DNA of 64,000 bases from Kofleriaceae bacterium. Lineage in GTDB: Bacteria; Myxococcota_A; Polyangia; Haliangiales; Haliangiaceae. The notes beneath the pieces are model-generated. The model was not told the DNA's origin, made no database searches, and saw nothing but the letters and a program-made list of their open reading frames with translations. The DNA is taken from positions 1 through 64,000 of the forward strand of contig JAGPCO010000014.1 in NCBI GenBank assembly GCA_018058095.1, given 5' to 3'. Shown piece by piece: positions 1 through 64,000 of this stretch (positions within the stretch are counted from its first letter, which is position 1; every line of letters begins with the position of its first letter). Both the position numbers and the translations under genes were made by a program.

Positions 1-483
1 ATCCCGGCCGGTGGCCTGCGCCTGACGGTCACGGGGGCCTACACCCACGCGGCCGCGCCCGGCGGTCCGGGCACGAGCGCCCACATCCAGGCCCACCTGG
101 GCGCGACGATCAACGATGGGCTCGCCTCGACGCTGACTTCGGCGGCCGCGCTCCATCAGTGGGCGCGCTCCTACGACCAGGCCGGCAACCCGACCTCGTC
201 CAGCTACAACCGCTTCACCCCGCACTCGATCCAGAACGGCGGCACCGCAGTAGCCACGGTGGCCACGGTCGACGCGCTGGCGTTGGAGCTGGTCATGCCC
301 GCGCTCGTGCTGCCGGCGGGCGCGACCTTGCAGCTGACCACGACCGTGCAGTCCGTCGCCCAGGACCGCGCCAGCGCGGACACCTTGACCACGCCGGTGA
401 CGCTGACGATGACGCTGCCGGCCGGGGTGCACCTCGATCGCAACACGCTGGTGCCCCTGGCGTGGGTGACGAACCTGCCGTAG
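1..483 (+). CDS. Hypothetical secreted-type protein, C-terminal part (5' end outside window)
   Basis: The reading frame is open from the first base of the window to a TAG at 481-483, giving 160 residues of a protein whose start lies to the left. The visible part is rich in Thr, Ala, Val and Leu with alternating small polar and hydrophobic residues (for example LPAGATLQLTTTVQS), typical of beta-sandwich or beta-helical extracellular domains. No catalytic motif is visible. Codon use (strong G/C at third position) fits its neighbours. It is convergent with mutM. I do not recognise the family; a surface or outer-membrane-associated protein is a guess from composition only. Confidence 0.6.
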   Translation: MPAGGLRLTVTGAYTHAAAPGGPGTSAHIQAHLGATINDGLASTLTSAAALHQWARSYDQAGNPTSSSYNRFTPHSIQNGGTAVATVATVDALALELVMPALVLPAGATLQLTTTVQSVAQDRASADTLTTPVTLTMTLPAGVHLDRNTLVPLAWVTNLP

Positions 484-488
484 AGGGT

Positions 489-560
489 GTCCCCAATTGG
501 CGTTGACGTCGACGTGGTCGTCGTCGTCGTCGTCGTGGACCTTGACGGCGACGGCGACGT
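489..560. repeat. Dispersed 28-bp motif followed by GTC-type triplet repeats, copy 1
   Basis: Bases 489-516 match 2619-2646 at 25 of 28 positions; both contain TTGGCGT followed by GACGTCGACGTG. Here the motif runs into a (GTC)n tract and then GAC/GGC triplets. It lies between the convergent 3' ends of the partial gene and mutM. No function can be assigned. Confidence 0.55.
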
Positions 561-707
561 GGAGGTGGACGCCACCTTTGACGCAGCCACCCTGGTCCCG
601 TGGAAACGTGGTCGTTCGCAGAACCGGCGACGGGTTTCGCCCGCGAGATCGATCGCTTGCGCGACACGCCGACGCTGAAGAATCGCGGATCCAGGGGACT
701 GGCAGTG

Positions 708-1538
708 CTAGCGCCGGCGCTGGCAGGTGGCGCAGTGAAACGTGGCGCGGCCGCCGAGCACGGTGCGGCGGATCGTGCGCTGGCAACGTGGGCACGGCGT
801 GCCGTCGCGGCCGTACACCACCAGGTAGTCGGCGTTCTCCCCCTCGGCGCCGTCGGCGTCGACGAAGTCGCGCAGGCTGGTGCCGCCGTGCGTGAGCGCG
901 GCGGCGAACACCGCGTCGATCGACGCCGCCAGGGCGTCGGCCGCGGCCGCCGTCAGCCGCCCGGCCGGCAGGGTCGGCGCCAGCTGGCACTGCCACAGCG
1001 CCTCCGAGGCGTAGATGTTGCCGACGCCGGCGACCACCGCCTGGTCGAGAACGAACAGCTTGAGCGCGGTGGTGCGGCCGCGGCTGGTCGCGTACAGGTG
1101 CGCGCCGGTGAGCTGCTCGGCGACCGGATCGGGGCCCATGCCGGCCAGGGCCGGGTGCGCGCGCGGGTCGCCGCGATCGGCCAGGTCGAACTGGCCGAAC
1201 CGACGCGGATCGGAGAAACGTAGCTCGCGGCCGCGGTCGAGCCCGAGCGCGACGTGGGTGTGCGGCGGGCGCGGCGAGCTGGCCGGCTGCACCCGCAGGC
1301 GGCCGCTCATGCCCAGGTGCACCAGCAGCGCGCGTGGCCCGTCGGTGTCGACCAGGAGGTACTTGCCGAGCCGGCGCACGTCGACCAGGCGGCGGCCGCG
1401 CAGCGCGCGCAGGCCGGCGACCGGCACCCGTTGCCCCAGCCGCAGCGGCTTGCCGCTGGTCCACACCGTGTCGATGCGCGCGCCCACCACCGGCAGGAGC
1501 GTGCGCCGCACCGTCTCGACCTCGGGCAGCTCGGGCAT
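708..1538 (-). CDS. mutM: Formamidopyrimidine-DNA glycosylase (Fpg/MutM)
   Basis: Base-excision repair glycosylase/AP lyase that removes 8-oxoguanine and other oxidised purines in the cytoplasm. The 276-residue protein has the family hallmarks: N-terminal MPELPEVETVRR, where Pro2 is the nucleophile and Glu3 is catalytic after Met removal; a conserved Lys at about residue 59 in LGKY; the helix-two-turn-helix signature AGVGNIYASEALW; and a C-terminal zinc finger with Cys249, Cys252, Cys269 and Cys272, including the Arg264 that contacts phosphate. Length is normal for the family. ATG start with the invariant PELPEVE directly after it. It is monocistronic-looking, convergent with the partial gene on its left. 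Confidence 0.96.
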   Translation of the reverse strand: MPELPEVETVRRTLLPVVGARIDTVWTSGKPLRLGQRVPVAGLRALRGRRLVDVRRLGKYLLVDTDGPRALLVHLGMSGRLRVQPASSPRPPHTHVALGLDRGRELRFSDPRRFGQFDLADRGDPRAHPALAGMGPDPVAEQLTGAHLYATSRGRTTALKLFVLDQAVVAGVGNIYASEALWQCQLAPTLPAGRLTAAAADALAASIDAVFAAALTHGGTSLRDFVDADGAEGENADYLVVYGRDGTPCPRCQRTIRRTVLGGRATFHCATCQRRR

Positions 1539-1664
1539 GACGCCCAGGGTAGCGGAATCGACGGCCGGTGCCGACCGGGTCGTCTCGATCTCGTCCGCCG
1601 CGCGAGGTGCGCCGCGGGCGACGCGTCGGCGCGGCGGCGTGGCGGCGTGGTGCGCTGGTCCGCG

Positions 1665-2450
1665 CTACTCGACCACGTCCCAGCTGCCGGTGAAGCGCAG
1701 GCCGCTGTCGCCGGTGGCCGCCGCGCACCGCCCGACCTGATCGATGCGGAGCTGGTCGGTGTTGGTGTCGGCCCCGGTGTACGTGAAGGTCAGCTGGCAG
1801 TCGGGGCCGCCGTCGAACACGGCCGGGCCGCCGGGTGGGACGCGATCGATCACCCCGGTGATGGCGGCGCGCAGCGGCACGCGCGCGCTGAACGAGCTCA
1901 CGCCGATGGCGAACTCGAGCCGGTTGCCTGACACCACCGTGGTCATGGCGCCGGTCTGCATGCCGGCCTGGTGGCGGTAGCTGTCGATGCGCGCCGCGCC
2001 GCGGTCGATCGAGTACGTGCCGTCGAGGGTCATGGTCGGCGGCACCGCCCCGGCGCACGGCCCGGCCTGCATGACCTCGATCGCGCGGCCCTCGTGCGCG
2101 AAGTACAGCGTGCAGTCGGGCGCGAACTCGACCTCGGCGAAGCCGTCGGTGAGCGCGAACGGCTCGTGCACCAGGTAGCCCTCGGTGCCGGCGGTGTGAT
2201 CGAACCCGCCGATGCGCAGGCGCAGGTGCTGCTGGTCCTGGTCGTAGGTGAACAGCAGCGTGCCCGACTGCACGATGCGGCCGGCGTCATAGACGAAGTG
2301 GCCCCAGGCCCCACGCAGCGGGCTGGTGGTGTCATCGGCCTTGCCACCACCACCAGCGCCGCCGGCTGGATCCTCGGCCGAGGACACACACGCGGGCACG
2401 ACGAGGGCGACGACCAGGAGCGAGGAACCGAGGCGGAGGAGCGTGTTCAT
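1665..2450 (-). CDS. Lipoprotein with GGKADD linker, unknown function
   Basis: A 261-residue predicted lipoprotein. Met start at 2450 is followed by a hydrophobic signal (LLRLGSSLLVVALVVPAC) with lipobox VPAC. The mature N-terminus has the linker AEDP...GGGGKADD, also seen in two other lipoproteins of this window (24712 and 44816). The mature part is beta-rich with scattered Cys (DCTLYF, DCQLTF) and has two similar halves, each ending in a Cys-containing strand followed by an RIGG/RIDQ-type segment, which suggests an internal duplication of a small beta domain. A longer reading frame starts at 2573, but its extra residues are Arg-rich shadow sequence. I do not recognise the family. Confidence 0.8.
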   Translation of the reverse strand: MNTLLRLGSSLLVVALVVPACVSSAEDPAGGAGGGGKADDTTSPLRGAWGHFVYDAGRIVQSGTLLFTYDQDQQHLRLRIGGFDHTAGTEGYLVHEPFALTDGFAEVEFAPDCTLYFAHEGRAIEVMQAGPCAGAVPPTMTLDGTYSIDRGAARIDSYRHQAGMQTGAMTTVVSGNRLEFAIGVSSFSARVPLRAAITGVIDRVPPGGPAVFDGGPDCQLTFTYTGADTNTDQLRIDQVGRCAAATGDSGLRFTGSWDVVE

Positions 2451-2618
2451 GGGCCGATCTCGATCACGTCCCGGGCCAAGCCGGCGCCCGGCAGGCCGCC
2501 GCCGCAACTGCGTGGCGCCTGGCGAGGATGATGCCGCCGCCGCCACGCCCCGGCGGGTGGGGCATCGGGCCACGTGTCCCCGGCAGGCGCGCTCGCCGGC
2601 GGCGGCGCTAGCAGGGCC

Positions 2619-2690
2619 GTCCCTAGTTGGCGTCGACGTCGACGTGCCACGACCACGACTACGACGACGACTACGACGCGAGGCTTCGCT
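2619..2690. repeat. Dispersed 28-bp motif followed by ACG/GACTAC triplets, copy 2
   Basis: Second copy of the motif at 489-516, with 25 of 28 positions identical at 2619-2646, again followed by low-complexity triplets (here CGACTACGACGA). It sits between the stop of rsmA and the start of the lipoprotein at 2450. The similarity includes the non-repetitive left half (TTGGCGT), so it is not just shared simple sequence. Confidence 0.55.
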
Positions 2691-3592
2691 CAGCCGTCGC
2701 CGCGCCCGGTCGGATCGTGCGGCGGGCCGGCCGCCTTCGGCAGCAAGGCGGCTACCGCGGCCAGCTCGGCGATCGTGAGCGTCTCACCGCGGCGCACGCC
2801 GTCGACGCCGGTGGTGGTCAGGGCGGCGTCGACCGCGGCCTCGGGGTAGCGCGCGCGCAGGGCGTTGCGCAGGGTCTTGCGGCGCTGGCCGAACGCCGCG
2901 TGGACGACGTCGGCGTAGTGGGCCGGGTCGGCCAGCGGCACCCGCGGCGCCGCGCCCGGCAGCGGCGTCAGGCGGATCACCGACGAGTCGATCTTCGGCG
3001 GCGGCACGAACGAGCCGGGCCCGACCTTGGTCACCAGGCGGGCGTCGAAGTAGGTCGTGATGAGCACGCCGAGCGCACCGTAGTCCTTGCCGCCGGGCGC
3101 GGCCAGGATGCGATCGGCCATCTCCTTCTGGATCATGACGACGGCGCGGCGCAGGTGGGCGCGAGCGTCGACCAGGCGGAACAGGATCTGCGAGGCGATG
3201 TGGTACGGCAGGTTGCCGGCGACGGTGATCGGCCCGGCCGCCCAGCGCGCGGCCATGGTCAGGTCGTAGCGCAACACGTCGGCCGGCTCGATGTGGATGT
3301 TGTCGATGGCGCCCAGCTCGGCCCGCAGCACGGTGACCATGTCGGGGTCGCGCTCGAGCGCGATGATCTTGCCGTCGGGCACACGCGCGGCCAGGCGCGC
3401 GGTCAGGGTGCCGAGGCCAGCGCCGACCTCGACGATCCAGTCGTCCTCGCTGGTGACGGCGGCGTCGACGATGGCGCGGAAGGCGCGCTCGTTAACGAGG
3501 AAGTTCTGGCCGAACGACTTCTTGGCGGCCAGCCCGTGCCGGGCCAGCAGGGTGCGCGCGTCGGCGAACGCCTCGGGGGCGTCGGCGCTCAC
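2690..3592 (-). CDS. rsmA: 16S rRNA (adenine1518/1519-N6)-dimethyltransferase RsmA/KsgA
   Basis: Dimethylates two adjacent adenines in the 3'-terminal hairpin of 16S rRNA, a late check of 30S subunit maturation. The 300-residue protein opens with the family signature KKSFGQNFLVNE, then the SAM-binding motif IVEVGAGLGTLT, the acidic ALERD motif II and the catalytic motif IV NLPYHIASQIL. The C-terminal part has the basic helical region FGQRRKTLRNALRARYP. Its ATG overlaps the stop of tsaD by 4 bp (ATGA at 3589-3592), so the two are translationally coupled. Length is slightly above the E. coli enzyme because of a short Gly/Asp tail. Confidence 0.97.
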   Translation of the reverse strand: MSADAPEAFADARTLLARHGLAAKKSFGQNFLVNERAFRAIVDAAVTSEDDWIVEVGAGLGTLTARLAARVPDGKIIALERDPDMVTVLRAELGAIDNIHIEPADVLRYDLTMAARWAAGPITVAGNLPYHIASQILFRLVDARAHLRRAVVMIQKEMADRILAAPGGKDYGALGVLITTYFDARLVTKVGPGSFVPPPKIDSSVIRLTPLPGAAPRVPLADPAHYADVVHAAFGQRRKTLRNALRARYPEAAVDAALTTTGVDGVRRGETLTIAELAAVAALLPKAAGPPHDPTGRGDG

Positions 3593-4662
3593 GACGGCGC
3601 CGCCTGGCGCGGCAGCGGCTGGGTCGCGTACGCGCCCAGCTCGAGCGGCGCGCGCTCACCCGCCCGCAGCGCGTGGTAGCCGGCGGCGGCGATCATCGCC
3701 GCGTTGTCGGTGCAGCGCGCCGGCGGCGGCACGTACAGCGTGAAGCCGTCCTCGGCGGCGGCCGCCTGCAGGCCGGCGCGCAGGCCGCGGTTGGCGGCGA
3801 CGCCACCACACACCTGCACGTGGCGCAGGGCCTGGCCGCGCGCGGTCCAGCGCGTCTTGCGCACCAGCACCTCGACGATCGCGGCCTGGTAGCTGGCGCA
3901 CAGGTCGGCCAGGGCCGGCCCGGTCGGCACGCCGTGCGCGCGCACGTGGTGGAGCAGCGCGGTCTTGAGGCCGGAGAACGAGAAGTCGGCGCCGGAGTCG
4001 CGCCCCACCATCGACCGCGGCAGCGCGACCGCGCGCGGGTCGCCGGTCGCGGCCAGGCGGTCGACGACGGCGCCGCCGGGGTAACCGAGCCCGAGCAGCT
4101 TGGCGCCCTTGTCGAACGCCTCGCCGGCGGCGTCGTCGCGGGTGGCGCCGAGCTCGCACACCACGCCGGGGCCGTCGACGCGGACCAGGCTGGTGTGGCC
4201 GCCGGAGACGATCAGCGCCAGGTGCGGGTATGGCGGCGCCGCGGCCTCGAGGGTGATGGCCGACAGGTGCCCGACCAGGTGGTGCACGCCGACCAGCGGC
4301 AGGCCGGTGGCCCAGGCCATGGCCTTGGCGGTCTGCACGCCGACGAGCAAGGCGCCGACCAGGCCGGGCCGGTTGGTGACGGCGATGCCGTCGAGGTCGG
4401 CCAGGCCGAGCCCGGCGCGCGCCAGCGCCGCACGCAGCACCGGCACGACGTGGACGACGTGGGCGCGCGACGCCAGCTCGGGCACGACGCCGCCGTAGCG
4501 CCCGTGTACGTCGTGCTGCGAGGCGACGACGTCGGCCAGCACGTGCAGGCGATCACCCGAGCCGGGATCGGTGACCACCTCGCCGCGCGCGTCACCAGGC
4601 GCATCCGAGATCACCGCGGCGGCGGTCTCGTCACACGAGCTCTCGATGCCCAGGACCCGCAT
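3589..4662 (-). CDS. tsaD: tRNA N6-adenosine threonylcarbamoyltransferase TsaD
   Basis: Catalytic subunit for t6A37 formation on ANN-decoding tRNAs; works with TsaB, TsaC and TsaE, none of which are in this window. The 357-residue ASKHA-fold protein begins with the conserved MRVLGIESSCDETA and contains the metal-binding pair in VHHLVGHLSA, the SGGHTSLV phosphate loop, FSFSGLKT, and the CTDNAAMIAAAGYH motif near the C-terminus. Length is normal. It is the first gene of a two-gene leftward unit with rsmA, overlapping it by 4 bp; a 158-bp gap separates it from the large receiver protein upstream. Confidence 0.97.
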   Translation of the reverse strand: MRVLGIESSCDETAAAVISDAPGDARGEVVTDPGSGDRLHVLADVVASQHDVHGRYGGVVPELASRAHVVHVVPVLRAALARAGLGLADLDGIAVTNRPGLVGALLVGVQTAKAMAWATGLPLVGVHHLVGHLSAITLEAAAPPYPHLALIVSGGHTSLVRVDGPGVVCELGATRDDAAGEAFDKGAKLLGLGYPGGAVVDRLAATGDPRAVALPRSMVGRDSGADFSFSGLKTALLHHVRAHGVPTGPALADLCASYQAAIVEVLVRKTRWTARGQALRHVQVCGGVAANRGLRAGLQAAAAEDGFTLYVPPPARCTDNAAMIAAAGYHALRAGERAPLELGAYATQPLPRQAAPS

Positions 4663-4820
4663 GTCAGTGCTCCGACCGTATCTTGCAGCTCCACGTGGCG
4701 GCGCACGGAGGGGGGGCGGGGCGCAGCCCGGTGGGATCGAGGCGACGTGCCGTGCCGTCGCTGGGTGCGACGGGCGCGGGGCCGGAGCTCCGACCGGGCG
4801 TGGGTGCGACGCTCATCGCC

Positions 4821-7574
4821 CTAGTTCCCGGTGTCGAGGATGGCGCGCGCGCGGTCGGCCGCGGCGCCGGTGGGTTGCAGCTCGAGGAACCGCCGCAGCT
4901 CCGCGCGCGCCTCGTCGACGCGGCCGGCGCCCCACAGGATCCGGCCCCGAAGCTCGAGCAGCGGCGGATACAGCTCGCCGCGTCGCTCGGCGTCGGCCAG
5001 GGTGGCGAGCGCCTCGTCGGCGCGGTTGCCGCGGCGCAGCGCGTCGGCCTTGATCATGGCCGCACGCACGCTGTGCCGGGCCGCCAGCGATTGGTCGGCC
5101 AGCGCGATGGCCGCCGCCAGGTCGCCGTCGTCGAGCGCGGCCTGGGCCTGGGTGCGCAGCGCGCGGTAGTCGGGGCCAGGCGCGGCGTCGACGCGGCTCG
5201 CGGCCACCGCCGCCGCGTCGACCCCGACCGGCCGCGCGTCGGCTGTACGCACCGCGACCACCGCCGCGTCGGCGAAGGCCGGCCGCGCGTCGGCTGTGCG
5301 CACCGCGACCACCACCGCCGCGTCGACCCCGACCGGCCGCGCGTCGACGGCCGGGGCGCGACCGGCGTCGACGAAGGCCGGCGCGGCCAGGCCGGCATCG
5401 GTCGCCGCCGGTAGCCCGGCCCCGGTCAGCGGCGCCGCGTCGCCGGGACTCCCGGCCTGGCCCCCGCGACTGCGGTCACCCAGCCGCCAGGCGCCGACGA
5501 TGAGCGCCAGCGCGAACGCCGCCGCGGCCCACGGCAGCCAGCGCCGCGGCTCGCCATCGTCGATGGCTGGGTCGGCGACACCACCGCGGGCCGTGCCGCT
5601 GGCGGCCGGCAGCGGTGGGCGGCTGCTCGGTCGAGGCCGAGGGCTGCTCTCTTCCGCGGCTGGTTCGGCCCCCGGCGTCGGCGCCGCGGGCGCGAGATCC
5701 GCCGGGGTCGGGACCACCGCCGGGAACTCGCGGGTGATGCGGCGCGGCTGGATGGTGATGAGCTCGCGGGCGGTGGCGCCGTCGTCGCTGGCGTCCCGGG
5801 GCGTGGGCACGCGGAACTCACCCGAGAGCTGGGCCCGCTCCATGCCGTTCGAGGTGCGGATCCGGCGCGACGGCTCGGGCGCCGGCACCGCGGTGCGGTC
5901 GCTGTCGTCGAGCGCCAGCTCGATGACCTCGCCGCCGCCGGCGCTGGCCTCGAGCGACGGCTTCACGGGGGCGGCGTCGCGGTCCTGCGCTCCCGACCGC
6001 GGCGGGTTGGATGGCGTGCGGGTGCGCTCGACCACCGGCGCCGTGAGCGGCGGCTTCGAGGGCGGCTTGACCCGGGCCAGGGCGGCACCCGGCGGGTCCG
6101 ACGGCGCCTTGCCGCGCACCGGCGCACGCGGCAGCGGGGTGTCGCCCATCTGCAGCGGCTCGGTGATGCGCCCGGTGTCGTCGAGCGCGGCCACCAGCTC
6201 GGGCGCGATGGCCTCGGCCGCGGCGACGGCCTCGTCGACCAGGCGCATGCCCGACGGCCGGAACGTGCTGGGCAGGGTGAACATGCCGGACTGGCCCAGC
6301 CGCATCGCCTCGGTCGGGCTGGCCGCGCCAGGCGGGGCGACCGGCGCCGGGGCCACGGCCTGACCGGTGCCGCGCAGGGTCGACTCCAGCCCGTCGGCGT
6401 CACCCGCGGCGTCGGCGGCGGGCGGCTCGCGGCGGCGCGGCGCGGCCCCGGCGGGCCCAAGCGTGACCGGCGCCAGCGCGGCCGGCACCATGGCCGGCGG
6501 CGGCCCCGACGAGGCCCGGGCTCGGCCGTGCGGCCCGCTGCCCTGCAGCGGCGTCTCCTCGAACACCGAGCGCGGCAGCGACCACTGCCCGCTGTCGCGC
6601 AGGCCGGTCGCGGCGTCGAGCGGGGCCGGGCCCGACTCGTTGAGGATGCCCTCGAAGTACAGGCGCGACACCGCCATCAGGGTCTCGAGGTCACCCACGT
6701 TCGACGCGTCGATGACCTCCAGCAGCGTGCGCCGGCCGTCGAGCAGCTTGAGCAGCGCGTTGTGATCGTCGGGGATGTCGCCCAGGCGAGACGCCAGCTC
6801 GCGCCCATCGACCTCGAACCGGACCTCCAGCGGCGGCAGCTGCTCGAGCAGCCGGGTCCACTCGTCGAGGCGGCGCATGCCCTCCATCAGCAGGCCCTGG
6901 GTCGGCACGCCGATGACCTCGCGCCGGCGCACGGTGCGGAACACCACCTCGAAGCCGCCGTCGGACCAGGTCAGGAGCCGGTACACCGCGTCTTCGCCGT
7001 GCAACGGGCCGGCCTCGGCGTCGATGACCTTGCCGTCGCGGAAGTAGATCGCGGCCTGCCGGTTGTTGTCGCCGGTGAACTGGATGACGCCCGACTTGCG
7101 GCTGACCTCGACGGTCTGGATGAGGTCGACCACCGCCATGTCGGTCAGGCGGCCGACGAAGCGGGTGCGCTGGTCGTCGCGCTCCTCGAGCCGGGCCCGC
7201 TGCCGCTTCTGCAGCAGGATGTGCAGGCGGGTGACGATCTCCTTGATGTAGATCGGCTTGGTCAGGTAGTCGTCGACGCCGAGCTGCAGCCCGCGCACCT
7301 TGTCCTCGATCGAGCCGGCCGAGGTCAGGAACACCCACGGCAGGTCGGCGCAGCCGGCTTGCTCGCGCACCTCCTTGCACAGGGCGAAGCCGTCGCGATC
7401 CTCGAGCTTGGTCTCGGAGATGATCAGGTCGGGCCGGGCCTGCGCGACCTTGTCGAGCGCCTCGGCCGCGGTCGTCGCCGTGGTGATCGTGAAGCCGGCC
7501 TTGCGCAGCGAGACCTCCAGCACCCGAAGGCTGCGGATGTCGCCGTCGACCAGGAGCAGGCTTTGCTTCGACAC
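4821..7574 (-). CDS. Pseudo-receiver / DUF4388 / TPR membrane protein
   Basis: A 917-residue multidomain protein. Residues 1-125 are a CheY-like receiver with acidic residues D10 and D12, T84 and K106, but the phospho-acceptor position carries Glu54 (IISETKLEDRDG) instead of Asp. Residues about 135-240 resemble DUF4388/PATAN (FVGRLTDMAVVDLIQTVEVS), a domain common in myxobacterial signalling proteins. A long Pro/Ala/Arg-rich disordered stretch leads to one membrane helix (WLPWAAAAFALALIVGAW, about 685-702), a DA-rich repetitive linker and C-terminal TPR-like helices. The order suggests a cytoplasmic sensor/adaptor with an extracytoplasmic TPR. ATG start; a promoter-sized gap separates it from the divergent larA. 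It is not a DNA-binding response regulator, because no HTH is visible. Confidence 0.88.
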   Translation of the reverse strand: MSKQSLLLVDGDIRSLRVLEVSLRKAGFTITTATTAAEALDKVAQARPDLIISETKLEDRDGFALCKEVREQAGCADLPWVFLTSAGSIEDKVRGLQLGVDDYLTKPIYIKEIVTRLHILLQKRQRARLEERDDQRTRFVGRLTDMAVVDLIQTVEVSRKSGVIQFTGDNNRQAAIYFRDGKVIDAEAGPLHGEDAVYRLLTWSDGGFEVVFRTVRRREVIGVPTQGLLMEGMRRLDEWTRLLEQLPPLEVRFEVDGRELASRLGDIPDDHNALLKLLDGRRTLLEVIDASNVGDLETLMAVSRLYFEGILNESGPAPLDAATGLRDSGQWSLPRSVFEETPLQGSGPHGRARASSGPPPAMVPAALAPVTLGPAGAAPRRREPPAADAAGDADGLESTLRGTGQAVAPAPVAPPGAASPTEAMRLGQSGMFTLPSTFRPSGMRLVDEAVAAAEAIAPELVAALDDTGRITEPLQMGDTPLPRAPVRGKAPSDPPGAALARVKPPSKPPLTAPVVERTRTPSNPPRSGAQDRDAAPVKPSLEASAGGGEVIELALDDSDRTAVPAPEPSRRIRTSNGMERAQLSGEFRVPTPRDASDDGATARELITIQPRRITREFPAVVPTPADLAPAAPTPGAEPAAEESSPRPRPSSRPPLPAASGTARGGVADPAIDDGEPRRWLPWAAAAFALALIVGAWRLGDRSRGGQAGSPGDAAPLTGAGLPAATDAGLAAPAFVDAGRAPAVDARPVGVDAAVVVAVRTADARPAFADAAVVAVRTADARPVGVDAAAVAASRVDAAPGPDYRALRTQAQAALDDGDLAAAIALADQSLAARHSVRAAMIKADALRRGNRADEALATLADAERRGELYPPLLELRGRILWGAGRVDEARAELRRFLELQPTGAAADRARAILDTGN
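5217..5348. repeat. Direct repeats inside a coding region (DA-rich linker)
   Basis: Three imperfect direct repeats of about 50-60 bp, each containing GGCCGCGCGTCGGC or GGCCGCGCGTCGAC with CACCGCGACCACC, encode repeated VRTADARP/VGVDAA units in the extracytoplasmic linker of the pseudo-receiver protein. Such repeats probably expand or contract by slippage or recombination. Confidence 0.7.
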
Positions 7575-7906
7575 GAGGGATGGAGGCGTGCAGGGGCGAC
7601 CGGGTCCGTGGGTGCGGACAACGAAACGTCGTCCGAACTCGGAGACCTGCGCGCCGGGCCGAAATCGTATCCGATGGGGCCACCGGGTGCCACTTAGGGC
7701 CCGATCATGCGGCCGCCGGCACCGTCGACCACGGGCACAGGTAACCCCCGGCGAGGGGCGTGAGCCTGGCCGACGCGGCCGCCGCCGGGCTGGTTGCCCG
7801 TTCAGGTCGGGCGCCGCTGCCCGACTTCACCTCGCCGCCGTGGGCCACCCGACGAGGGGGCGCCGACGTACGCTCGTCGGATGTCACGAGCACGAGGGGC
7901 GGCGGC
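7575..7906. other. Divergent intergenic region, no gene seen
   Basis: Separates the leftward pseudo-receiver gene from the rightward larA-like gene. An in-frame GTG at 7760 would add 49 residues to LarA, but those residues are low-complexity and not LarA-like, so I treat the stretch as non-coding. A GAGGGG at 7894-7899 serves the start at 7907. No clear sigma-70 hexamers were found. Confidence 0.5.
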
Positions 7907-9034
7907 GTGATCCTGCTGCCGTACGGCACAGGGCACCTGCGCCTCGACCCAGGCTCACGCTCGGTCCGGGTGGCGGCGCCGACCCGGCCCGGGCCCGCCC
8001 CGCCGCTGCCCGACCTGCTCGTCGCGGCGCTGGCCAACCCGGTTGGAGCTGCCCCGCTGGCGGCCCACTCGGCCCGGCGGGTCCTCGTCGTGATCAGCGA
8101 CGAGACGCGGGACGAACCACGCGCCGAGTTCCTGGCCGCGGTGGCAGCCGCGTTGCCGGCCGCCGAGCTCACCATCGCCATCGGCACCGGCACACACGGC
8201 CCGAGTCGGCTCGAGGTGGGTGCGCTGCTGCCGGGGCGGCGGTTCGACGTGGTCAACCACGACGGCCACGACCGACGGCGCCTGGTCTCCCTCGGCACCA
8301 CGCCGAGGGGCACACCCGTGATGGTCGACCGCGCCGTGCTCGAGCACGACCTGATCGTCGCCACCGGCTGCATCCGCCCGCACTACTTCGCCGGGTTCGG
8401 CGCTGGCGCCAAGGCGATCTTCCCCGGCCTGGGCGGCGCGACGGAGATCCGCATCAACCACCGCCTCAAGACCGCCGCCGGCGCGCGCGCCGGTGTCGTC
8501 GACGGCAACCCGTGTCGGGCCGATCTCGAGGACGCCGTCGCCTGTGTGCCGACCCCGACGTTCCTGATCAACGGCGTGATCGGCGCCGACGGGGCCATTC
8601 ACGCCGTGGTCGCCGGGGCGCTGAACGCTGCGTTCCGGGCCGGCGCGGCGCTGGCCGGCGCCTGGTTCCGCGTCGACGCCGCCCCCGCACCGCTCGTCAT
8701 CGTGGCCGACCTCCCGCCGGTGACCTCGTCGCTGTACCAGGCGTCGAAGCTGGTCGCCAACGCCGCGCCGCTGGTGCTGCCTGGTGGCGCGCTGGTCCTG
8801 GTGGCGCCGTGTGAGCTCGGCACCGGCCCGCTGCCGACGGTGATGCAGGACATCTTCGAGATCGGGATCCGGCCACGGCTGGCACCCGGTGTGGAGGTCT
8901 ATCTGTGCTCCGACCTCGAACCGGCGGTGGTCTCCTCGACGTATGCCCGGGCCGTGGCCCCCGCGGATATCTGCCAGAAGCGTCAGGGCGATATCCTGGT
9001 GCTCCCGGCCGCCGCGAGCAGCCTGTTCATGTAG
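7907..9034 (+). CDS. larA: LarA-family (DUF2088) nickel-pincer-type racemase/epimerase
   Basis: Homologue of lactate racemase LarA, whose family isomerises alpha-hydroxy acids with a nickel-pincer nucleotide cofactor. From GTG 7907 the protein has 375 residues and begins ILLPYGTG, the usual LarA start. Visible family motifs: DETR (D65, R68), GTGTH (H97), RPHYFAGFGAGAKAIFPG (H159, K169 as candidate cofactor lysine) and NHR (H185). GAGGGG lies 7 bp before this GTG; an alternative GTG at 7760 gives an uncharacteristic Arg-rich extension. No larB, larC or larE, needed to make the cofactor, is visible in the window. Substrate is unknown, because many family members are not lactate racemases. It converges on the lanC-like gene across an AT-rich gap. 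Confidence 0.85.
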   Translation: MILLPYGTGHLRLDPGSRSVRVAAPTRPGPAPPLPDLLVAALANPVGAAPLAAHSARRVLVVISDETRDEPRAEFLAAVAAALPAAELTIAIGTGTHGPSRLEVGALLPGRRFDVVNHDGHDRRRLVSLGTTPRGTPVMVDRAVLEHDLIVATGCIRPHYFAGFGAGAKAIFPGLGGATEIRINHRLKTAAGARAGVVDGNPCRADLEDAVACVPTPTFLINGVIGADGAIHAVVAGALNAAFRAGAALAGAWFRVDAAPAPLVIVADLPPVTSSLYQASKLVANAAPLVLPGGALVLVAPCELGTGPLPTVMQDIFEIGIRPRLAPGVEVYLCSDLEPAVVSSTYARAVAPADICQKRQGDILVLPAAASSLFM

Positions 9035-9075
9035 TTGTAAGTATAGAATATTAAATGTATATTTGCGGAATAGGC
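9035..9075. other. AT-rich patch at the larA/lanC convergence
   Basis: Bases 9035-9075 are conspicuously AT-rich (for example TAGAATATTAAATG) against very GC-rich surroundings, covering the gap between the convergent genes and the last codons of the lanC-like gene. It may mark the end of an acquired segment. No hairpin with a T-tract is evident. Confidence 0.5.
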
Positions 9076-10331
9076 AACATCCACTCATCCCATGGTCGCG
9101 CCCCTTTACTGGTCGGACCAATAAAGCCGCCACCTGCGAGTAGCCCCAGGCCGATCCCTGCGGTCCCCTGCAGCAAGGACCTGGTGATCCGGTAGCCGTG
9201 CGGGGTTCGCGCCCGGAACCCGGCCGCCTCGTCGGTCGAGCGGCCGGCGAACCGGTGGCTGTGCTCGAACCAGCGGGTGCCGACCGCCGCGAGGTGAGGT
9301 GCGTCGAGCGCGATCGACGCTCGCAGGTACATCTGCATGATGCCCAGGCTGCCATGGCACAACCCGGCGTCAGCGACCTCGCCCTCCTCGGGGCTCCGTC
9401 GGGAGGCCTCCTCCAGGATCGTGGTGGCGTGGCCAAGAAGCGATTGGTCCCCGAGCGCCATCCCCGCGGACAGCAGGCCGATGGCGACACCAAGGTCTCC
9501 ATAACACCAGCCGAGCCGGCTCCAGCGCCGGCCGCTTGGTGCGCCGTGCTCGTCCACCGAGGACGGAAACAGCGCGGTCGGGGGCTTGGCGCTGGGCTGC
9601 GGCAGGCGCGTGGACTCGAGCCAGCGTGCGGCCTCGGCCAGAAGTGGCGTCGACTCGGTCGTGGCGATGCCAGCACGAACCAGGCGGGCAAGGAGGCAGA
9701 CCGTGGACGAGGCGCCGTGGGCCAGGCCCAGGTCGAACTCGCCAGGCCGCGTGGCGTCGGGCCATCGGCTGCCGCGGTCGTCCCGGATGGCATGCCTCCG
9801 CAAGTGGCCGACCGTCTCCGCCAGCCTGCTGCTCACCCGAGGACTTGCCGGCCGACCGGTGAGGTAGACGATGGCACCCAGGCTGGAGTGCAGGAGGTCG
9901 AGCTGACCAGCAGCAGCGCTGGTGACCACCGCGTCGGCGAGCACGACGTCGAGGTCGCTCAGGAGCTCCTCAAGCTGCGAGTCCAGCTCGACGACGTCGT
10001 GTTGCACCTGGTGGTCGAGGCACCAGGCAACGCCGGCGAGGCCCGAACAGAGGGAGGACCCGACGGGGGCCCGATCGTTCTGGCCATGGAGCACATCGAG
10101 GGTCGCCACCAGGGCCCGCTCCGTCAGCATGTGGTGGTGGTCGCGGCCGGTATGGGCCGAGAGGTGTCCGAAGAAGAGGGCCGCCCCGGCAGAACCATCC
10201 ATCAGACCCGGGTCAGCGCTGGTGTCCAGCCAGGCCGCGAGGTCGGCTGCGATGTGATCGAGCTGCTGGTCCAGGCTTGAGGGCATCGGCGCCAGCTCCT
10301 GGGAGCTGGTCTGCTGGGGGTGGGCCATCAT
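9051..10331 (-). CDS. LanC-like lanthionine cyclase
   Basis: A 426-residue stand-alone LanC-fold protein. The zinc-site and active-site motifs are all present: LAHGASS (H205), GWCYGDLG (C276) and GLCHGSLG (C325, H326), with the repeated Gly-rich GxAG / GSLG / GTAGIGLG helices of the alpha/alpha toroid. Family members join Cys thiols to dehydrated Ser/Thr to form (methyl)lanthionine rings in RiPPs. The start (ATG ATG at 10331/10328) is only 9 bp after the stop of a small peptide gene with a RiPP-type leader, so the two form an operon. No LanB, LanM, transporter or protease gene is visible nearby. Codon use includes more A/T third positions than flanking genes, consistent with horizontal acquisition. 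Confidence 0.9.
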   Translation of the reverse strand: MMAHPQQTSSQELAPMPSSLDQQLDHIAADLAAWLDTSADPGLMDGSAGAALFFGHLSAHTGRDHHHMLTERALVATLDVLHGQNDRAPVGSSLCSGLAGVAWCLDHQVQHDVVELDSQLEELLSDLDVVLADAVVTSAAAGQLDLLHSSLGAIVYLTGRPASPRVSSRLAETVGHLRRHAIRDDRGSRWPDATRPGEFDLGLAHGASSTVCLLARLVRAGIATTESTPLLAEAARWLESTRLPQPSAKPPTALFPSSVDEHGAPSGRRWSRLGWCYGDLGVAIGLLSAGMALGDQSLLGHATTILEEASRRSPEEGEVADAGLCHGSLGIMQMYLRASIALDAPHLAAVGTRWFEHSHRFAGRSTDEAAGFRARTPHGYRITRSLLQGTAGIGLGLLAGGGFIGPTSKGARPWDEWMLPIPQIYI

Positions 10332-10340
10332 CCTGCTGGC

Positions 10341-10514
10341 TCAGAAGGTGCGCGGGCAGTTCTGGAGGCGGTCGGTCTCACAGCACTGGTCCGCGCAGAT
10401 GCTGTGCTTGGTCCACGGCAGGGCACCCGCGGCCACCTCCTCCAGGTTGGTGGTGGTGAGGGGACGGATCGAGGTTCGGCTGAGGGAGATGCGCTTGCTG
10501 TCGTTCTTCTTCAT
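10341..10514 (-). CDS. Putative lanthipeptide-like RiPP precursor peptide
   Basis: A 57-residue peptide beginning MKKNDSKRISLSRTSIRPLT. The leader pattern (basic start, then LSRTSIRPLTTTNLEEVAAG) resembles leaders of class I lanthipeptide-like precursors of the K-L-x-L-x-K-x-T-I-x-x-L...L-x-x-V-x-G-G type, with AAGA at residues 28-31 in place of the double-Gly cleavage site. The putative core (about 27 residues) contains four Cys (C40, C44, C45, C53) and Ser/Thr at T35, S38, T47 and T56, as needed for lanthionine rings. An SD-like GGAG lies 6 bp before the ATG, and the lanC-like gene follows after 9 bp. The family assignment rests on pattern and context; it could also be a disulfide peptide. 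Confidence 0.78.
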   Translation of the reverse strand: MKKNDSKRISLSRTSIRPLTTTNLEEVAAGALPWTKHSICADQCCETDRLQNCPRTF

Positions 10515-10616
10515 GGCTGGCTCCGTGTTCCTGTTCGGGTTCCTTGGCGCCGGCGTGGCGCCTTGGTCCCAGGAGGAGCAGCACGGTTCCGGTCGCATCG
10601 GAAAACGACAGGCCCT

Positions 10617-11441
10617 GTTCCACGTGTCCCGTTCCACGCGGACATCCTGGTCCTGGCAGGGGCCATCCGTTCCACGTGGAACACCCCGGGCCGGCCGGGC
10701 CGCCCGTTCCACGTGGAACACCCCCGGTCCTGCCGGGCCACCCCGTTCCACATCAAACACCTCGGGCCGCCACCCGTTGCATGTCGGACAACCTGGTCCT
10801 GGCCAGGGCCGCCCGGTCCACCCGGAACACCCCCGATTCCGGCCGGGCCGCCTGCCCGTTCCACGTGGAACACCCGAGCCGGGCCGGGCCACCCGTTCCA
10901 CGTGGAACACCCGGGCCGGGCCGCCCGTTCCACCCGGAACAGCCCGGTTCCGGCCGGGCCGCCCGTTCCACCCGGAACCCCCGGTTCCGGCCGGGCCACC
11001 CGTTCCACGTCGGACATCCTGGTCTTGGCCGGGCCGCCCGTTCCACCCGGAACCCCCGGTTCCGGCCGGGCCACCCGCCCGTTCCATGCGGAACACCCCG
11101 GGACGGGACGGGACGTCGGACATCCTGGTCCTGGCCGGGCCGCCCGTTCCACCCGGAACACCCCCGGTCCTGCCGGGCCGCCCGTTCCACCCGGAACACC
11201 CCGGTTCCGGCCGGGCCGCCCGTTCCACGTGGAACACCCAGGTTCCGGCCGGGCCACCCGTTCCACGTGGAACACCCGGGTTCCGGCCGGGCCACCCGTT
11301 TCACGTGGAACACCCAGCTTCCGGCCGGGCCTCAACCCAGGCCGGACCGGTCCCAGGCGGGACACCTGCCGGCCAGGCCCCCGTTCCACGTGGACCATCC
11401 CAATCCCGGCAGGCTGATCCGATCCCCGTTGCACATCCGGG
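10617..11441. repeat. parS-like (ParB-binding) repeat array, about 20 degenerate units
   Basis: An array of 14-bp palindromic elements spaced mostly 37-38 bp. Exact GTTCCACGTGGAAC occurs at 10669, 10706, 10858, 10895, 11222 and 11260. One-base variants lie at 11298 (GTTTCACGTGGAAC) and 11383 (GTTCCACGTGGACC). GTTCCACCCGGAAC, altered in the centre, is at 10927, 10965, 11040, 11146 and 11184. More degenerate copies are at 10617, 10631, 10745, 10776, 10815, 11002, 11081 and 11428. The core fits the bacterial parS consensus TGTTTCACGTGAAACA at all but the inner N positions. Spacers are also conserved (CCGGTTCCGGCCGGGCC). It lies about 8-9 kb from dnaA. Long open frames across it are artefacts of the repeats. 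Confidence 0.82.
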
Positions 11442-11461
11442 GTCCCGGTCGAGCGACTCGA

Positions 11462-12598
11462 TCAGGTCAGGGCGATCCCCTCGGCGACCAGCGCAGCGGC
11501 GAGGCGCTCGATCTCCGTGGGGTGGTGCGAGGAGGACAACGTGATCCGCAGCCGGGAGGTGCCTGGAGGGACGGTCGGGGGACGGATCGGGTGAACCCAG
11601 ACGCCACGTCGGAGCAGGGCCTCTGCGGCAGCAACCGCGGCCTGTTCGCTCCCGAGCACGACCGACGCGATCGGACCTGGGCCATCACGCCCGGTCATGC
11701 TGCGCCCGAGCAGCGGAATAGCCTCACCCAGCAGACGCCAGCGAGCCGCGAGCCTTGCCCGCCGCTCATCCCCCTCGCCCCCGGCGACCAGCTCGACCGC
11801 CTCGGTCGCGCACGCGGCCAGTAGTGGCGAGATCGCGGTCGAGAACACGAGCGACCGGCTGCGGTTCCAGAGCAGCTCGCGCACCGCCGGCGTCGTCAGC
11901 ACGGCCGCCCCGGCGAGGCCGAGCGCCTTCCCGAACGTCGCCACCAGCACCTCGGGCACGACCCCGGCCTGAGCACAGGCGCCACGACCGTTTGGGCCGA
12001 CGACGCCGAGCGCGTGGGCCTCGTCGACGATGAGGGCAGCGCCGGCCCGGCGGGCTAGCTCGGACAGCGAACGAAGATCCGGCTGATCACCGTCCATCGA
12101 GAAGATGGACTCGGTGACCACCAGGCGCCGGCGTCCCGTCGGCGCTGCCGCCAGCGCCGACGCCAGCGCGCCCAGGTCGAGGTGAGGGTACACGTGCACC
12201 CGGGCCCGAGAGAGCCGACACCCGTCGATGATGCTGGCGTGATTGAGCGCGTCCGAGAACACCTCGACGTCGGGGCCGGCCAGTGCGGTGAGCAGTCCAA
12301 CGTTGGCTGCGTAGCCTGACGAGAAGACCAGCGCGCTCGGCAAGCCGACCCACCGCCCCAAGGCACTCTCCAGGAGTCGGATCGACTCGTGGTCCCCGGC
12401 GATCAGCCGAGAGGCGCCCGCACCCGTGGCCGTCGCCAGCGACGCTTCGGACCACTTCCTTGATGCTAATCCAATGTAATCATTAGAGGAAAAGCAAATC
12501 GGTGCGGGTGAACTGTGAATTCCGCTCAGGCCGCTGCGACGCCGTCCCTGCGCCTCCAGCTGGTCGAGCTCCTGAGCGGCCTCGTCCTCGAGCGACAC
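11462..12598 (-). CDS. Alpha-oxoamine synthase, BioF (8-amino-7-oxononanoate synthase) family
   Basis: PLP-dependent fold-type I enzyme that condenses an amino acid with an acyl-thioester. From GTG 12598 it has 378 residues, the usual length. Family motifs: FSSNDYIGLAS, GAGASRLIAGDH, SSGYAANVG, FSDALNHASIIDG, ESIFSMDGD, VDEAHALGVVG (D192, H195) and VATFGKALGLAG with Schiff-base Lys224. No other biotin genes are near, so AONS, serine palmitoyltransferase-like or CqsA-like activity cannot be separated. The GTG abuts a 58-bp duplicated sequence with a TATAGT hexamer 6 bp upstream of the start; an open extension to 12772 is made of that repeat and is unlikely to be coding. An AT-rich patch at about 12463-12500 lies within the 5' part. 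Confidence 0.85.
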   Translation of the reverse strand: MSLEDEAAQELDQLEAQGRRRSGLSGIHSSPAPICFSSNDYIGLASRKWSEASLATATGAGASRLIAGDHESIRLLESALGRWVGLPSALVFSSGYAANVGLLTALAGPDVEVFSDALNHASIIDGCRLSRARVHVYPHLDLGALASALAAAPTGRRRLVVTESIFSMDGDQPDLRSLSELARRAGAALIVDEAHALGVVGPNGRGACAQAGVVPEVLVATFGKALGLAGAAVLTTPAVRELLWNRSRSLVFSTAISPLLAACATEAVELVAGGEGDERRARLAARWRLLGEAIPLLGRSMTGRDGPGPIASVVLGSEQAAVAAAEALLRRGVWVHPIRPPTVPPGTSRLRITLSSSHHPTEIERLAAALVAEGIALT

Positions 12599-12600
12599 GT

Positions 12601-12740
12601 GGCGACTATACGCTGGCTGGCGTCGATCGACGTGACGCAGCACCTTTCGCGTCCTGGCCGCACGATCCCCCGAGCGGCTCGCGGCGACTATACGCTGGCT
12701 GGCGTCGATCGACGTGACGCAGCACCTTTCGCGTCCTGGC
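12601..12740 (-). repeat. Perfect 58-bp direct repeat (two copies) with TATAGT hexamers, probable duplicated promoter
   Basis: Bases 12601-12658 are repeated exactly at 12683-12740 (period 82 bp). On the minus strand each copy ends in CAGCGTATAGTCGCC, so each carries a strong -10-like TATAGT (12605-12610 and 12687-12692). The proximal hexamer would start transcription at about the GTG (12598), that is a leaderless mRNA; the distal one would give a leader about 82 nt longer. No good -35 is visible. Because 82 is not a multiple of three, the duplication is unlikely to be coding. Confidence 0.6.
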
Positions 12741-12785
12741 GGCAGCGATCCGCATCGCCAGCGCCGCGACACCGCGCGACCAGCG

Positions 12786-13679
12786 CTACGGCTTGACGAA
12801 GCGCAGCACGAAGCGATCGCTGGTGCCGCGGCGCTCGCCAGCGGCGCGCGGCGACGAGTTCCAGTCCCGCGTGTCGGCCGGAGCGCGCAGCACGTCGAGC
12901 TCCCCGTCGAGGCGGAAGCCAGCAGCGGTCACCTCCTGCGTCACCACCGCCTGATCGATGCGGTGCAGCGTCTCGACGTCGCGCGTCCCGCTGCCGGCCA
13001 CCGCGCTGTGGTCGACGATGCCGTACACGCCACCTGGCGCGAGCGCGGCGAAGATGGCCGCGTTCATCTTCGCGCGATCGACCTTGGTCCAGACCGTGTC
13101 GTGGTAGGTCAGGATGTTGATCACCGCGTCGAGCTTGCTGGCGTCGGCGGGCAGCGGGTCATCGGTCGCGCGCTCGACCGCGACCACGCCGGCCATGGCC
13201 GGGCGAGCGGCGCGCGCCGTCCACGGCCCGCGCGCGAACTTCTCGAGGATCTCGGTCGTGTTCTGGGCCCACACCTTGCCGGTGGATCCGACCACCCGCG
13301 CCAGCAGCTCGGTCGTGTAGCCACCGCCGGCGAAGATCTCGGCCACCCGCTGACCGGGTCCGATCTTGAAGAAGGTCAACACCTCGCCCGGCATCCGCCC
13401 GCTGTCGAGGCGGCGATCGTCGTCGGTGCGATCGCCCGCGGTCACGGCCGCCCGGACCGGCGTGCTGACCTCCGGGCCCGGCAGGTACGGCGGAATGGGC
13501 GCGACCGCCGACCCGCTCCCCGCCGCCGACCCGCTCCCCGCCGCCGACGACCCGCTCCCCGCCACCGACCCGCTCCCCGCCACCGACCCGCTCCCCGCCG
13601 CCGGCGGCGCCTCCTTCTTGGAGCACGCAAGAACGAGGCTGGTGACCAGGGCGGCGATCAGGAGCGAGTGCTTCGACAT
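12786..13679 (-). CDS. Lipoprotein with class I SAM-dependent methyltransferase domain
   Basis: 297 residues. Start at 13679 gives MSKHSLLIAALVTSLVLACSKK, a lipoprotein signal with lipobox VLAC. A G/S/A repeat linker (AGSGSVAGSGSVAGSGS) follows, then a methyltransferase-like domain with the SAM loop VAEIFAGGGYTTELLARVV, an acidic strand end and an ILTYHDTVW segment, resembling the predicted-methyltransferase group COG4798 that often carries export signals. An extracytoplasmic SAM enzyme is biochemically odd, so it may bind another ligand. C-terminal RFVLRFVKP is a typical last strand of the fold. The longer frame to 13907 translates repeat DNA and is rejected. Preceded by a repeat-filled gap after mnmE. 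Confidence 0.85.
   Translation of the reverse strand: MSKHSLLIAALVTSLVLACSKKEAPPAAGSGSVAGSGSVAGSGSSAAGSGSAAGSGSAVAPIPPYLPGPEVSTPVRAAVTAGDRTDDDRRLDSGRMPGEVLTFFKIGPGQRVAEIFAGGGYTTELLARVVGSTGKVWAQNTTEILEKFARGPWTARAARPAMAGVVAVERATDDPLPADASKLDAVINILTYHDTVWTKVDRAKMNAAIFAALAPGGVYGIVDHSAVAGSGTRDVETLHRIDQAVVTQEVTAAGFRLDGELDVLRAPADTRDWNSSPRAAGERRGTSDRFVLRFVKP
13505..13602. repeat. Coding microsatellite: CCCGCCGCCGACCCGCTC-type repeats
   Basis: Tandem 18-bp-type units alternating GCCGCCGACCCGCTCCCC and GCCACCGACCCGCTCCCC encode the G/S/A linker of the methyltransferase lipoprotein. In-frame length change would alter only linker length. Confidence 0.7.
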
Positions 13680-13730
13680 GCGGCCAATCTGGCACCGGGC
13701 CCAGCGCGTCGCCAGGCGGCTGACCACCGA

Positions 13731-13940
13731 TCCTCCCCCGGCTCCCCGGACCACTTCCCCGGGCCACTTCCCCGGGCCAAGTCCTCGGACAACTTCCTCG
13801 GGCCACTTCCCCGGACAAATCCTCGGACAAATCCTCGGACAAATCCTCGGACAACTTCCCCGGGCCACTTCCCCGGACCACTTCGCCGAACCACTTCCCC
13901 GGGCCACTTCGCCGGACCACTTCCCCGGACTTCCTCCGGA
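13731..13940. repeat. Intergenic tandem array of 12-15-bp units (CCACTTCCCCGG / ACAAATCCTCGG)
   Basis: About 15 consecutive degenerate units fill the gap between mnmE and the methyltransferase lipoprotein. Three perfect 12-bp CGGACAAATCCT units run 13812-13847; flanking units vary between CCACTTCCCCGGG, ACAACTTCCTCGG and CCACTTCGCCGG. On the minus strand the array would lie in the leader of the lipoprotein mRNA or between transcripts. Apparent peptides such as SEDLSEDLSEDL in this tract are repeat translations. No protein-binding function is known to me. Confidence 0.75.
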
Positions 13941-13971
13941 CCTCGACCCACCCGCGCGACGGGCCGAGTCG

Positions 13972-15381
13972 CTACTTGCCGATGCAGAAGCGGGCGAACA
14001 CCTGGTCGAGCACGAGCTCGGTCAGCTGCTCACCCAGCAGCTCGGTCAGGTGCTGCGTCGCCGCCCGCGCCTCGACCGCGACCAGCTCGAACGGCGCGGC
14101 GCCGGCCAGCAGGTGCTCGGCCCGCGCACAGCCGGCGGCGGCGTCCAGCAGCGCCGCCCGCTGCCGCTCGCTGCCGACCACCAGCCCGCCGCCCTCGTCG
14201 AGCGCGGCCAGCCCGGCCCGGCGCAGGATCTCGGCCCGCAGCAGGTCGAGGCCGGCGCCGGTGTGGGCCGAGGTCGCGATCGCCGAGGAGCCCGACGGCG
14301 GCGGCGCCAGGTCGACCTTGCTGTGGACCTCGAGCACGAGCGGATGGGTCGCGCGCAGGTCGCGCAGCACCGGATCGTCGTGGCCCGGCGCGTCGTCGGC
14401 CACGGCGAGGACCACGTCGGCCACGGCCGCGCGCCGGCGCCCGAGCGCGATGCCGCGCGCCTCGACCGCGCCCGGATCTCCGCGCAGCCCGGCGGTGTCG
14501 ACCAGCGTGACCGCGACGCCGTCCCAGCTGGTGCTGGCCTCGACGACGTCGCGGGTGGTGCCAGGCGCCGGGTCGACCAGCACCCGCTCCTCGCCGAGCA
14601 ACGCGTTGAGCAGCGACGACTTGCCGGCGTTGACCGGCCCGACCAACGCGACGACGAGCCCGGCCTGCACCAGCCGCCCGGCCGCGAAGGTGTCGGCCAG
14701 GCGCCGGCACTCAGCGCCGACGCCGCCGAGCTCGGCCCGCAGCCAGGCGCCGAGCCGGGCGTCGCTCGCCTCCTCGGGGAAATCGATCGACGCCTCGACC
14801 TCGGCCAGCGCCTCGACCGCGCGCGCGCGCAGGGCCCGGACCGTGTCGCCGAGCGCGCCGCCGAGCTGCCGCTGCGCCAGCCGCCAGGCCCGCTCGCCAC
14901 CGGCGGCGATGACCTCGGCCAGGGCCTCGGCCTGGACCAGATCCATCCGGCCGTGCGCCACCGCGCGCCGCGTGAACTCGCCCGGCGCGGCCAGGCGCGC
15001 GCCGCGCGCGAGCACGGCGCGCAGCAGGTGGCCGAGGTTGACCACGCCGCCGTGGCCGTGCAGCTCGGCGCAATCCTCGCCGGTGAACGAGGCCGGCCCG
15101 GGCATGGCCACGGCCAGGATGTCGTCGATGCGGGTCCCGGCGGCGTCCCGCGCGGTGGCCCGCACCAGGCGACGCGCCGGCAAGCCTCGCCCGGCCACCG
15201 CCTCGGCGATGGTCAGCGCGCGCGGCCCGCTGAGGCGGACGATGCCGACCCCGGCCGGGCCGGCCGCGGTGGCGATGGCGGCGATGGTCGCGTCGCCGTC
15301 GGCGGCCGATGGCGACGCCACGTCGGGGCCCGCGCCCGATGGGGGCGCGCCGGGGCCGGGCTCGATCGGACCCGCGCTCAC
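13972..15381 (-). CDS. mnmE: tRNA uridine-5-carboxymethylaminomethyl modification GTPase MnmE (TrmE)
   Basis: Potassium-activated GTPase that with MnmG forms the (carboxymethyl)aminomethyl group at U34 of several tRNAs. Domains: N-terminal THF-binding part (DATIAAIATAAGPAGVGIVRLSG), helical domain, inserted G domain with VGPVNAGKSSLLNAL (G1), APGTTRD (G2), DTAGLRG (G3), and the invariant C-terminal FCIGK whose Cys is catalytic. I prefer GTG 15381, which starts 13 bp after the jag stop with an AGGG nearby, giving 469 residues; ATG 15447 would overlap jag by 53 bp and add a Pro/Ser-rich tail. It is the last gene of the rpmH operon. The usual partner mnmG is not adjacent. Confidence 0.95.
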   Translation of the reverse strand: MSAGPIEPGPGAPPSGAGPDVASPSAADGDATIAAIATAAGPAGVGIVRLSGPRALTIAEAVAGRGLPARRLVRATARDAAGTRIDDILAVAMPGPASFTGEDCAELHGHGGVVNLGHLLRAVLARGARLAAPGEFTRRAVAHGRMDLVQAEALAEVIAAGGERAWRLAQRQLGGALGDTVRALRARAVEALAEVEASIDFPEEASDARLGAWLRAELGGVGAECRRLADTFAAGRLVQAGLVVALVGPVNAGKSSLLNALLGEERVLVDPAPGTTRDVVEASTSWDGVAVTLVDTAGLRGDPGAVEARGIALGRRRAAVADVVLAVADDAPGHDDPVLRDLRATHPLVLEVHSKVDLAPPPSGSSAIATSAHTGAGLDLLRAEILRRAGLAALDEGGGLVVGSERQRAALLDAAAGCARAEHLLAGAAPFELVAVEARAATQHLTELLGEQLTELVLDQVFARFCIGK

Positions 15382-15394
15382 CGCTGGCCCTGGG

Positions 15395-15880
15395 TCAGCT
15401 GGCGAGGTCGGCGGGGACGACGAGGATGTGGCGGTCCTCGCCCTCACCCTCGCTGCGCGTGGTCAGCCCGGCGATGGTCGAGATCTCCATGTGGACGATG
15501 CGGCGATCGTGGGCCGACATCGGCGACAGCTCGACGATGGCCTTGGTCTGCAGCGCCTTCTCCGCCATCTTCTGCGCCAGCGCCTTGAGGCGATCGATCT
15601 GCTTCTCGCGATAGCCGCCGGCATCGACGATGAAGGGCTTGCCCTTCTCGCCAGCGCGCTCGCGGTAGACCACCTTGTTGACCAGGTGCTGCAGCGAGTC
15701 GACCACCACGCCGCGGCGGCCGATGACCAGCTCGGTGTCGGCGGTCTGGATCTCGAGGATGATGCGCTCGTTCTCGTCGTGGACCTCGATGTCCGCGGCG
15801 ATCCCCATGCGCTCGAGGACGCCCATGAGGAACTCGCTGGCGCGCTCGGCGAGATCGACCTGTTGTGTTGCTTCGCTCAC
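15395..15880 (-). CDS. jag: Jag/KhpB-type RNA-binding protein (KH-II + R3H)
   Basis: 161 residues. Contains a KH-type domain with the loop ELVIGRRGVVVDSLQHLVN (the GxxG is IGRRG) and a C-terminal R3H domain (SAHDRRIVHMEIS, then TRSEGEGEDRHILVVP). The N-terminal Jag_N domain found in Firmicutes proteins is missing. Jag/KhpB proteins bind many RNAs and affect cell elongation and division; the gene normally lies between yidC and mnmE, as here. It is 81 bp from yidC and immediately before mnmE in the same transcript. Confidence 0.92.
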   Translation of the reverse strand: MSEATQQVDLAERASEFLMGVLERMGIAADIEVHDENERIILEIQTADTELVIGRRGVVVDSLQHLVNKVVYRERAGEKGKPFIVDAGGYREKQIDRLKALAQKMAEKALQTKAIVELSPMSAHDRRIVHMEISTIAGLTTRSEGEGEDRHILVVPADLAS

Positions 15881-15961
15881 GTTCTCTCTCCTTCGATTGC
15901 CTTGCAGTACAGGTGTGGCGACCGCCGCGTGAACGCGCTGGTCGCCCCACGGGAAGTGGGG

Positions 15962-18064
15962 TTAGCGGCGCCGCTTGTTCTTGCCGCCGCGCGACTCGTT
16001 GCGCGGCCGCTTGGGGCCGGTGCTGGCGCCGCCGGCGGGCGCGTCGTCGTCGCCCTTGCCGTCGCTCTTGGCGTCGGACTTGGCGTCGGACTTGGTGCTG
16101 GGGGCGTCGCCATCGCCGGCCACCGCCGCCGCGATCTTGGCCGCCATCTCCTTGCTCTTGCGATCGAACTTGTTCATGTAGATCGAGTGCGCCGCTGACA
16201 GCAGGGTGTTGGTGAAGATGTACAAGGTCAGGCCGGCCGGGAAGAAGAACGAGGCGATGCCGAAGCCGAGCGGCAGGCCGTACATGAGCAGCTTCTGCTG
16301 CATGCCGGTCTGGCCGGTCTGCGGGGTCAGCTTGGCCTGCGCGAACATCGTGACGATGAGCAGCACCGGCAGCACGTAGACCGGGTCGGTGTCGCTGAGG
16401 TCGTTGATCCAGCCGCCGATCAGCGGCTCGAGGTACAGCTCGCCCGACGACGACAACATGCGGTACAGGCCGATCCAGATCGGCATCTGCAGGAAGATGG
16501 GCAGGCAGCCCGACAGCGGGTTGACGCCGTACTGCTGGTACAGCGCCATCGTCTCGACCCGGAGCTTCTGCGGGTTGTCGGCGTACTTGGTCTGCAGCTC
16601 CTTCATCTTCGGCGCGACCGCGGCCATCGCCTTCATCGACCGGACCGACTTGGTGGTCCAGTACAAGGTGGCCAGCTTGACGACGATGGTGAGGAGGATG
16701 ATGGCCAGGCCCCAGTTCCCGGTCAGGCCGTGGAACGTGACCATCAGCCAGTGCAGCGGCTTGCCGATGAAGCCGAACCAGCCGAAGTCGACCACCGCGT
16801 GCATGCCGGGGCTCGGGGAGAAGCCGGCGCTGGCGTCGGCCGCGCGCAGGGCGTCGTACTCGGACGGACCGAAGTAGCCGACCACCTCGCGCACCACCGG
16901 CGCCTCGCCCGGGCGCAAGACGACGGTCGGGAAGATGAGGTCGAGCTCCATCAGCAGCGGCTGGCCCGGCACCGGGTATGCGTTGCAGCTGACCGCCTCG
17001 CCGGCGGCCACCTTGGGCGCCATCACCGCCATCAGGTAGGTGTTGCGGAAGCCGCCCCAGCGCACGCCGGGCACCTTCCACGGCGCCTTGACCAGCTTCT
17101 CGTAGCCGCGGGTGGCCCCGGCCCCGGTCCGCTTGCACGCGGCCAGCCAGTCGGTGGTGCCAGCGCGGCGCCCGCCCTTCTTGGTCTCGCGGTACAGCTG
17201 GGGCGCGAGCCCGAACGACGACACCGCCAGCGTCTGCTGCAGCGGCTGGGCCCCGACCGCGGCCGCCGCCAGCGACATGCGCACGGTCAGGGTGTCGGGA
17301 TCGATCGTGAAGGTCTTGGTCAGCTTCAGTGACGCCGACTGGTACTCGTAGGTCAGCTGGGTCGGCGAGCTCTGCTGCGCCTTCCATTCGGCGCCGGTCG
17401 GCAGCACCTCGTTGGACATCATGCCGTCGCCGTTGGCGAAGTTGACGACGAAGGCCCCGGTCTGCGGGCCCTCGGCGACGAGGTGGCCGCCGGTGGTGCG
17501 GTCACGCGCAAACTTGGGATCGAGCAGCACCCAGTGCTTGAGCGCCGCGCCGTGGTTGCTGAAGGTGACCTTGAAGCGGGGGAAGGTCAGCTCGAGGAGC
17601 TGCTCGGGCCCCTTGCTGACCATCGGCGGCTGGGCCAGCGGGGCCTCGGCGACGACCGGGGCCGGGGCGCCCGCGCCCGAGCCAGCGTCCGAGCCAGCGC
17701 CCGAACCCGAACCCGCCGCCACACCAGAGCCCGAGCCAGCGCCCGAACCCGAACCCGCCGCCACACCAGAGCCCGAGCCAGCGTCCGAGCCAGCACCCGA
17801 ACCCGAACCCGAACCCGCCGCCGCACCCGAGCCCGAGCCAGCGCCCGAGCCAGCGTCCGAGCCAGCACCGGAGCCGGCGATCGGAGCACCGACCGGGCTG
17901 CCGACCGGGCTGCCGACCGGGCTACCGACGACCGCCGAGCCGCTGCCGGCGGTTGCCGGCGGCTTGGGCGGCGCCTTGGCCGGCGGGAAGAGCACCTGCC
18001 AGACCATGAGGACGACGAGCGAGAGTCCGACCGCGAGCAGCAGTCGCTTACCTTGATCCTGCAT
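15962..18064 (-). CDS. yidC: Membrane protein insertase YidC
   Basis: Inner-membrane insertase/foldase for small or Sec-dependent membrane proteins. From ATG 18064 the protein has 700 residues: first membrane helix ([20 protein letters not shown]), a very long G/S/A/D-rich linker (about residues 35-150), the periplasmic P1 beta-domain, then the conserved core of five helices with a positively charged groove ([25 protein letters not shown] split over the first core helix, and [15 protein letters not shown]). The C-terminal tail is Arg/Lys-rich (KNKRRR), as in ribosome-binding YidC tails. E. coli YidC is about 548 residues; the extra length is mainly the linker. It starts 1 bp after the yidD stop codon. 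Confidence 0.96.
17660..17890. repeat. Coding repeats of GAGCCAGCGCCCGA type in yidC
   Basis: Overlapping short direct repeats (units such as CCCGAGCCAGCGCCCGA and CCCGAACCCGAACCCGC) encode the periplasmic [10 protein letters not shown] linker of YidC. A larger repeat containing CCCGCCGCCACACCAGAGCC occurs twice (near 17713 and 17755). Confidence 0.75.
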
Positions 18065-18065
18065 C

Positions 18066-18341
18066 CTACGGCTCCGTCGGGGTGAGCGGCGCGGCGGCGG
18101 TGATCGACCGGCTGGCCGAGCGCGCCGGCGGCACCGGGTGCACGCCGCCATGGAAGAGAGGGTTGCAGCGCAGCACGCGCCACGCCGCCAGCGCCGTGCC
18201 GCGGGCGGCGCCGTGCGTGCAGATGGCCTCGTGCGCGTACTCCGAGCAGGTCGGCAGGTAGCGACACGTCGGCGTGCGCTTGAGCGGCGACAGGTACCGT
18301 CGGTACACGCCGATGAGCGCGAGCAGCCCGCGGCGGATCAT
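18066..18341 (-). CDS. yidD: Membrane protein insertion efficiency factor YidD
   Basis: 91 residues with the family's conserved motif set: [46 protein letters not shown] and [10 protein letters not shown]. YidD is a small amphipathic inner-membrane-associated protein thought to help YidC-dependent insertion. Its ATG overlaps the rnpA stop by 4 bp (18338-18341) and its stop is followed after 1 bp by the yidC start, so the three are tightly coupled. Length is typical (70-100). Confidence 0.96.
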
Positions 18342-18757
18342 GACGCCGACGCTCCCGCGCCGCTCCACGCCACCAGCTGACGCTGGATCTTGCTGAGGTC
18401 GGGCGCCAGCTGCTCGACCGTGCGGACCGTCCGCACCGCCTCGCGGGCGACGACGACCACGTCCCAGCCGGGGCTGACCCAGCCGTGTGTACGCAGCCAT
18501 TCGCGGATCATTCGCTTCACTCGGTTGCGGGTCACGGCGTCGCCGATCTTCTTCGTCACGGTCAGGCCGACCCGGCCGACGGCGACAGCGCTCGCGCCCG
18601 CCGTCGGCGCCGTCGGAGTGCGCTGCGCGAGGGCCATCACGAACCGGCCGCTGATCTTGGCGCCGCCTTGCTGGACGGACACGAACTCGGCCCGCTTGCG
18701 CAGGCGCATGTCCTTGTGGAGCCGCTGGGCGCCCGCTGCCGGCAACGCCTCCGACAA
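18338..18757 (-). CDS. rnpA: Ribonuclease P protein component
   Basis: Protein subunit of RNase P, assists the RNA subunit in 5' maturation of tRNAs. The conserved RNR-type motif is present ([19 protein letters not shown]), with the N-terminal central-cleft segment [15 protein letters not shown]. Start taken as TTG 18757 (139 residues), 11 bp after the rpmH stop with GGGA upstream; ATG 18709 would give a 123-residue protein beginning MRLRKRAEF and remains possible. Lies second in the rpmH operon and overlaps yidD by 4 bp. Confidence 0.93.
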
Positions 18758-18768
18758 TATGTTCCCAA

Positions 18769-18957
18769 CTACTTCTCGCGCGACTCGATCGACGTGATGG
18801 TCGACGACTTCTTGGCCGCGGTGACGGAGATCCGCTTGCGCCCCTTGGCGCGGCGACGGCGCAGGACCTCACGCCCGGCGCGGGTCTTCTTGCGGGCGCG
18901 GAACCCGTGGGTCCGCTTGCGGCTCTTGTTGTGCGGCTGGTAGGTGCGCTTGCTCAC
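18769..18957 (-). CDS. rpmH: 50S ribosomal protein L34
   Basis: From GTG 18957 a 62-residue protein beginning [20 protein letters not shown], the universal L34 pattern, with GGAG 7 bp upstream of the GTG. L34 is usually 44-50 residues; here there is a C-terminal extension ([18 protein letters not shown]). First gene of the leftward rpmH-rnpA-yidD-yidC-jag-mnmE operon, with a strong promoter 60-90 bp upstream. An ATG at 18981 exists in frame but adds eight non-conserved residues. Confidence 0.95.
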
Positions 18958-19016
18958 GACGGACTCCGGGGCGACAGGCACGGCCCTTGGGGCCGAGCCG
19001 GAGAATGGGAAGCGGA

Positions 19017-19045
19017 TCGATACTCGACACCCCCCGGGGTGTCAA
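19017..19045 (-). promoter_or_regulatory. rpmH operon promoter with palindrome in the spacer
   Basis: On the minus strand TTGACA (19040-19045) is followed after 17 bp by TATCGA (19017-19022), a good sigma-70-type pair, placing transcription start about 50 nt before rpmH. The perfect inverted repeat GACACCCC-CC-GGGGTGTC (19026-19043) overlaps the -35 and spacer, so it is a plausible operator or a structural element of the origin region. Confidence 0.7.
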
Positions 19046-19415
19046 GGTTGGTACCGGGTCAGCTTCGTGCTGGCGGCCAGTGCGGGATGGGTGGCCCCGG
19101 TCCGGATTACCAGCCGGCCGTCGTCCACCCCGGACGGGTCTCCCGCACAAAGGACATTTCCAAGCAATTACAAATCACTACAAGATGTTCTCCACATCCT
19201 GTCCGCTCCCGAGGTCCGGAGCGCCGGACAGCGGGTTCGGGAGTGGAAGCGATGTCCGCCACTTCCAAATCCGACCCTGTTTGTCCTTGTCGCCTCGATT
19301 CTGTGTCTGTTAGGTAAGCGCTCGATCTTGGACCGACGGTGAGTGGTGACGGCGGGCGAGGCAGCACCGACGGGCCGGGAGTGACGACGAGGGCCACGGG
19401 CCGCCCAGAGGCGCC

Positions 19416-19424
19416 TGTGGATAA
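19416..19424 (-). promoter_or_regulatory. DnaA box (exact consensus)
   Basis: TGTGGATAA is the reverse complement of the TTATCCACA consensus, 101 bp upstream of the dnaA start; it could act in initiation or dnaA autoregulation. Confidence 0.75.
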
Positions 19425-19524
19425 CCTCTGGCAAAGCTCTGCGTTAGCTGTCGACACGTCCGTCCTCCTGGAAGCACAAGAACATGAATTCAAACAGTTT
19501 TGTCCACGGCACCCCGGGGGATGG

Positions 19525-20988
19525 ATGTCACTGACTGAATCCGAGACCCCGCCGCTGTGGAACCAGGCGCTCGATCGCCTGCGCGCCCGCGTGTCCGAGC
19601 AGAACTTCACGATGTGGCTGCGCCCGATGGAGTGCACCACCCTCGAGGACGGGGTGCTGCGCCTGCGCGCCCCCAACAGCTACGTCCGCCTGTGGTTCGA
19701 GTCCAACTTCCTCGAGGCCGCGCTGGCCGAGGTCCGGACCCTGGCCGGCACCGACGAGGTCGCCATCGCCTTCGAGCCGGACGGCCCCGACGTCCGTCCG
19801 CGCGAGACCATCGCCGCCGAGCCACCGCAGCCTGCGGTCGCCGCCGCCACCATGTCGCGCGACGCCGGCGCGCCTGGCGCCAGCCCCTCGAGCGCGACCG
19901 TCGGCGTCGGTGCCGGAACCACCAGCGCCAGCAGCGCCGAGGCCGACCTGGCCGAGCCGCCGCCGCTGGCCAACCTCAACCCGCGCTACACGTTCGACAC
20001 CTTCGTCTCGGGCCCGTCCAACCAGCTGGCCTTCGCCGCCTCGCTGGCCGCCGCCTCGACCTACCCGCCCAAGTACAACCCCATCTTCCTGTGTGGTGGC
20101 GTCGGGCTCGGCAAGACCCACCTGCTGCACGCCATCGGCCACCAGCAGCTGGCGCTGCGGCCCGGCTCGCGCGTGGTCTACATCTCGAGCGAGCGGTTCA
20201 TGAACGAGTACGTCTCGTCCATTCGCACCAGCCGCATGCCGGAGTTCCGCAAGCGCTACCGCGAGGGCATCGACGTGTTGCTCGTCGACGACGTGCAGTT
20301 CCTCGCCGGCAAGGACGGCACCCAGGACGAGTTCTTCCACACGTTCAACGCGCTGCACGAGGGCCACAAGCAGATCGTGCTGACGGCCGACCGCAAGCCG
20401 CACGAGATCTCGGACATCGCCGACCGCCTGCGCTCGCGTTTTGCCTGGGGCCTCCTGGCCGACATCGGCCCGCCCGAGCTCGAGGTCCGCATCGCCATCC
20501 TGCGCAAGAAGGCGGCGATCGAGCACATCCCGCTGCCCGACGACGTCGCCCTGTTCATCGCCTCCTCCATCAAGAGCAACGTGCGCGAGCTCGAGGGCGC
20601 CCTCATCCGCCTGGCCGCGTACGCCTCGCTGTCGAAGCGCACCATCGACCTCGGCTTCGCCCAGGAGACGCTCGGCGGCACGCTGCTGCGCGCGCGCGAG
20701 GTCATCACCGTCGACGCGGTCATCAAGGCGGTGGCGAGCTACTACTCGGTGCGCGCGGCCGACATCAAGAGCGACCGCCGCCACAAGTCGATCGCCGGCC
20801 CGCGCGCGGTGGCCATGTACCTGGCCCGGCAGCACTGCAAGGACAGCTACCCCGACCTCGGCCGCGCCTTCGGTGGCAAGCACCACACCACGGTCATCTC
20901 CGCCGTCGAGAAGATCGCCGACCGCCTCAAGGAGGACCCCAGCCTGCGTGGCGAGCTGCACGCGATCGAGGGCCAGCTGAGCCGCTGA
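19525..20988 (+). CDS. dnaA: Chromosomal replication initiator protein DnaA
   Basis: AAA+ initiator that binds DnaA boxes and opens oriC. From ATG 19525, preceded by a G-rich SD (GGGGG), it has 487 residues. Domain I: LWNQALDRLRARVSEQNFTMWLRPM; a variable Ala/Ser-rich domain II (about 90-150); AAA+ domain starting NPRYTFDTFVSGPSNQ with Walker A GGVGLGKTH and Walker B DVLLVDDVQFLAG; domain IV with the DNA-binding signature GRAFGGKHHTTVISAV. An upstream ATG at 19339 opens the same frame, but the added residues are not DnaA-like and span a DnaA box. Flanked by long intergenic regions on both sides. Confidence 0.98.
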   Translation: MSLTESETPPLWNQALDRLRARVSEQNFTMWLRPMECTTLEDGVLRLRAPNSYVRLWFESNFLEAALAEVRTLAGTDEVAIAFEPDGPDVRPRETIAAEPPQPAVAAATMSRDAGAPGASPSSATVGVGAGTTSASSAEADLAEPPPLANLNPRYTFDTFVSGPSNQLAFAASLAAASTYPPKYNPIFLCGGVGLGKTHLLHAIGHQQLALRPGSRVVYISSERFMNEYVSSIRTSRMPEFRKRYREGIDVLLVDDVQFLAGKDGTQDEFFHTFNALHEGHKQIVLTADRKPHEISDIADRLRSRFAWGLLADIGPPELEVRIAILRKKAAIEHIPLPDDVALFIASSIKSNVRELEGALIRLAAYASLSKRTIDLGFAQETLGGTLLRAREVITVDAVIKAVASYYSVRAADIKSDRRHKSIAGPRAVAMYLARQHCKDSYPDLGRAFGGKHHTTVISAVEKIADRLKEDPSLRGELHAIEGQLSR

Positions 20989-21460
20989 GGCCCGGGCGCT
21001 CAGGCCGGGCGCTGGCGACTCGCTCCCTCGTGAGCAACGGTCGACCCGCACCTCCCGGCCTGAGGACAACCCTGTGATCTCAGCTGTGCACCAGATCTGA
21101 CCAACTCGCCCGACCCGACTTGTCCTCAATTCACACCGCCGACGTCCTCCGCTCCGCTCACTGCTCACCCCACACCTGCACGTCGCGCCAACCAGCCAGA
21201 ACCAAGAGCGAATCCAGGATATCCACACCGTCCACAGGACCTACTGATCTCTCTACCAAGATCGATCTTAAACCTCTCTGATCAGATCCAGAGAGGCCCG
21301 GACCTCGACCCGGACCCCGCACGAACCAACTCGCTCGCGTCCGCACCCAGGCTCGCGTACACCTCTGCAGCTGCGCTCATCACCGCCCTGACCTCCAGCA
21401 TCAGACCCTGCGGGCAGAATCACCGCCCGCCACGAACCGACGCCACGACCGGAGACCGCC
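20989..21460. other. dnaA-dnaN intergenic region, second origin-like segment
   Basis: 472 bp without a gene, unusually long for this gene pair. Contains ATATCCACA (21219-21227, one mismatch to a DnaA box) next to CCGTCCACA, a stretch rich in GATC/AGATC (21246-21288), and a perfect 8-bp inverted repeat CCTCTCTG / CAGAGAGG (21273-21296). Composition is less GC-rich than the genes. It may be part of a bipartite origin or contain dnaN promoter and regulatory sites. Confidence 0.5.
21273..21296. other. Inverted repeat CCTCTCTG-N8-CAGAGAGG
   Basis: Perfect 8-bp arms with an 8-base loop (ATCAGATC), 285 bp after dnaA and 165 bp before dnaN. No T-tract follows, so it is not a standard terminator; it could be a protein-binding palindrome in the origin region. 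Confidence 0.45.
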
Positions 21461-22555
21461 ATGGAGTTTCGCATCGCCAAGACCGAGTTCCTTCGCGGGC
21501 TCCGCCTCGCGCAGAACATCGCCGACCGCAAGAGCACGATGCCGCTCCTGGCCAACGTGCTGCTGCGCACCATCGGCAAGAACAAGCTGCTGGTGGCGGC
21601 GACCGACCTCAACGTGTCGCTGGTGGCCGAGCTCAAGAGCACCAACACCACCGAGGGTGGGTTGACCGTCTCGGCCAAGAACCTGCACGAGCTGGTGTCG
21701 AGCGCGCCGGGTGACGACATCGTCGTCAAGAAGGGCGACAACAACTGGGCCGAGCTCAAGAGCGGCAAGGTCAGCTACCGCATCGTCGGCATGTCCGACC
21801 GCGACTTCCCCAAGGTGCCCGACGCCAAGGAGGCCGCCGCCGTCGAGGTCGAGTCGGGCGCCCTGCGCGAGATGATCGACCGCACCCTGTTCTCGGTGTG
21901 CAACGACGAGACACGGTTCCACCTCAACGGCGTGCTGTTCGAGTCCGACGGCGCGAACGCGCGCATGGTCTCGACCGACGGCCACCGCCTGTCGAAGGTC
22001 GCGCGCGAGCTGGCCGGGCCCAAGCTGTCGGCCGGCGTCATCATCCCCAAGAAGGGCATCCTCGAGCTCAAGCGCCTGCTCGAGAGCGGCTCGACCTGCA
22101 AGCTGGCGGTGAAGACGCCGTACCTGTTCGCGGTGTGCGACGACCTCACGCTGGCCATCAAGCTCATCGAGTCGCAGTTCCCGCCGTACGAGCAGGTCAT
22201 CCCCAAGGACCTCAAGAAGCAGGTCGTGGTCGACCGGGTCCGGCTCATCGAGTCGCTGCGCCGGGCCCAGCTGATGTCGTCGGAGACGCGCGGCGTGAAG
22301 TTCGCGCTCGGCGACGCCAACCTGACCATCACCAGCGACAACCCCGACCTGGGCGAGGTGCGCGAGGAGCTCGACGTCGACTACAGCGGCGGCGCCATCG
22401 CCATCGGCTTCAACCCGAAGTACGTCATCGAGCTGCTGTCGCAGATGTCGGCCGACCAGATCGCGCTCCACCTCGGCGGCGAGCTCGACCCCGGCGTGTT
22501 CAAGCCGATGTCGGGCGACGACTACCTCGGCGTCGTCATGCCGATGCGCATCTGA
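21461..22555 (+). CDS. dnaN: DNA polymerase III subunit beta (sliding clamp)
   Basis: Ring-shaped processivity clamp of the replicase. 364 residues, the usual size, beginning MEFRIAKTEFLRGLRLAQNI; three similar clamp domains, with the conserved LPLLAN-like STMPLLANVLLRT near the N-terminus, VSTDGHRLSK in domain 2 and the C-terminal VMPMRI that ends the peptide-binding pocket. An SD-like GGAG lies upstream of the ATG. Followed after 27 bp by recF, which is typical. Confidence 0.98.
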   Translation: MEFRIAKTEFLRGLRLAQNIADRKSTMPLLANVLLRTIGKNKLLVAATDLNVSLVAELKSTNTTEGGLTVSAKNLHELVSSAPGDDIVVKKGDNNWAELKSGKVSYRIVGMSDRDFPKVPDAKEAAAVEVESGALREMIDRTLFSVCNDETRFHLNGVLFESDGANARMVSTDGHRLSKVARELAGPKLSAGVIIPKKGILELKRLLESGSTCKLAVKTPYLFAVCDDLTLAIKLIESQFPPYEQVIPKDLKKQVVVDRVRLIESLRRAQLMSSETRGVKFALGDANLTITSDNPDLGEVREELDVDYSGGAIAIGFNPKYVIELLSQMSADQIALHLGGELDPGVFKPMSGDDYLGVVMPMRI

Positions 22556-22582
22556 GCGCGGCGACACGCGCGAGCACGGCGC

Positions 22583-23719
22583 ATGCGCATCGAGCACCTG
22601 CAGGCCGAGGGCGTGCGCAACCTGGCGCGCCTGGACCTGAGCCCGAGCACCCGGTTCGTCGTCGTGTCGGGCGACAACGGCCAGGGCAAGACCAACCTGC
22701 TCGAGGCGGTCTACACCGTCGCCACGCTGCGCTCGTTTCGCACCGCACGGATGGCCGATCTGGTCGGCTGGGGCCACGAGCAGGCCCGGCTGGCGGCGCG
22801 GGTGGCACGTGGCGGCCTGACCCGGGTGTACGAGCTGGCGCTGACCCGGCAGGGCCGCAGCGTGAGGCTCGACGGCAAGGTGCCGCGGCCGCTGGCGCGG
22901 TACTTCGGCGACTTCAACGTCGTCATGTTCGCGCCCGAGGACCTGTCGGTGCCGCGCGCGGCCCCGGCCGACCGCCGGCGCTTTCTCGATCGCGCGGTGT
23001 TCAACGACGCGCCGGCCCACCTGGCGCTGGCGCAGGACTACGACAAGGTGCTGCGCTCGCGCAACCGGGTGCTCAAGCAGGCCGAGGGCGGCGGCCTGCC
23101 GCGCAGCCAGGTCGAGGGGCTGCTCGAGGTGTACGACGTCCAGCTGGCCAGCTACGGCGCGCAGCTGGTGGTGCAGCGCGAGGCCTTCCTGGCCCGCATG
23201 CGGCCGCGCCTGCAGGAGGCGTTCGAGGCCATCACGCGCACCGGCTTCCCGGTCGACCTGGCGTACCGGCGCTCGTTCGCGCCCGACGGTGCGGCGGAGG
23301 GCGCGGCGCCGGTGGGTCTTGCCGACGTGCAGGCGGCGCTGGCGGCGGCGCTGGGGCACGCGCGCGGCGCCGACCTGGCGCGCGCCACCACCTCGGTCGG
23401 GCCGCACCGCGACGTGCTGGAGTTCGACTTCCGCGGCAAGGAGGCCGGGGCGTTCGCCTCGCAGGGCCAGCTGCGCGCGCTGGTGCTGGCGTGGAAGACC
23501 AGCGAGCTGGCGATGATCGGGGCCAGCCGCGGCGAGCTACCCGTGCTCCTGCTCGACGACGTCTCGAGCGAACTCGACGCCGACCGCAACCGCTACCTGT
23601 TCGAGCACCTGGTCGGCCTGGCCGGCCAGTGTTTCATCAGCACGACCCATCCGCGGCACGTGCTGGTCGATCGCGAGCGGACCGACCTGCGCATCGAGGG
23701 CGGCGTGCTGGTGGGCTGA
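22583..23719 (+). CDS. recF: DNA replication and repair protein RecF
   Basis: SMC-like ATPase that helps load RecA at single-strand gaps together with RecO and RecR. 378 residues; N-terminal LQAEGVRNLARLDL, Walker A SGDNGQGKTNLLEA, the signature region SQGQLRALVLAWK, and Walker B LLLDDVSSELDADR. Lies 27 bp after dnaN in the same orientation, and its stop is 1 bp before the next start, indicating a dnaN-recF-membrane-protein transcript. Confidence 0.97.
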   Translation: MRIEHLQAEGVRNLARLDLSPSTRFVVVSGDNGQGKTNLLEAVYTVATLRSFRTARMADLVGWGHEQARLAARVARGGLTRVYELALTRQGRSVRLDGKVPRPLARYFGDFNVVMFAPEDLSVPRAAPADRRRFLDRAVFNDAPAHLALAQDYDKVLRSRNRVLKQAEGGGLPRSQVEGLLEVYDVQLASYGAQLVVQREAFLARMRPRLQEAFEAITRTGFPVDLAYRRSFAPDGAAEGAAPVGLADVQAALAAALGHARGADLARATTSVGPHRDVLEFDFRGKEAGAFASQGQLRALVLAWKTSELAMIGASRGELPVLLLDDVSSELDADRNRYLFEHLVGLAGQCFISTTHPRHVLVDRERTDLRIEGGVLVG

Positions 23720-23720
23720 G

Positions 23721-24092
23721 ATGATGGCGATGCTCTTCGCGATCATCATGGCGGCGCTGGTCGTCTTCCAGCTCGCGCTCGCCGGCGGGGCACCGTGGGG
23801 CGCGCTCGCCTGGGGCGGGGCCCATCCGGGGCGGCTGCCGCGACGGTTGCGGATCGCCTCCGCCGGATCGACCGTGGTGTACGTCGGCATGGTGGTGCTC
23901 GCGCTCGATCGTGGTGGTTGGCTCGACGTCATGTCCGACCCCGCCTCGACCACGGGCATGTGGGTGGTGGCGGGGATCCTGGGCCTGGGCGTGCCGATGA
24001 ACCTGGCCTCACGGTCACGGCCGGAGCGCCTGGTCATGACCCCCGTCGTCACCACGCTCACGGTCCTGGCAGCGCTGATCGCACGCGGCTAG
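23721..24092 (+). CDS. Small membrane protein of unknown function
   Basis: 123 residues with about four hydrophobic helices: MLFAIIMAALVVFQLALAG, then after a short WG-rich segment (GALAWGGAHPGRLP) STVVYVGMVVLAL, WVVAGILGLGVPMNLA, and VVTTLTVLAALIARG at the C-terminus. The arrangement (G-A-P-W-G...W-G-G near helix 1, R-S-R-P-E-R before the last helix) resembles small conserved membrane proteins seen in Actinobacteria and Myxococcota, but I cannot name a family. Starts 1 bp after recF (ATG 23721 or 23724), so it is probably co-transcribed with dnaN-recF. Confidence 0.78.
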   Translation: MMAMLFAIIMAALVVFQLALAGGAPWGALAWGGAHPGRLPRRLRIASAGSTVVYVGMVVLALDRGGWLDVMSDPASTTGMWVVAGILGLGVPMNLASRSRPERLVMTPVVTTLTVLAALIARG

Positions 24093-24246
24093 CGCTGGCC
24101 AAGCCGCCGGCCAGCGAGGTCGCCGGGTCCTGCGGTGGCCACGCCCGGCGTGCCATGCCCTGTCGCACAGAGGGAAATAAAATAGCACTTACGGTAATTT
24201 GCGAGCCAATACAGGAGTGGCGTGGTGGTTGCTCCTGGAACCCATC
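24093..24246. other. Intergenic region with an AT-rich promoter-like patch
   Basis: Bases 24172-24208 (GGGAAATAAAATAGCAC and following) are AT-rich in a GC-rich context and probably hold the promoter of the small lipoprotein at 24247. A convincing -35/-10 pair could not be fixed. Confidence 0.4.
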
Positions 24247-24540
24247 ATGCCGACCAACCACTCCATGACCTCCCCCTCCGCCCCCTCCACGCGTCGCCGG
24301 CGTGGCCTTGCCGCGCTGGTTCTTGCGGTGGCCGCGACCAGCGCCGCCGGCTGCACCATCGCGCTCCCGATGGCGACGACCGTCCAGGCAAACGAGTCGA
24401 ACCGGCACGCCGTTCGCGAGGGCAAGGAGCCCTCCAGATCGGTGCTTCGCAGCTTCGCCGGCGGGTTCCTCGTCGGCGCCGCGATCGACTCGATGCTCGT
24501 GCTGGGCGCGATGCGGCAGACCTTCCACTACCCTGACTGA
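24247..24540 (+). CDS. Small lipoprotein, unknown function
   Basis: 97 residues from ATG 24247 (a longer frame opens at 24199). N-terminal basic segment STRRRRGLAALVLAVAATSAAGC gives a twin-Arg-containing but classical lipoprotein signal with lipobox AAGC. The mature part (about 55 residues) ends in a hydrophobic glycine-rich helix (SFAGGFLVGAAIDSMLVLGA), possibly membrane-inserted. No family recognised. The gap to recF's partner holds an AT-rich promoter-like patch. Confidence 0.65.
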   Translation: MPTNHSMTSPSAPSTRRRRGLAALVLAVAATSAAGCTIALPMATTVQANESNRHAVREGKEPSRSVLRSFAGGFLVGAAIDSMLVLGAMRQTFHYPD

Positions 24541-24711
24541 GGACGCGGCCGCCCTGGCCGACCGCGCCAGCGCTGGCGGCCGCGGATGGTCGGTCGATGG
24601 GTTCACCCGACCTCGTCGCCGCGGTCGCCGGCCCGTCGACTCGCCAGCGGCCATGCAAGCGTCGGGAACCACGAGGCGAACCACCATCGGCCGCCGGCAC
24701 GTGGGTTGCTG

Positions 24712-25452
24712 ATGGCGCCCGCCATGAGGCACCTCGCTCTCGCCCTCGTTCTCGCCTCTGCCTCCGCCATGGCGGCGACCGGCTGCGTCGCCGCCGAAGA
24801 AGACGACGCGCTCGAAGACGACGGCGCGCCGGCCGGCGGCAAGGGCGACGACCCGACCGCGCCGGCGCCGGTGCGGGTGGTGGTGTCGGGCTTCGCGCCG
24901 TTCCTCGACTACCGCGACAACGAATCGGGCGAGGTGGCGCGCCGGCTGGCGCAGGACGTACCGGCCGGGCTGGTGGTCGAGCACCACATCCTCGAGGTGT
25001 CGCCGGCAGCGATCGACGCGTTCGTCGACGAGATGCAGGCGCTGCGACCGGCCGTGGTCATCTCGCTCGGCTACGAGGGCCTGGCCCAGCTCGAGGAGCG
25101 CCCCGAGAACATCCTGCACGCCGGCAGCAACGGCGTCGGCGCCGAATGGGCCGGGCGCGCCGTGGTCGAGGGTGGCCCGGCCGAGCTCGGCACCGACCTG
25201 CCGACCGCCGTCGTCGATGGCGCGCTGGCCGGCTTCGGCTGGCGCCGCACCGTGCGCACCGCCCGGCTCGATCGCGACTACGAGCCGACCCACGACGGCT
25301 ACGTCTGCAACTACCTGGCGTACCGCCTGGCCCACGCCTTCGGGCCCGATGCCGACGTCGCCGCTGGCTTCTTCCACGTCGACTCGCGCCGCGTCACCGA
25401 CCAGCTGCGCGCGGTCCTGGTGGCGGTGGCCGAGCACCAGCGCACGCGCTGA
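24712..25452 (+). CDS. Lipoprotein with pyroglutamyl-peptidase I (C15)-like domain
   Basis: 246 residues from ATG 24712 (24724 also possible). Signal LALALVLASASAMAATGC with lipobox ATGC, then AEEDD...GGKGDD, the linker type shared with two other lipoproteins here. The domain matches peptidase family C15: VVVSGFAPFLDYRDNESGEVA corresponds to the N-terminal strand/loop, LGYEGLAQLEERPENI to the catalytic-Glu region, YVCNYLAYRL to the catalytic-Cys motif, and GFFHVDS to the His. So the Glu-Cys-His set appears kept. Classical C15 enzymes are cytosolic and remove N-terminal pyroglutamate; an exported lipid-anchored form is unusual. Lies upstream of gyrB. Confidence 0.78.
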   Translation: MAPAMRHLALALVLASASAMAATGCVAAEEDDALEDDGAPAGGKGDDPTAPAPVRVVVSGFAPFLDYRDNESGEVARRLAQDVPAGLVVEHHILEVSPAAIDAFVDEMQALRPAVVISLGYEGLAQLEERPENILHAGSNGVGAEWAGRAVVEGGPAELGTDLPTAVVDGALAGFGWRRTVRTARLDRDYEPTHDGYVCNYLAYRLAHAFGPDADVAAGFFHVDSRRVTDQLRAVLVAVAEHQRTR

Positions 25453-25487
25453 AGACCGGGCCCGGAAATGGGTCCGGATCTCGCGCC

Positions 25488-28045
<2,558 letters not shown>

Positions 28046-28146
28046 GCCGCGCCGACCTGCCCGACCCCGGCCCCGCCGACAGGCCGGGCGCCGCCGGGCC
28101 GCCGATTTCCTGCGTCCTGCCGGCCAGGTCGGCGTCCTTGAGGGAC

Positions 28147-29106
28147 ATGCCCACCACGTCCGACGCCTTCGACTTCGACGGCCCCGCGCTGGCCGCCACG
28201 CCGGACCGCTACCAGCTGGAGCTACCCGCCCCGGTCCGGTCCGAGCTGACGCGGCTGCTGGTGGCGATCGGTCGCGGCGAGGACGTCACCGCCGCGGTGC
28301 ACGCGGTGATGGCCGAGGCCCACGCGCGTGTGGCCGCCGCGCTGGCGGACGGTCCGGGGTTGTTCCTGCTGCGCGGCGTGCCAACCCAGGGCCACGATCG
28401 CGACGTGCTGGCGACCCTGTTCACGGCGATGGGGCGGGCGCTCGGCCGGCCCGCGCCGCAGAACCTCGACGGCGAGCTCCTCACCGACATCCGCGACACC
28501 GGCGCCGATCCGGCCGACCCCGACGTGCGCCTGTACCGGACCCGGGCCGAGCAGGACTTCCACACCGACGGGGCCGACGTGATCGGCCTGCTCGCCCTGC
28601 AGGCGGCGCGGCAGGGCGGGGTCAGCCGCGTCGTCAGCTCGGTCCGCGTCTACCACGAGCTCGCGCGCCAGCGGCCCGACCTGGCCGAGCTGCTGCACGC
28701 GCCGTGGTTCTTCCACCTCCCCGGCGGGCGTGCGCGCGGGTTGCCCGAGGCGCTGCCGCGGCCGATCGTGCGCCGCGTCGGCGCCAAGCTCGAGACCTTC
28801 TACATCGGCTGGTACCTCCGCAACGCGCAGGGCCTGGCCGGGGTGCCGCCGCTCAGCGCGGCCCAGCACGAGGCGCTGGCGCTGTACGAGGCGCTCGCCA
28901 ACGACCCACGCCTGTTCGTCGACATGGACCTGGTCCCGGGCGACGTGCAGTGGCTGCGCAACTGCTTCGTCCTGCACAAGCGCACCGGCTACGAAGACTG
29001 GCCCGAGCCCGAGCGGCGCCGGCACCTGCTCCGCCTGTGGCTGCAGGTCGACCGACTGGCCGACGGCACGCCGCGCTTCCCGATCGAGGGCGGCACGCCG
29101 CGCTGA
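28147..29106 (+). CDS. TauD/TfdA-like 2-oxoglutarate/Fe(II)-dependent oxygenase
   Basis: 319 residues from ATG 28147; an in-frame TTG at 28138 is the alternative start. The iron-binding HxD is in QDFHTDGAD, and the distal His is probably in NCFVLHKRTGYED, followed by the Arg-rich RRRHLLRLWLQV that in this family binds 2-oxoglutarate and forms the last strand. The layout (FLLRGVP...HTDGAD...LHKRTGYED...LLRLWL) matches TauD/TfdA-family hydroxylases, including those of clavaminate synthase-like type. Substrate cannot be predicted. It stands alone 101 bp after gyrB. Confidence 0.85.
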   Translation: MPTTSDAFDFDGPALAATPDRYQLELPAPVRSELTRLLVAIGRGEDVTAAVHAVMAEAHARVAAALADGPGLFLLRGVPTQGHDRDVLATLFTAMGRALGRPAPQNLDGELLTDIRDTGADPADPDVRLYRTRAEQDFHTDGADVIGLLALQAARQGGVSRVVSSVRVYHELARQRPDLAELLHAPWFFHLPGGRARGLPEALPRPIVRRVGAKLETFYIGWYLRNAQGLAGVPPLSAAQHEALALYEALANDPRLFVDMDLVPGDVQWLRNCFVLHKRTGYEDWPEPERRRHLLRLWLQVDRLADGTPRFPIEGGTPR

Positions 29107-29158
29107 GCGGCGGTGCCGTCGGTGCGCAGGCGGCGAACGGTTCGGCACGCAGGCGCGA

Positions 29159-29473
29159 TCAGTTCGGCACGCAGGCGGCGACGCAGTCGGTGCACACCGG
29201 GCACGAGCTGCTCGCGCACACGTCGTAGTGCTGACCGGCCGGGCAGGTTGGCGTCGCGCTCTTGGCGGGTGCCGGCGCGGGCGTGGCCGGGGCGCCCGGG
29301 CCCACGCTGGGCGGTGGCGCGGCCGGGGCCGGGTCGCCTGGGTCGGCGCCGGGCGCGGGTGCCGGCGCGAGCCGTGGCGGGTTGTCCGATGGCGATGGGC
29401 CGGCCGCTGGCGGGCTGTGGGCGCTCGCGCAGGCGGACAGGGCCAGGGACATCACGACGAGGAGCTTGTTCAT
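29159..29473 (-). CDS. Small Pro/Ala-rich lipoprotein with Cys-rich C-terminal motif (paralogue A)
   Basis: 104 residues: signal MNKLLVVMSLALSACASAH with lipobox LSAC, a 60-residue Pro/Ala/Gly linker, and a compact C-terminal motif CPAGQHYDVCASSSCPVC continuing TDCVAAC, with six Cys. The same motif ends the lipoprotein at 30516-30773, indicating duplication around the intervening gene. Cys spacing suggests a disulfide- or metal-stabilised knot exposed at the end of a flexible stalk. No known domain recognised. ATG with the motif GTGCGTTGA 8-16 bp upstream. Confidence 0.82.
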   Translation of the reverse strand: MNKLLVVMSLALSACASAHSPPAAGPSPSDNPPRLAPAPAPGADPGDPAPAAPPPSVGPGAPATPAPAPAKSATPTCPAGQHYDVCASSSCPVCTDCVAACVPN

Positions 29474-29636
29474 GCAGCGATCAACGCACCAGCTCGGCGA
29501 ACGGCGCCAGCCATACAGCTCCCTTACATGCTGTCCGCATCCTCGGTCGGTGATGCCGCCCGGCTACTCCGAGTAGCCCATCTGCCGTCGGTGGCGGACC
29601 CCGAAACAAACACCGAGATCGAGGCGTTGACTGGCC

Positions 29637-30509
29637 ATGGGTACGCCCCGCCTCGTCATCACCGCCCTGATCGCGACCTCGAGCTGCCAGCGTGTGGACG
29701 CGCCTCCCGCCGCGGTTGGCGCGACCACCGATGCCGCGGCCCTGGCGTCCCGGGTCGACGCCACCGCCACCGGTGCCAGCGCCCCGCTGGACGCCGCCGC
29801 CGCGCCGACCGCCACCGCGCTGACACCGCCGTTGGCGCCAGGCGTGCTCGGCCTGCAGATCGTCGATCTGGAGTACGGCGGGTACCAGGCACACGGACTC
29901 CCGGCCATCCGCGGCGACGGCGCCGAGGTCCTCGCGTTGTCCGCCGCCGACGACGGCGGGCGTGGCTACCTGACCATGAGCGCGGTCGTGCTCGATGGCA
30001 AGACCGGCAAGGTGCGAGAGCGCATCCCGCTGGTCGACGCCGACGAGACCTGGGACGCGATCCGCGCGGATGAAGACACCAGCGCCACCGTCAAGGCCGA
30101 CGCCCTCGCGCGCCGGGTCCGCGCCGGCGTGGCCGCGCTGGGAGCCCGGCTCGCGACCGGCTCGTGGCGTCCGCTGGTGTCGTACCCGGCCACGTCGTTC
30201 AACCCGGACGGGGAGCCACCGCCCTTCGTGACCATCGCCGATGCCACCTTCACCCTCGAGCCACGGGCGTACCGCGTGGTCGAGCGGCGTGGCCCGAGTT
30301 CGCATGGCAAGGCCACCGCGACGCACCGGATCGCCCGGGTCTTCTCGCCGCCTCCGCCGCGCGACCCCGACCAGCACTGCGCGGGTGATCACGCCACCCT
30401 CGCGGCGATCCACGTCGACGCCACGACCGGCCTGCGCCTGGTCGAGATCGGCTTCTTCGACCCCGGGCACAACTGCGGCGCCAGCGGCCCGGTGTTCGCC
30501 AGGTTCTGA
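29637..30509 (+). CDS. Lipoprotein of unknown function
   Basis: 290 residues with a short signal peptide ending in a possible lipobox (LIATSSC). An Ala/Thr-rich linker follows, then a mixed alpha/beta domain with strands such as GLQIVDLEYGGYQ and GYLTMSAVVLDGKTG, and a C-terminal segment with two Cys (DQHCAGD and GHNCGAS) and a repeat-like HVDATTGLRLVEIGFF. No catalytic signature is visible. It is flanked by two paralogous Cys-rich mini-lipoprotein genes on the opposite strand. Confidence 0.78.
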   Translation: MGTPRLVITALIATSSCQRVDAPPAAVGATTDAAALASRVDATATGASAPLDAAAAPTATALTPPLAPGVLGLQIVDLEYGGYQAHGLPAIRGDGAEVLALSAADDGGRGYLTMSAVVLDGKTGKVRERIPLVDADETWDAIRADEDTSATVKADALARRVRAGVAALGARLATGSWRPLVSYPATSFNPDGEPPPFVTIADATFTLEPRAYRVVERRGPSSHGKATATHRIARVFSPPPPRDPDQHCAGDHATLAAIHVDATTGLRLVEIGFFDPGHNCGASGPVFARF

Positions 30510-30515
30510 CGGCGG

Positions 30516-30773
30516 TCAGTCGTCGACGCAGGCGGCGACGCAGTCGTCGCACGTCGGGCACGAGCTGCTGGCGCAGGTGTCGTAGTGCTGCCCGGCCGGG
30601 CAGGAGTTCGCGGTCGGGGCCGGGGGCTCGGCCGGCTCGGCGCCGGGCCCGGGCAGCGAACCCGGCGCCGGGCTGACCTCGGGGCCCGGGCTGACCGGGG
30701 CCGGGCCGGCCTTGGGTGCACAGGCGGCCAGGGTGGAGAGCGCGAGGAAGGCGGCGAGGGCCAGGGGCTTCAT
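30516..30773 (-). CDS. Small Pro-rich lipoprotein with Cys-rich C-terminal motif (paralogue B)
   Basis: 85 residues: signal KPLALAAFLALSTLAAC with lipobox LAAC, a Pro/Gly/Glu linker and the terminal motif CPAGQHYDTCASSSCPTC, then DDCVAAC. Nearly the same motif as in the gene at 29159-29473, while signal and linker differ, so the Cys motif is the conserved functional part. Stop codon only 6 bp beyond the convergent stop of the 29637 gene. Confidence 0.82.
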   Translation of the reverse strand: MKPLALAAFLALSTLAACAPKAGPAPVSPGPEVSPAPGSLPGPGAEPAEPPAPTANSCPAGQHYDTCASSSCPTCDDCVAACVDD

Positions 30774-30813
30774 GCCTGAACAACGCGTCGGGGCTACCCG
30801 CGATTACACCCCG

Positions 30814-31809
30814 TCAGCGCCGGAGCAGGCGCAGCACCGGACCGGCCAGCAGGCCGGCGCACGCCAGGCTGGTCAGCGCCGCTGGCAGCCAGAACACGAC
30901 GTAGTAGCTGGCGACGCGGGTGGTGCCCGCCTCGGCGCCGAAGTAGGTCGCGGCGGTCACCACCAGCAGGCCGGCGCCACCGACGACCAGGAGCAGGGCC
31001 CCGAGCACCCGGCCGCGCGCCGCGGCGGCGACGCCGAGGGTGAGCACCGCGGCGACGAGCTGGGCCGGCACCACGGTCGCCGGCACGATGGGCTGCATCC
31101 ACGCGTACACCAGGAGCATCGGCACCGCGACCAACGCGGTGACGACCAGCAGGCGCAGCACGCGGACCAGGCGGTGGTCGCTGGTCCAGGCGGTGTGGCT
31201 CGGCCCGGCCGAGAACGCGGCGCCGGCGCCGGCGAGATTCGCGACGATGACCAGGCCGGCGATCGCGCTGACCAGGAAGCCCCAGCAGCTCTCGATGGTC
31301 TGGTGCGACCACGCGACGTGCAGGGGATCGACCCGGCCGCTGACCGGCCAGTAGTTGATCGCGTTGAGGCCACCGGAGCCGATCGCGGCGGCGCCGAGGG
31401 CAAGGTACAGCCAGCGCGCCCACATCCGGCGGCGCAGCAGGCCGATGGCCCCGAGCAGGAGCGCGGCCATCAGCGTCAGCGCGAAGCGGGTCGACGAGTA
31501 CGGCGTGAAGCTGACCAGCCGCACGCCCAGCTCATGGGCGATGATGAAGCCGGCGTTGGCGCCGAGCAGCACGACCGGCAGGGCCAGGCGCAGCCAGGTC
31601 ACGTTCGCCGCCACGGCCGGCACCGTGGCCAGCACCGCCAGCACCAGCAGCGCCGAGATGACCGCCACGAACGGCGTGACCCACGCCGTGCCGGCCCCGA
31701 TCAGGTGCCAGGCACTGGCGGCGGCCAGCACCAGCGCCATGACCACCAGCAGCAGCGTCAAGCGCCGCCCCACCATCACTCCGACGCGCGCAGGGCGTGG
31801 CTCGGCCAT
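30814..31809 (-). CDS. Polytopic membrane protein, unknown function
   Basis: 331 residues with about nine or ten predicted membrane helices (for example LTLLLVVMALVLAAASAW, TPFVAVISALLVLAVLATV, WLRLALPVVLLGANAGFII, FALTLMAALLLGAIGLL, VLRLLVVTALVAVPMLLVYA). Hydrophilic loops are short; one contains SHTAWTSDHR. No transporter or enzyme motif is recognised. The ATG is preceded by GTGCGTTGAAGC, a motif also upstream of 29473 and other leftward genes here. Confidence 0.8.
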   Translation of the reverse strand: MAEPRPARVGVMVGRRLTLLLVVMALVLAAASAWHLIGAGTAWVTPFVAVISALLVLAVLATVPAVAANVTWLRLALPVVLLGANAGFIIAHELGVRLVSFTPYSSTRFALTLMAALLLGAIGLLRRRMWARWLYLALGAAAIGSGGLNAINYWPVSGRVDPLHVAWSHQTIESCWGFLVSAIAGLVIVANLAGAGAAFSAGPSHTAWTSDHRLVRVLRLLVVTALVAVPMLLVYAWMQPIVPATVVPAQLVAAVLTLGVAAAARGRVLGALLLVVGGAGLLVVTAATYFGAEAGTTRVASYYVVFWLPAALTSLACAGLLAGPVLRLLRR

Positions 31810-31886
31810 GCTGCTTCAACGCACCAGGGCGGGCTTCGATTCAGCGCCGCGCCTGTCCGGATTACCGAGTGATCCCGGCATCTTGC

Positions 31887-32396
31887 TCACCGACACAGGG
31901 CCCGCACGTCAGCCTCGAAGGTCGGAAACTCGGCCCGGGCGGCGGCGACGATCTCCGCCCCGGGCCGGGCCGCGGTCGGCGCGTGTTCGGTCGCGAACAG
32001 CGTGAAGTCCGGGTGCGGCTTTCGCGGGTAGCCGGCGGTGACCTCGTACGGGCCCTGGCCGCCGGCGAGCAGCCAGAGATAGTCGGCGAAGTTGCGGGCC
32101 AGGATCGCCAGCTCGCCCTCGGAGCCGAAGAACACCACCGGCTGGTCGAGCAGCTCGTGCGTCTTGCGCACCATCCAGAACGCGACGTAGCCGCCGGTGC
32201 CGTCCTGGCCGAACACGCGGTACTCGTGGCCGTCGAGCTCGCGGTTGCCGGTCCAGGCCGCCAGCCACGACGCGTTCTCGGCGGCCGGCAGGAACTTGTC
32301 GTACGGCTCGAAGTCCATGCCGTCGCCGTCGGCGTAGTCGAAGCGGAGCCTGTGCAGCGCAGCCAGCGGGGGTGGGAACGTGGTGTCGAACGTCAT
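31887..32396 (-). CDS. SMI1/KNR4 (SUKH)-like domain protein
   Basis: 169 residues from ATG 32396. Sequence features match SUKH/SMI1-KNR4-type folds: an N-terminal helix, GMDFEPYDKFLPAAENASWL, GYVAFWMVRKT (GG-Y/F-strand), PVVFFGSEGELAILARNFADYLWLLAGG. SUKH proteins are often immunity proteins of toxin systems or housekeeping adaptors; no toxin gene is adjacent, so the role is unknown. It has a frame extension upstream that is not conserved-looking. It is 23 bp downstream of the MAPEG gene and could share its transcript. Confidence 0.7.
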   Translation of the reverse strand: MTFDTTFPPPLAALHRLRFDYADGDGMDFEPYDKFLPAAENASWLAAWTGNRELDGHEYRVFGQDGTGGYVAFWMVRKTHELLDQPVVFFGSEGELAILARNFADYLWLLAGGQGPYEVTAGYPRKPHPDFTLFATEHAPTAARPGAEIVAAARAEFPTFEADVRALCR

Positions 32397-32419
32397 GCGC
32401 CACGGTAGCGCAATGGCGA

Positions 32420-32833
32420 TCAGAACACGACGAGGCCGACGCGTACGGTCAGCGCCATGAGCACCAGGGACGACAGCGCGAACACCGAGAAGCGAAGCAT
32501 GATGTTGTTGACCAGGCTCTGCACCAGGCTGTGCGCCACGCGCAGCCCAACGTAGGCCCACGCCAGCGCCTGGTTGGTGCCGTCGGGGTCGGCCAGGGCG
32601 GCGACGATGGCGACGGCGTAGAACACCGTCGGCTGCTCCATCAGGTGGTTGTAGTTGTCGGCCTTCCACCGCACCGCCGGCGGCAACGTCGCCATCTGTG
32701 CACCACGCGGGGCGTCGCGGTCGAGGCGCATGCGGGCGGCTCGCATGGCCGGGATGCGGGTGGCGTACATCCAGAACCACATCATGTGAGTCCACGCCGC
32801 CAGGGCGACGATGGGGGCGAGCAGGTTGGCCAT
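32420..32833 (-). CDS. MAPEG-family membrane protein
   Basis: 137 residues with four hydrophobic helices and the MAPEG signature NYNHLMEQPTVFYAVAI in helix 2, followed by AYVGLRVAHSLVQSLVNN in helix 3. MAPEG proteins include glutathione transferases and eicosanoid-metabolising enzymes; bacterial members are largely uncharacterised. ATG start, leftward, directly upstream of the SUKH-like gene. Well supported at family level, function unknown. Confidence 0.88.
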   Translation of the reverse strand: MANLLAPIVALAAWTHMMWFWMYATRIPAMRAARMRLDRDAPRGAQMATLPPAVRWKADNYNHLMEQPTVFYAVAIVAALADPDGTNQALAWAYVGLRVAHSLVQSLVNNIMLRFSVFALSSLVLMALTVRVGLVVF

Positions 32834-32857
32834 GCGGCACGGTAGCAGCGCGGCGCC

Positions 32858-33880
32858 TCAGCGCGTGATGGGTGGTGGCTGGGCATCGCGGGTCAGACGG
32901 ACCGCGTCGATGCCGAATGACCGGCACGTGGCGTCGCGCAGCGTGAGGACCAGCGTCGGGGGTTTGGCCTGGGTCAGGTCGACGCCCATGTACGGCGCCA
33001 TCGCCTGCGTCGCCGGCAGCGCGACCGACAGCCCGGCGCCGACGTCGATGGTGCCGAGTCGCGCGCGCTTGCTGCTCGCGCCGTGCGGCACGTCGAGGTC
33101 GACGTCGACCAGCAGCCCGGCGCCATCGGCGACGCGAGTGCCGAGCAGCAGCACCGTGTAGAGCAGCCCCGGGCTGACCTCACCCATGCCGCGCAGCAGC
33201 TCGATGCCCGCCGGCGCCATCGTCATAGGGACAGACACCTCCGGCGCCCGGGCCGCGTTGGTGGCGCAGCTGGGGCTGGTGATGGCGAGCGGGACGACCA
33301 CGTCGACCGTGCGGGCCGGCGCCGGCGGCGTGGTGAGCGAGGCCGAGGCGAGCTTGGCCTGTTCGGCCGGCCAGTCGGCGCGGATCGACAGCGCGCCGAC
33401 GCTGACCGCCACGCCGGGCCGGGCCCGCAGCAGCAGGCGCAGCGGCCGCGGGCCGGCCCGCAGCTCGGTTCGGATGGCCAGGAGGTGGTTCGACGCCGTC
33501 GGGCCGGCCGGCACCAGGCCGAGCGGCACCGGGCCGAACGGACCGCCGAGGAACACCTCGAGCTCGGTGGCGCGGTCGGCGCGCACCGCGGTCAGGTCGA
33601 GCATCGTCACCTGCCCGGGGAACGGCGGGGCGCCGATGGTGAACGGCGCACGCAGCACAGCTGTCGGGGTCAGCTTGATCCTTCGGGAAGCGCCGCCGCG
33701 GATCTTCACCCGCCGGGCCACGCCAGTCAGGGCCGTCGCAGCCGGCGCGGTGCGAACACTGGCCGGCGCGGCGGCGGCCGGCGCGGCCGGCTGCGCGCCG
33801 GCGGGACTGGAAGGGACCAGCATGACGGAGGTGACGAGCACGAGGCCGAGGGCGGTCTGGCAGGCGGGGCGGATCGACAT
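32858..33880 (-). CDS. Secreted protein of unknown function
   Basis: 340 residues from ATG 33880; a longer open frame continues upstream but overlaps the zinc-ribbon gene antisense. A Sec signal (ALGLVLVTSVMLVPSSPAGA, cleavage likely after AGA) is followed by an Ala/Pro linker and a beta-rich domain with basic IRGGASRRIKLTPTAV and strands such as QVTMLDLTAVRAD. Two Cys (PSCATNAA and DATCRSF) could form a disulfide. Not recognised. Head-to-head with the gene at 33995. Confidence 0.75.
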   Translation of the reverse strand: MSIRPACQTALGLVLVTSVMLVPSSPAGAQPAAPAAAAPASVRTAPAATALTGVARRVKIRGGASRRIKLTPTAVLRAPFTIGAPPFPGQVTMLDLTAVRADRATELEVFLGGPFGPVPLGLVPAGPTASNHLLAIRTELRAGPRPLRLLLRARPGVAVSVGALSIRADWPAEQAKLASASLTTPPAPARTVDVVVPLAITSPSCATNAARAPEVSVPMTMAPAGIELLRGMGEVSPGLLYTVLLLGTRVADGAGLLVDVDLDVPHGASSKRARLGTIDVGAGLSVALPATQAMAPYMGVDLTQAKPPTLVLTLRDATCRSFGIDAVRLTRDAQPPPITR

Positions 33881-33994
33881 GCTGGTGTCGACGGCTCGGC
33901 TCGCCCGGCGGTCTGGCCACGAAGCGACAATCGTCGCGCTGAACGCGTCACCTGCTACAGTGACGACCATCGTGTCGCTCGCAGGAGCCAGCTC

Positions 33995-34303
33995 GTGAAG
34001 GGCAAACGGGCCCGCACCGCCCGTCGCGTCGACGAGCGGGCCGCACAGAAGCTCATCGCCGACCGCGAGAGGCTGGCGCGGCTGTCGCCGGGCGGCACGC
34101 CCGAGCACCCGATCGGCGTGGTGTCGTCGGCGGTCATCGACGGCCGGGCCACCACCATGCGCTGCCCGCTGTGCGACGGCCACTACCGCCTGCGCGACCA
34201 CGTCAGCGAGGGCGCCGGCCTTCGCCGGCTCGACCTGACCTGTCACGACTGCGGCACGCCGCGCTCCATCTGGTTCCGCCTCGGCACGACCGAGCCGAAC
34301 TGA
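33995..34303 (+). CDS. Zinc-ribbon protein, unknown function
   Basis: 102 residues from GTG 33995, with GCAGGAGC about 10 bp upstream. N-terminal part is basic (KGKRARTARRVDERAAQKL); the C-terminal half carries a four-Cys zinc ribbon, CPLC...CHDC, with GHYRLRDH between. This could bind RNA or act as an adaptor. It is 40 bp upstream of fabH on the same strand, and may be co-transcribed. Confidence 0.78.
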   Translation: MKGKRARTARRVDERAAQKLIADRERLARLSPGGTPEHPIGVVSSAVIDGRATTMRCPLCDGHYRLRDHVSEGAGLRRLDLTCHDCGTPRSIWFRLGTTEPN

Positions 34304-34343
34304 GCGCGCGCCGGCCGCGGCGACCCTGTGGTAAACGACGGCG

Positions 34344-35342
34344 ATGAGCACGCTGTCGAGCCGCATCCTGGGCCTTGGCGCCTACGTCCCGCCCCGCGTC
34401 GTCACCAACGCCGAGCTGGCGACGCTGATGGAGACCACCAACGAGTGGATCATCGAGCGCACCGGCATCGAGGAGCGGCGCTGGGCCGCGCCGGGCGAAG
34501 GCGGCGCCGAGATGGCGGCCAAGGCGGCGACCCAGGCGATGGAGCGGGCCGGCATCACCGCCAAGGATGTCGACATGCTCATCTACGCGACGCTGTCGCC
34601 CGACGTGAACTTCCCGGGCACGGGGGTGTTCACCCAGCGCCTGCTCGGGCTGCGCGAGGTGCCCTGCTACGACATCCGCCAGCAGTGCACCGGCTTCCTG
34701 TACGGCCTGGCCATGGCCGACGCCTTCATCCGCACCGGCCAGTACAAGCACATCCTGGTCATCGGCGCCGAGGTGCACTCGACCGGCCTCGACCTCACCA
34801 CCAACGGGCGCGACGTGGCCGTGCTGTTCGGCGACGGCGCTGGCTGCGCCGTGGTCGGCCGCGGCGACGATGATCACCGCATCCTGTCGACCCACCTGCA
34901 CGCCGACGGCAAGGAGGCCGAGATCCTGTGGGTCGAGTTCCCGGCCAGCCGCAACCACCCGCGCATCACCGCCGAGGCCATGGCCGAGGGCAAGCACTAC
35001 CCGCGGATGGTCGGCAAGAAGGTGTTCAAGCACGCCGTCACCCGCATGCCGGCGGCGATCATGGAGGGCATGGTCACCAACCAGCTCAAGCTCGACGACA
35101 TCGACATGGTGATCCCGCACCAGGCCAACCTGCGCATCAATCAGATGGTGGCGCAGATGATCGGCCTGCCGCCGGAGCGGATGCACAACAACATCCAGAA
35201 GTACGGCAACACGACGGCGGCCTCGATCCCGATCTGCATGAACGAGGCGATCGAGCTGGGCAAGATCAAGCCCGGCAACCTGGTCTGCCTGGTCGCCTTC
35301 GGCGCCGGCCTGACCTGGGGCTCGGCCTTCCTGCGTTACTGA
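34344..35342 (+). CDS. fabH: 3-oxoacyl-ACP synthase III (KAS III / FabH family)
   Basis: Condenses acetyl-CoA (or a branched starter) with malonyl-ACP to begin fatty-acid synthesis. 332 residues with the catalytic triad in context: Cys115 (RQQCTGFLYG), His259 (VIPHQANLRI) and Asn289 (YGNTTAAS), plus GDGAGCAVV and the C-terminal FGAGLTWGSAFLRY. It has a longer central segment (ILWVEFPASRNHPRITAEAM) like FabH-type enzymes of Myxococcota. Because no other fab genes are adjacent, a dedicated secondary-metabolism or FabH-like role is possible. Confidence 0.93.
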   Translation: MSTLSSRILGLGAYVPPRVVTNAELATLMETTNEWIIERTGIEERRWAAPGEGGAEMAAKAATQAMERAGITAKDVDMLIYATLSPDVNFPGTGVFTQRLLGLREVPCYDIRQQCTGFLYGLAMADAFIRTGQYKHILVIGAEVHSTGLDLTTNGRDVAVLFGDGAGCAVVGRGDDDHRILSTHLHADGKEAEILWVEFPASRNHPRITAEAMAEGKHYPRMVGKKVFKHAVTRMPAAIMEGMVTNQLKLDDIDMVIPHQANLRINQMVAQMIGLPPERMHNNIQKYGNTTAASIPICMNEAIELGKIKPGNLVCLVAFGAGLTWGSAFLRY

Positions 35343-35376
35343 GTGACTCGCGGCGCGGCGCCGAGCCGGTGACGGC

Positions 35377-35877
35377 TCAGGCCTGCGCGACGGTGAAGAT
35401 GGCGTCGATCTCGGCGACGATCTTGTCTTTGCCGACGCCCTTGGCCAGCGCCAGCTCGTTGACCACCAGGCCACGCGCCATGTCGAGCATCTTGCGCTCG
35501 CCGAAGGACAGCTCCTTGGTCGCGCGCAGCACGCTCAGGTCGCGCAGCACCTCGGCGATCTCGAACACGCTGCCGGTCTTGATCTTCTCCATGTACTCGC
35601 GCGAGCGCCGGTTCCAGGTCTGGGTGTCACGCGGGACGTCGCGCGACCTGAGGATCTCGTAGACCTCCTTGACCTCCTTGGCCGGGATCAGCTCGCGCAG
35701 CCCGACCGTGGCGGCGTTGGCGGTCGGCACGATGAGCTTCATGCCGGAGTCCATGATCTTCAGGATGTAGACGCTGATCTGCTTGCCGCCGAGGTCGCGG
35801 TTCTCGAGCGCGACGACCTCGGCCACGCCGTGGACCGGATAGACCGCCCGGTCTCCAACAGCGAAAGGTGACTTCAA
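35377..35877 (-). CDS. cdnL: CarD/CdnL-type RNA polymerase-binding transcription factor
   Basis: 166 residues from TTG 35877, preceded by GAGG 5 bp upstream. N-terminal RNAP-interacting Tudor-like domain (FAVGDRAVYPVHGVAEVVAL) and C-terminal helical DNA-binding domain (SREYMEKIKTGSVFEIAEVL, LSFGERKMLDMARGLVVNEL). In Myxococcus, CdnL binds RNAP beta and stabilises open complexes at rRNA and other promoters, and is essential. An in-frame TTG at 35922 would lie upstream of the expected transcription start, so it is rejected. The final alanine-rich segment ends DAIFTVAQA. Convergent with fabH. Confidence 0.93.
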   Translation of the reverse strand: MKSPFAVGDRAVYPVHGVAEVVALENRDLGGKQISVYILKIMDSGMKLIVPTANAATVGLRELIPAKEVKEVYEILRSRDVPRDTQTWNRRSREYMEKIKTGSVFEIAEVLRDLSVLRATKELSFGERKMLDMARGLVVNELALAKGVGKDKIVAEIDAIFTVAQA

Positions 35878-35912
35878 GGGTGCCTCGATGACCTGTGGAA
35901 AAACGAGCCGAG

Positions 35913-35941
35913 AGTCTACCAACCACGACGCAACCTGTCAA
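35913..35941 (-). promoter_or_regulatory. cdnL promoter (TTGACA-N17-TAGACT)
   Basis: On the minus strand TTGACA (35936-35941) is followed by exactly 17 bp and TAGACT (35913-35918). The start would be near 35906, leaving a leader of about 30 nt before TTG 35877 with its GAGG. This pair fits housekeeping sigma and decides the start codon. Confidence 0.75.
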
Positions 35942-35954
35942 ACTTCGTCATGGA

Positions 35955-35974
35955 GCTAACCCTTTGGGATTAGC
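35955..35974. terminator. Hairpin GCTAACCC-TTT-GGG(A)TTAGC upstream of cdnL promoter
   Basis: Stem of eight pairs with one bulged A, in the gap between pepA (stop 36116) and cdnL. There is no following T-run on the minus strand, so it may be a factor-assisted terminator or a regulatory palindrome. Confidence 0.35.
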
Positions 35975-36079
35975 GAGAAAATGGGCCGGCGCCCGGGGCT
36001 GGCCCAGGGGCCCGGAACTGCACATATCCGCCTGATCCGCCCCGGCCGAGCGGGGCCGATCAGCGCGTTATCTCCGGTC

Positions 36080-36103
36080 GGGCCCGGCCAAGCGACCGGG
36101 CCC
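36080..36103 (-). terminator. GC-rich hairpin after leucyl aminopeptidase
   Basis: GGGCCCGG (36080-36087) and CCGGGCCC (36096-36103) form a perfect 8-bp stem with an 8-base loop, 12 bp beyond the stop codon. No U-tract follows, which is common in high-GC genomes. Confidence 0.45.
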
Positions 36104-36115
36104 GGGCCGGCCGGG

Positions 36116-37645
<1,530 letters not shown>

Positions 37646-37727
37646 GATATTTCCACCCAATCGCAAACGAAGTTGGCGGATTTATAGGTGAAAGATCACG
37701 CGAAGTAAAGGAAGCGGGCGGGACTCG

Positions 37728-37757
37728 TTGACACTCGACAAGGTGAGTCAGTAACCT
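37728..37757 (+). promoter_or_regulatory. Candidate promoter of small basic ORF
   Basis: TTGACA (37728-37733) is followed after 18 bp by TAACCT (37752-37757), about 37 bp upstream of the ATG at 37794. The G-rich SD GGGGGGAG lies between. Confidence 0.5.
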
Positions 37758-37793
37758 TCTGGGCGGACAATAACTCCGGGGGGAGTAAGGTTC

Positions 37794-37994
37794 ATGCGAA
37801 GCAAGTTGATGGCTGCGCGTCCTGTGGGGCGGAAGGCTCAGCGCGAGGTTCGTGTGAAGAAGTCGCTGGCGGTCTCGCGGAAGTCGGAGCCGATCATCCA
37901 GGTGGTGGATCGGCGTACGCCCACGCGGAACGCCCCCGACTTGCAGAAGAAGTCGGGCGAGCTACCGACGCCGGTGGCCACGTTCTTCTTCTGA
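37794..37994 (+). CDS. Small basic protein, unknown function
   Basis: 66 residues, strongly basic in its first half (RSKLMAARPVGRKAQREVRVKK) and ending in PVATFFF. It is preceded by a near-ideal SD (GGGGGGAG, 9-16 bp upstream) and a TTGACA promoter, which support expression. Codon use is less G/C at third position than in neighbours. No domain recognised; basic character suggests nucleic-acid or ribosome binding, but that is only inferred. Confidence 0.6.
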   Translation: MRSKLMAARPVGRKAQREVRVKKSLAVSRKSEPIIQVVDRRTPTRNAPDLQKKSGELPTPVATFFF

Positions 37995-38029
37995 TCTCGC
38001 GACTGCGCTGCCTGGGTAACTGAAAACGG

Positions 38030-38052
38030 CTACGGCGCGAGGCGCCTTGTAG
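38030..38052. terminator. Inverted repeat between convergent genes
   Basis: CTACGGCGC / GCGCC(TT)GTAG forms a nine-pair hairpin with a GAG loop and a TT bulge between the small basic ORF and the DUF72 gene. It could terminate both transcripts. Confidence 0.4.
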
Positions 38053-38099
38053 TTCCATAGGTTCGACGGGAATCGATCGTCGAAGCGGGAACGAACAGG

Positions 38100-38969
38100 T
38101 CAGTCATCGTCGTCAGTGGCGTCGTCATCGTCCTCGTCGTCGGCACTGCCGTCGTCGTCGTCGTCGTCGTCCTCGTCCTCGTCCTCGTCGCCCTCGCCCT
38201 CCGCCTCCGGAGTGACCGAGTCACCGAGGTCGCGCAGGAAGGTCATCAGGGCGTTCGCGTCCTTGATCCGCTCCGGAGTGCCGAAGGCGACCGTGGACTG
38301 CTCGTACCCGGCCAGCCACATGGCCAGCTCCTCGAGTCGATCGAGCGACAGCGCGGTGGCCCGACCAGTGTGGACCGGGCGGAAGTAGACCGCGTCGCCG
38401 GGCAGGCCGGTGACCCACTCCGGAACCCGATCCAGGTTGTTCGAGAACGGGTCGACCGCAGCGACCACGCCGATGCGGGCCGCGAACACCGCGGCCTGGT
38501 AGGGGTCCCACAGGCCACCCGGGATCCACACGCGGGTCGCGCCGCCGAGCCGCGCGGCGGTGGCGGCCTCGGCGAAGAAGGTGGTGAGCTGCTGCCGGTT
38601 GGCCTCGCTCGGCGAGAACATCGGGTCGGACGGGAACACCACGGTGTGCGCGCCGCTGAGCGTGACCGCGCGGGCCAGCAGGTCGAGCGCCCGCTGCGCG
38701 GCCGGGCCGGTGCGGAAGTCGCCCGACTGCGCGTCGGTGTCGTAGCCGCCGGCGCGGGCGCTGGCCGGGGCCTTGCGGTGCGACAGCACCCACGGCGCGT
38801 GCAGGCCGAGCCGACCGCCGCTGGCCTGGCGCCAGCGCTTGAGCGTGGCGTCCTTGACCGGCCCGCCGAACGGCCCCGACAGCTCGAGGTAGTTGAGCTT
38901 GCTGAAGTAACGCTCCCACGCGGTGGCGTCGGCGAGGTCGACGGTGCCGATGTGGAGGGAGCGTGCCAT
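38100..38969 (-). CDS. DUF72 (YecE-like) protein with poly-acidic C-terminal tail
   Basis: 289 residues. The DUF72 TIM-barrel-like pattern is seen in GTVDLADATAWERYFSKLNYLEL, the WRQASGGRLGLHAPWVLSH segment, VYFRPVHTGRA and LDRLEELAMWLAG. The final 40 residues are almost entirely Asp and Glu (for example EGDEDEDEDDDDDDDG), encoded by GTC/CTC-rich repeats in the plus strand. The tail may tune solubility or protein contacts. DUF72 function is unknown. Leftward, convergent with the small basic ORF. Confidence 0.85.
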   Translation of the reverse strand: MARSLHIGTVDLADATAWERYFSKLNYLELSGPFGGPVKDATLKRWRQASGGRLGLHAPWVLSHRKAPASARAGGYDTDAQSGDFRTGPAAQRALDLLARAVTLSGAHTVVFPSDPMFSPSEANRQQLTTFFAEAATAARLGGATRVWIPGGLWDPYQAAVFAARIGVVAAVDPFSNNLDRVPEWVTGLPGDAVYFRPVHTGRATALSLDRLEELAMWLAGYEQSTVAFGTPERIKDANALMTFLRDLGDSVTPEAEGEGDEDEDEDDDDDDDGSADDEDDDDATDDDD

Positions 38970-39088
38970 TTCAGTGGGCGTCGGCGTGGGCGTGGTTGCG
39001 TCTCGTCAGCCGCCGTGGCTAGAGTCCGGCCCGCCGAGCGCCGCGGACCCTACGTCCGTGGCGCCGTCAACGCAAGCGGAGCCTGACC

Positions 39089-39733
39089 ATGAAATTCTTC
39101 ATCGACACTGCGGACATCAAGGAGATTCGTGAGGCGGCGGCGATGGGGCTCGTCGACGGGGTGACCACCAACCCGTCGCTGGTGGCCCGGACCGGGCGCA
39201 AGTTCCGCGACGTCCTCCTCGAGATCTGCGACCTCGTGCCGGGCCCGGTCTCGGCCGAGGTGGTCGGCACCACCCACGACGAGATGATGCGCGAGGCGCG
39301 CGAGCTGGCGGCGCTGCGCCCCAACATCGTCGTCAAGATCCCGCTCATCGCCGAGGGCCTCAAGGCCACGCGCACGTGCAGCAACGAGGGCATCAAGACC
39401 AACGTCACGCTGTGCTTCTCGGCGACCCAGGCGCTGCTGGCGGCCAAGGCCGGCGCCACGTACATCTCGCCGTTCGTCGGCCGGCTCGACGACGTCGCGA
39501 CCGACGGCATGCAGCTCATCTCCGAGATCCTCGAGATCTACGACCACTACGGCTTCGAGACGGAGGTGCTGGTCGCCTCGGTCCGCCACCCGATGCACGT
39601 GCAGCAGGCGGCCCGCATGGGCGCGCACGTCGCGACCTGCCCGCTGTCGGTGCTGCTGCAGCTGGCCAAGCACCCGCTGACCGACCTCGGCCTGGCCAAG
39701 TTCCTGGCCGACTGGGACAAGGTCCCGAAGTGA
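39089..39733 (+). CDS. fsa: Transaldolase / fructose-6-phosphate aldolase family
   Basis: 214 residues, the short TalC/Fsa-type transaldolase. [33 protein letters not shown], the Schiff-base lysine in [21 protein letters not shown] and [13 protein letters not shown] are characteristic. Short transaldolases of this subgroup can act in the pentose phosphate pathway or as fructose-6-phosphate aldolases; the sequence alone does not decide. Stop overlaps the GTG of the NUDIX gene by 4 bp (GTGA). Confidence 0.94.
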
Positions 39734-40188
39734 GCGCCGGCCGCCGCGCCTTCTCGGTCGCGGTGTACGCGCGCCGGCCCGGCGGCGATGCGCAGCGCAC
39801 GGGCGACGAGGTGCTGGTGATCAAGCACCGTCGGCTCGGCACCTGGTTGCCCATCGGCGGCGAGCTCGAGCCGGGCGAGACCCCGCTCGAGGCGGCCGTG
39901 CGCGAGCTGCGCGAGGAGACCGGGCTGGCCGGCCGCTTCGCCCCGGTGCGTGGTGCCGCCGACGGCGTGCCGCCCGGGCTGCTTGGCTACGAGGAGCACC
40001 AGGCCGGCAGCAAGGGCCTGCACATGAACTTCGTGTTCGTGGCCGAGGTGGCGGCCGACGCCACCGTCGTGCCCAACGACGAGTTCACCGAGTGGCGCTG
40101 GGTCGACCTCGGCGCGCTCGGCCAGCTCGAGTCCCCGCTCAACGTGCGCGAGTTCGGGGTCATGGCCCTGGCCGCGCAGCTGGCGTAG
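39730..40188 (+). CDS. NUDIX hydrolase
   Basis: 152 residues from GTG 39730, which overlaps the transaldolase stop. The Nudix box is [20 protein letters not shown] followed by TG, preceded by GTWLPIG; it hydrolyses nucleoside-diphosphate-linked compounds with divalent metal. Substrate not predictable. [10 protein letters not shown] and [12 protein letters not shown] are typical downstream strands. Followed 19 bp later by trmB. Confidence 0.9.
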
Positions 40189-40207
40189 CGACGGCGACGG
40201 AGCGACG

Positions 40208-40816
40208 GTGCGGATCCGCCAGCACGTCAACCCGACCCTGCTCCACTTCGAGCAGTTCCGCGGCGAGCTGCCGCCGGCCGCGAACGGGCGCGCCGTCGAG
40301 GTCGAGATCGGGTGCGCCGACGCTCAGTTCCTGTTCGAGCGGGCCGCGCTCGATCCGGCCCGGTCGTACGTCGGCCTCGAGATCCGGCAGGAGCTGGTCC
40401 ACCTCGTCAACAAGCGCGCGCGCGCGGTGGGCGCGCCGGTGCACGCGGTGTACTGCCAGGCCCAGCTGCACCTGCCCATCATCTTCGCCGACGCCAGCGT
40501 CGACCGCGTGTTCATCAACTTCCCCGACCCGTGGTTCAAGAACCGGCACCACGAGCGGCGCATGATCGACGACCGCCTGCTGGCCGGGGTGGCGCGCGCG
40601 CTGCGCCCGGGCGGTGAGCTGCTGCTGCAGACCGACGTGTGGGAGCTGGCCATCGACGGCCTGGCCACGATCGAGCGGACCGAGCAGTTCAGCAACCGGG
40701 CCGGCGAGTGGTCGTTCTGGCGCGGGCCCAACCCGTACGGCGTGCGGTCGTGGCGCGAGCAGAACGCAGCCGAGACCGGGCTGCCGGTGTGGCGCGCGCT
40801 CTTCGCGAGGCAGTAG
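40208..40816 (+). CDS. trmB: tRNA (guanine46-N7)-methyltransferase TrmB
   Basis: 202 residues from GTG 40208. SAM-dependent methyltransferase making m7G46 in the variable loop. Family motifs: VEVEIGCADAQFLFE (SAM site), YVGLEIRQELVHLV, and the signature INFPDPWFKNRHHERR with the catalytic Asp. Slightly short relative to E. coli TrmB, mainly at the N-terminus. Part of a rightward run beginning with the transaldolase. Confidence 0.94.
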   Translation: MRIRQHVNPTLLHFEQFRGELPPAANGRAVEVEIGCADAQFLFERAALDPARSYVGLEIRQELVHLVNKRARAVGAPVHAVYCQAQLHLPIIFADASVDRVFINFPDPWFKNRHHERRMIDDRLLAGVARALRPGGELLLQTDVWELAIDGLATIERTEQFSNRAGEWSFWRGPNPYGVRSWREQNAAETGLPVWRALFARQ

Positions 40817-40819
40817 TTC

Positions 40820-42730
40820 GTGGTTGACCCGCGCATCGGCCCGGGGTTCGATCGAGGCGTGAGGGCACCAAGCTGGGTAACTCGGGGGCTGCTGCCAGGG
40901 CTGCTGGCGGCGGGCTGTCAGGGGCAGACCGAGCAGCACCAGGTCAACGTCTCACCCAGCAACTACGACTTTGGACCGGTCCAGGTCGGCGTGCCGTCGC
41001 CACCGCGCCTGGTCACCGTGACCCGGGTCAACAGCGACAACCTGACCACGACCGAGCTCATCGACGGTATCGACGAGAGCTGCCCCGACTTCCTGGTGCA
41101 GTCGCTGTCGCAGGTGCTGCCGGCCGCGGTCAGCCAGACCTGCGAGTTCGAGCCAGGCCTCGGCTTCTTCTGCTTCCCCGAGGAGGTGCTGACGTTCGAG
41201 GTGGTGTTCCAGCCGACCGGGCCGGGTCTGCGCTCGTGCGTGTTCACCGTCGACAACGCCGACCCGGGCATCCCCGATCGCGTGTTCACGATGCAGGGCA
41301 CGGGCCTGAGCCCGCCGGCCGACATCACGCTGGTCCAGCCGGTCGGCGGCGCGCTCGACTTCGGCGCGGTCACCCAAGGCGGGCCGAGCTCGTGGCTCAC
41401 CGTCACCGTGCGCAACGACGGCTCGACGCGGCTCAGAATCGATAACGCCCTGCAGGACCTCGGGTGGTTCGGGGTGAACGGGCTGGGTTCGGGCTATCTC
41501 GACCCCGGGGAGTCGGCCGTGTGGTTCGCGGCCTGTCGGCCGCGCATGCTCGGCCCCGGCAGCGGGATCTTCCGCATAAACAGCAACGACGTCGACGAGC
41601 CGACCGTGCTGGTGACGCTGGCGTGTACCGGCGTCGACAGCATGCTCGAGGCCGCACCCTCGCCCATCCAGTTCGCGCCGACCCTGGCCGGCGCGGTCGC
41701 CGAGGTCACCATCGACGTCAGCAACATCGGCTCGGCCCCGCTGACCGGCCTCGAGGCCGTCGTCAGCGGGGACTACCTGACCCTCGCTGCCGGCCCGGGC
41801 CAGGCCAGCCTGGCGCCGGCGGAGGCGACCACGGTGCGGGTGCAGTTCGCGCCGCAGGCACACGGCGACGTGCTGGGCACGCTCGACCTCCGCTACGACG
41901 GCGGCACCCGGGCCGTGCCCATCAGCGCCCCCGGGCGCACCGCCGCCTTCTCGCTCACGCCCGACGGCGAGGTCGACCTCGGGCCGGTGTGCGCGGGGCA
42001 GCCGACGGCGACGCCGCACCTGTTCGTGCTGGTAGGCACCGGCACCGGCGACTTCGAGCTGGAGTCGGCCACCGTCGATGGTGGCTTCACCGTCAGCCCC
42101 AACGGCCCGTCCTGGCCGACCACGGTGGGCGCGGCCGGCTCGTCGACGGCGACGTTCTCGGTGTTCGCCGCGCCGGCCAACCCCGGGCCGATGACCGGCA
42201 CGCTGACGCTCAGCACCAGCATCCCGGGTCGCGCCACCCACGACGTGGTGCTGTCGGCCCTCGGGGTCCCGGCCGGCATCGGCGTGACCCCGGCGGCGTT
42301 CGATGCGGGCGTGGCGGTGATCGGCTCCAGCTCGGGCGGTCGGCCCATCACCCTGTCCAACTGCGGTGGCGCGCCGATCACCGTGCAGTCGGTCAGCATC
42401 GACGGCGCCAACGCGGCCGAGTTCGCCATCGCCATGGCGCCGGCCTCGCTCACCGCCGGCAACGCCGAGACCTTGACCTGGCAGGTCGAGCTGCGCCCGG
42501 TCCGCCAGGGCGACAAGGTCGCCACCCTGCATGTCGTGTACGACGGCGGCGTGCTCGACGTGCCGTTGACCGGCATCGCGCTCGACGACAGCGTGCTGCC
42601 GCCGCCGCCCGAGGCCGAGCGCGGCAGCTACTGCGCGTGCAGCGCGGGCGGGTCCGGCGCGGGCGGAACGAGCCTGTTGGCCGTCGTGCTCGGCCTGGTC
42701 GTGGCGCGCCGTCGCCGCGCCCGCGCCTGA
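40820..42730 (+). CDS. ASH-domain (choice-of-anchor D) surface protein with MYXO-CTERM-like tail
   Basis: 636 residues from GTG 40820, which has GAGG at good spacing; GTG 40859 is an alternative. A hydrophobic N-terminus ends LLAAGCQG (lipobox-like). Several ASH/Ig-like repeats follow, with recurrent patterns FGxVxxG, TVTVRNDGSTRLRI, FAPTLAGAVAEVTIDVSN and VQFAPQAHGDV. The C-terminus has CACSAGGSGAGGTSLLAVVL then VVARRRRARA: a Cys motif, hydrophobic helix and Arg tail, as in MYXO-CTERM sorting signals. Having both an N-terminal lipobox and a C-terminal sorting tail is notable. Likely cell-surface structural protein. Confidence 0.85.
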   Translation: MVDPRIGPGFDRGVRAPSWVTRGLLPGLLAAGCQGQTEQHQVNVSPSNYDFGPVQVGVPSPPRLVTVTRVNSDNLTTTELIDGIDESCPDFLVQSLSQVLPAAVSQTCEFEPGLGFFCFPEEVLTFEVVFQPTGPGLRSCVFTVDNADPGIPDRVFTMQGTGLSPPADITLVQPVGGALDFGAVTQGGPSSWLTVTVRNDGSTRLRIDNALQDLGWFGVNGLGSGYLDPGESAVWFAACRPRMLGPGSGIFRINSNDVDEPTVLVTLACTGVDSMLEAAPSPIQFAPTLAGAVAEVTIDVSNIGSAPLTGLEAVVSGDYLTLAAGPGQASLAPAEATTVRVQFAPQAHGDVLGTLDLRYDGGTRAVPISAPGRTAAFSLTPDGEVDLGPVCAGQPTATPHLFVLVGTGTGDFELESATVDGGFTVSPNGPSWPTTVGAAGSSTATFSVFAAPANPGPMTGTLTLSTSIPGRATHDVVLSALGVPAGIGVTPAAFDAGVAVIGSSSGGRPITLSNCGGAPITVQSVSIDGANAAEFAIAMAPASLTAGNAETLTWQVELRPVRQGDKVATLHVVYDGGVLDVPLTGIALDDSVLPPPPEAERGSYCACSAGGSGAGGTSLLAVVLGLVVARRRRARA

Positions 42731-42757
42731 GCGCGGCCTGCGCGCGGCCGTCGCCGC

Positions 42758-43138
42758 TCAGCGTCGGCCGAGGTAGACCTGGCCGCGGATCTGCTCGAGG
42801 GTGACCTGGCCGATGCCGTCGATGGTCAGCAGCTGCTCGAGCCGCTCGAACCGGCCACCGCGTGCATTCCGCGCCGCCAGGATGCTGCGGGCCCGGACCG
42901 CGCCGATGCCCGGCAGGGCCTCGAGCTCGGGCAGGCTGGCGCGGTTGAGGTCGAGGCGCCGGCGCGGGCTGGGCCGGCCCGACCACGGCGCGCCGTCGTC
43001 ACGCTCGGCGGTCGGCCCTGCGTGCGGGGCGGCGGACGGCTCGGACCGACCACACGCGCCGGCGAGGACGAGCAGCAGGCCCAGCGCCGCCGGCGCCAGG
43101 ACCCGCACCACCGCCGCCGCTGCGCGCGGACCTCTCAC
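42758..43138 (-). CDS. ComEA-type helix-hairpin-helix protein, membrane/lipid-anchored
   Basis: 126 residues. N-terminal hydrophobic segment VLAPAALGLLLVLAGACG (possible lipobox AGAC), a short linker, and a (HhH)2-like domain: LDLNRASLPELEALPGIGAVRARSILAAR and FERLEQLLTIDGIGQVTLEQI. ComEA-family proteins bind dsDNA during uptake; small ComEA-like proteins also occur in non-competent bacteria. Its ATG overlaps the stop of the upstream gene (43135-43138). Confidence 0.88.
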   Translation of the reverse strand: MRGPRAAAAVVRVLAPAALGLLLVLAGACGRSEPSAAPHAGPTAERDDGAPWSGRPSPRRRLDLNRASLPELEALPGIGAVRARSILAARNARGGRFERLEQLLTIDGIGQVTLEQIRGQVYLGRR

Positions 43139-43521
43139 GACCGCCCCGCCACCGCGGTCAGCGCCGCTCGCAACGCGCGGGCGGCGTCGGCGCGCGCGCG
43201 CGAACGCTGCTCGACCACCGCGAGATCGGCGGCGCTGGCGCCCATGCCGCGCCTTGCCCGGGCCGGCGCGCCGTCGTAGTGCGCGGCCAGCGCCTCGAGC
43301 GCGGCCGGCAACGCCGGGTCGCGCACGCCACGCCGGGCCGCCGTCAGCATCGTGCGCCAGCCGTCGACGTCGCGGCCGGTCCGCTTGCCGAAGCCGCGCC
43401 GGACCATGAGCCGCACCACCAGCGGCATCTGCGCGTACTCGCGATCGGTCGTGTCGATCGCGTCGTGGACGGCGGTGATCAGCGCGGCGAGGTCGGGCGC
43501 GGGGTCGGGCACCGGGATCAC
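43135..43521 (-). CDS. Hypothetical helical protein
   Basis: 128 residues from GTG 43521 (GTG 43512 also possible). Mostly alpha-helical and Arg/Ala-rich (ALITAVHDAIDTTDREYAQM, DAARALRAALTAVAGRS) with a central MVRRGFGKRTGRDVDGWRTML. No family recognised. The stop overlaps the comEA-like start by 4 bp, so it is translationally coupled to that gene; its 5' end is divergent from the ychJ-like gene with only a 36-bp gap. Confidence 0.65.
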   Translation of the reverse strand: MIPVPDPAPDLAALITAVHDAIDTTDREYAQMPLVVRLMVRRGFGKRTGRDVDGWRTMLTAARRGVRDPALPAALEALAAHYDGAPARARRGMGASAADLAVVEQRSRARADAARALRAALTAVAGRS

Positions 43522-43557
43522 GTAGCAGAGAACGGCGCGCCTTGGTACACCGACGCG

Positions 43558-44070
43558 GTGACGACCGAGCCCACGCCCGCCCCGCCGGAGTCCGCCGCGA
43601 CGTGCCCGTGCGGCACCGGCCAGCCCGAGCCCTCCTGCTGCGGCCCGTACCTGGCCGGCGCGCGCGCGCCGACGGCGCCGGCGCTCATGCGATCGCGCTA
43701 CGCCGCCTACGTGCGCGGCGCCATCGACTACCTGGTGGCGACCCACCACGAGGCGACCCGGGCCCAGCTCGACGTCCCGGCCATGACCCGCTGGTCGCAC
43801 GACACCGTCTGGCAGGGGCTCGAGATCGTCGCCACCGAGCGCGGCGGCGCCGACGACGACAGCGGCGTGGTCGAGTTCATCGCCCGCGGCGTCACCCGCG
43901 GCACCCCGTTCGCGCAGCGCGAGCGCTCGACCTTCCGCAAGGTCGACGGCGCCTGGTTCTACGAGGGCGGCAAGGCCCACGCCGAGCCGGCCCGGCGCGC
44001 CGCCGTGCCCGGCCGCAACGAGCCGTGCCCGTGCGGCAGCGGCAAGAAGTACAAGCGCTGCCACGGCTGA
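43558..44070 (+). CDS. YchJ-like protein with SEC-C zinc motif at both ends
   Basis: 170 residues from GTG 43558. N-terminal CPCGTGQPEPSCCGPYLAG and LMRSRYAAYVRGAIDYL match the YchJ/UPF0225 family; the C-terminus has a SEC-C zinc-binding motif, NEPCPCGSGKKYKRCHG. SEC-C motifs bind zinc and in SecA contact SecB and ribosomes. Family function is unknown. The central NTF2-like part (WSHDTVWQGLEIV, STFRKVDGAWFYEGGK) fits YchJ. Rightward, monocistronic-looking. Confidence 0.9.
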   Translation: MTTEPTPAPPESAATCPCGTGQPEPSCCGPYLAGARAPTAPALMRSRYAAYVRGAIDYLVATHHEATRAQLDVPAMTRWSHDTVWQGLEIVATERGGADDDSGVVEFIARGVTRGTPFAQRERSTFRKVDGAWFYEGGKAHAEPARRAAVPGRNEPCPCGSGKKYKRCHG

Positions 44071-44096
44071 GCCGGCAGGCCCTCGCTCGACCGGTG

Positions 44097-44816
44097 CTAC
44101 GGCCGCAGGCCGTCGCGCACGACCCGCACCGACCAGAAGGCGAGGTTGCCCTCGCGGTCCTCGATGATCGCCGAGCCGAAGGCCCAGACCAGCAGCTCGC
44201 CGCTGTCGAGCCGGACCGCCTTGAGGCCGGCGTGGAGCAGCTCGCGCTTGCGCGCCTCGGTCGGCTCGCGTCCATCGGCGTACTCGTCGGCGATCGCGCG
44301 GGCGCCGACGCAGTACTCGTCGGTGACCCGGTGATCACGGCACCAGTCACGCACGTCCTCTCCGGCCATCACGTCCTGGCCGGCCGCGTCGAGCAAGAGG
44401 TAGCGGACCTCGTCGACCCGAGCGCCCTGGCGGTAACTCCAGACCCAGTAGCCCAGGCCGGCGCCGTCGACGCGGAACGTCGTGGTGGTCTCGCCGGCGC
44501 CGTCGACGTCGCCCTCGGTGCTGGAGGACAACGTGACGGCATCGCCCGGGACATCGAGCGAGCGGAGGATCTCCCAGCCAGGGTCGGTCGCGGAGTTCTT
44601 GGTCAGGCGACCAACCTCGATCAGCTTGGAGGCCGAATGCGTGGTGATGAAGCTGGCCAGGCGCGAGTCCTCGTCGGCCTTTCCGCCGCCGGGACCGACG
44701 CCGGCCGGATCGCCCTCCTCGGCGACGCAGCCAGGGCCGGTGGTGGTGAGTGCAGACAACCCACAGATCAGGGCGGCCAGCCGCAGGGTCGAGCAGGTGG
44801 TGTGAGTGAAGGTCAT
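44097..44816 (-). CDS. Lipoprotein with GGGKADE linker, unknown function
   Basis: 239 residues; signal [20 protein letters not shown] with lipobox GPGC, then VAEEGDPAG...GGGKADED, the linker type shared with lipoproteins starting at 2450 and 24712. The mature domain has a mixed alpha/beta look with a WC...YC pair ([16 protein letters not shown]) that may form a disulfide, and the tail [20 protein letters not shown]. No catalytic motif recognised. Confidence 0.8.
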
Positions 44817-45096
44817 CGCGAGCTCCTGGGTCAGGGTGGAGCGCGGGCCTGGTGCAACGGCCGCGCCACGGGTGCAGGCCGGTCAGCGTGGTCCTGGCGG
44901 ACCTCGACGCTGGTCACGCGACCCCACGGCAGATCGAGCTGCCAGGCGTGGCCAGACCAGCCTCGCTCGAGCACACCCCGACCGCCAAGAACATGGCGCT
45001 TCAACGCACGACGACCGCGCCTGCCCCGACACCTCGACCGCGCGAGGCGTCACGACGGTGGCGTCCGATGCACCTCGCCGCGCGGCGCGGCTCGCC
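44817..45096. other. Intergenic region, no clear gene
   Basis: 280 bp between the uvrB stop and the lipoprotein start. A 26-codon leftward frame (ATG 44994) with an upstream GTGCGTTGAAGC exists but is too short to support. Nothing else was recognised. Confidence 0.4.
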
Positions 45097-47235
<2,139 letters not shown>

Positions 47236-47358
47236 GCCGGCACTGTAGCAACCGCGGGCCACGGCGCCGGTGCAGCGCCGCCACTCCCGCGCGGCGGCGG
47301 TCGCCCCGGGATCTCGCCCCCCACCTCGAGCCGCGGCGCTGGAGTACGCTGCGCGGGC

Positions 47359-47673
47359 ATGGCGCTGCGAACCCGCATCTGTCGGCTCGACGAGGTCGTC
47401 GATGGCGCGCTGCGCGGGTTCCGGGTGCGCGGCGTGACCTGGCCGGTGCTGGTCACCCGCGTCGACGGCGAGGTCATCGCCAGCGCCGGCGTGTGCCCGC
47501 ACGAGGACGTCGCCCTCGAGGACGGCGAGCTCGACGGCTGCGTGCTCACCTGCCCCGGCCACGCCTACCAGTTCGACCTCCGCACCGGCGCCTGCACCCA
47601 CGACGCCGGCCTGCGCCTGCGCCGCTACCGCGTCACGATCGTCGACGACGAGGTGTGGGCCGATCTGCTGTGA
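47359..47673 (+). CDS. Rieske [2Fe-2S] ferredoxin-like protein
   Basis: 104 residues, a single Rieske domain with both cluster motifs: [11 protein letters not shown] (C-x-H) and CPGHAYQFD (C-x2-H). Small soluble Rieske ferredoxins supply electrons to oxygenases or act in other redox chains. No oxygenase is adjacent, so the partner is unknown. ATG 47359, divergent from uvrB, convergent with the dehydrogenase gene. Confidence 0.93.
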
Positions 47674-47689
47674 CGAGGGCGCCGAGGGG

Positions 47690-48790
<1,101 letters not shown>

Positions 48791-48935
48791 CGTGGCGCGA
48801 ACGCTAGCGCACGGCGCGCGCGCCGCGCACGCCGCCCCGCCGCGAAAATTCTGCCGCCGCGACGATCACAACGCAGCGCGTCGCAACGCCCCGGTGTGCA
48901 GCGTTCGTTCGATCCGGGCGCTTGCCCGGGGCTGC

Positions 48936-49346
48936 TCAGTCGGTGGCGCAGCCGCCGCCCGTACACGTCGCGGTGCAGGTGGCGCTGCCGAAACACATCT
49001 GGGTGCAGCCGCCGCCGGGGCAGCTCAGGGTGCAGGTGGCGCCGGTGTTGCACTGCTGGACGCAGCCCGTGCCCTGACACGAGAACGTGCAGGTGGCGCC
49101 CTCGTCGCACTGCTGGGTGCAGCCGCCGCCGGCGCAGGTCGAGTCGCAGTCGCCCGCGCACTGCACGCCACACCCCCCGGTCGGGCAGGTGAACGCGCAG
49201 TCCCCGCCGGCGTTGCACTGGCAGGCGGCGCCGACGCAATCATCGTCGCTACCACCGCAGCCGGCGCCGGCGCCGAAGGCCGCCAGCGTGAGCCCGAGCA
49301 CGGCGGCGAGCCGGGCCGCGATCCGAATCGGTTGGGAGGCACTCAT
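48936..49346 (-). CDS. Cys-rich repeat lipoprotein
   Basis: 136 residues; signal ARLAAVLGLTLAAFGAGAGC (lipobox GAGC) followed by a mature chain with more than 20 Cys. Repeating units of the form GGCTQQC, GATCTFSC, GTGCVQQC, GATCTLSC, GGGCTQMC give a near-regular Cys every 3-5 residues, a likely disulfide-rod or beta-solenoid-like structure. No catalytic features. Similar Cys-repeat lipoproteins occur in myxobacteria, but I know no function. Leftward, adjacent to the amidotransferase gene. Confidence 0.8.
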   Translation of the reverse strand: MSASQPIRIAARLAAVLGLTLAAFGAGAGCGGSDDDCVGAACQCNAGGDCAFTCPTGGCGVQCAGDCDSTCAGGGCTQQCDEGATCTFSCQGTGCVQQCNTGATCTLSCPGGGCTQMCFGSATCTATCTGGGCATD

Positions 49347-49355
49347 GGCCGCATC

Positions 49356-50114
49356 CTAACGCAGGTGGCGCACGGTCGGGACCCGCGCCGCGTCGCGCTC
49401 GACCAGCAGCAGCGTGCGGTCGGCCAGCTCGGTCCACGGCTCGTCGGTCAGGCGCTCGCTGGCGATCACCACCGCCTCGGTCCGGCGCGCCTCGGCGCTG
49501 CCGTGCCGGGTCAGCAGGTGCAGCGATCGGCCGAGCCGGTGCGCGTACAGGCGCTCGCCGCACGACAGCAAGAAGTTGATCGAGCCGACGCCGCCGGCGC
49601 CGGCGTGGTGGTCGTGCAGCTCGTGCAGCGTGGCCACCGCCACCTGCACGCCGCGCTCGACCTCGCCCTCCCGATCGATGCTGGTGGCCACGAACGCCAG
49701 CAGGCGCTCGCTGTCGGTGTCGCCGGTGACCTCGGCCACGCGCGCCGGGCTGGTCCGCGCCGTCAGCTCGGCGACGTCGCGCACGGTGCCGTTGTGCGCG
49801 AACACCACCTCGCCGCCGCCGACGACGCGGCGGAACGGGTGGGTGTTGGCGAGCGAGGTCGGCCCGACCGTCTTCTGCCGGACGTGGGCGATCAGCAGCT
49901 CGGCCGGGGCGTGGTCGACGACCCTGGCGTAGCGGCCACACGTCGCCGCGCACGCCGTGCTGCGCTCGACCTGCCAGCCGTCGCCGGTCCAGCGCGCCAT
50001 GCCCCACCCGTCCTGGTGCTCGCGCGACAGCTCGGCCAGGCTGCGTGGAGCGTCGCGCAGCAGCACGCGCGGCGACACCGGGCGCGCGGCGACCAGCCCG
50101 AGCATGCGGCACAT
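49356..50114 (-). CDS. Class II glutamine amidotransferase (YafJ/EgtC-like)
   Basis: 252 residues beginning MCRMLGLVAARP; Cys2 becomes the N-terminal nucleophile after Met removal. HQDGWGMARW, HVRQKTVGPTSLANTHPF and FAHNGTV are the conserved Ntn-amidotransferase motifs, followed by GDTDSERLLAF. Members of this single-domain group include EgtC (ergothioneine pathway) and uncharacterised YafJ-like proteins. No egt genes are seen near, so function is open. Confidence 0.9.
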   Translation of the reverse strand: MCRMLGLVAARPVSPRVLLRDAPRSLAELSREHQDGWGMARWTGDGWQVERSTACAATCGRYARVVDHAPAELLIAHVRQKTVGPTSLANTHPFRRVVGGGEVVFAHNGTVRDVAELTARTSPARVAEVTGDTDSERLLAFVATSIDREGEVERGVQVAVATLHELHDHHAGAGGVGSINFLLSCGERLYAHRLGRSLHLLTRHGSAEARRTEAVVIASERLTDEPWTELADRTLLLVERDAARVPTVRHLR

Positions 50115-50217
50115 CGGGCCATTGTAGGCGGCGCCGCGGCGGCGGCCAGCTTTTGGCCGCGCGGCCTGGCCCCCCCGCCGGCGCGGCCGCGCCGGCAGCG
50201 GTCCGCGGCGGCCTGGG

Positions 50218-52995
50218 TCACGGCACCAGCTCGACCGCCGCCGCCGGGTCGAGCAGGTAGCCGTGCGGGCCGCTGTGCAGCAGGTCGCGCAGGCCGAGCC
50301 GGCGCAGGGTCGACAGCGCGACGTGGACGCGGTTGATGGCGGCGTCGGCCCGCATGCGTTCGCCCGGCCAGCCGGCGGCGACCAGCTGGTCGAGCGACAG
50401 CGCCTCGCCCGGCGCGGCCACGCGTTGCTGGCCCAGCGCCAGCACGATCTGGCGCAGCGCGGCCCGGCGCCGCAGGTCGATCGGCGCGGCCAGGCCGGGG
50501 CCGTCGAGCGCGCCGGCCCCGCTGATGCGAACGACCGGGCCCCCGGCCGTGGTCGCGTCGGCGCGCGCCGACGGCGCGAGCAGCCGCTCGAACAGGTGCA
50601 CGTCGTCGCCGAGCAGCGCGGCGGTGGTGGCGCCGGTCGGCGCGGGCGCCACGCCGGCGACGGCGGCGCGGACCAGCGCCACCACCGCGCCCACGCCCGG
50701 CTCGCGCGCACACGCCGTGGCCGCGTCGGTCGCCTCGGCCAGCGCCGCGCCCGCGCCGTCGGCGTCGCCCAGGTGGTGGCGCGCCACCGCCACCAGCGCG
50801 TGCAGCAGGGCGAGGTACCGCGGCGCCCCGACCGCGCGGATCTCGACCAGCGCCTGGGCGGCGACGATCAGCGCCTGCGTCGCCTCGCCGCGCTCGAGGT
50901 AGGCCCCGGCCAGGTAGTACAGCGCGCTGCCCTCGCGGTGGCGCTGGCCGAGGTCGCGGAACTCGCGCGCGGCCTCGGCGTGCAGGGCGATGGCCTCGCC
51001 GAGCTGGCCCTGCGCCTGGACCAGGATGCCCAGGCCCGAGCGGGCGGCGCCGACGAGCAGCGGCGCGCCCAGCTCGGTCGCCAGCGCGAGCGACTCGCGG
51101 AACGCGGCGTCGGCCCCGGCCCAGGCGCGCCGGAACAGGGCGATGACCCCGGCCTCGTAGGCCATCGCCGCCAGCCCGTCGCGGCGACGGCCGAGGGCGA
51201 ACAGGGTCTGGGCCCGGGTCAACGCGATCGCCGCCTCGGCCAGCGCACCCTCGCGCCGGTGGGCGTGGGCCAGCCGGGCCCACACCTCGGCCAGCGCCGC
51301 CTGATCGTCAGCGTCGGCGCCGGGGCCGCGCGCGTCGAGCAGCGCCAGCGCGCCGGCCAGCGCGGCCTGGGCGGTGTCGGTCTGCCCGGCGATCTCCGTC
51401 AGCTCGGCCTGGCGGGCCAGGGCCAGCGCCCGGGTCCGCGCCGGCGCGGCCAGGGTCGCCACCTGCGCGAAGGCGGCGCCGGCCGCGGCCAGCTCACCCA
51501 GCTCGCGCAGCGCCGTGCCGTGGCCGAGCAGCAGCTCGGCGTGCAGCGCGACGTGGTCGCCGTCGGTCGTGGTCGCCCCGGCGACGCCCGAGGCGGGCGC
51601 CAGCAGCGGCGCGAGCAGCTCGAGGCGGGCCCGGTGCTGGCCCCGGTGCGCCAGGTCGCGGTCGAGCGCCAGCGCCAGCGTCGCCGCCGCGGGCCACGGC
51701 CCCGCACCTGGCGCGGATGTCCGCAGCGCCGCGGTCAGCGTCCGCAGCGCCGCGCCGAGGTTGGCGCGGTCGGCGCCGATCGCCGCCAGCGCCGCCTCGG
51801 GGTCGCGCGCCCAGCGCGCGCGGGCGTCGGCGGCGCGGCGCGTGAAGTGGGCGGCGTGGGCCTGGGCCAGCGCGGCCAGCTCGCCGCGGGTGCTGGCCTC
51901 CTCGTGCGCGAGCTGGCGCACCGTCTCGAGCACCGTGAAGCGGCCGCGCCAGGCGCCGGCGTTGACCGCGCGCAGGACCAGCCCGCTGTCGCCGAGCTGG
52001 CTCATCGCCAGCACCGGGTCGAACCGCCCGCCGGCGACGGCGGCGATGGCGTCGACGTCGACGCCGCCGTGGAACACCGCCAGGGCCGAGAAGCCGCGCC
52101 GGCCCTCGTCGGGCAGCGCCGCCAGCGAGTCGTCCAGGGTGCGGCGGATCGAGGCGTGCCGGCCGCCGCCGCCCTGCGCCAGCAGCGCCAGCGGATCGTC
52201 GAGGCGGGCCAGGATCTGCGCCGGCGTGAGGACCAGGCCACGCGCCGCCGCCAGCTCGATCGCCAGCGGGACGCCGCCCAGGCGCCGCACGATCTCGGCC
52301 ACCTCGTCGAGCTGCGGGTCGCTCAGCGTCAACCCAGGGTGGCGCGCGCGCAGGCGGCGCATGAACAGCTGGCCGGCGTCGCTGGCGACGATCGCCGCCG
52401 GCGTGGCGCCCGGCGCCGGCACCGGCAGCGGCGCCAGCGGCCAGTGCTGGGCGGCGGCCACCGGCAGCGGCACGCGCGAGGTGGCGACCACGTGTAGCGC
52501 CGGCGCCGCGGCCAGCCACGCCGTCAGCGCGGCGCCAGCCTGGTCGACCACCTGCTCGAGGTTGTCGAACGCCAGCAGCAGGCGCGCGCGCCGGGCCAGG
52601 ACCCGCCCGAGCGCGGCGACCGCGTCGGTCCCGGCGTGGCCACGCACGCCGAGCGCGGCGGCGGTGGTGGCGGCCAGGTCGGCCGCGCTGGTCACCTCGG
52701 TCGCGTCGATCAGCCAGGCGCCGCCGCCACCGTGAGCGGCGAAGGCGTCGGCCTGGTCGGCCACCAGCTGGGTCAGGACCCGGGTCTTGCCGAGGCCACC
52801 CGGCCCGGTGATCACCACCAGGCGGGCGCCGTCGGCGAGCATGCGGCCGAGCTCGGCCCGCTCGTGGCCGCGCCCGACCAGCGGATCGACGCCGGCGGCG
52901 CTGCCGCCGCTCGCCGGGCTGGTGCTGGCGCCGCGCCCCGCGCTGGCGCGGGGGCTGCGCCGGCGGGTCGTGTCGCCCCGGGATCGTGGCGACAC
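50218..52995 (-). CDS. STAND/NB-ARC-type ATPase with TPR repeats and C-terminal winged-helix domain
   Basis: 925 residues. Disordered basic N-terminus, then LVGRGHERAELGRML and Walker A ITGPGGLGKTR (residues 62-72), Walker B-like LLLAFDNLEQV, RxxP-type sensor TSRVPLP and GGVPLAIELAAARG, as in AfsR/MalT-type STAND ATPases. A long TPR-like helical region (about 400-780) follows. The C-terminal 100 residues form an OmpR/SARP-like winged helix (RRAALRQIVLALGQQRV...GWPGERMRADAAINRVHVALSTLR...HGYLLDP). The usual AfsR order has the winged helix at the N-terminus, so the order is reversed. Probable transcription regulator with unknown signal. Confidence 0.88.
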   Translation of the reverse strand: MSPRSRGDTTRRRSPRASAGRGASTSPASGGSAAGVDPLVGRGHERAELGRMLADGARLVVITGPGGLGKTRVLTQLVADQADAFAAHGGGGAWLIDATEVTSAADLAATTAAALGVRGHAGTDAVAALGRVLARRARLLLAFDNLEQVVDQAGAALTAWLAAAPALHVVATSRVPLPVAAAQHWPLAPLPVPAPGATPAAIVASDAGQLFMRRLRARHPGLTLSDPQLDEVAEIVRRLGGVPLAIELAAARGLVLTPAQILARLDDPLALLAQGGGGRHASIRRTLDDSLAALPDEGRRGFSALAVFHGGVDVDAIAAVAGGRFDPVLAMSQLGDSGLVLRAVNAGAWRGRFTVLETVRQLAHEEASTRGELAALAQAHAAHFTRRAADARARWARDPEAALAAIGADRANLGAALRTLTAALRTSAPGAGPWPAAATLALALDRDLAHRGQHRARLELLAPLLAPASGVAGATTTDGDHVALHAELLLGHGTALRELGELAAAGAAFAQVATLAAPARTRALALARQAELTEIAGQTDTAQAALAGALALLDARGPGADADDQAALAEVWARLAHAHRREGALAEAAIALTRAQTLFALGRRRDGLAAMAYEAGVIALFRRAWAGADAAFRESLALATELGAPLLVGAARSGLGILVQAQGQLGEAIALHAEAAREFRDLGQRHREGSALYYLAGAYLERGEATQALIVAAQALVEIRAVGAPRYLALLHALVAVARHHLGDADGAGAALAEATDAATACAREPGVGAVVALVRAAVAGVAPAPTGATTAALLGDDVHLFERLLAPSARADATTAGGPVVRISGAGALDGPGLAAPIDLRRRAALRQIVLALGQQRVAAPGEALSLDQLVAAGWPGERMRADAAINRVHVALSTLRRLGLRDLLHSGPHGYLLDPAAAVELVP

Positions 52996-53009
52996 GACCG
53001 GGCCGCCTC

Positions 53010-55775
53010 CTACTTGTACTCGGGCTCGACGATCTTGACGTCGGTCAGGCCAGCGTCGGCGAACGCCTTGGTCAACGTCGCGCGGTCGGCCATGGTGACG
53101 ATGACCTCGTTGGCGGGCGGCAGCTCGCTCGCCAGCAGCGCCTTGACCTGGGCCGGCGACACCGCGGCGATCTGCTGCAGCAGCGTGTTGTAGAAGTTGG
53201 TGTCGAGCCCGAACGCGGCGATGAAGCCGAGCCGGCCCGCCACCTCGTACGAGACGGTCGACTCCCCGAGCAGGTCCTGCACCAGCTTGCGGCGGCCGCG
53301 CACGAACTCGACGTCGAAGTCGACGCCCTGGCGCAGCTCCTCGACGCCGGCCCGCATCGCCGCCATCGCCTCGCCGGCGCGGCTGGCGTCGACGGTGCCG
53401 CCCATGGAGTAAGCGGTCGGGCCGACCCGCGGCCCGCGGCCGGCGTAGGTGCCGTAGGTGGCGCCCAGCTTCTCGCGCACCGCCGCCATCTTGCGGTTGA
53501 GCATCTCGGCCAGCACCTGGCGCGCCGCCTCCTGGCCGTCGATCCCGCCCGGCGCGGGGTAGCTGATGGTGACCGCCATCTGCGGCGCCTCCTTGCCGAC
53601 GACGCCGACGTAGGCCGGCCCAGTCCGCTGGTACTGGGTCGGCGCGATCGCCGTGTCCTGGTGGCCCTTGCTCCAGCTGCCGAAGGTGTCGCGCACCAGC
53701 GACTCGGCGGCCTTGGCGTCGAAGTTGCCGGCGATCACCAGCGTCGCGTTGGCGGCCGAGTAGTGCTTGGCGCGGAAGGTGTTCAGCGCGTCGCGCCCGA
53801 GCTGGTCGACCGCAGCCGGGGTCAACACGCCGGTCAGCGTGTAGGGGTGCTCCGGCCCGTACAGGGCGACCAGGCGCTGCCGCTCGAACTCGAGCTGCTG
53901 CTGGGTCGACTGCAGCTTGGAGTCCTCGCGGAAGCGCTTCTGGAAGCGCTCGATCTGCTCCTGCTGGTACTCGCCCGCCTTGATGAACCGATCGAGCGCC
54001 TTGACCATGACGTCGAGGTAGATGTTGATGCCGCCGGTGTAGCAGGTGGTGCGGTCGGCGCTCGACTGACAGCCGACGTTGATGCCGGTGCGGTACATCG
54101 CCTCGGCGTCCATCGGCAGCGACAGGAAGTCGGCGGCCGCGCTGGCCAGGGCCGGGCTGGTCGGGACGTGGGCGTCGCCGACGCGGAACATGAGCTGGGC
54201 CGACACGATCGGCATGCCGTTGTAGGGCAGCAGCGCGACCTGCATGCCGTTGCCGAGGGTGAAGCGCTGCGCGCTGGCCATGCCCTTGAGCTCGGCCGCC
54301 ACCTTGAGCGGGCGCTTGGCCTCACGCGGATCGACCTCGGGGATCTCACGGCTGTCGTGCGACTTGGTCGCGAACTTCAGGTTGGACCGCTTGTCGCCCT
54401 TGATGCCCTCCTTGTTGGGCTTGAACACGGCGATCCGCGCCTTGCTCGGGTCGAGCGCGCGCTTGATGGCGCCGCCGATCGCCGCGCCGTCGAACTTGCC
54501 GATCTTGTCGAGCTCGTTGAACACGTACAGCTCGTTGGAGTCGAAGTCGAACTCCTTGTCGAACTGCACCTTCTCGGCGACCGTGAGCGTGCGCGAGTAC
54601 AGCGACTCCAGGCTGCGGATGAGGTCGGCCTTGCCGCGGTTCTTCGACTCCTCGATCTGGGACCAGGTGCCCTGGTCGAAGCCACGGTGGGCCTGGCGGG
54701 CCGCCTTCCACACGAAGTCGAGCGCGTCGTCGAGCTTGCTCAGGCTCTTGAGCTCGATGAGGATGGCGAACACCGGCGCCTCTTGCCCACCCAGCACCTG
54801 CGGGTAGACGCCGTAGGCGAAGTCGTAGCGGGCGGCGGCCGAGGCGACGCGGGCGAAGGCCTGGCCGATGCCGAACTGGGCCGCCTCGCCCTCCTTGGTG
54901 TTGGCCGCCGGCAGGGCCCAGGCGACGCTGACGATGGGGCGCTCGATGTCGAGGTCGTAGGTCTTGCGGTCCTTGTTGACCCGGACCTCGGCCACCTTGG
55001 CGCGCGCGGCCGGCGTGCGTCGCTCGAGGTTGCCGAACCACTTCTGGATGCTCTTGCTGGCCTCCTCGACCGAGACCCCGCCGGCGATGATCAGGGTGGC
55101 CCGATCCGGCGTGTAGTACTTGTCCATGAACTCGCACACGTCCTTGAGCGTGATGTTCGACAGCTGCTGATCATCGCCGCCGATCATGCGCGCGTAGGCG
55201 TGGTTCTCCGGGTAGACCGAGGACAGCACCAGCTGTGGGATCTGGCCGTCGGCGGTGCCGGTGCGCTGGCGGATCTCGTTGCGGACCACCTCGCGCTCGC
55301 GCAGGAACTGCTCCTCCGGGATGGTCTGGCACCGGTAGAACAGGCGCATGGCGTCGATCTTGAGCAGCGCGTCGAGCTGCTCGACGCGGCCGGCCGCCTG
55401 GTAGTGGGTCGAGTCCCAGTTGGTGAAGGCGTTGACGTAGGTGGTCAGCTGGCCGAGGAAGGTCCACAGCGGCGGGCTGTCGGGCCCGTCGGGCCGCTGC
55501 TGGAACATCATGTGCTCGACCAGGTGGGCGATGCCGGCCTTGCCGGGCGGGTCCTCGCGCGAGCCGACGTCGTAGCGCACGTCGACCTCGATCATCTGCG
55601 TCGACGGGTCGGGCATGATGACGAAGCGCAGGCCGTTCTTCTCGAGGCGGCCACGCTGCTCGGCGTGCTTGAAGGCGAACTTCGGCGTCGACGGCCCACA
55701 CGCCGCCAGCGAGGCGGCGGCGGTGGTGGCGGCGAGCACGGCGACGGACACGAGGCGGAGAGGGGACCTGACCAT
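53010..55775 (-). CDS. M16-family zinc metallopeptidase lipoprotein (two M16 units)
   Basis: 921 residues from ATG 55775. Signal LVSVAVLAATTAAASLAAC with lipobox LAAC. First M16 unit has the inverted zinc motif HLVEH (H84, H88, E87 catalytic) and the distal Glu in EREVVRNEIRQ. The second unit (about residues 480-900) lacks HxxEH and is probably the inactive partner half (VALLPYNGMPIVSAQLMF, ANATLVIAGNFD, GATYGTYAGRGPRVGP). This matches periplasmic pitrilysin-like/PqqL-type clamshell proteases. Leftward, divergent from the PEGA gene. Confidence 0.93.
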   Translation of the reverse strand: MVRSPLRLVSVAVLAATTAAASLAACGPSTPKFAFKHAEQRGRLEKNGLRFVIMPDPSTQMIEVDVRYDVGSREDPPGKAGIAHLVEHMMFQQRPDGPDSPPLWTFLGQLTTYVNAFTNWDSTHYQAAGRVEQLDALLKIDAMRLFYRCQTIPEEQFLREREVVRNEIRQRTGTADGQIPQLVLSSVYPENHAYARMIGGDDQQLSNITLKDVCEFMDKYYTPDRATLIIAGGVSVEEASKSIQKWFGNLERRTPAARAKVAEVRVNKDRKTYDLDIERPIVSVAWALPAANTKEGEAAQFGIGQAFARVASAAARYDFAYGVYPQVLGGQEAPVFAILIELKSLSKLDDALDFVWKAARQAHRGFDQGTWSQIEESKNRGKADLIRSLESLYSRTLTVAEKVQFDKEFDFDSNELYVFNELDKIGKFDGAAIGGAIKRALDPSKARIAVFKPNKEGIKGDKRSNLKFATKSHDSREIPEVDPREAKRPLKVAAELKGMASAQRFTLGNGMQVALLPYNGMPIVSAQLMFRVGDAHVPTSPALASAAADFLSLPMDAEAMYRTGINVGCQSSADRTTCYTGGINIYLDVMVKALDRFIKAGEYQQEQIERFQKRFREDSKLQSTQQQLEFERQRLVALYGPEHPYTLTGVLTPAAVDQLGRDALNTFRAKHYSAANATLVIAGNFDAKAAESLVRDTFGSWSKGHQDTAIAPTQYQRTGPAYVGVVGKEAPQMAVTISYPAPGGIDGQEAARQVLAEMLNRKMAAVREKLGATYGTYAGRGPRVGPTAYSMGGTVDASRAGEAMAAMRAGVEELRQGVDFDVEFVRGRRKLVQDLLGESTVSYEVAGRLGFIAAFGLDTNFYNTLLQQIAAVSPAQVKALLASELPPANEVIVTMADRATLTKAFADAGLTDVKIVEPEYK

Positions 55776-55960
55776 GCGCGGATCTTGGCCAGAACCCACC
55801 GGTTTGCAAGGGCCACGTCGCCTGCCCACGCCTGACCGTCACCGACGAGGTGCGGCGCGCCCGCCGCACCGGCACCCCAGGGAATATCGAGGCGCGGCGC
55901 CAGGTTCCGCCCAGGCGGCGGCGCAGGATCGCGGCCGTGGCGTGATATGTTCGAGCGCCG

Positions 55961-56929
55961 ATGGCCCCCCTCACGCTGGCCCGGCCCGCGCTCCTCGTCG
56001 CCGCGCTGGCGACCATCACGACCGGTGCGCCCCGGGTGGCCCGGGCCGCCCCCCCCGTCGACGACGCAGCGACCGCCGCCGCCGCCGACGCCGAGGCGGC
56101 GCGCGGCGAGGACGAGGCGCGCCGCAGCAACTACGCCGCCGCCATCGATCACTTCGTCGCCGCCGACCGCCTGCGGCCGCGGGCCCGCCACGCCTGCCTG
56201 ATCGGCCTGGCCTACCTGCGACGCAGCATGTGGTCGCACGCCGAGGTGTTCCTCGACCGCTGCCGCCGCCGCGCCAGCGCCGCCGATCCGCTGCCGGAGT
56301 GGATGCCGGCCGCCGAGGAGCAGCTGGCGACCCAGCTGGCGACGGCCCCGGTCACCGCGCTGACGGTGCGGGTCCTGCCGGCCGGCGTCGACGCCCGCGT
56401 CCGCATCGAGCTGTTCGGGGCCGACCAGCAGTTCGATCCGCGCGTGTTCTACCTGCCGGCCGGCGGGCACCGCATCACCGTCGAGGCGCCCGGGTTCGCC
56501 AGCGCGACCGAGACGGTCGAGCTGTTCGGCAAGGGCCAGCAGGAGGTGGAGGTCACGCTGGTGCCGATCGCCCCCGCGTCGGCGCCGATCACGCTCGCGC
56601 CGGCGCCCGCGCGCTCGCGCCTGGCCCGCCCGCTGCTGTACGGCGGCGGGGCGGCGCTGGTGCTGGGCGGCGTGCTGCACGGCCTGGCCTTCCAGGCCCG
56701 CGGCCGGCTGGCCGACGCCACCACCGAGGCCGAGTACGACGAGCACGAGGGTCGGTTCGACCTGACCCGGGCCGGGGCCATCGGCCTGTACGCGCTGGCG
56801 GCTGGCGCGATCACCGCCGGCCTGGTGCTCGAGCTGCGCGGCGGGTCGGAGCGGCGCGAGGCCGGCCTGGCCGTCGGCGCGGTCCCGCTCCCCGGCGGTG
56901 GCCTGGTGTCGGTGGCGCTGGCGCGATGA
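55961..56929 (+). CDS. TPR/PEGA-like secreted protein with C-terminal membrane helices
   Basis: 322 residues. Sec signal (RPALLVAALATITTGAPRVARA), TPR-like helices (EARRSNYAAAIDHFVAADRL), a PEGA-type beta domain (RVFYLPAGGHRITVEAPGFA) and two membrane helices (LLYGGGAALVLGGVLHGLAF, AGAIGLYALAAGAITAGLVL). This arrangement is frequent next to Ser/Thr kinases in myxobacteria. Its stop overlaps the start of the kinase gene (ATGA at 56926-56929), so the two are co-translated. Confidence 0.82.
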   Translation: MAPLTLARPALLVAALATITTGAPRVARAAPPVDDAATAAAADAEAARGEDEARRSNYAAAIDHFVAADRLRPRARHACLIGLAYLRRSMWSHAEVFLDRCRRRASAADPLPEWMPAAEEQLATQLATAPVTALTVRVLPAGVDARVRIELFGADQQFDPRVFYLPAGGHRITVEAPGFASATETVELFGKGQQEVEVTLVPIAPASAPITLAPAPARSRLARPLLYGGGAALVLGGVLHGLAFQARGRLADATTEAEYDEHEGRFDLTRAGAIGLYALAAGAITAGLVLELRGGSERREAGLAVGAVPLPGGGLVSVALAR

Positions 56930-58584
56930 CCGATCCGGCGCACGCGCACGAGCGCTACTGCCCGACCTGCGAGCAGTCGTTCCCGGCCGGGGAGCGCTGC
57001 CCGACCGACGGCACCCAGCTGGTCGTGCTCGGGTCCGGGCCCGACCCGCTGCTCGGCCGCGACCTCGAAGGCCGCTACACCATCTCGGCCCGGCTCGGCG
57101 CCGGCGGCATGGGCACCGTGTACCGCGGCCTGCAGCACTCGGTCGGGCGCGACGTGGCGATCAAGGTCGTCAGCCCCGGCCTGGTCAGCGACCCGATGGT
57201 GATCAAGCGCTTCCTGCGCGAGGCCAAGCTGGCCAGCCGCCTGTCGCACCCCAACGCGGTGTCCATCCTCGACTTCGGCCAGACCCGCGACGGCCTGTTC
57301 TTCCTGGTCATGGAGCTGCTGGTCGGGCGCACGCTCGACCGCCTGCTGCGCGACGAGATCCGGCTGGCGCCGCCGCGGCTGGTCACCCTGGCCGGGCAGA
57401 TCTGCGACGCGCTCGACGGCGCGCACCGGCACGGCGTGGTCCACCGCGACCTCAAGCCGTCCAACATCATGGTGCTGCGCGGCGCCGGCGACCGCGAGCT
57501 GATCAAGGTGCTCGACTTCGGCCTGGCCAAGTCGCTGTCGGTCGAGAACACGTCGACGACGATGACCGCCAGCGGCGCGCTGCTCGGCACGCCGGCGTTC
57601 ATGTCGCCCGAGGCCGCGCTCGGCACCGACGCCGGGCCGGCGGCCGACCTGTACTCGCTCGGCTGCGTGCTGTACGCGGCGGCGTCGGGCCGGCTGCCGT
57701 TCGAGCACACCACCATCCACGAGCTGATCGCGGCCCACGCCGTCGAGCCGCCGCCGCCGGTGGTCGGGGTGCCGCCGGCGCTGGGCGCGGTGATCATGCG
57801 CCTGCTGGCCAAGGACCCGGCCGATCGCTACGCCTCGGCGGCCGAGACCCGGCACGCCCTCGAGGCCGCGCTGGCCCGGCACGACAGCACGCCGGCCGTG
57901 GACGTCACCTTGCCGCCGACCGCGAGCGCCGAGCGTATGGCGGCGGCGACGCTGGCGACCGGGCCGGGCCTGGCGCTGGCGGCGACGATCACCCCGGCCA
58001 CGCCGGTGATGCCGGCGGCGAGCGCGGCGAGCGCGGCGAGCGCGGCGAGCGCGGCGCCGGAGTCGAGCGCGGCACCGGCGGCGGCCGCGGTGAGCGCGGT
58101 GGCGACGGTCGTGCCAGCGCGGGCGCGGCGCGGGCGCTGGCCGCTGCTCCTCGGTGGCGTGGCCGTGCTGGCCGGCGCGGCGGTGGCCTTGCGTGGCCTC
58201 GCTCGCGACCCTGCCGCCGTCGATCCATCGGCGCCGTCGACCTCGCCGCCCGCGCTGGTGTCGCCCGCCGACGCGACGCAGGCGCCCGGCGCCGACCCGC
58301 TCGACGGCGGCGCAGCGGCGCCGGTGATGGCGCTGATCGATGGCGGCGATGATCGACCGGCGTCACCAGTCGACGCGGCGCCGCCCCGGCCCGACGCGGC
58401 GGTGCGCGCGGGTGATCGCCCTCGGCCCGATGCGGCGGTGCGTGCGGGTGATCGCCCTCGCCCCGACGCCGGCGCGCCTCGCCCCGACGCGGCCGCGCCG
58501 CTGGCCGCGCCGCCGCCCGACGCGGCCGCGCCTCGCCGCCCCGACGCTCGCCCTCCTGCTCCCGGTGAAGACACGCCGTTCTGA
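56926..58584 (+). CDS. Hanks-type serine/threonine protein kinase, membrane-anchored
   Basis: 552 residues from ATG 56926. N-terminal zinc-ribbon-like CPTCEQSFPAGERCPTDG, then a complete kinase domain: LGAGGMGTVY, VAIK, HRDLKPSN (catalytic Asp), DFG, and SPE in the activation-loop end. A long Ala/Ser/Pro-rich region leads to one membrane helix (WPLLLGGVAVLAGAAVAL), after which is a DA-rich tail of PRPDAAVRAGDR repeats outside the cytoplasm. No PASTA domain. Coupled to the PEGA protein, which may be a partner or sensor; that is inference. Confidence 0.94.
   Translation: MTDPAHAHERYCPTCEQSFPAGERCPTDGTQLVVLGSGPDPLLGRDLEGRYTISARLGAGGMGTVYRGLQHSVGRDVAIKVVSPGLVSDPMVIKRFLREAKLASRLSHPNAVSILDFGQTRDGLFFLVMELLVGRTLDRLLRDEIRLAPPRLVTLAGQICDALDGAHRHGVVHRDLKPSNIMVLRGAGDRELIKVLDFGLAKSLSVENTSTTMTASGALLGTPAFMSPEAALGTDAGPAADLYSLGCVLYAAASGRLPFEHTTIHELIAAHAVEPPPPVVGVPPALGAVIMRLLAKDPADRYASAAETRHALEAALARHDSTPAVDVTLPPTASAERMAAATLATGPGLALAATITPATPVMPAASAASAASAASAAPESSAAPAAAAVSAVATVVPARARRGRWPLLLGGVAVLAGAAVALRGLARDPAAVDPSAPSTSPPALVSPADATQAPGADPLDGGAAAPVMALIDGGDDRPASPVDAAPPRPDAAVRAGDRPRPDAAVRAGDRPRPDAGAPRPDAAAPLAAPPPDAAAPRRPDARPPAPGEDTPF
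58385..58560. repeat. Coding repeats (GGCGGTGCG-type) in kinase tail
   Basis: A direct repeat of about 42 bp, containing GGTGATCGCCCTCGGCCCGA or GGTGATCGCCCTCGCCCCGA, encodes PRPDAAVRAGDR units in the extracytoplasmic tail of the Ser/Thr kinase. Confidence 0.65.
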
Positions 58585-58595
58585 GGACGCTCGCC

Positions 58596-59978
58596 ATGAC
58601 CACCACCCGCACCCCTCGCTCGTCGCCGTCGCTCGTGTCGACCTCGCTGCTCGCGTCCGCGCTGACGCTCGGCGTCGGCTGCCTGAGCAAGCCCGACCGC
58701 CCACTCGTGCAGGACGGCGGCGGCATCGACGCGGCCGGGCCGGGCCCCGACGCCAACCCCTGCCCGGGCGGAGGCACCCCCTTCGCGGCCGACCTCGTGC
58801 TCCGGCGCAACCAGGCGCTGGGTGACCTCGGCGGCGATGGTCGCGACGACGTGGTGCTGTGGGGCCGAGGCAACAGCGGCTCCGGCCGCGGGGTCGCGGT
58901 GGTCGTCCCCGGTTCGCAGATGGATCTGTCGTGTGCGCCGATCCAGCTCGAGTTCCCAGCCGACGTCGAGCCGCTCGACGTCCGCATCGTCAACCTCAAC
59001 CTGGCCGGCCCGCCCGACCTGGTGATGTTCGGGCGCGACACCAGCCCGAGCCCGGTCGCGTATCGGGTCATCGCGTACCTCGACCTCGACCTGAGCAGCC
59101 CGGGCACCCCGGTCACCACGCAGATCCCGCTCGCGTTCTTCCCGTCCCAGCTCGGCGGGGTCCTGACCAACCCCTTGCCGGTGGTGGTCACCACCTGGTC
59201 CTCCAGCACCTACGCCGAGCTGGTCATCGGCGGCCTCGATGCCGCCTATGGGCGGATCCCGTTCGAGCTGGCGGAGGGCACCTTCGGCGCCATCGCCGCG
59301 CGTGACCTGACCGAGGGCGCCGGGGGGATCTCCAACGTGCAGGACCTGACCGGGATGTCGACCGGCAACCCCAAGCTCCTGGTGGCGACGACCCAGTCGA
59401 CCGTGTACCGGATGCGCGGCAGCGCCGACGGCGCGATCCTGGCCGCGGTGAGCCCGGGCAGCGTGGACCTGACCCAGCAGGATCGCCGGTCGGTGCGCTG
59501 GCTGCGCGAGCCGGTCGGCGCCGACCTCAACCTCGGCATCACCGCGGCCGGGACCGTCGCGCTCGATGGCTTCGACCTCATCATCGTGCCCGACGCCGCC
59601 GGCATGGCGCCGTCGGTGGTGCACGCGAGCGACCCGAGCCTGAGCGGGTACACCGTGCGCGACTACGCGCTCGGCCACGTCGACGCCGACAACCAGGTCG
59701 ACGCCATCCTGGTGGTGCAGAGCCTGACCACCGTCGAGCTGCGGGTCTACCTCGACGTGCCGATGAGCGGGACGCCGTTGCTCACGCCGCTGAAAACCGT
59801 GGTCGGCCAGAGCCCGTCGATCGTGGCGGTGGGCGACTTCGACGGCGCCACCACCAGCCCCGACACGATCCGCCTGTTCAGCACCACGCCGGGTATGGCG
59901 GCCCCCGCCTGCTACCACGTGCTGCCAGACGCGGCGGGGTCGTGCCTGGTCACCTGCGGCGTCACCACCTGCCCGTGA
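58596..59978 (+). CDS. FG-GAP/VCBS-like beta-propeller lipoprotein
   Basis: 460 residues. Signal with lipobox in LTLGVGC, then a DA/GG linker (QDGGGIDAAGPGPDANPC). The body shows FG-GAP-like motifs (LGDLGGDGRDDVVLWG, AVGDFDGATTSPDTIRLF, GHVDADNQVDAILVV), each with the D-x-D/N-x-D-like calcium loop, suggesting a seven-bladed propeller. A C-terminal CYHVLPDAAGSCLVTC segment has Cys. Located 11 bp after the kinase gene; could share its transcript. Confidence 0.82.
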   Translation: MTTTRTPRSSPSLVSTSLLASALTLGVGCLSKPDRPLVQDGGGIDAAGPGPDANPCPGGGTPFAADLVLRRNQALGDLGGDGRDDVVLWGRGNSGSGRGVAVVVPGSQMDLSCAPIQLEFPADVEPLDVRIVNLNLAGPPDLVMFGRDTSPSPVAYRVIAYLDLDLSSPGTPVTTQIPLAFFPSQLGGVLTNPLPVVVTTWSSSTYAELVIGGLDAAYGRIPFELAEGTFGAIAARDLTEGAGGISNVQDLTGMSTGNPKLLVATTQSTVYRMRGSADGAILAAVSPGSVDLTQQDRRSVRWLREPVGADLNLGITAAGTVALDGFDLIIVPDAAGMAPSVVHASDPSLSGYTVRDYALGHVDADNQVDAILVVQSLTTVELRVYLDVPMSGTPLLTPLKTVVGQSPSIVAVGDFDGATTSPDTIRLFSTTPGMAAPACYHVLPDAAGSCLVTCGVTTCP

Positions 59979-60017
59979 CCGCGCCGCGCGCGCGTGCTCG
60001 TGGCAGACTGCGCGGCC

Positions 60018-60698
60018 ATGGCGTCCGCCGTCGTCCTGCTCTCGGGGGGTCTCGACTCGACCACCACCCTGGCCATCGCCCGCAGCCAGGGGTTTGCCTG
60101 CCACGCCCTCACCGTGCGCTACGGCCAGCTGCACGCCTGTGAGCTCGACGCCGCCCGCGCCGCCGCCGCCGCCCACGGCGCCGTCGCCCACCAGGTCGTC
60201 GACCTCGACCTGCGGCCGCTGGCGCGCTCGGCCCTGACCGACGCCAGCGTGGCCGTGCCCAAGGACCGCTCGCTGGCCGACATCGGCGCGCCCGGCGACG
60301 TGCCGTCGACCTACGTGCCGGCCCGCAACACCGTGCTCATGGCGCTGGCGCTGGCCTGGGCCGAGTCGATCGGCGCGCGCGACCTGTTCCTCGGCGTCAA
60401 CGTGCTCGACGCCAGCGGTTACCCCGACTGCCGGCCGGCCTTCGTCGACGCATTCGAAGCGCTGGCCCAGGTCGCCACCCGCACCGGCGGCTTCCACGTC
60501 CACGCCCCGCTCATCGCCATGACCAAGGCCGACATCATCCGCGCCGGCCTGGCCCTCGGCGTCGACTACGCCGCCACCCACAGCTGCTACGACCCGGGCC
60601 CGGGCGGCGGCGCGTGTGGCCGGTGCGACGCCTGCCTGCTGCGCAAGAAGGGCTTCGCCGACGCCGGCGTGCCCGACCCGACGCGTTACGCCGCGTGA
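60018..60698 (+). CDS. queC: 7-cyano-7-deazaguanine synthase QueC
   Basis: Converts 7-carboxy-7-deazaguanine to preQ0 in queuosine/7-deazapurine biosynthesis, ATP- and zinc-dependent. 226 residues from ATG 60018 (GTG 59994 is alternative). PP-loop [49 protein letters not shown], and the zinc site HSCYDP...[14 protein letters not shown]. Length is normal. No other que genes nearby; the pathway may also feed DNA modification, but nothing indicates that here. Confidence 0.95.
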
Positions 60699-60699
60699 G

Positions 60700-61545
60700 T
60701 CAGCGCGCTCGCGCCTGCGCCTGCGTCTGCACCAGCGTCCGCATGCGCTCGTTGACGCCGGCCGGCCACGGTGGCTGCGCGCCGGCCGTCAGGCCGTCGA
60801 CGGTCAGGCCGGCGTCGCGGCACAACCAGGTCGCCAGGTCGGCCATCGTGTAGTTCTCCGAGCCGCGGTCGCCGCTGATCGAGGAGCCCCGGTTGATCGC
60901 CCCGACCTCCTCCTTGCGATCGAACCACGGCAGCAGCAGCGGGCACAGCTCCGGCCGGGCGACGTACCGAAAGAGCCGGGCGTGTTCTTCGGCCTCGTCG
61001 GCGCTGGCGCCCCGAAGCGCACGCGCGAAGGTGGTGGTGGCCGCCGGCGCGCGCAGGTGGACCTGGGCCGCCGTCCACGCCAGCCGGGCCTCGGGGCCAC
61101 GCGCGAGCGCACGCAGGGGCGCCAGCTGCCGCGCCGACGTGGCGTGGCGGCCGGCCGCCAGCAGCACCAGCGCGCGCCCGGTGTCACCGCTGGCCGATGG
61201 CGCCAGCGCGGTGATGACCGACAGGCACGGCTGCGCCGGCGTGGTGGTGGTGTTGAGCGACACCATCACGCCGTCGATCCAGTCGGCGTCGTCGGTGGCG
61301 CGCGGCCGCGCCCGCACGAAGCGGGTGGCCTGGCGACAATCGGCCTTGATCAGCGCGAGGACCACCGTCTCGCGCTCGAACGCGTCGAGCGTGGGCCAGG
61401 CCCGGGTCGCCTCGGCCACCTGGTCGGCCACCGGCTTGACCGGCGCCGTGGGGGCGGGCGTGGGCTGGGCCTGGGCCTGGGCCGTCCCGGCCACGACGAG
61501 GCCACACAGGCTGAGCACGAGGTGGGTACGGGCACGGTCGGGCAT
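60700..61545 (-). CDS. Exported protein of unknown function
   Basis: 281 residues from ATG 61545. Signal peptide HLVLSLCGLVVAGTAQAQAQ with AQA-like cleavage; the mature part is helical and Ala/Arg-rich, with HEAT/TPR-like repeats (QLAPLRALARGPEARLAWTAAQ) and a C-terminal SENYTMADLATWLCRDAGLTV. Three or four Cys occur. A GTGCGTTCAC sits about 20 bp upstream of the start region. No family recognised. Convergent with queC, stop 2 bp from its stop. Confidence 0.75.
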   Translation of the reverse strand: MPDRARTHLVLSLCGLVVAGTAQAQAQPTPAPTAPVKPVADQVAEATRAWPTLDAFERETVVLALIKADCRQATRFVRARPRATDDADWIDGVMVSLNTTTTPAQPCLSVITALAPSASGDTGRALVLLAAGRHATSARQLAPLRALARGPEARLAWTAAQVHLRAPAATTTFARALRGASADEAEEHARLFRYVARPELCPLLLPWFDRKEEVGAINRGSSISGDRGSENYTMADLATWLCRDAGLTVDGLTAGAQPPWPAGVNERMRTLVQTQAQARAR

Positions 61546-61613
61546 GGCTGGCCGGGTAGCATACCCGTGAACGCACCAGCGCCCGGCCCGGTCTGATGCC
61601 CGGGGCCGCCCGC

Positions 61614-62513
61614 TCACTGGCACGGCAAGCCGGCGATGCGGACCAGGTTGCCGTTGGTGCTGGCGATCCAGGCCGCGCCGGCGGCGTCGTCGAGGCCGAT
61701 GCCGCTGGCCCCGGACGCGACCTCCGTCGGCAGCGCGTACTCGTCGACCAGCGTGCCGGTCGGCGTGAACACCGCCAGCGTCGGCTCGTCGCTCGACACC
61801 ACGAACAGGTAGCCGTTGGACCGGCACACCTCGAGGTCGCCGTAGTTGACCGAGAACGCCGGCAGCACCGAGAAGCTGGCCAGCACCGCGCCGGTGGTGG
61901 CGTCGAGCTCGGCGATGACGTTGCCGACGGTGTCGCCCGGGACCCGGTCCTGCACCGCGAACACCGTGCCGCGCATCGGGTGGAGGGCGGCGCCGACCAC
62001 GTGGCTGGCGCCGAACGCGGTGGCCAGCACGACCGCGCTGCCGCCCTGCGCGGCATACAGCTCGGCGCTGTCGGTCTCGCCGTTGACGAACACCACGTCA
62101 CCGGCGGCGAGCGTGGTGGTGCCGAGCGTGAACGCCGCCCCGGCCACCTCGACGTCGACGTCGTTGGCGACCTCACCCGGCCGGGCGATCGGCGTGCCGG
62201 CCACACCAGCGCCGCTGAACGGGTGGAGCATCGCGCCGCTGCACGGGTAGACCCACACCGTGTCGGTGCTGGCGGCGTAGCCGACCCCACACAGCGCGCC
62301 CAGCCCGCCCGGGAACGTGGCCGTGGTGCTCAGCGACGGCGCCGCGTCGGGCGCGGCGTCGTCGGTGCTGGTGGCGGCGTCGGCGGCGCTGGTGGCGGCG
62401 TCAGGGACGGGCGCGTCGATCCGGCCGGCCGCGTCGGGCAGCTTGCCACCGTCGCTGCCACACGCGGTGGTGGCCGCGAACACGAGGGCCAGGACGAGGT
62501 GTCGCGTCGACAT
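61614..62513 (-). CDS. Beta-propeller-like lipoprotein
   Basis: 299 residues; signal LVLALVFAATTAC with lipobox TTAC, then a DA-rich linker (PDAAGRIDAPVPDAATSAAD). The mature domain shows repeated short beta segments with DTVWVYP, AELDATTGAVLASFSVLP, NYGDLEVCRSNGYLFVVS and AAWIASTNGNLVRI, as in SMP-30/NHL-type propellers. No catalytic residues assigned. Leftward; shares a divergent promoter region with the next gene. Confidence 0.78.
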   Translation of the reverse strand: MSTRHLVLALVFAATTACGSDGGKLPDAAGRIDAPVPDAATSAADAATSTDDAAPDAAPSLSTTATFPGGLGALCGVGYAASTDTVWVYPCSGAMLHPFSGAGVAGTPIARPGEVANDVDVEVAGAAFTLGTTTLAAGDVVFVNGETDSAELYAAQGGSAVVLATAFGASHVVGAALHPMRGTVFAVQDRVPGDTVGNVIAELDATTGAVLASFSVLPAFSVNYGDLEVCRSNGYLFVVSSDEPTLAVFTPTGTLVDEYALPTEVASGASGIGLDDAAGAAWIASTNGNLVRIAGLPCQ

Positions 62514-62606
62514 CCGGCCATTCTACACACGCGCGCCTGAGCTTCGACCGCGGCGTCGCGTCGACGCGGTCGCCCGATCACCGCAGAGATCGGCGACACT
62601 CCCTTC

Positions 62607-63866
62607 ATGCCACCCCGCCCTCCCGGCCGCCCGCTGCTCCTGTCCGCCCTGGCCGCTCTCGCCGCCATGGCCGGTTGCGGCGACGACGGGACCAGCCTGC
62701 CCGATGCCTCCGATCCGCAGCGCGACGCCCCCGCCGTCGCCGACGCGGGGCCGCCCGGCCTCGACGGCGCCAGCGGCGTGGTCAGCGTCCAGCTCGCGCC
62801 GCCGGTCGGCGAGGTGCCGGTCATCTTCCTCGCCGCCGACGACACCGTCGTCGCCATGACCACCACCGACGGCGCGGGGATGGCCAGCGCGACCCTGCCG
62901 CCCGGCGGCAGCGTGACCGTGATCAACCAGGCCCGGGAGGAGCTCTACACCGTGCTCGGCGTCGAGGCCGGCGACACCATCCGCGTCCCGATCCTGGGCA
63001 ACCCCAGCGCCGTCACGCTCACCGTCGACCTGCCGGTGCTGGCCGGCGCGACCTCGTACCGGCTGCAGTCGGCCTGTAGCAACGGCGGCACCAGCAACAC
63101 GCCCCAGGTGCTGCTGCTCAGCCGATGCAGCGGCCCGACCGACCTGCTCGTCGTCGCGCAGAGTCCGAGCGGGCCACAGGCGCTGCTCGCGCCCGACGTC
63201 GACCTGCCCGCCGTCGCCGGCACAGTCACCGTGACCGGCACTTACCGGCCCGAGGGCAGCGCCAGCCTGGCGGTGACCAACCTCCCCGGCGGCCTGAGCA
63301 CCATCGACGCCCACCTGGTTCGAGCTCGGGGTCGCTACTTCATCAACGACCAGGTCCCGACCTCCGCGGTGGTCACCGCCGGCGCCGCCGCGGTGCCAGC
63401 CCTGCCGTACACCGACCTGCCCGGGCTCGACGTGCTGGCCGGCGTGATCATGCAGCCGCCCGGCGTCGGCCGGCAGCACCTGGTGCAGCGCGGCCCGGCC
63501 GCGGCCAGCTACGCCCTCGACGCCGGCGTCACGCCGCTGCCGTTCGTGCAGAGCGTCAGCGTCGACGACGCCACGCAGACCGTGACCTGGACCGGGACCG
63601 GCCCCGGCACGCCCGTGGCGGTGTGGACCCAGCTGCAGGACGGCAAGGTGTACTGGAACGTGCTGGCCCCCAGCGGCACCCCCGTGCGGATGCCACACCT
63701 GCCCGCCCCGTTCGACGTCTACCAGCTCATCCAGGGACGCGTGCTCGAGCTGGCCCTGCTGGCTGGCGCGACCTACCCGGCGCTGCGGGCCGAGGTCGTC
63801 GGCGCCAGCAACGTCGACCAGCTGGTCCTGCCCGGGTCGACGATGACCATCGCGCTCCAGCCGTGA
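62607..63866 (+). CDS. Lipoprotein of unknown function with DA-rich linker
   Basis: 419 residues; signal LLLSALAALAAMAGC (lipobox MAGC), linker DGTSLPDASDPQRDAPAVADA, then a carboxypeptidase-regulatory-like beta segment (VPVIFLAADDTVVAMTTTDGAG) and a larger beta-rich region (AVTLTVDLPVLAGATSYRLQ; TVTGTYRPEGSASLAVTNL). Cys pairs in SACSNGGTSN and SRCSGP may bond. Not recognised. Divergent from the propeller lipoprotein with a 93-bp gap. Confidence 0.8.
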   Translation: MPPRPPGRPLLLSALAALAAMAGCGDDGTSLPDASDPQRDAPAVADAGPPGLDGASGVVSVQLAPPVGEVPVIFLAADDTVVAMTTTDGAGMASATLPPGGSVTVINQAREELYTVLGVEAGDTIRVPILGNPSAVTLTVDLPVLAGATSYRLQSACSNGGTSNTPQVLLLSRCSGPTDLLVVAQSPSGPQALLAPDVDLPAVAGTVTVTGTYRPEGSASLAVTNLPGGLSTIDAHLVRARGRYFINDQVPTSAVVTAGAAAVPALPYTDLPGLDVLAGVIMQPPGVGRQHLVQRGPAAASYALDAGVTPLPFVQSVSVDDATQTVTWTGTGPGTPVAVWTQLQDGKVYWNVLAPSGTPVRMPHLPAPFDVYQLIQGRVLELALLAGATYPALRAEVVGASNVDQLVLPGSTMTIALQP

Positions 63867-63919
63867 GCGCGGGGCGGCGCCTGGCGTCGGCCCGGCGGGT
63901 GATCGTGTAAGCTGCCGTC

Positions 63920-64000
63920 GTGAAGCTGGGCACGCTGCTCCTGCGCAACGCGGTCATCGGGCTGACCCAGCTCGAGGCGGCGCTGCGCAACCAGGTGCTG
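63920..64000 (+). CDS. Start of a GspE-N/MshEN-like protein (truncated by window end)
   Basis: From GTG 63920 the frame reads KLGTLLLRNAVIGLTQLEAA then LRNQVL up to the window edge. This pattern (KLGxLLxxxxxIxxxQLxxAL) is the N-terminal half of a GspE-N/MshEN c-di-GMP-binding-type domain, often found in secretion ATPases and in DUF4388/response-regulator proteins of myxobacteria. The 3' end is outside the window, so the full product is unknown. Confidence 0.65.
   Translation, partial: MKLGTLLLRNAVIGLTQLEAALRNQVL

Follow-up and report, generated by a model that had tools for sequence, protein, structure and literature searches.

The 64,000-nt stretch of DNA analysed here, hereafter the window, is part of an 83.8-kb contig (C130) in a 7.6-Mb genome (G000) that is 97% complete and assembled in 227 contigs. 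It carries a small gene encoding a LanA-type lanthipeptide precursor, directly followed by a gene encoding a LanC-type cyclase, and a neighbouring array of parS sites (Table 1). Full translation of the first gene yields MKKNDSKRISLSRTSIRPLTTTNLEEVAAGALPWTKHSICADQCCETDRLQNCPRTF, in which the 57 residues, the division into leader and core, and the four cysteines described in an earlier note on this DNA were all recovered, with further support from similarity to NF038153 and from the recurrence of the core type in two precursors of another genus. When compared to NF038153 (lant_leader_L1a, 'class I lanthipeptide'), the leader scored 17.9 bits (E=0.0026), slightly below the curated cut-off of 22 bits. 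Its sequence, ISLSR-TSIRP-L...AAG, fits the LxLxKx5L motif with two conservative swaps (I for L and R for K), and ends in AG, whereas its relatives end in GG. A leader profile (A2) built from 14 leaders of this type recognised the window precursor with E=2e-11, a value to be read with the window row itself being part of the profile.

Table 1. Features of the precursor-LanC locus, and loci carrying related leader peptides
Feature	Position or locus	Strand	Basis or remark
LanA-type precursor gene, 57 aa: MKKNDSKRISLSRTSIRPLTTTNLEEVAAG (leader), ALPWTKHSICADQCCETDRLQNCPRTF (core)	10341..10514	-	ORF, NF038153, leader profile, core relatives
Leader, residues 1-30	10425..10514	-	alignments of leaders; motif from PMC7268733
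Core, residues 31-57; 4 Cys, 1 Ser, 3 Thr	10344..10424	-	
Shine-Dalgarno GGAG, 6 bases 5' of precursor ATG	10521..10524	-	sequence
LanC-type zinc cyclase, 426 aa (411 aa if the start is ATG 10286)	9051..10331	-	PF05147, NisC alignment, LanC alignment, model
parS array, 15 sites within 2 mismatches; neighbour, outside pathway	10669..11396	+	0.17 sites expected
Leader beside LanB	G004:C341, G006:C436, G006:C1059, G009:C100, G015:C227, G027:C1197		
Leader beside LanC, no LanB in stretch examined	G009:C62, G015:C610, G015:C713, G020:C448, G020:C456, G034:C47, window		

The occurrence of four Cys among 27 core residues has a probability of 4e-5 at the local Cys frequency, and the Ser/Thr and Cys residues are suited to ring formation, with T and S preceding Cys in a conserved motif. 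This motif, [LI]PxT[KR]HSxC, is common to the window precursor and two precursors of another genus of the same family (G020), ALPWTKHSIC in the window resembling ALPQTKHSYC (G020:C36) and MIPLTRHSAC (G020:C424). None of 2000 shuffles of the window core matched the score of either pairing against the same sequence, and three of 2000 reached the top score obtained across the 15 cores in the comparison. No LanC was found beside these two G020 precursors in the stretches examined, indicating that this core type exists without an adjoining LanC. Beside Bacteroidota LanCs, a search for PxT[KR]HSxC found no occurrence.

The second gene product matched PF05147 with 119.7 bits (cut-off 23.2; E=1e-34). 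Alignment with NisC placed H205, C276, C325 and H326 in register, and among 18 LanCs of this genome and its relatives C276, C325 and H326 were invariant, R272 and Y277 nearly so, which bears out the active-site residues named in the earlier note. The set of zinc ligands (C, C, H) and catalytic H/R is thus complete (H205, R272, C276, C325, H326). In structural comparisons, the AlphaFold model (pLDDT 83, pTM 0.87) gave its best matches with two class I cyclases, MadC (Z 38.6) and NisC (Z 37.2); LanCL proteins ranked lower, as did the cyclase domains found in LanM, LanKC and LanL. The fold is common to sugar-active toroid enzymes, and the protein might accordingly be a LanC-like one with another role, as are eukaryotic LanCL or the zinc-motif-free Bacteroidales proteins, with the small ORF beside it incidental. 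This is very improbable given the complete zinc ligands and catalytic H/R, the ranking of MadC and NisC as top structural matches, and the immediately adjacent precursor with its class I leader and Cys-rich, recurring core. The 9-bp gap reported earlier between precursor and LanC holds if LanC starts at its first ATG (10331), but a good Shine-Dalgarno sequence (AGGAG) precedes an in-frame ATG at 10286, which may be the translation start and would bring the gap to 54 bp. The first 10 residues counted from 10331 have a pLDDT of about 41 in the model.

At the matching site in congeners, TsaD is followed by a response-regulator gene, a LarA-like gene, rsmG, parS, bioD, bioA, bioF, mnmE and jag, and the precursor-LanC pair is absent; the names rsmG, bioD and bioA rest on the translated genes of G004 and G007. 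In the window, the pair and the parS array occupy the interval between the LarA-like gene and bioF. As positions 9034-11462 hold these elements and not rsmG, bioD or bioA, the three genes are either elsewhere or lost. The pair does abut the parS array, as had been noted, with the first of the 15 sites 155 bp from the precursor start; this adjacency is real, but nothing links array and gene pair functionally. In the array (10669-11396), GTTCCACGTGGAAC occurs in exact copies and GTTCCACCCGGAAC as a recurring degenerate version, at a spacing of about 37-38 bp; ParB binding may have been lost by the degenerate copies. Direct repeats were observed at 12500-12770, with GDYTLAGVDRRDAAPFAS recurring in a reading frame on the opposite strand. 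These repeats surround the first possible bioF start, and the true start therefore probably lies downstream of them. The genes dnaA, dnaN, recF and gyrB are found at 19339-28045, about 9-10 kb from the pair in the case of dnaA, and the pair likely sits close to the chromosome origin.

Neither the 64-kb window nor its 83.8-kb contig encodes a dehydratase, in agreement with the earlier observation that neither LanB nor LanM is visible in the window. The genome search for a LanB-like dehydratase suggested at that time was carried out on a six-frame translation of the whole genome and revealed a single PF04738 match, on contig C2 (C2:2001-4010; E=5e-157). Its product is a full-length class I enzyme of 1087 aa comprising Lant_dehydr_N and Lant_dehydr_C, with a PF14028 match at E=6e-74. 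Alignment with NisB, using residues whose roles are general knowledge for that enzyme, showed conservation of R-x3-R before STPFG, RYxDP...HxRxR, EVERYGG and the C-terminal His region (H961 region). This lanB follows a second lanC gene (PF05147), upstream of which the 15-kb contig ends after about 590 bp, and no leader-type precursor was seen on C2. With 227 contigs in the assembly, C2 could be a binning error, but the LanB is congener-like, with 46-50% identity to the LanBs of congeners, which speaks against it. A LanM-type dehydratase was ruled out, no DUF4135 being present in the genome. Five C39 peptidase domains were detected, all away from the locus and none linked to it.

Searches with the leader profile revealed five peptides on four contigs of this genome: the window precursor, one each on C204 and C112, and two on C223. 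The C204 precursor has a seven-Cys core, and neither LanB nor LanC was found by genome-wide searches on its 172-kb contig. The orphan leader peptides on C112 (79.7-79.9 kb; L042 7711-7920) and C223 (7701-8065; L044) are convergent with, or overlap the ends of, WD40-repeat-like genes, an association seen in these two instances only. Both C223 peptides have short Cys-free cores, KKPTSAEPDER and RIGMDATNRPTTD. The tabulated loci of relatives yielded about 60 leader peptides, a number of them adjoining LanB, others LanC only and many neither, with the proviso that related assemblies are mostly fragmented and 'beside neither' can reflect the end of a stretch or contig. Up to 24 leaders occur in one genome (G020), together with six LanC-type matches and, besides a small overlap fragment, only two LanB pieces on separate contigs (profile positions 1-327 and 327-608), which may represent one gene split by assembly. 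At least four further genomes (G009, G015, G020 and G034) also have precursor-then-LanC pairs without LanB, their cores differing. The association of peptide and LanC in relatives is upheld to this extent, but not at the congeners' matching site, where the exact pair is missing. In these loci, the LanC match usually begins 63-104 bp after the precursor stop. At G027:C1197, precursor, LanC and LanB form a single run, its leader being 47% identical to that of the window and its LanB 48% identical to the C2 enzyme.

The leader co-occurs with the enzymes. Among the 29 nearest genomes, leader and LanC were each found in eight, and these were the same genomes. Across the class, 18 of 241 genomes have the leader, and LanB was detected in 17 of these 18 versus 66 of 241 overall (Fisher p=7e-10), or in 11 of 12 once profile-source genomes were removed (p=1e-6), both p-values being too optimistic because the genomes share ancestry. 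Two genomes of distant families outside the profile (G081 and G172) also have leaders encoded within a few kb of LanB, on the same contig. The earlier note had left a choice between a dehydratase encoded elsewhere and a different chemistry; the full-length LanB, its co-occurrence with the leader and the leaders adjoining LanB in relatives favour the former, and the latter is not needed with a LanB in the genome. A motif-intact LanC was observed with a leader peptide 5.8 kb away in G021 (G021:C311; L045), a 99% complete assembly in which no LanB was found, and peptides with the same leader can be Cys-free (G000:C223, G015:C211 and G034:C111). Both observations would fit a LanC that works outside classical LanB chemistry, with another enzyme making the dehydro residues, or a core modified otherwise, as in another RiPP class having the leader in common. 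With a LanB that tracks the leader and no LanM-type dehydratase in the genome, such a chemistry is nonetheless improbable.

Phylogenetic analysis provided information on the possible origin of the pair. The window LanC lies on a long branch and clusters with Bacteroidota LanCs (support 100/99), apart from the LanCs of its own family; one row of the tree (L058) is marked lone although LanB follows, which leaves this placement unaffected. Direct searches of GTDB genomes returned relatives mainly from Bacteroidota, with 23-34% identity. The closest, from Chitinophaga, belong to operons of precursors and LanC with an adjacent LanB, and in Chitinophaga niastensis, near the window LanC in the tree, three precursors precede LanC in the same order as in the window, with an adjacent LanB in divergent orientation. 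On these sequence data, acquisition of a precursor-LanC half-cluster by transfer is plausible, and the grouping with Bacteroidota LanCs implies that the partner LanB might differ too. Together with the absence of the pair from congeners at the matching site, the tree and the Chitinophaga gene order could also mean that the pair, decaying or newly acquired, is half of a class I cluster resembling that of Chitinophaga, with LanB either lost since or never brought along, and that its lanthipeptide is no longer made. We consider this unlikely, since both reading frames are uninterrupted and the active-site residues complete, their GC3 is host-like (0.83-0.91), and relatives of the resident LanB adjoin the same leader type; nor would decay predict LanB-less pairs recurring in several genomes with different cores.

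The interpretation that we favour, with a probability of roughly three in four, is that of a dispersed class I lanthipeptide system to which the pair belongs as a satellite locus, the precursor being dehydrated in trans by the single C2 LanB and cyclised by its own LanC. On this view, what looks incomplete is best regarded as a known pathway whose genes are spread out. Precursor, LanC and LanB are all intact, and the same leader, which co-occurs with LanB and LanC, is common to LanB-adjacent, LanC-adjacent and orphan precursors; each catalytic step we infer from the enzyme families. The precursor would be made with its LxLxKx5L-type leader, which the C2 LanB would bind in trans so as to dehydrate core Ser/Thr with glutamyl-tRNA. 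The LanC encoded behind the precursor would then add core Cys to the dehydro residues, giving (methyl)lanthionines, with rings most likely built on the T and S within LPWTKHSIC and on the Thr preceding the final Cys. Leader removal after ...AAG and export of a putatively bioactive product may then fall to a C39-type peptidase transporter whose gene lies away from the locus. Counting against this class I reading are the G021 LanC and leader lacking a LanB, the Cys-free peptides with the same leader, and the leader score below the NF038153 cut-off. A broader proposal, to which we give even odds, is that of a network in which one or few LanBs would dehydrate scattered precursors, up to about two dozen in number and all with the same leader, and in which single precursors would be accompanied by dedicated LanCs as mobile satellite pairs, ring pattern being set locally and dehydration centrally. 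The same LanB would then feed different LanCs, which would allow one to test directly whether ring pattern is dictated by the cyclase or by the core sequence.

The chemistry is that of ordinary class I systems, and the unusual part is the layout, with scattered precursors and few LanBs. Like NisA-NisB-NisC, the system would be expected to combine the same two enzyme activities, and it conserves NisC and NisB residues; nisin's operon is clustered. The nisin leader is of the FxLD type. Class I systems of Bacteroidota (pinensin-type, with LanA bearing an LxLxKx5L leader, LanB, LanC and a C39 protease) have leaders that often end in GG and a C39 protease nearby (Walker et al., PMC7268733). They resemble the window locus in leader motif, near double-Gly end, precursor directly before LanC and closest LanC relatives, but the window locus has no LanB, transporter or protease, its LanB is on another contig, and the Bacteroidota matches do not include the host genome. 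Stand-alone LanCs of Bacteroidales are similar in having no nearby LanB, but the zinc motif is missing from those studied and LanB from their genomes (PMC10352776), whereas both are present here. Mining in PMC7268733 covered genes within seven of a LanC. Cluster-based mining of this kind ties precursors to nearby synthetases, and orphan precursors and LanB-less pairs would thus be missed or called broken. No class I description of a LanB acting in trans or of dispersed precursors was found in the literature searched, which reached little into subscription papers; a dispersed layout is already known for the class II prochlorosins. In that system (SyncA-SyncM; PMC7268733, PMC10783134), a single LanM serves many scattered precursors with a conserved leader and variable cores. 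The likeness lies in the few enzymes and in precursors encoded away from the synthetase, five leaders being on four contigs here and LanB on a fifth. In contrast to prochlorosins, the enzymes are a class I LanB and LanC with no LanM, the leader is not of the Nif11 type, and some precursors bring their own LanC. If true, this would be a class I counterpart of the prochlorosins, with a promiscuous LanB and a natural variety of substrates.
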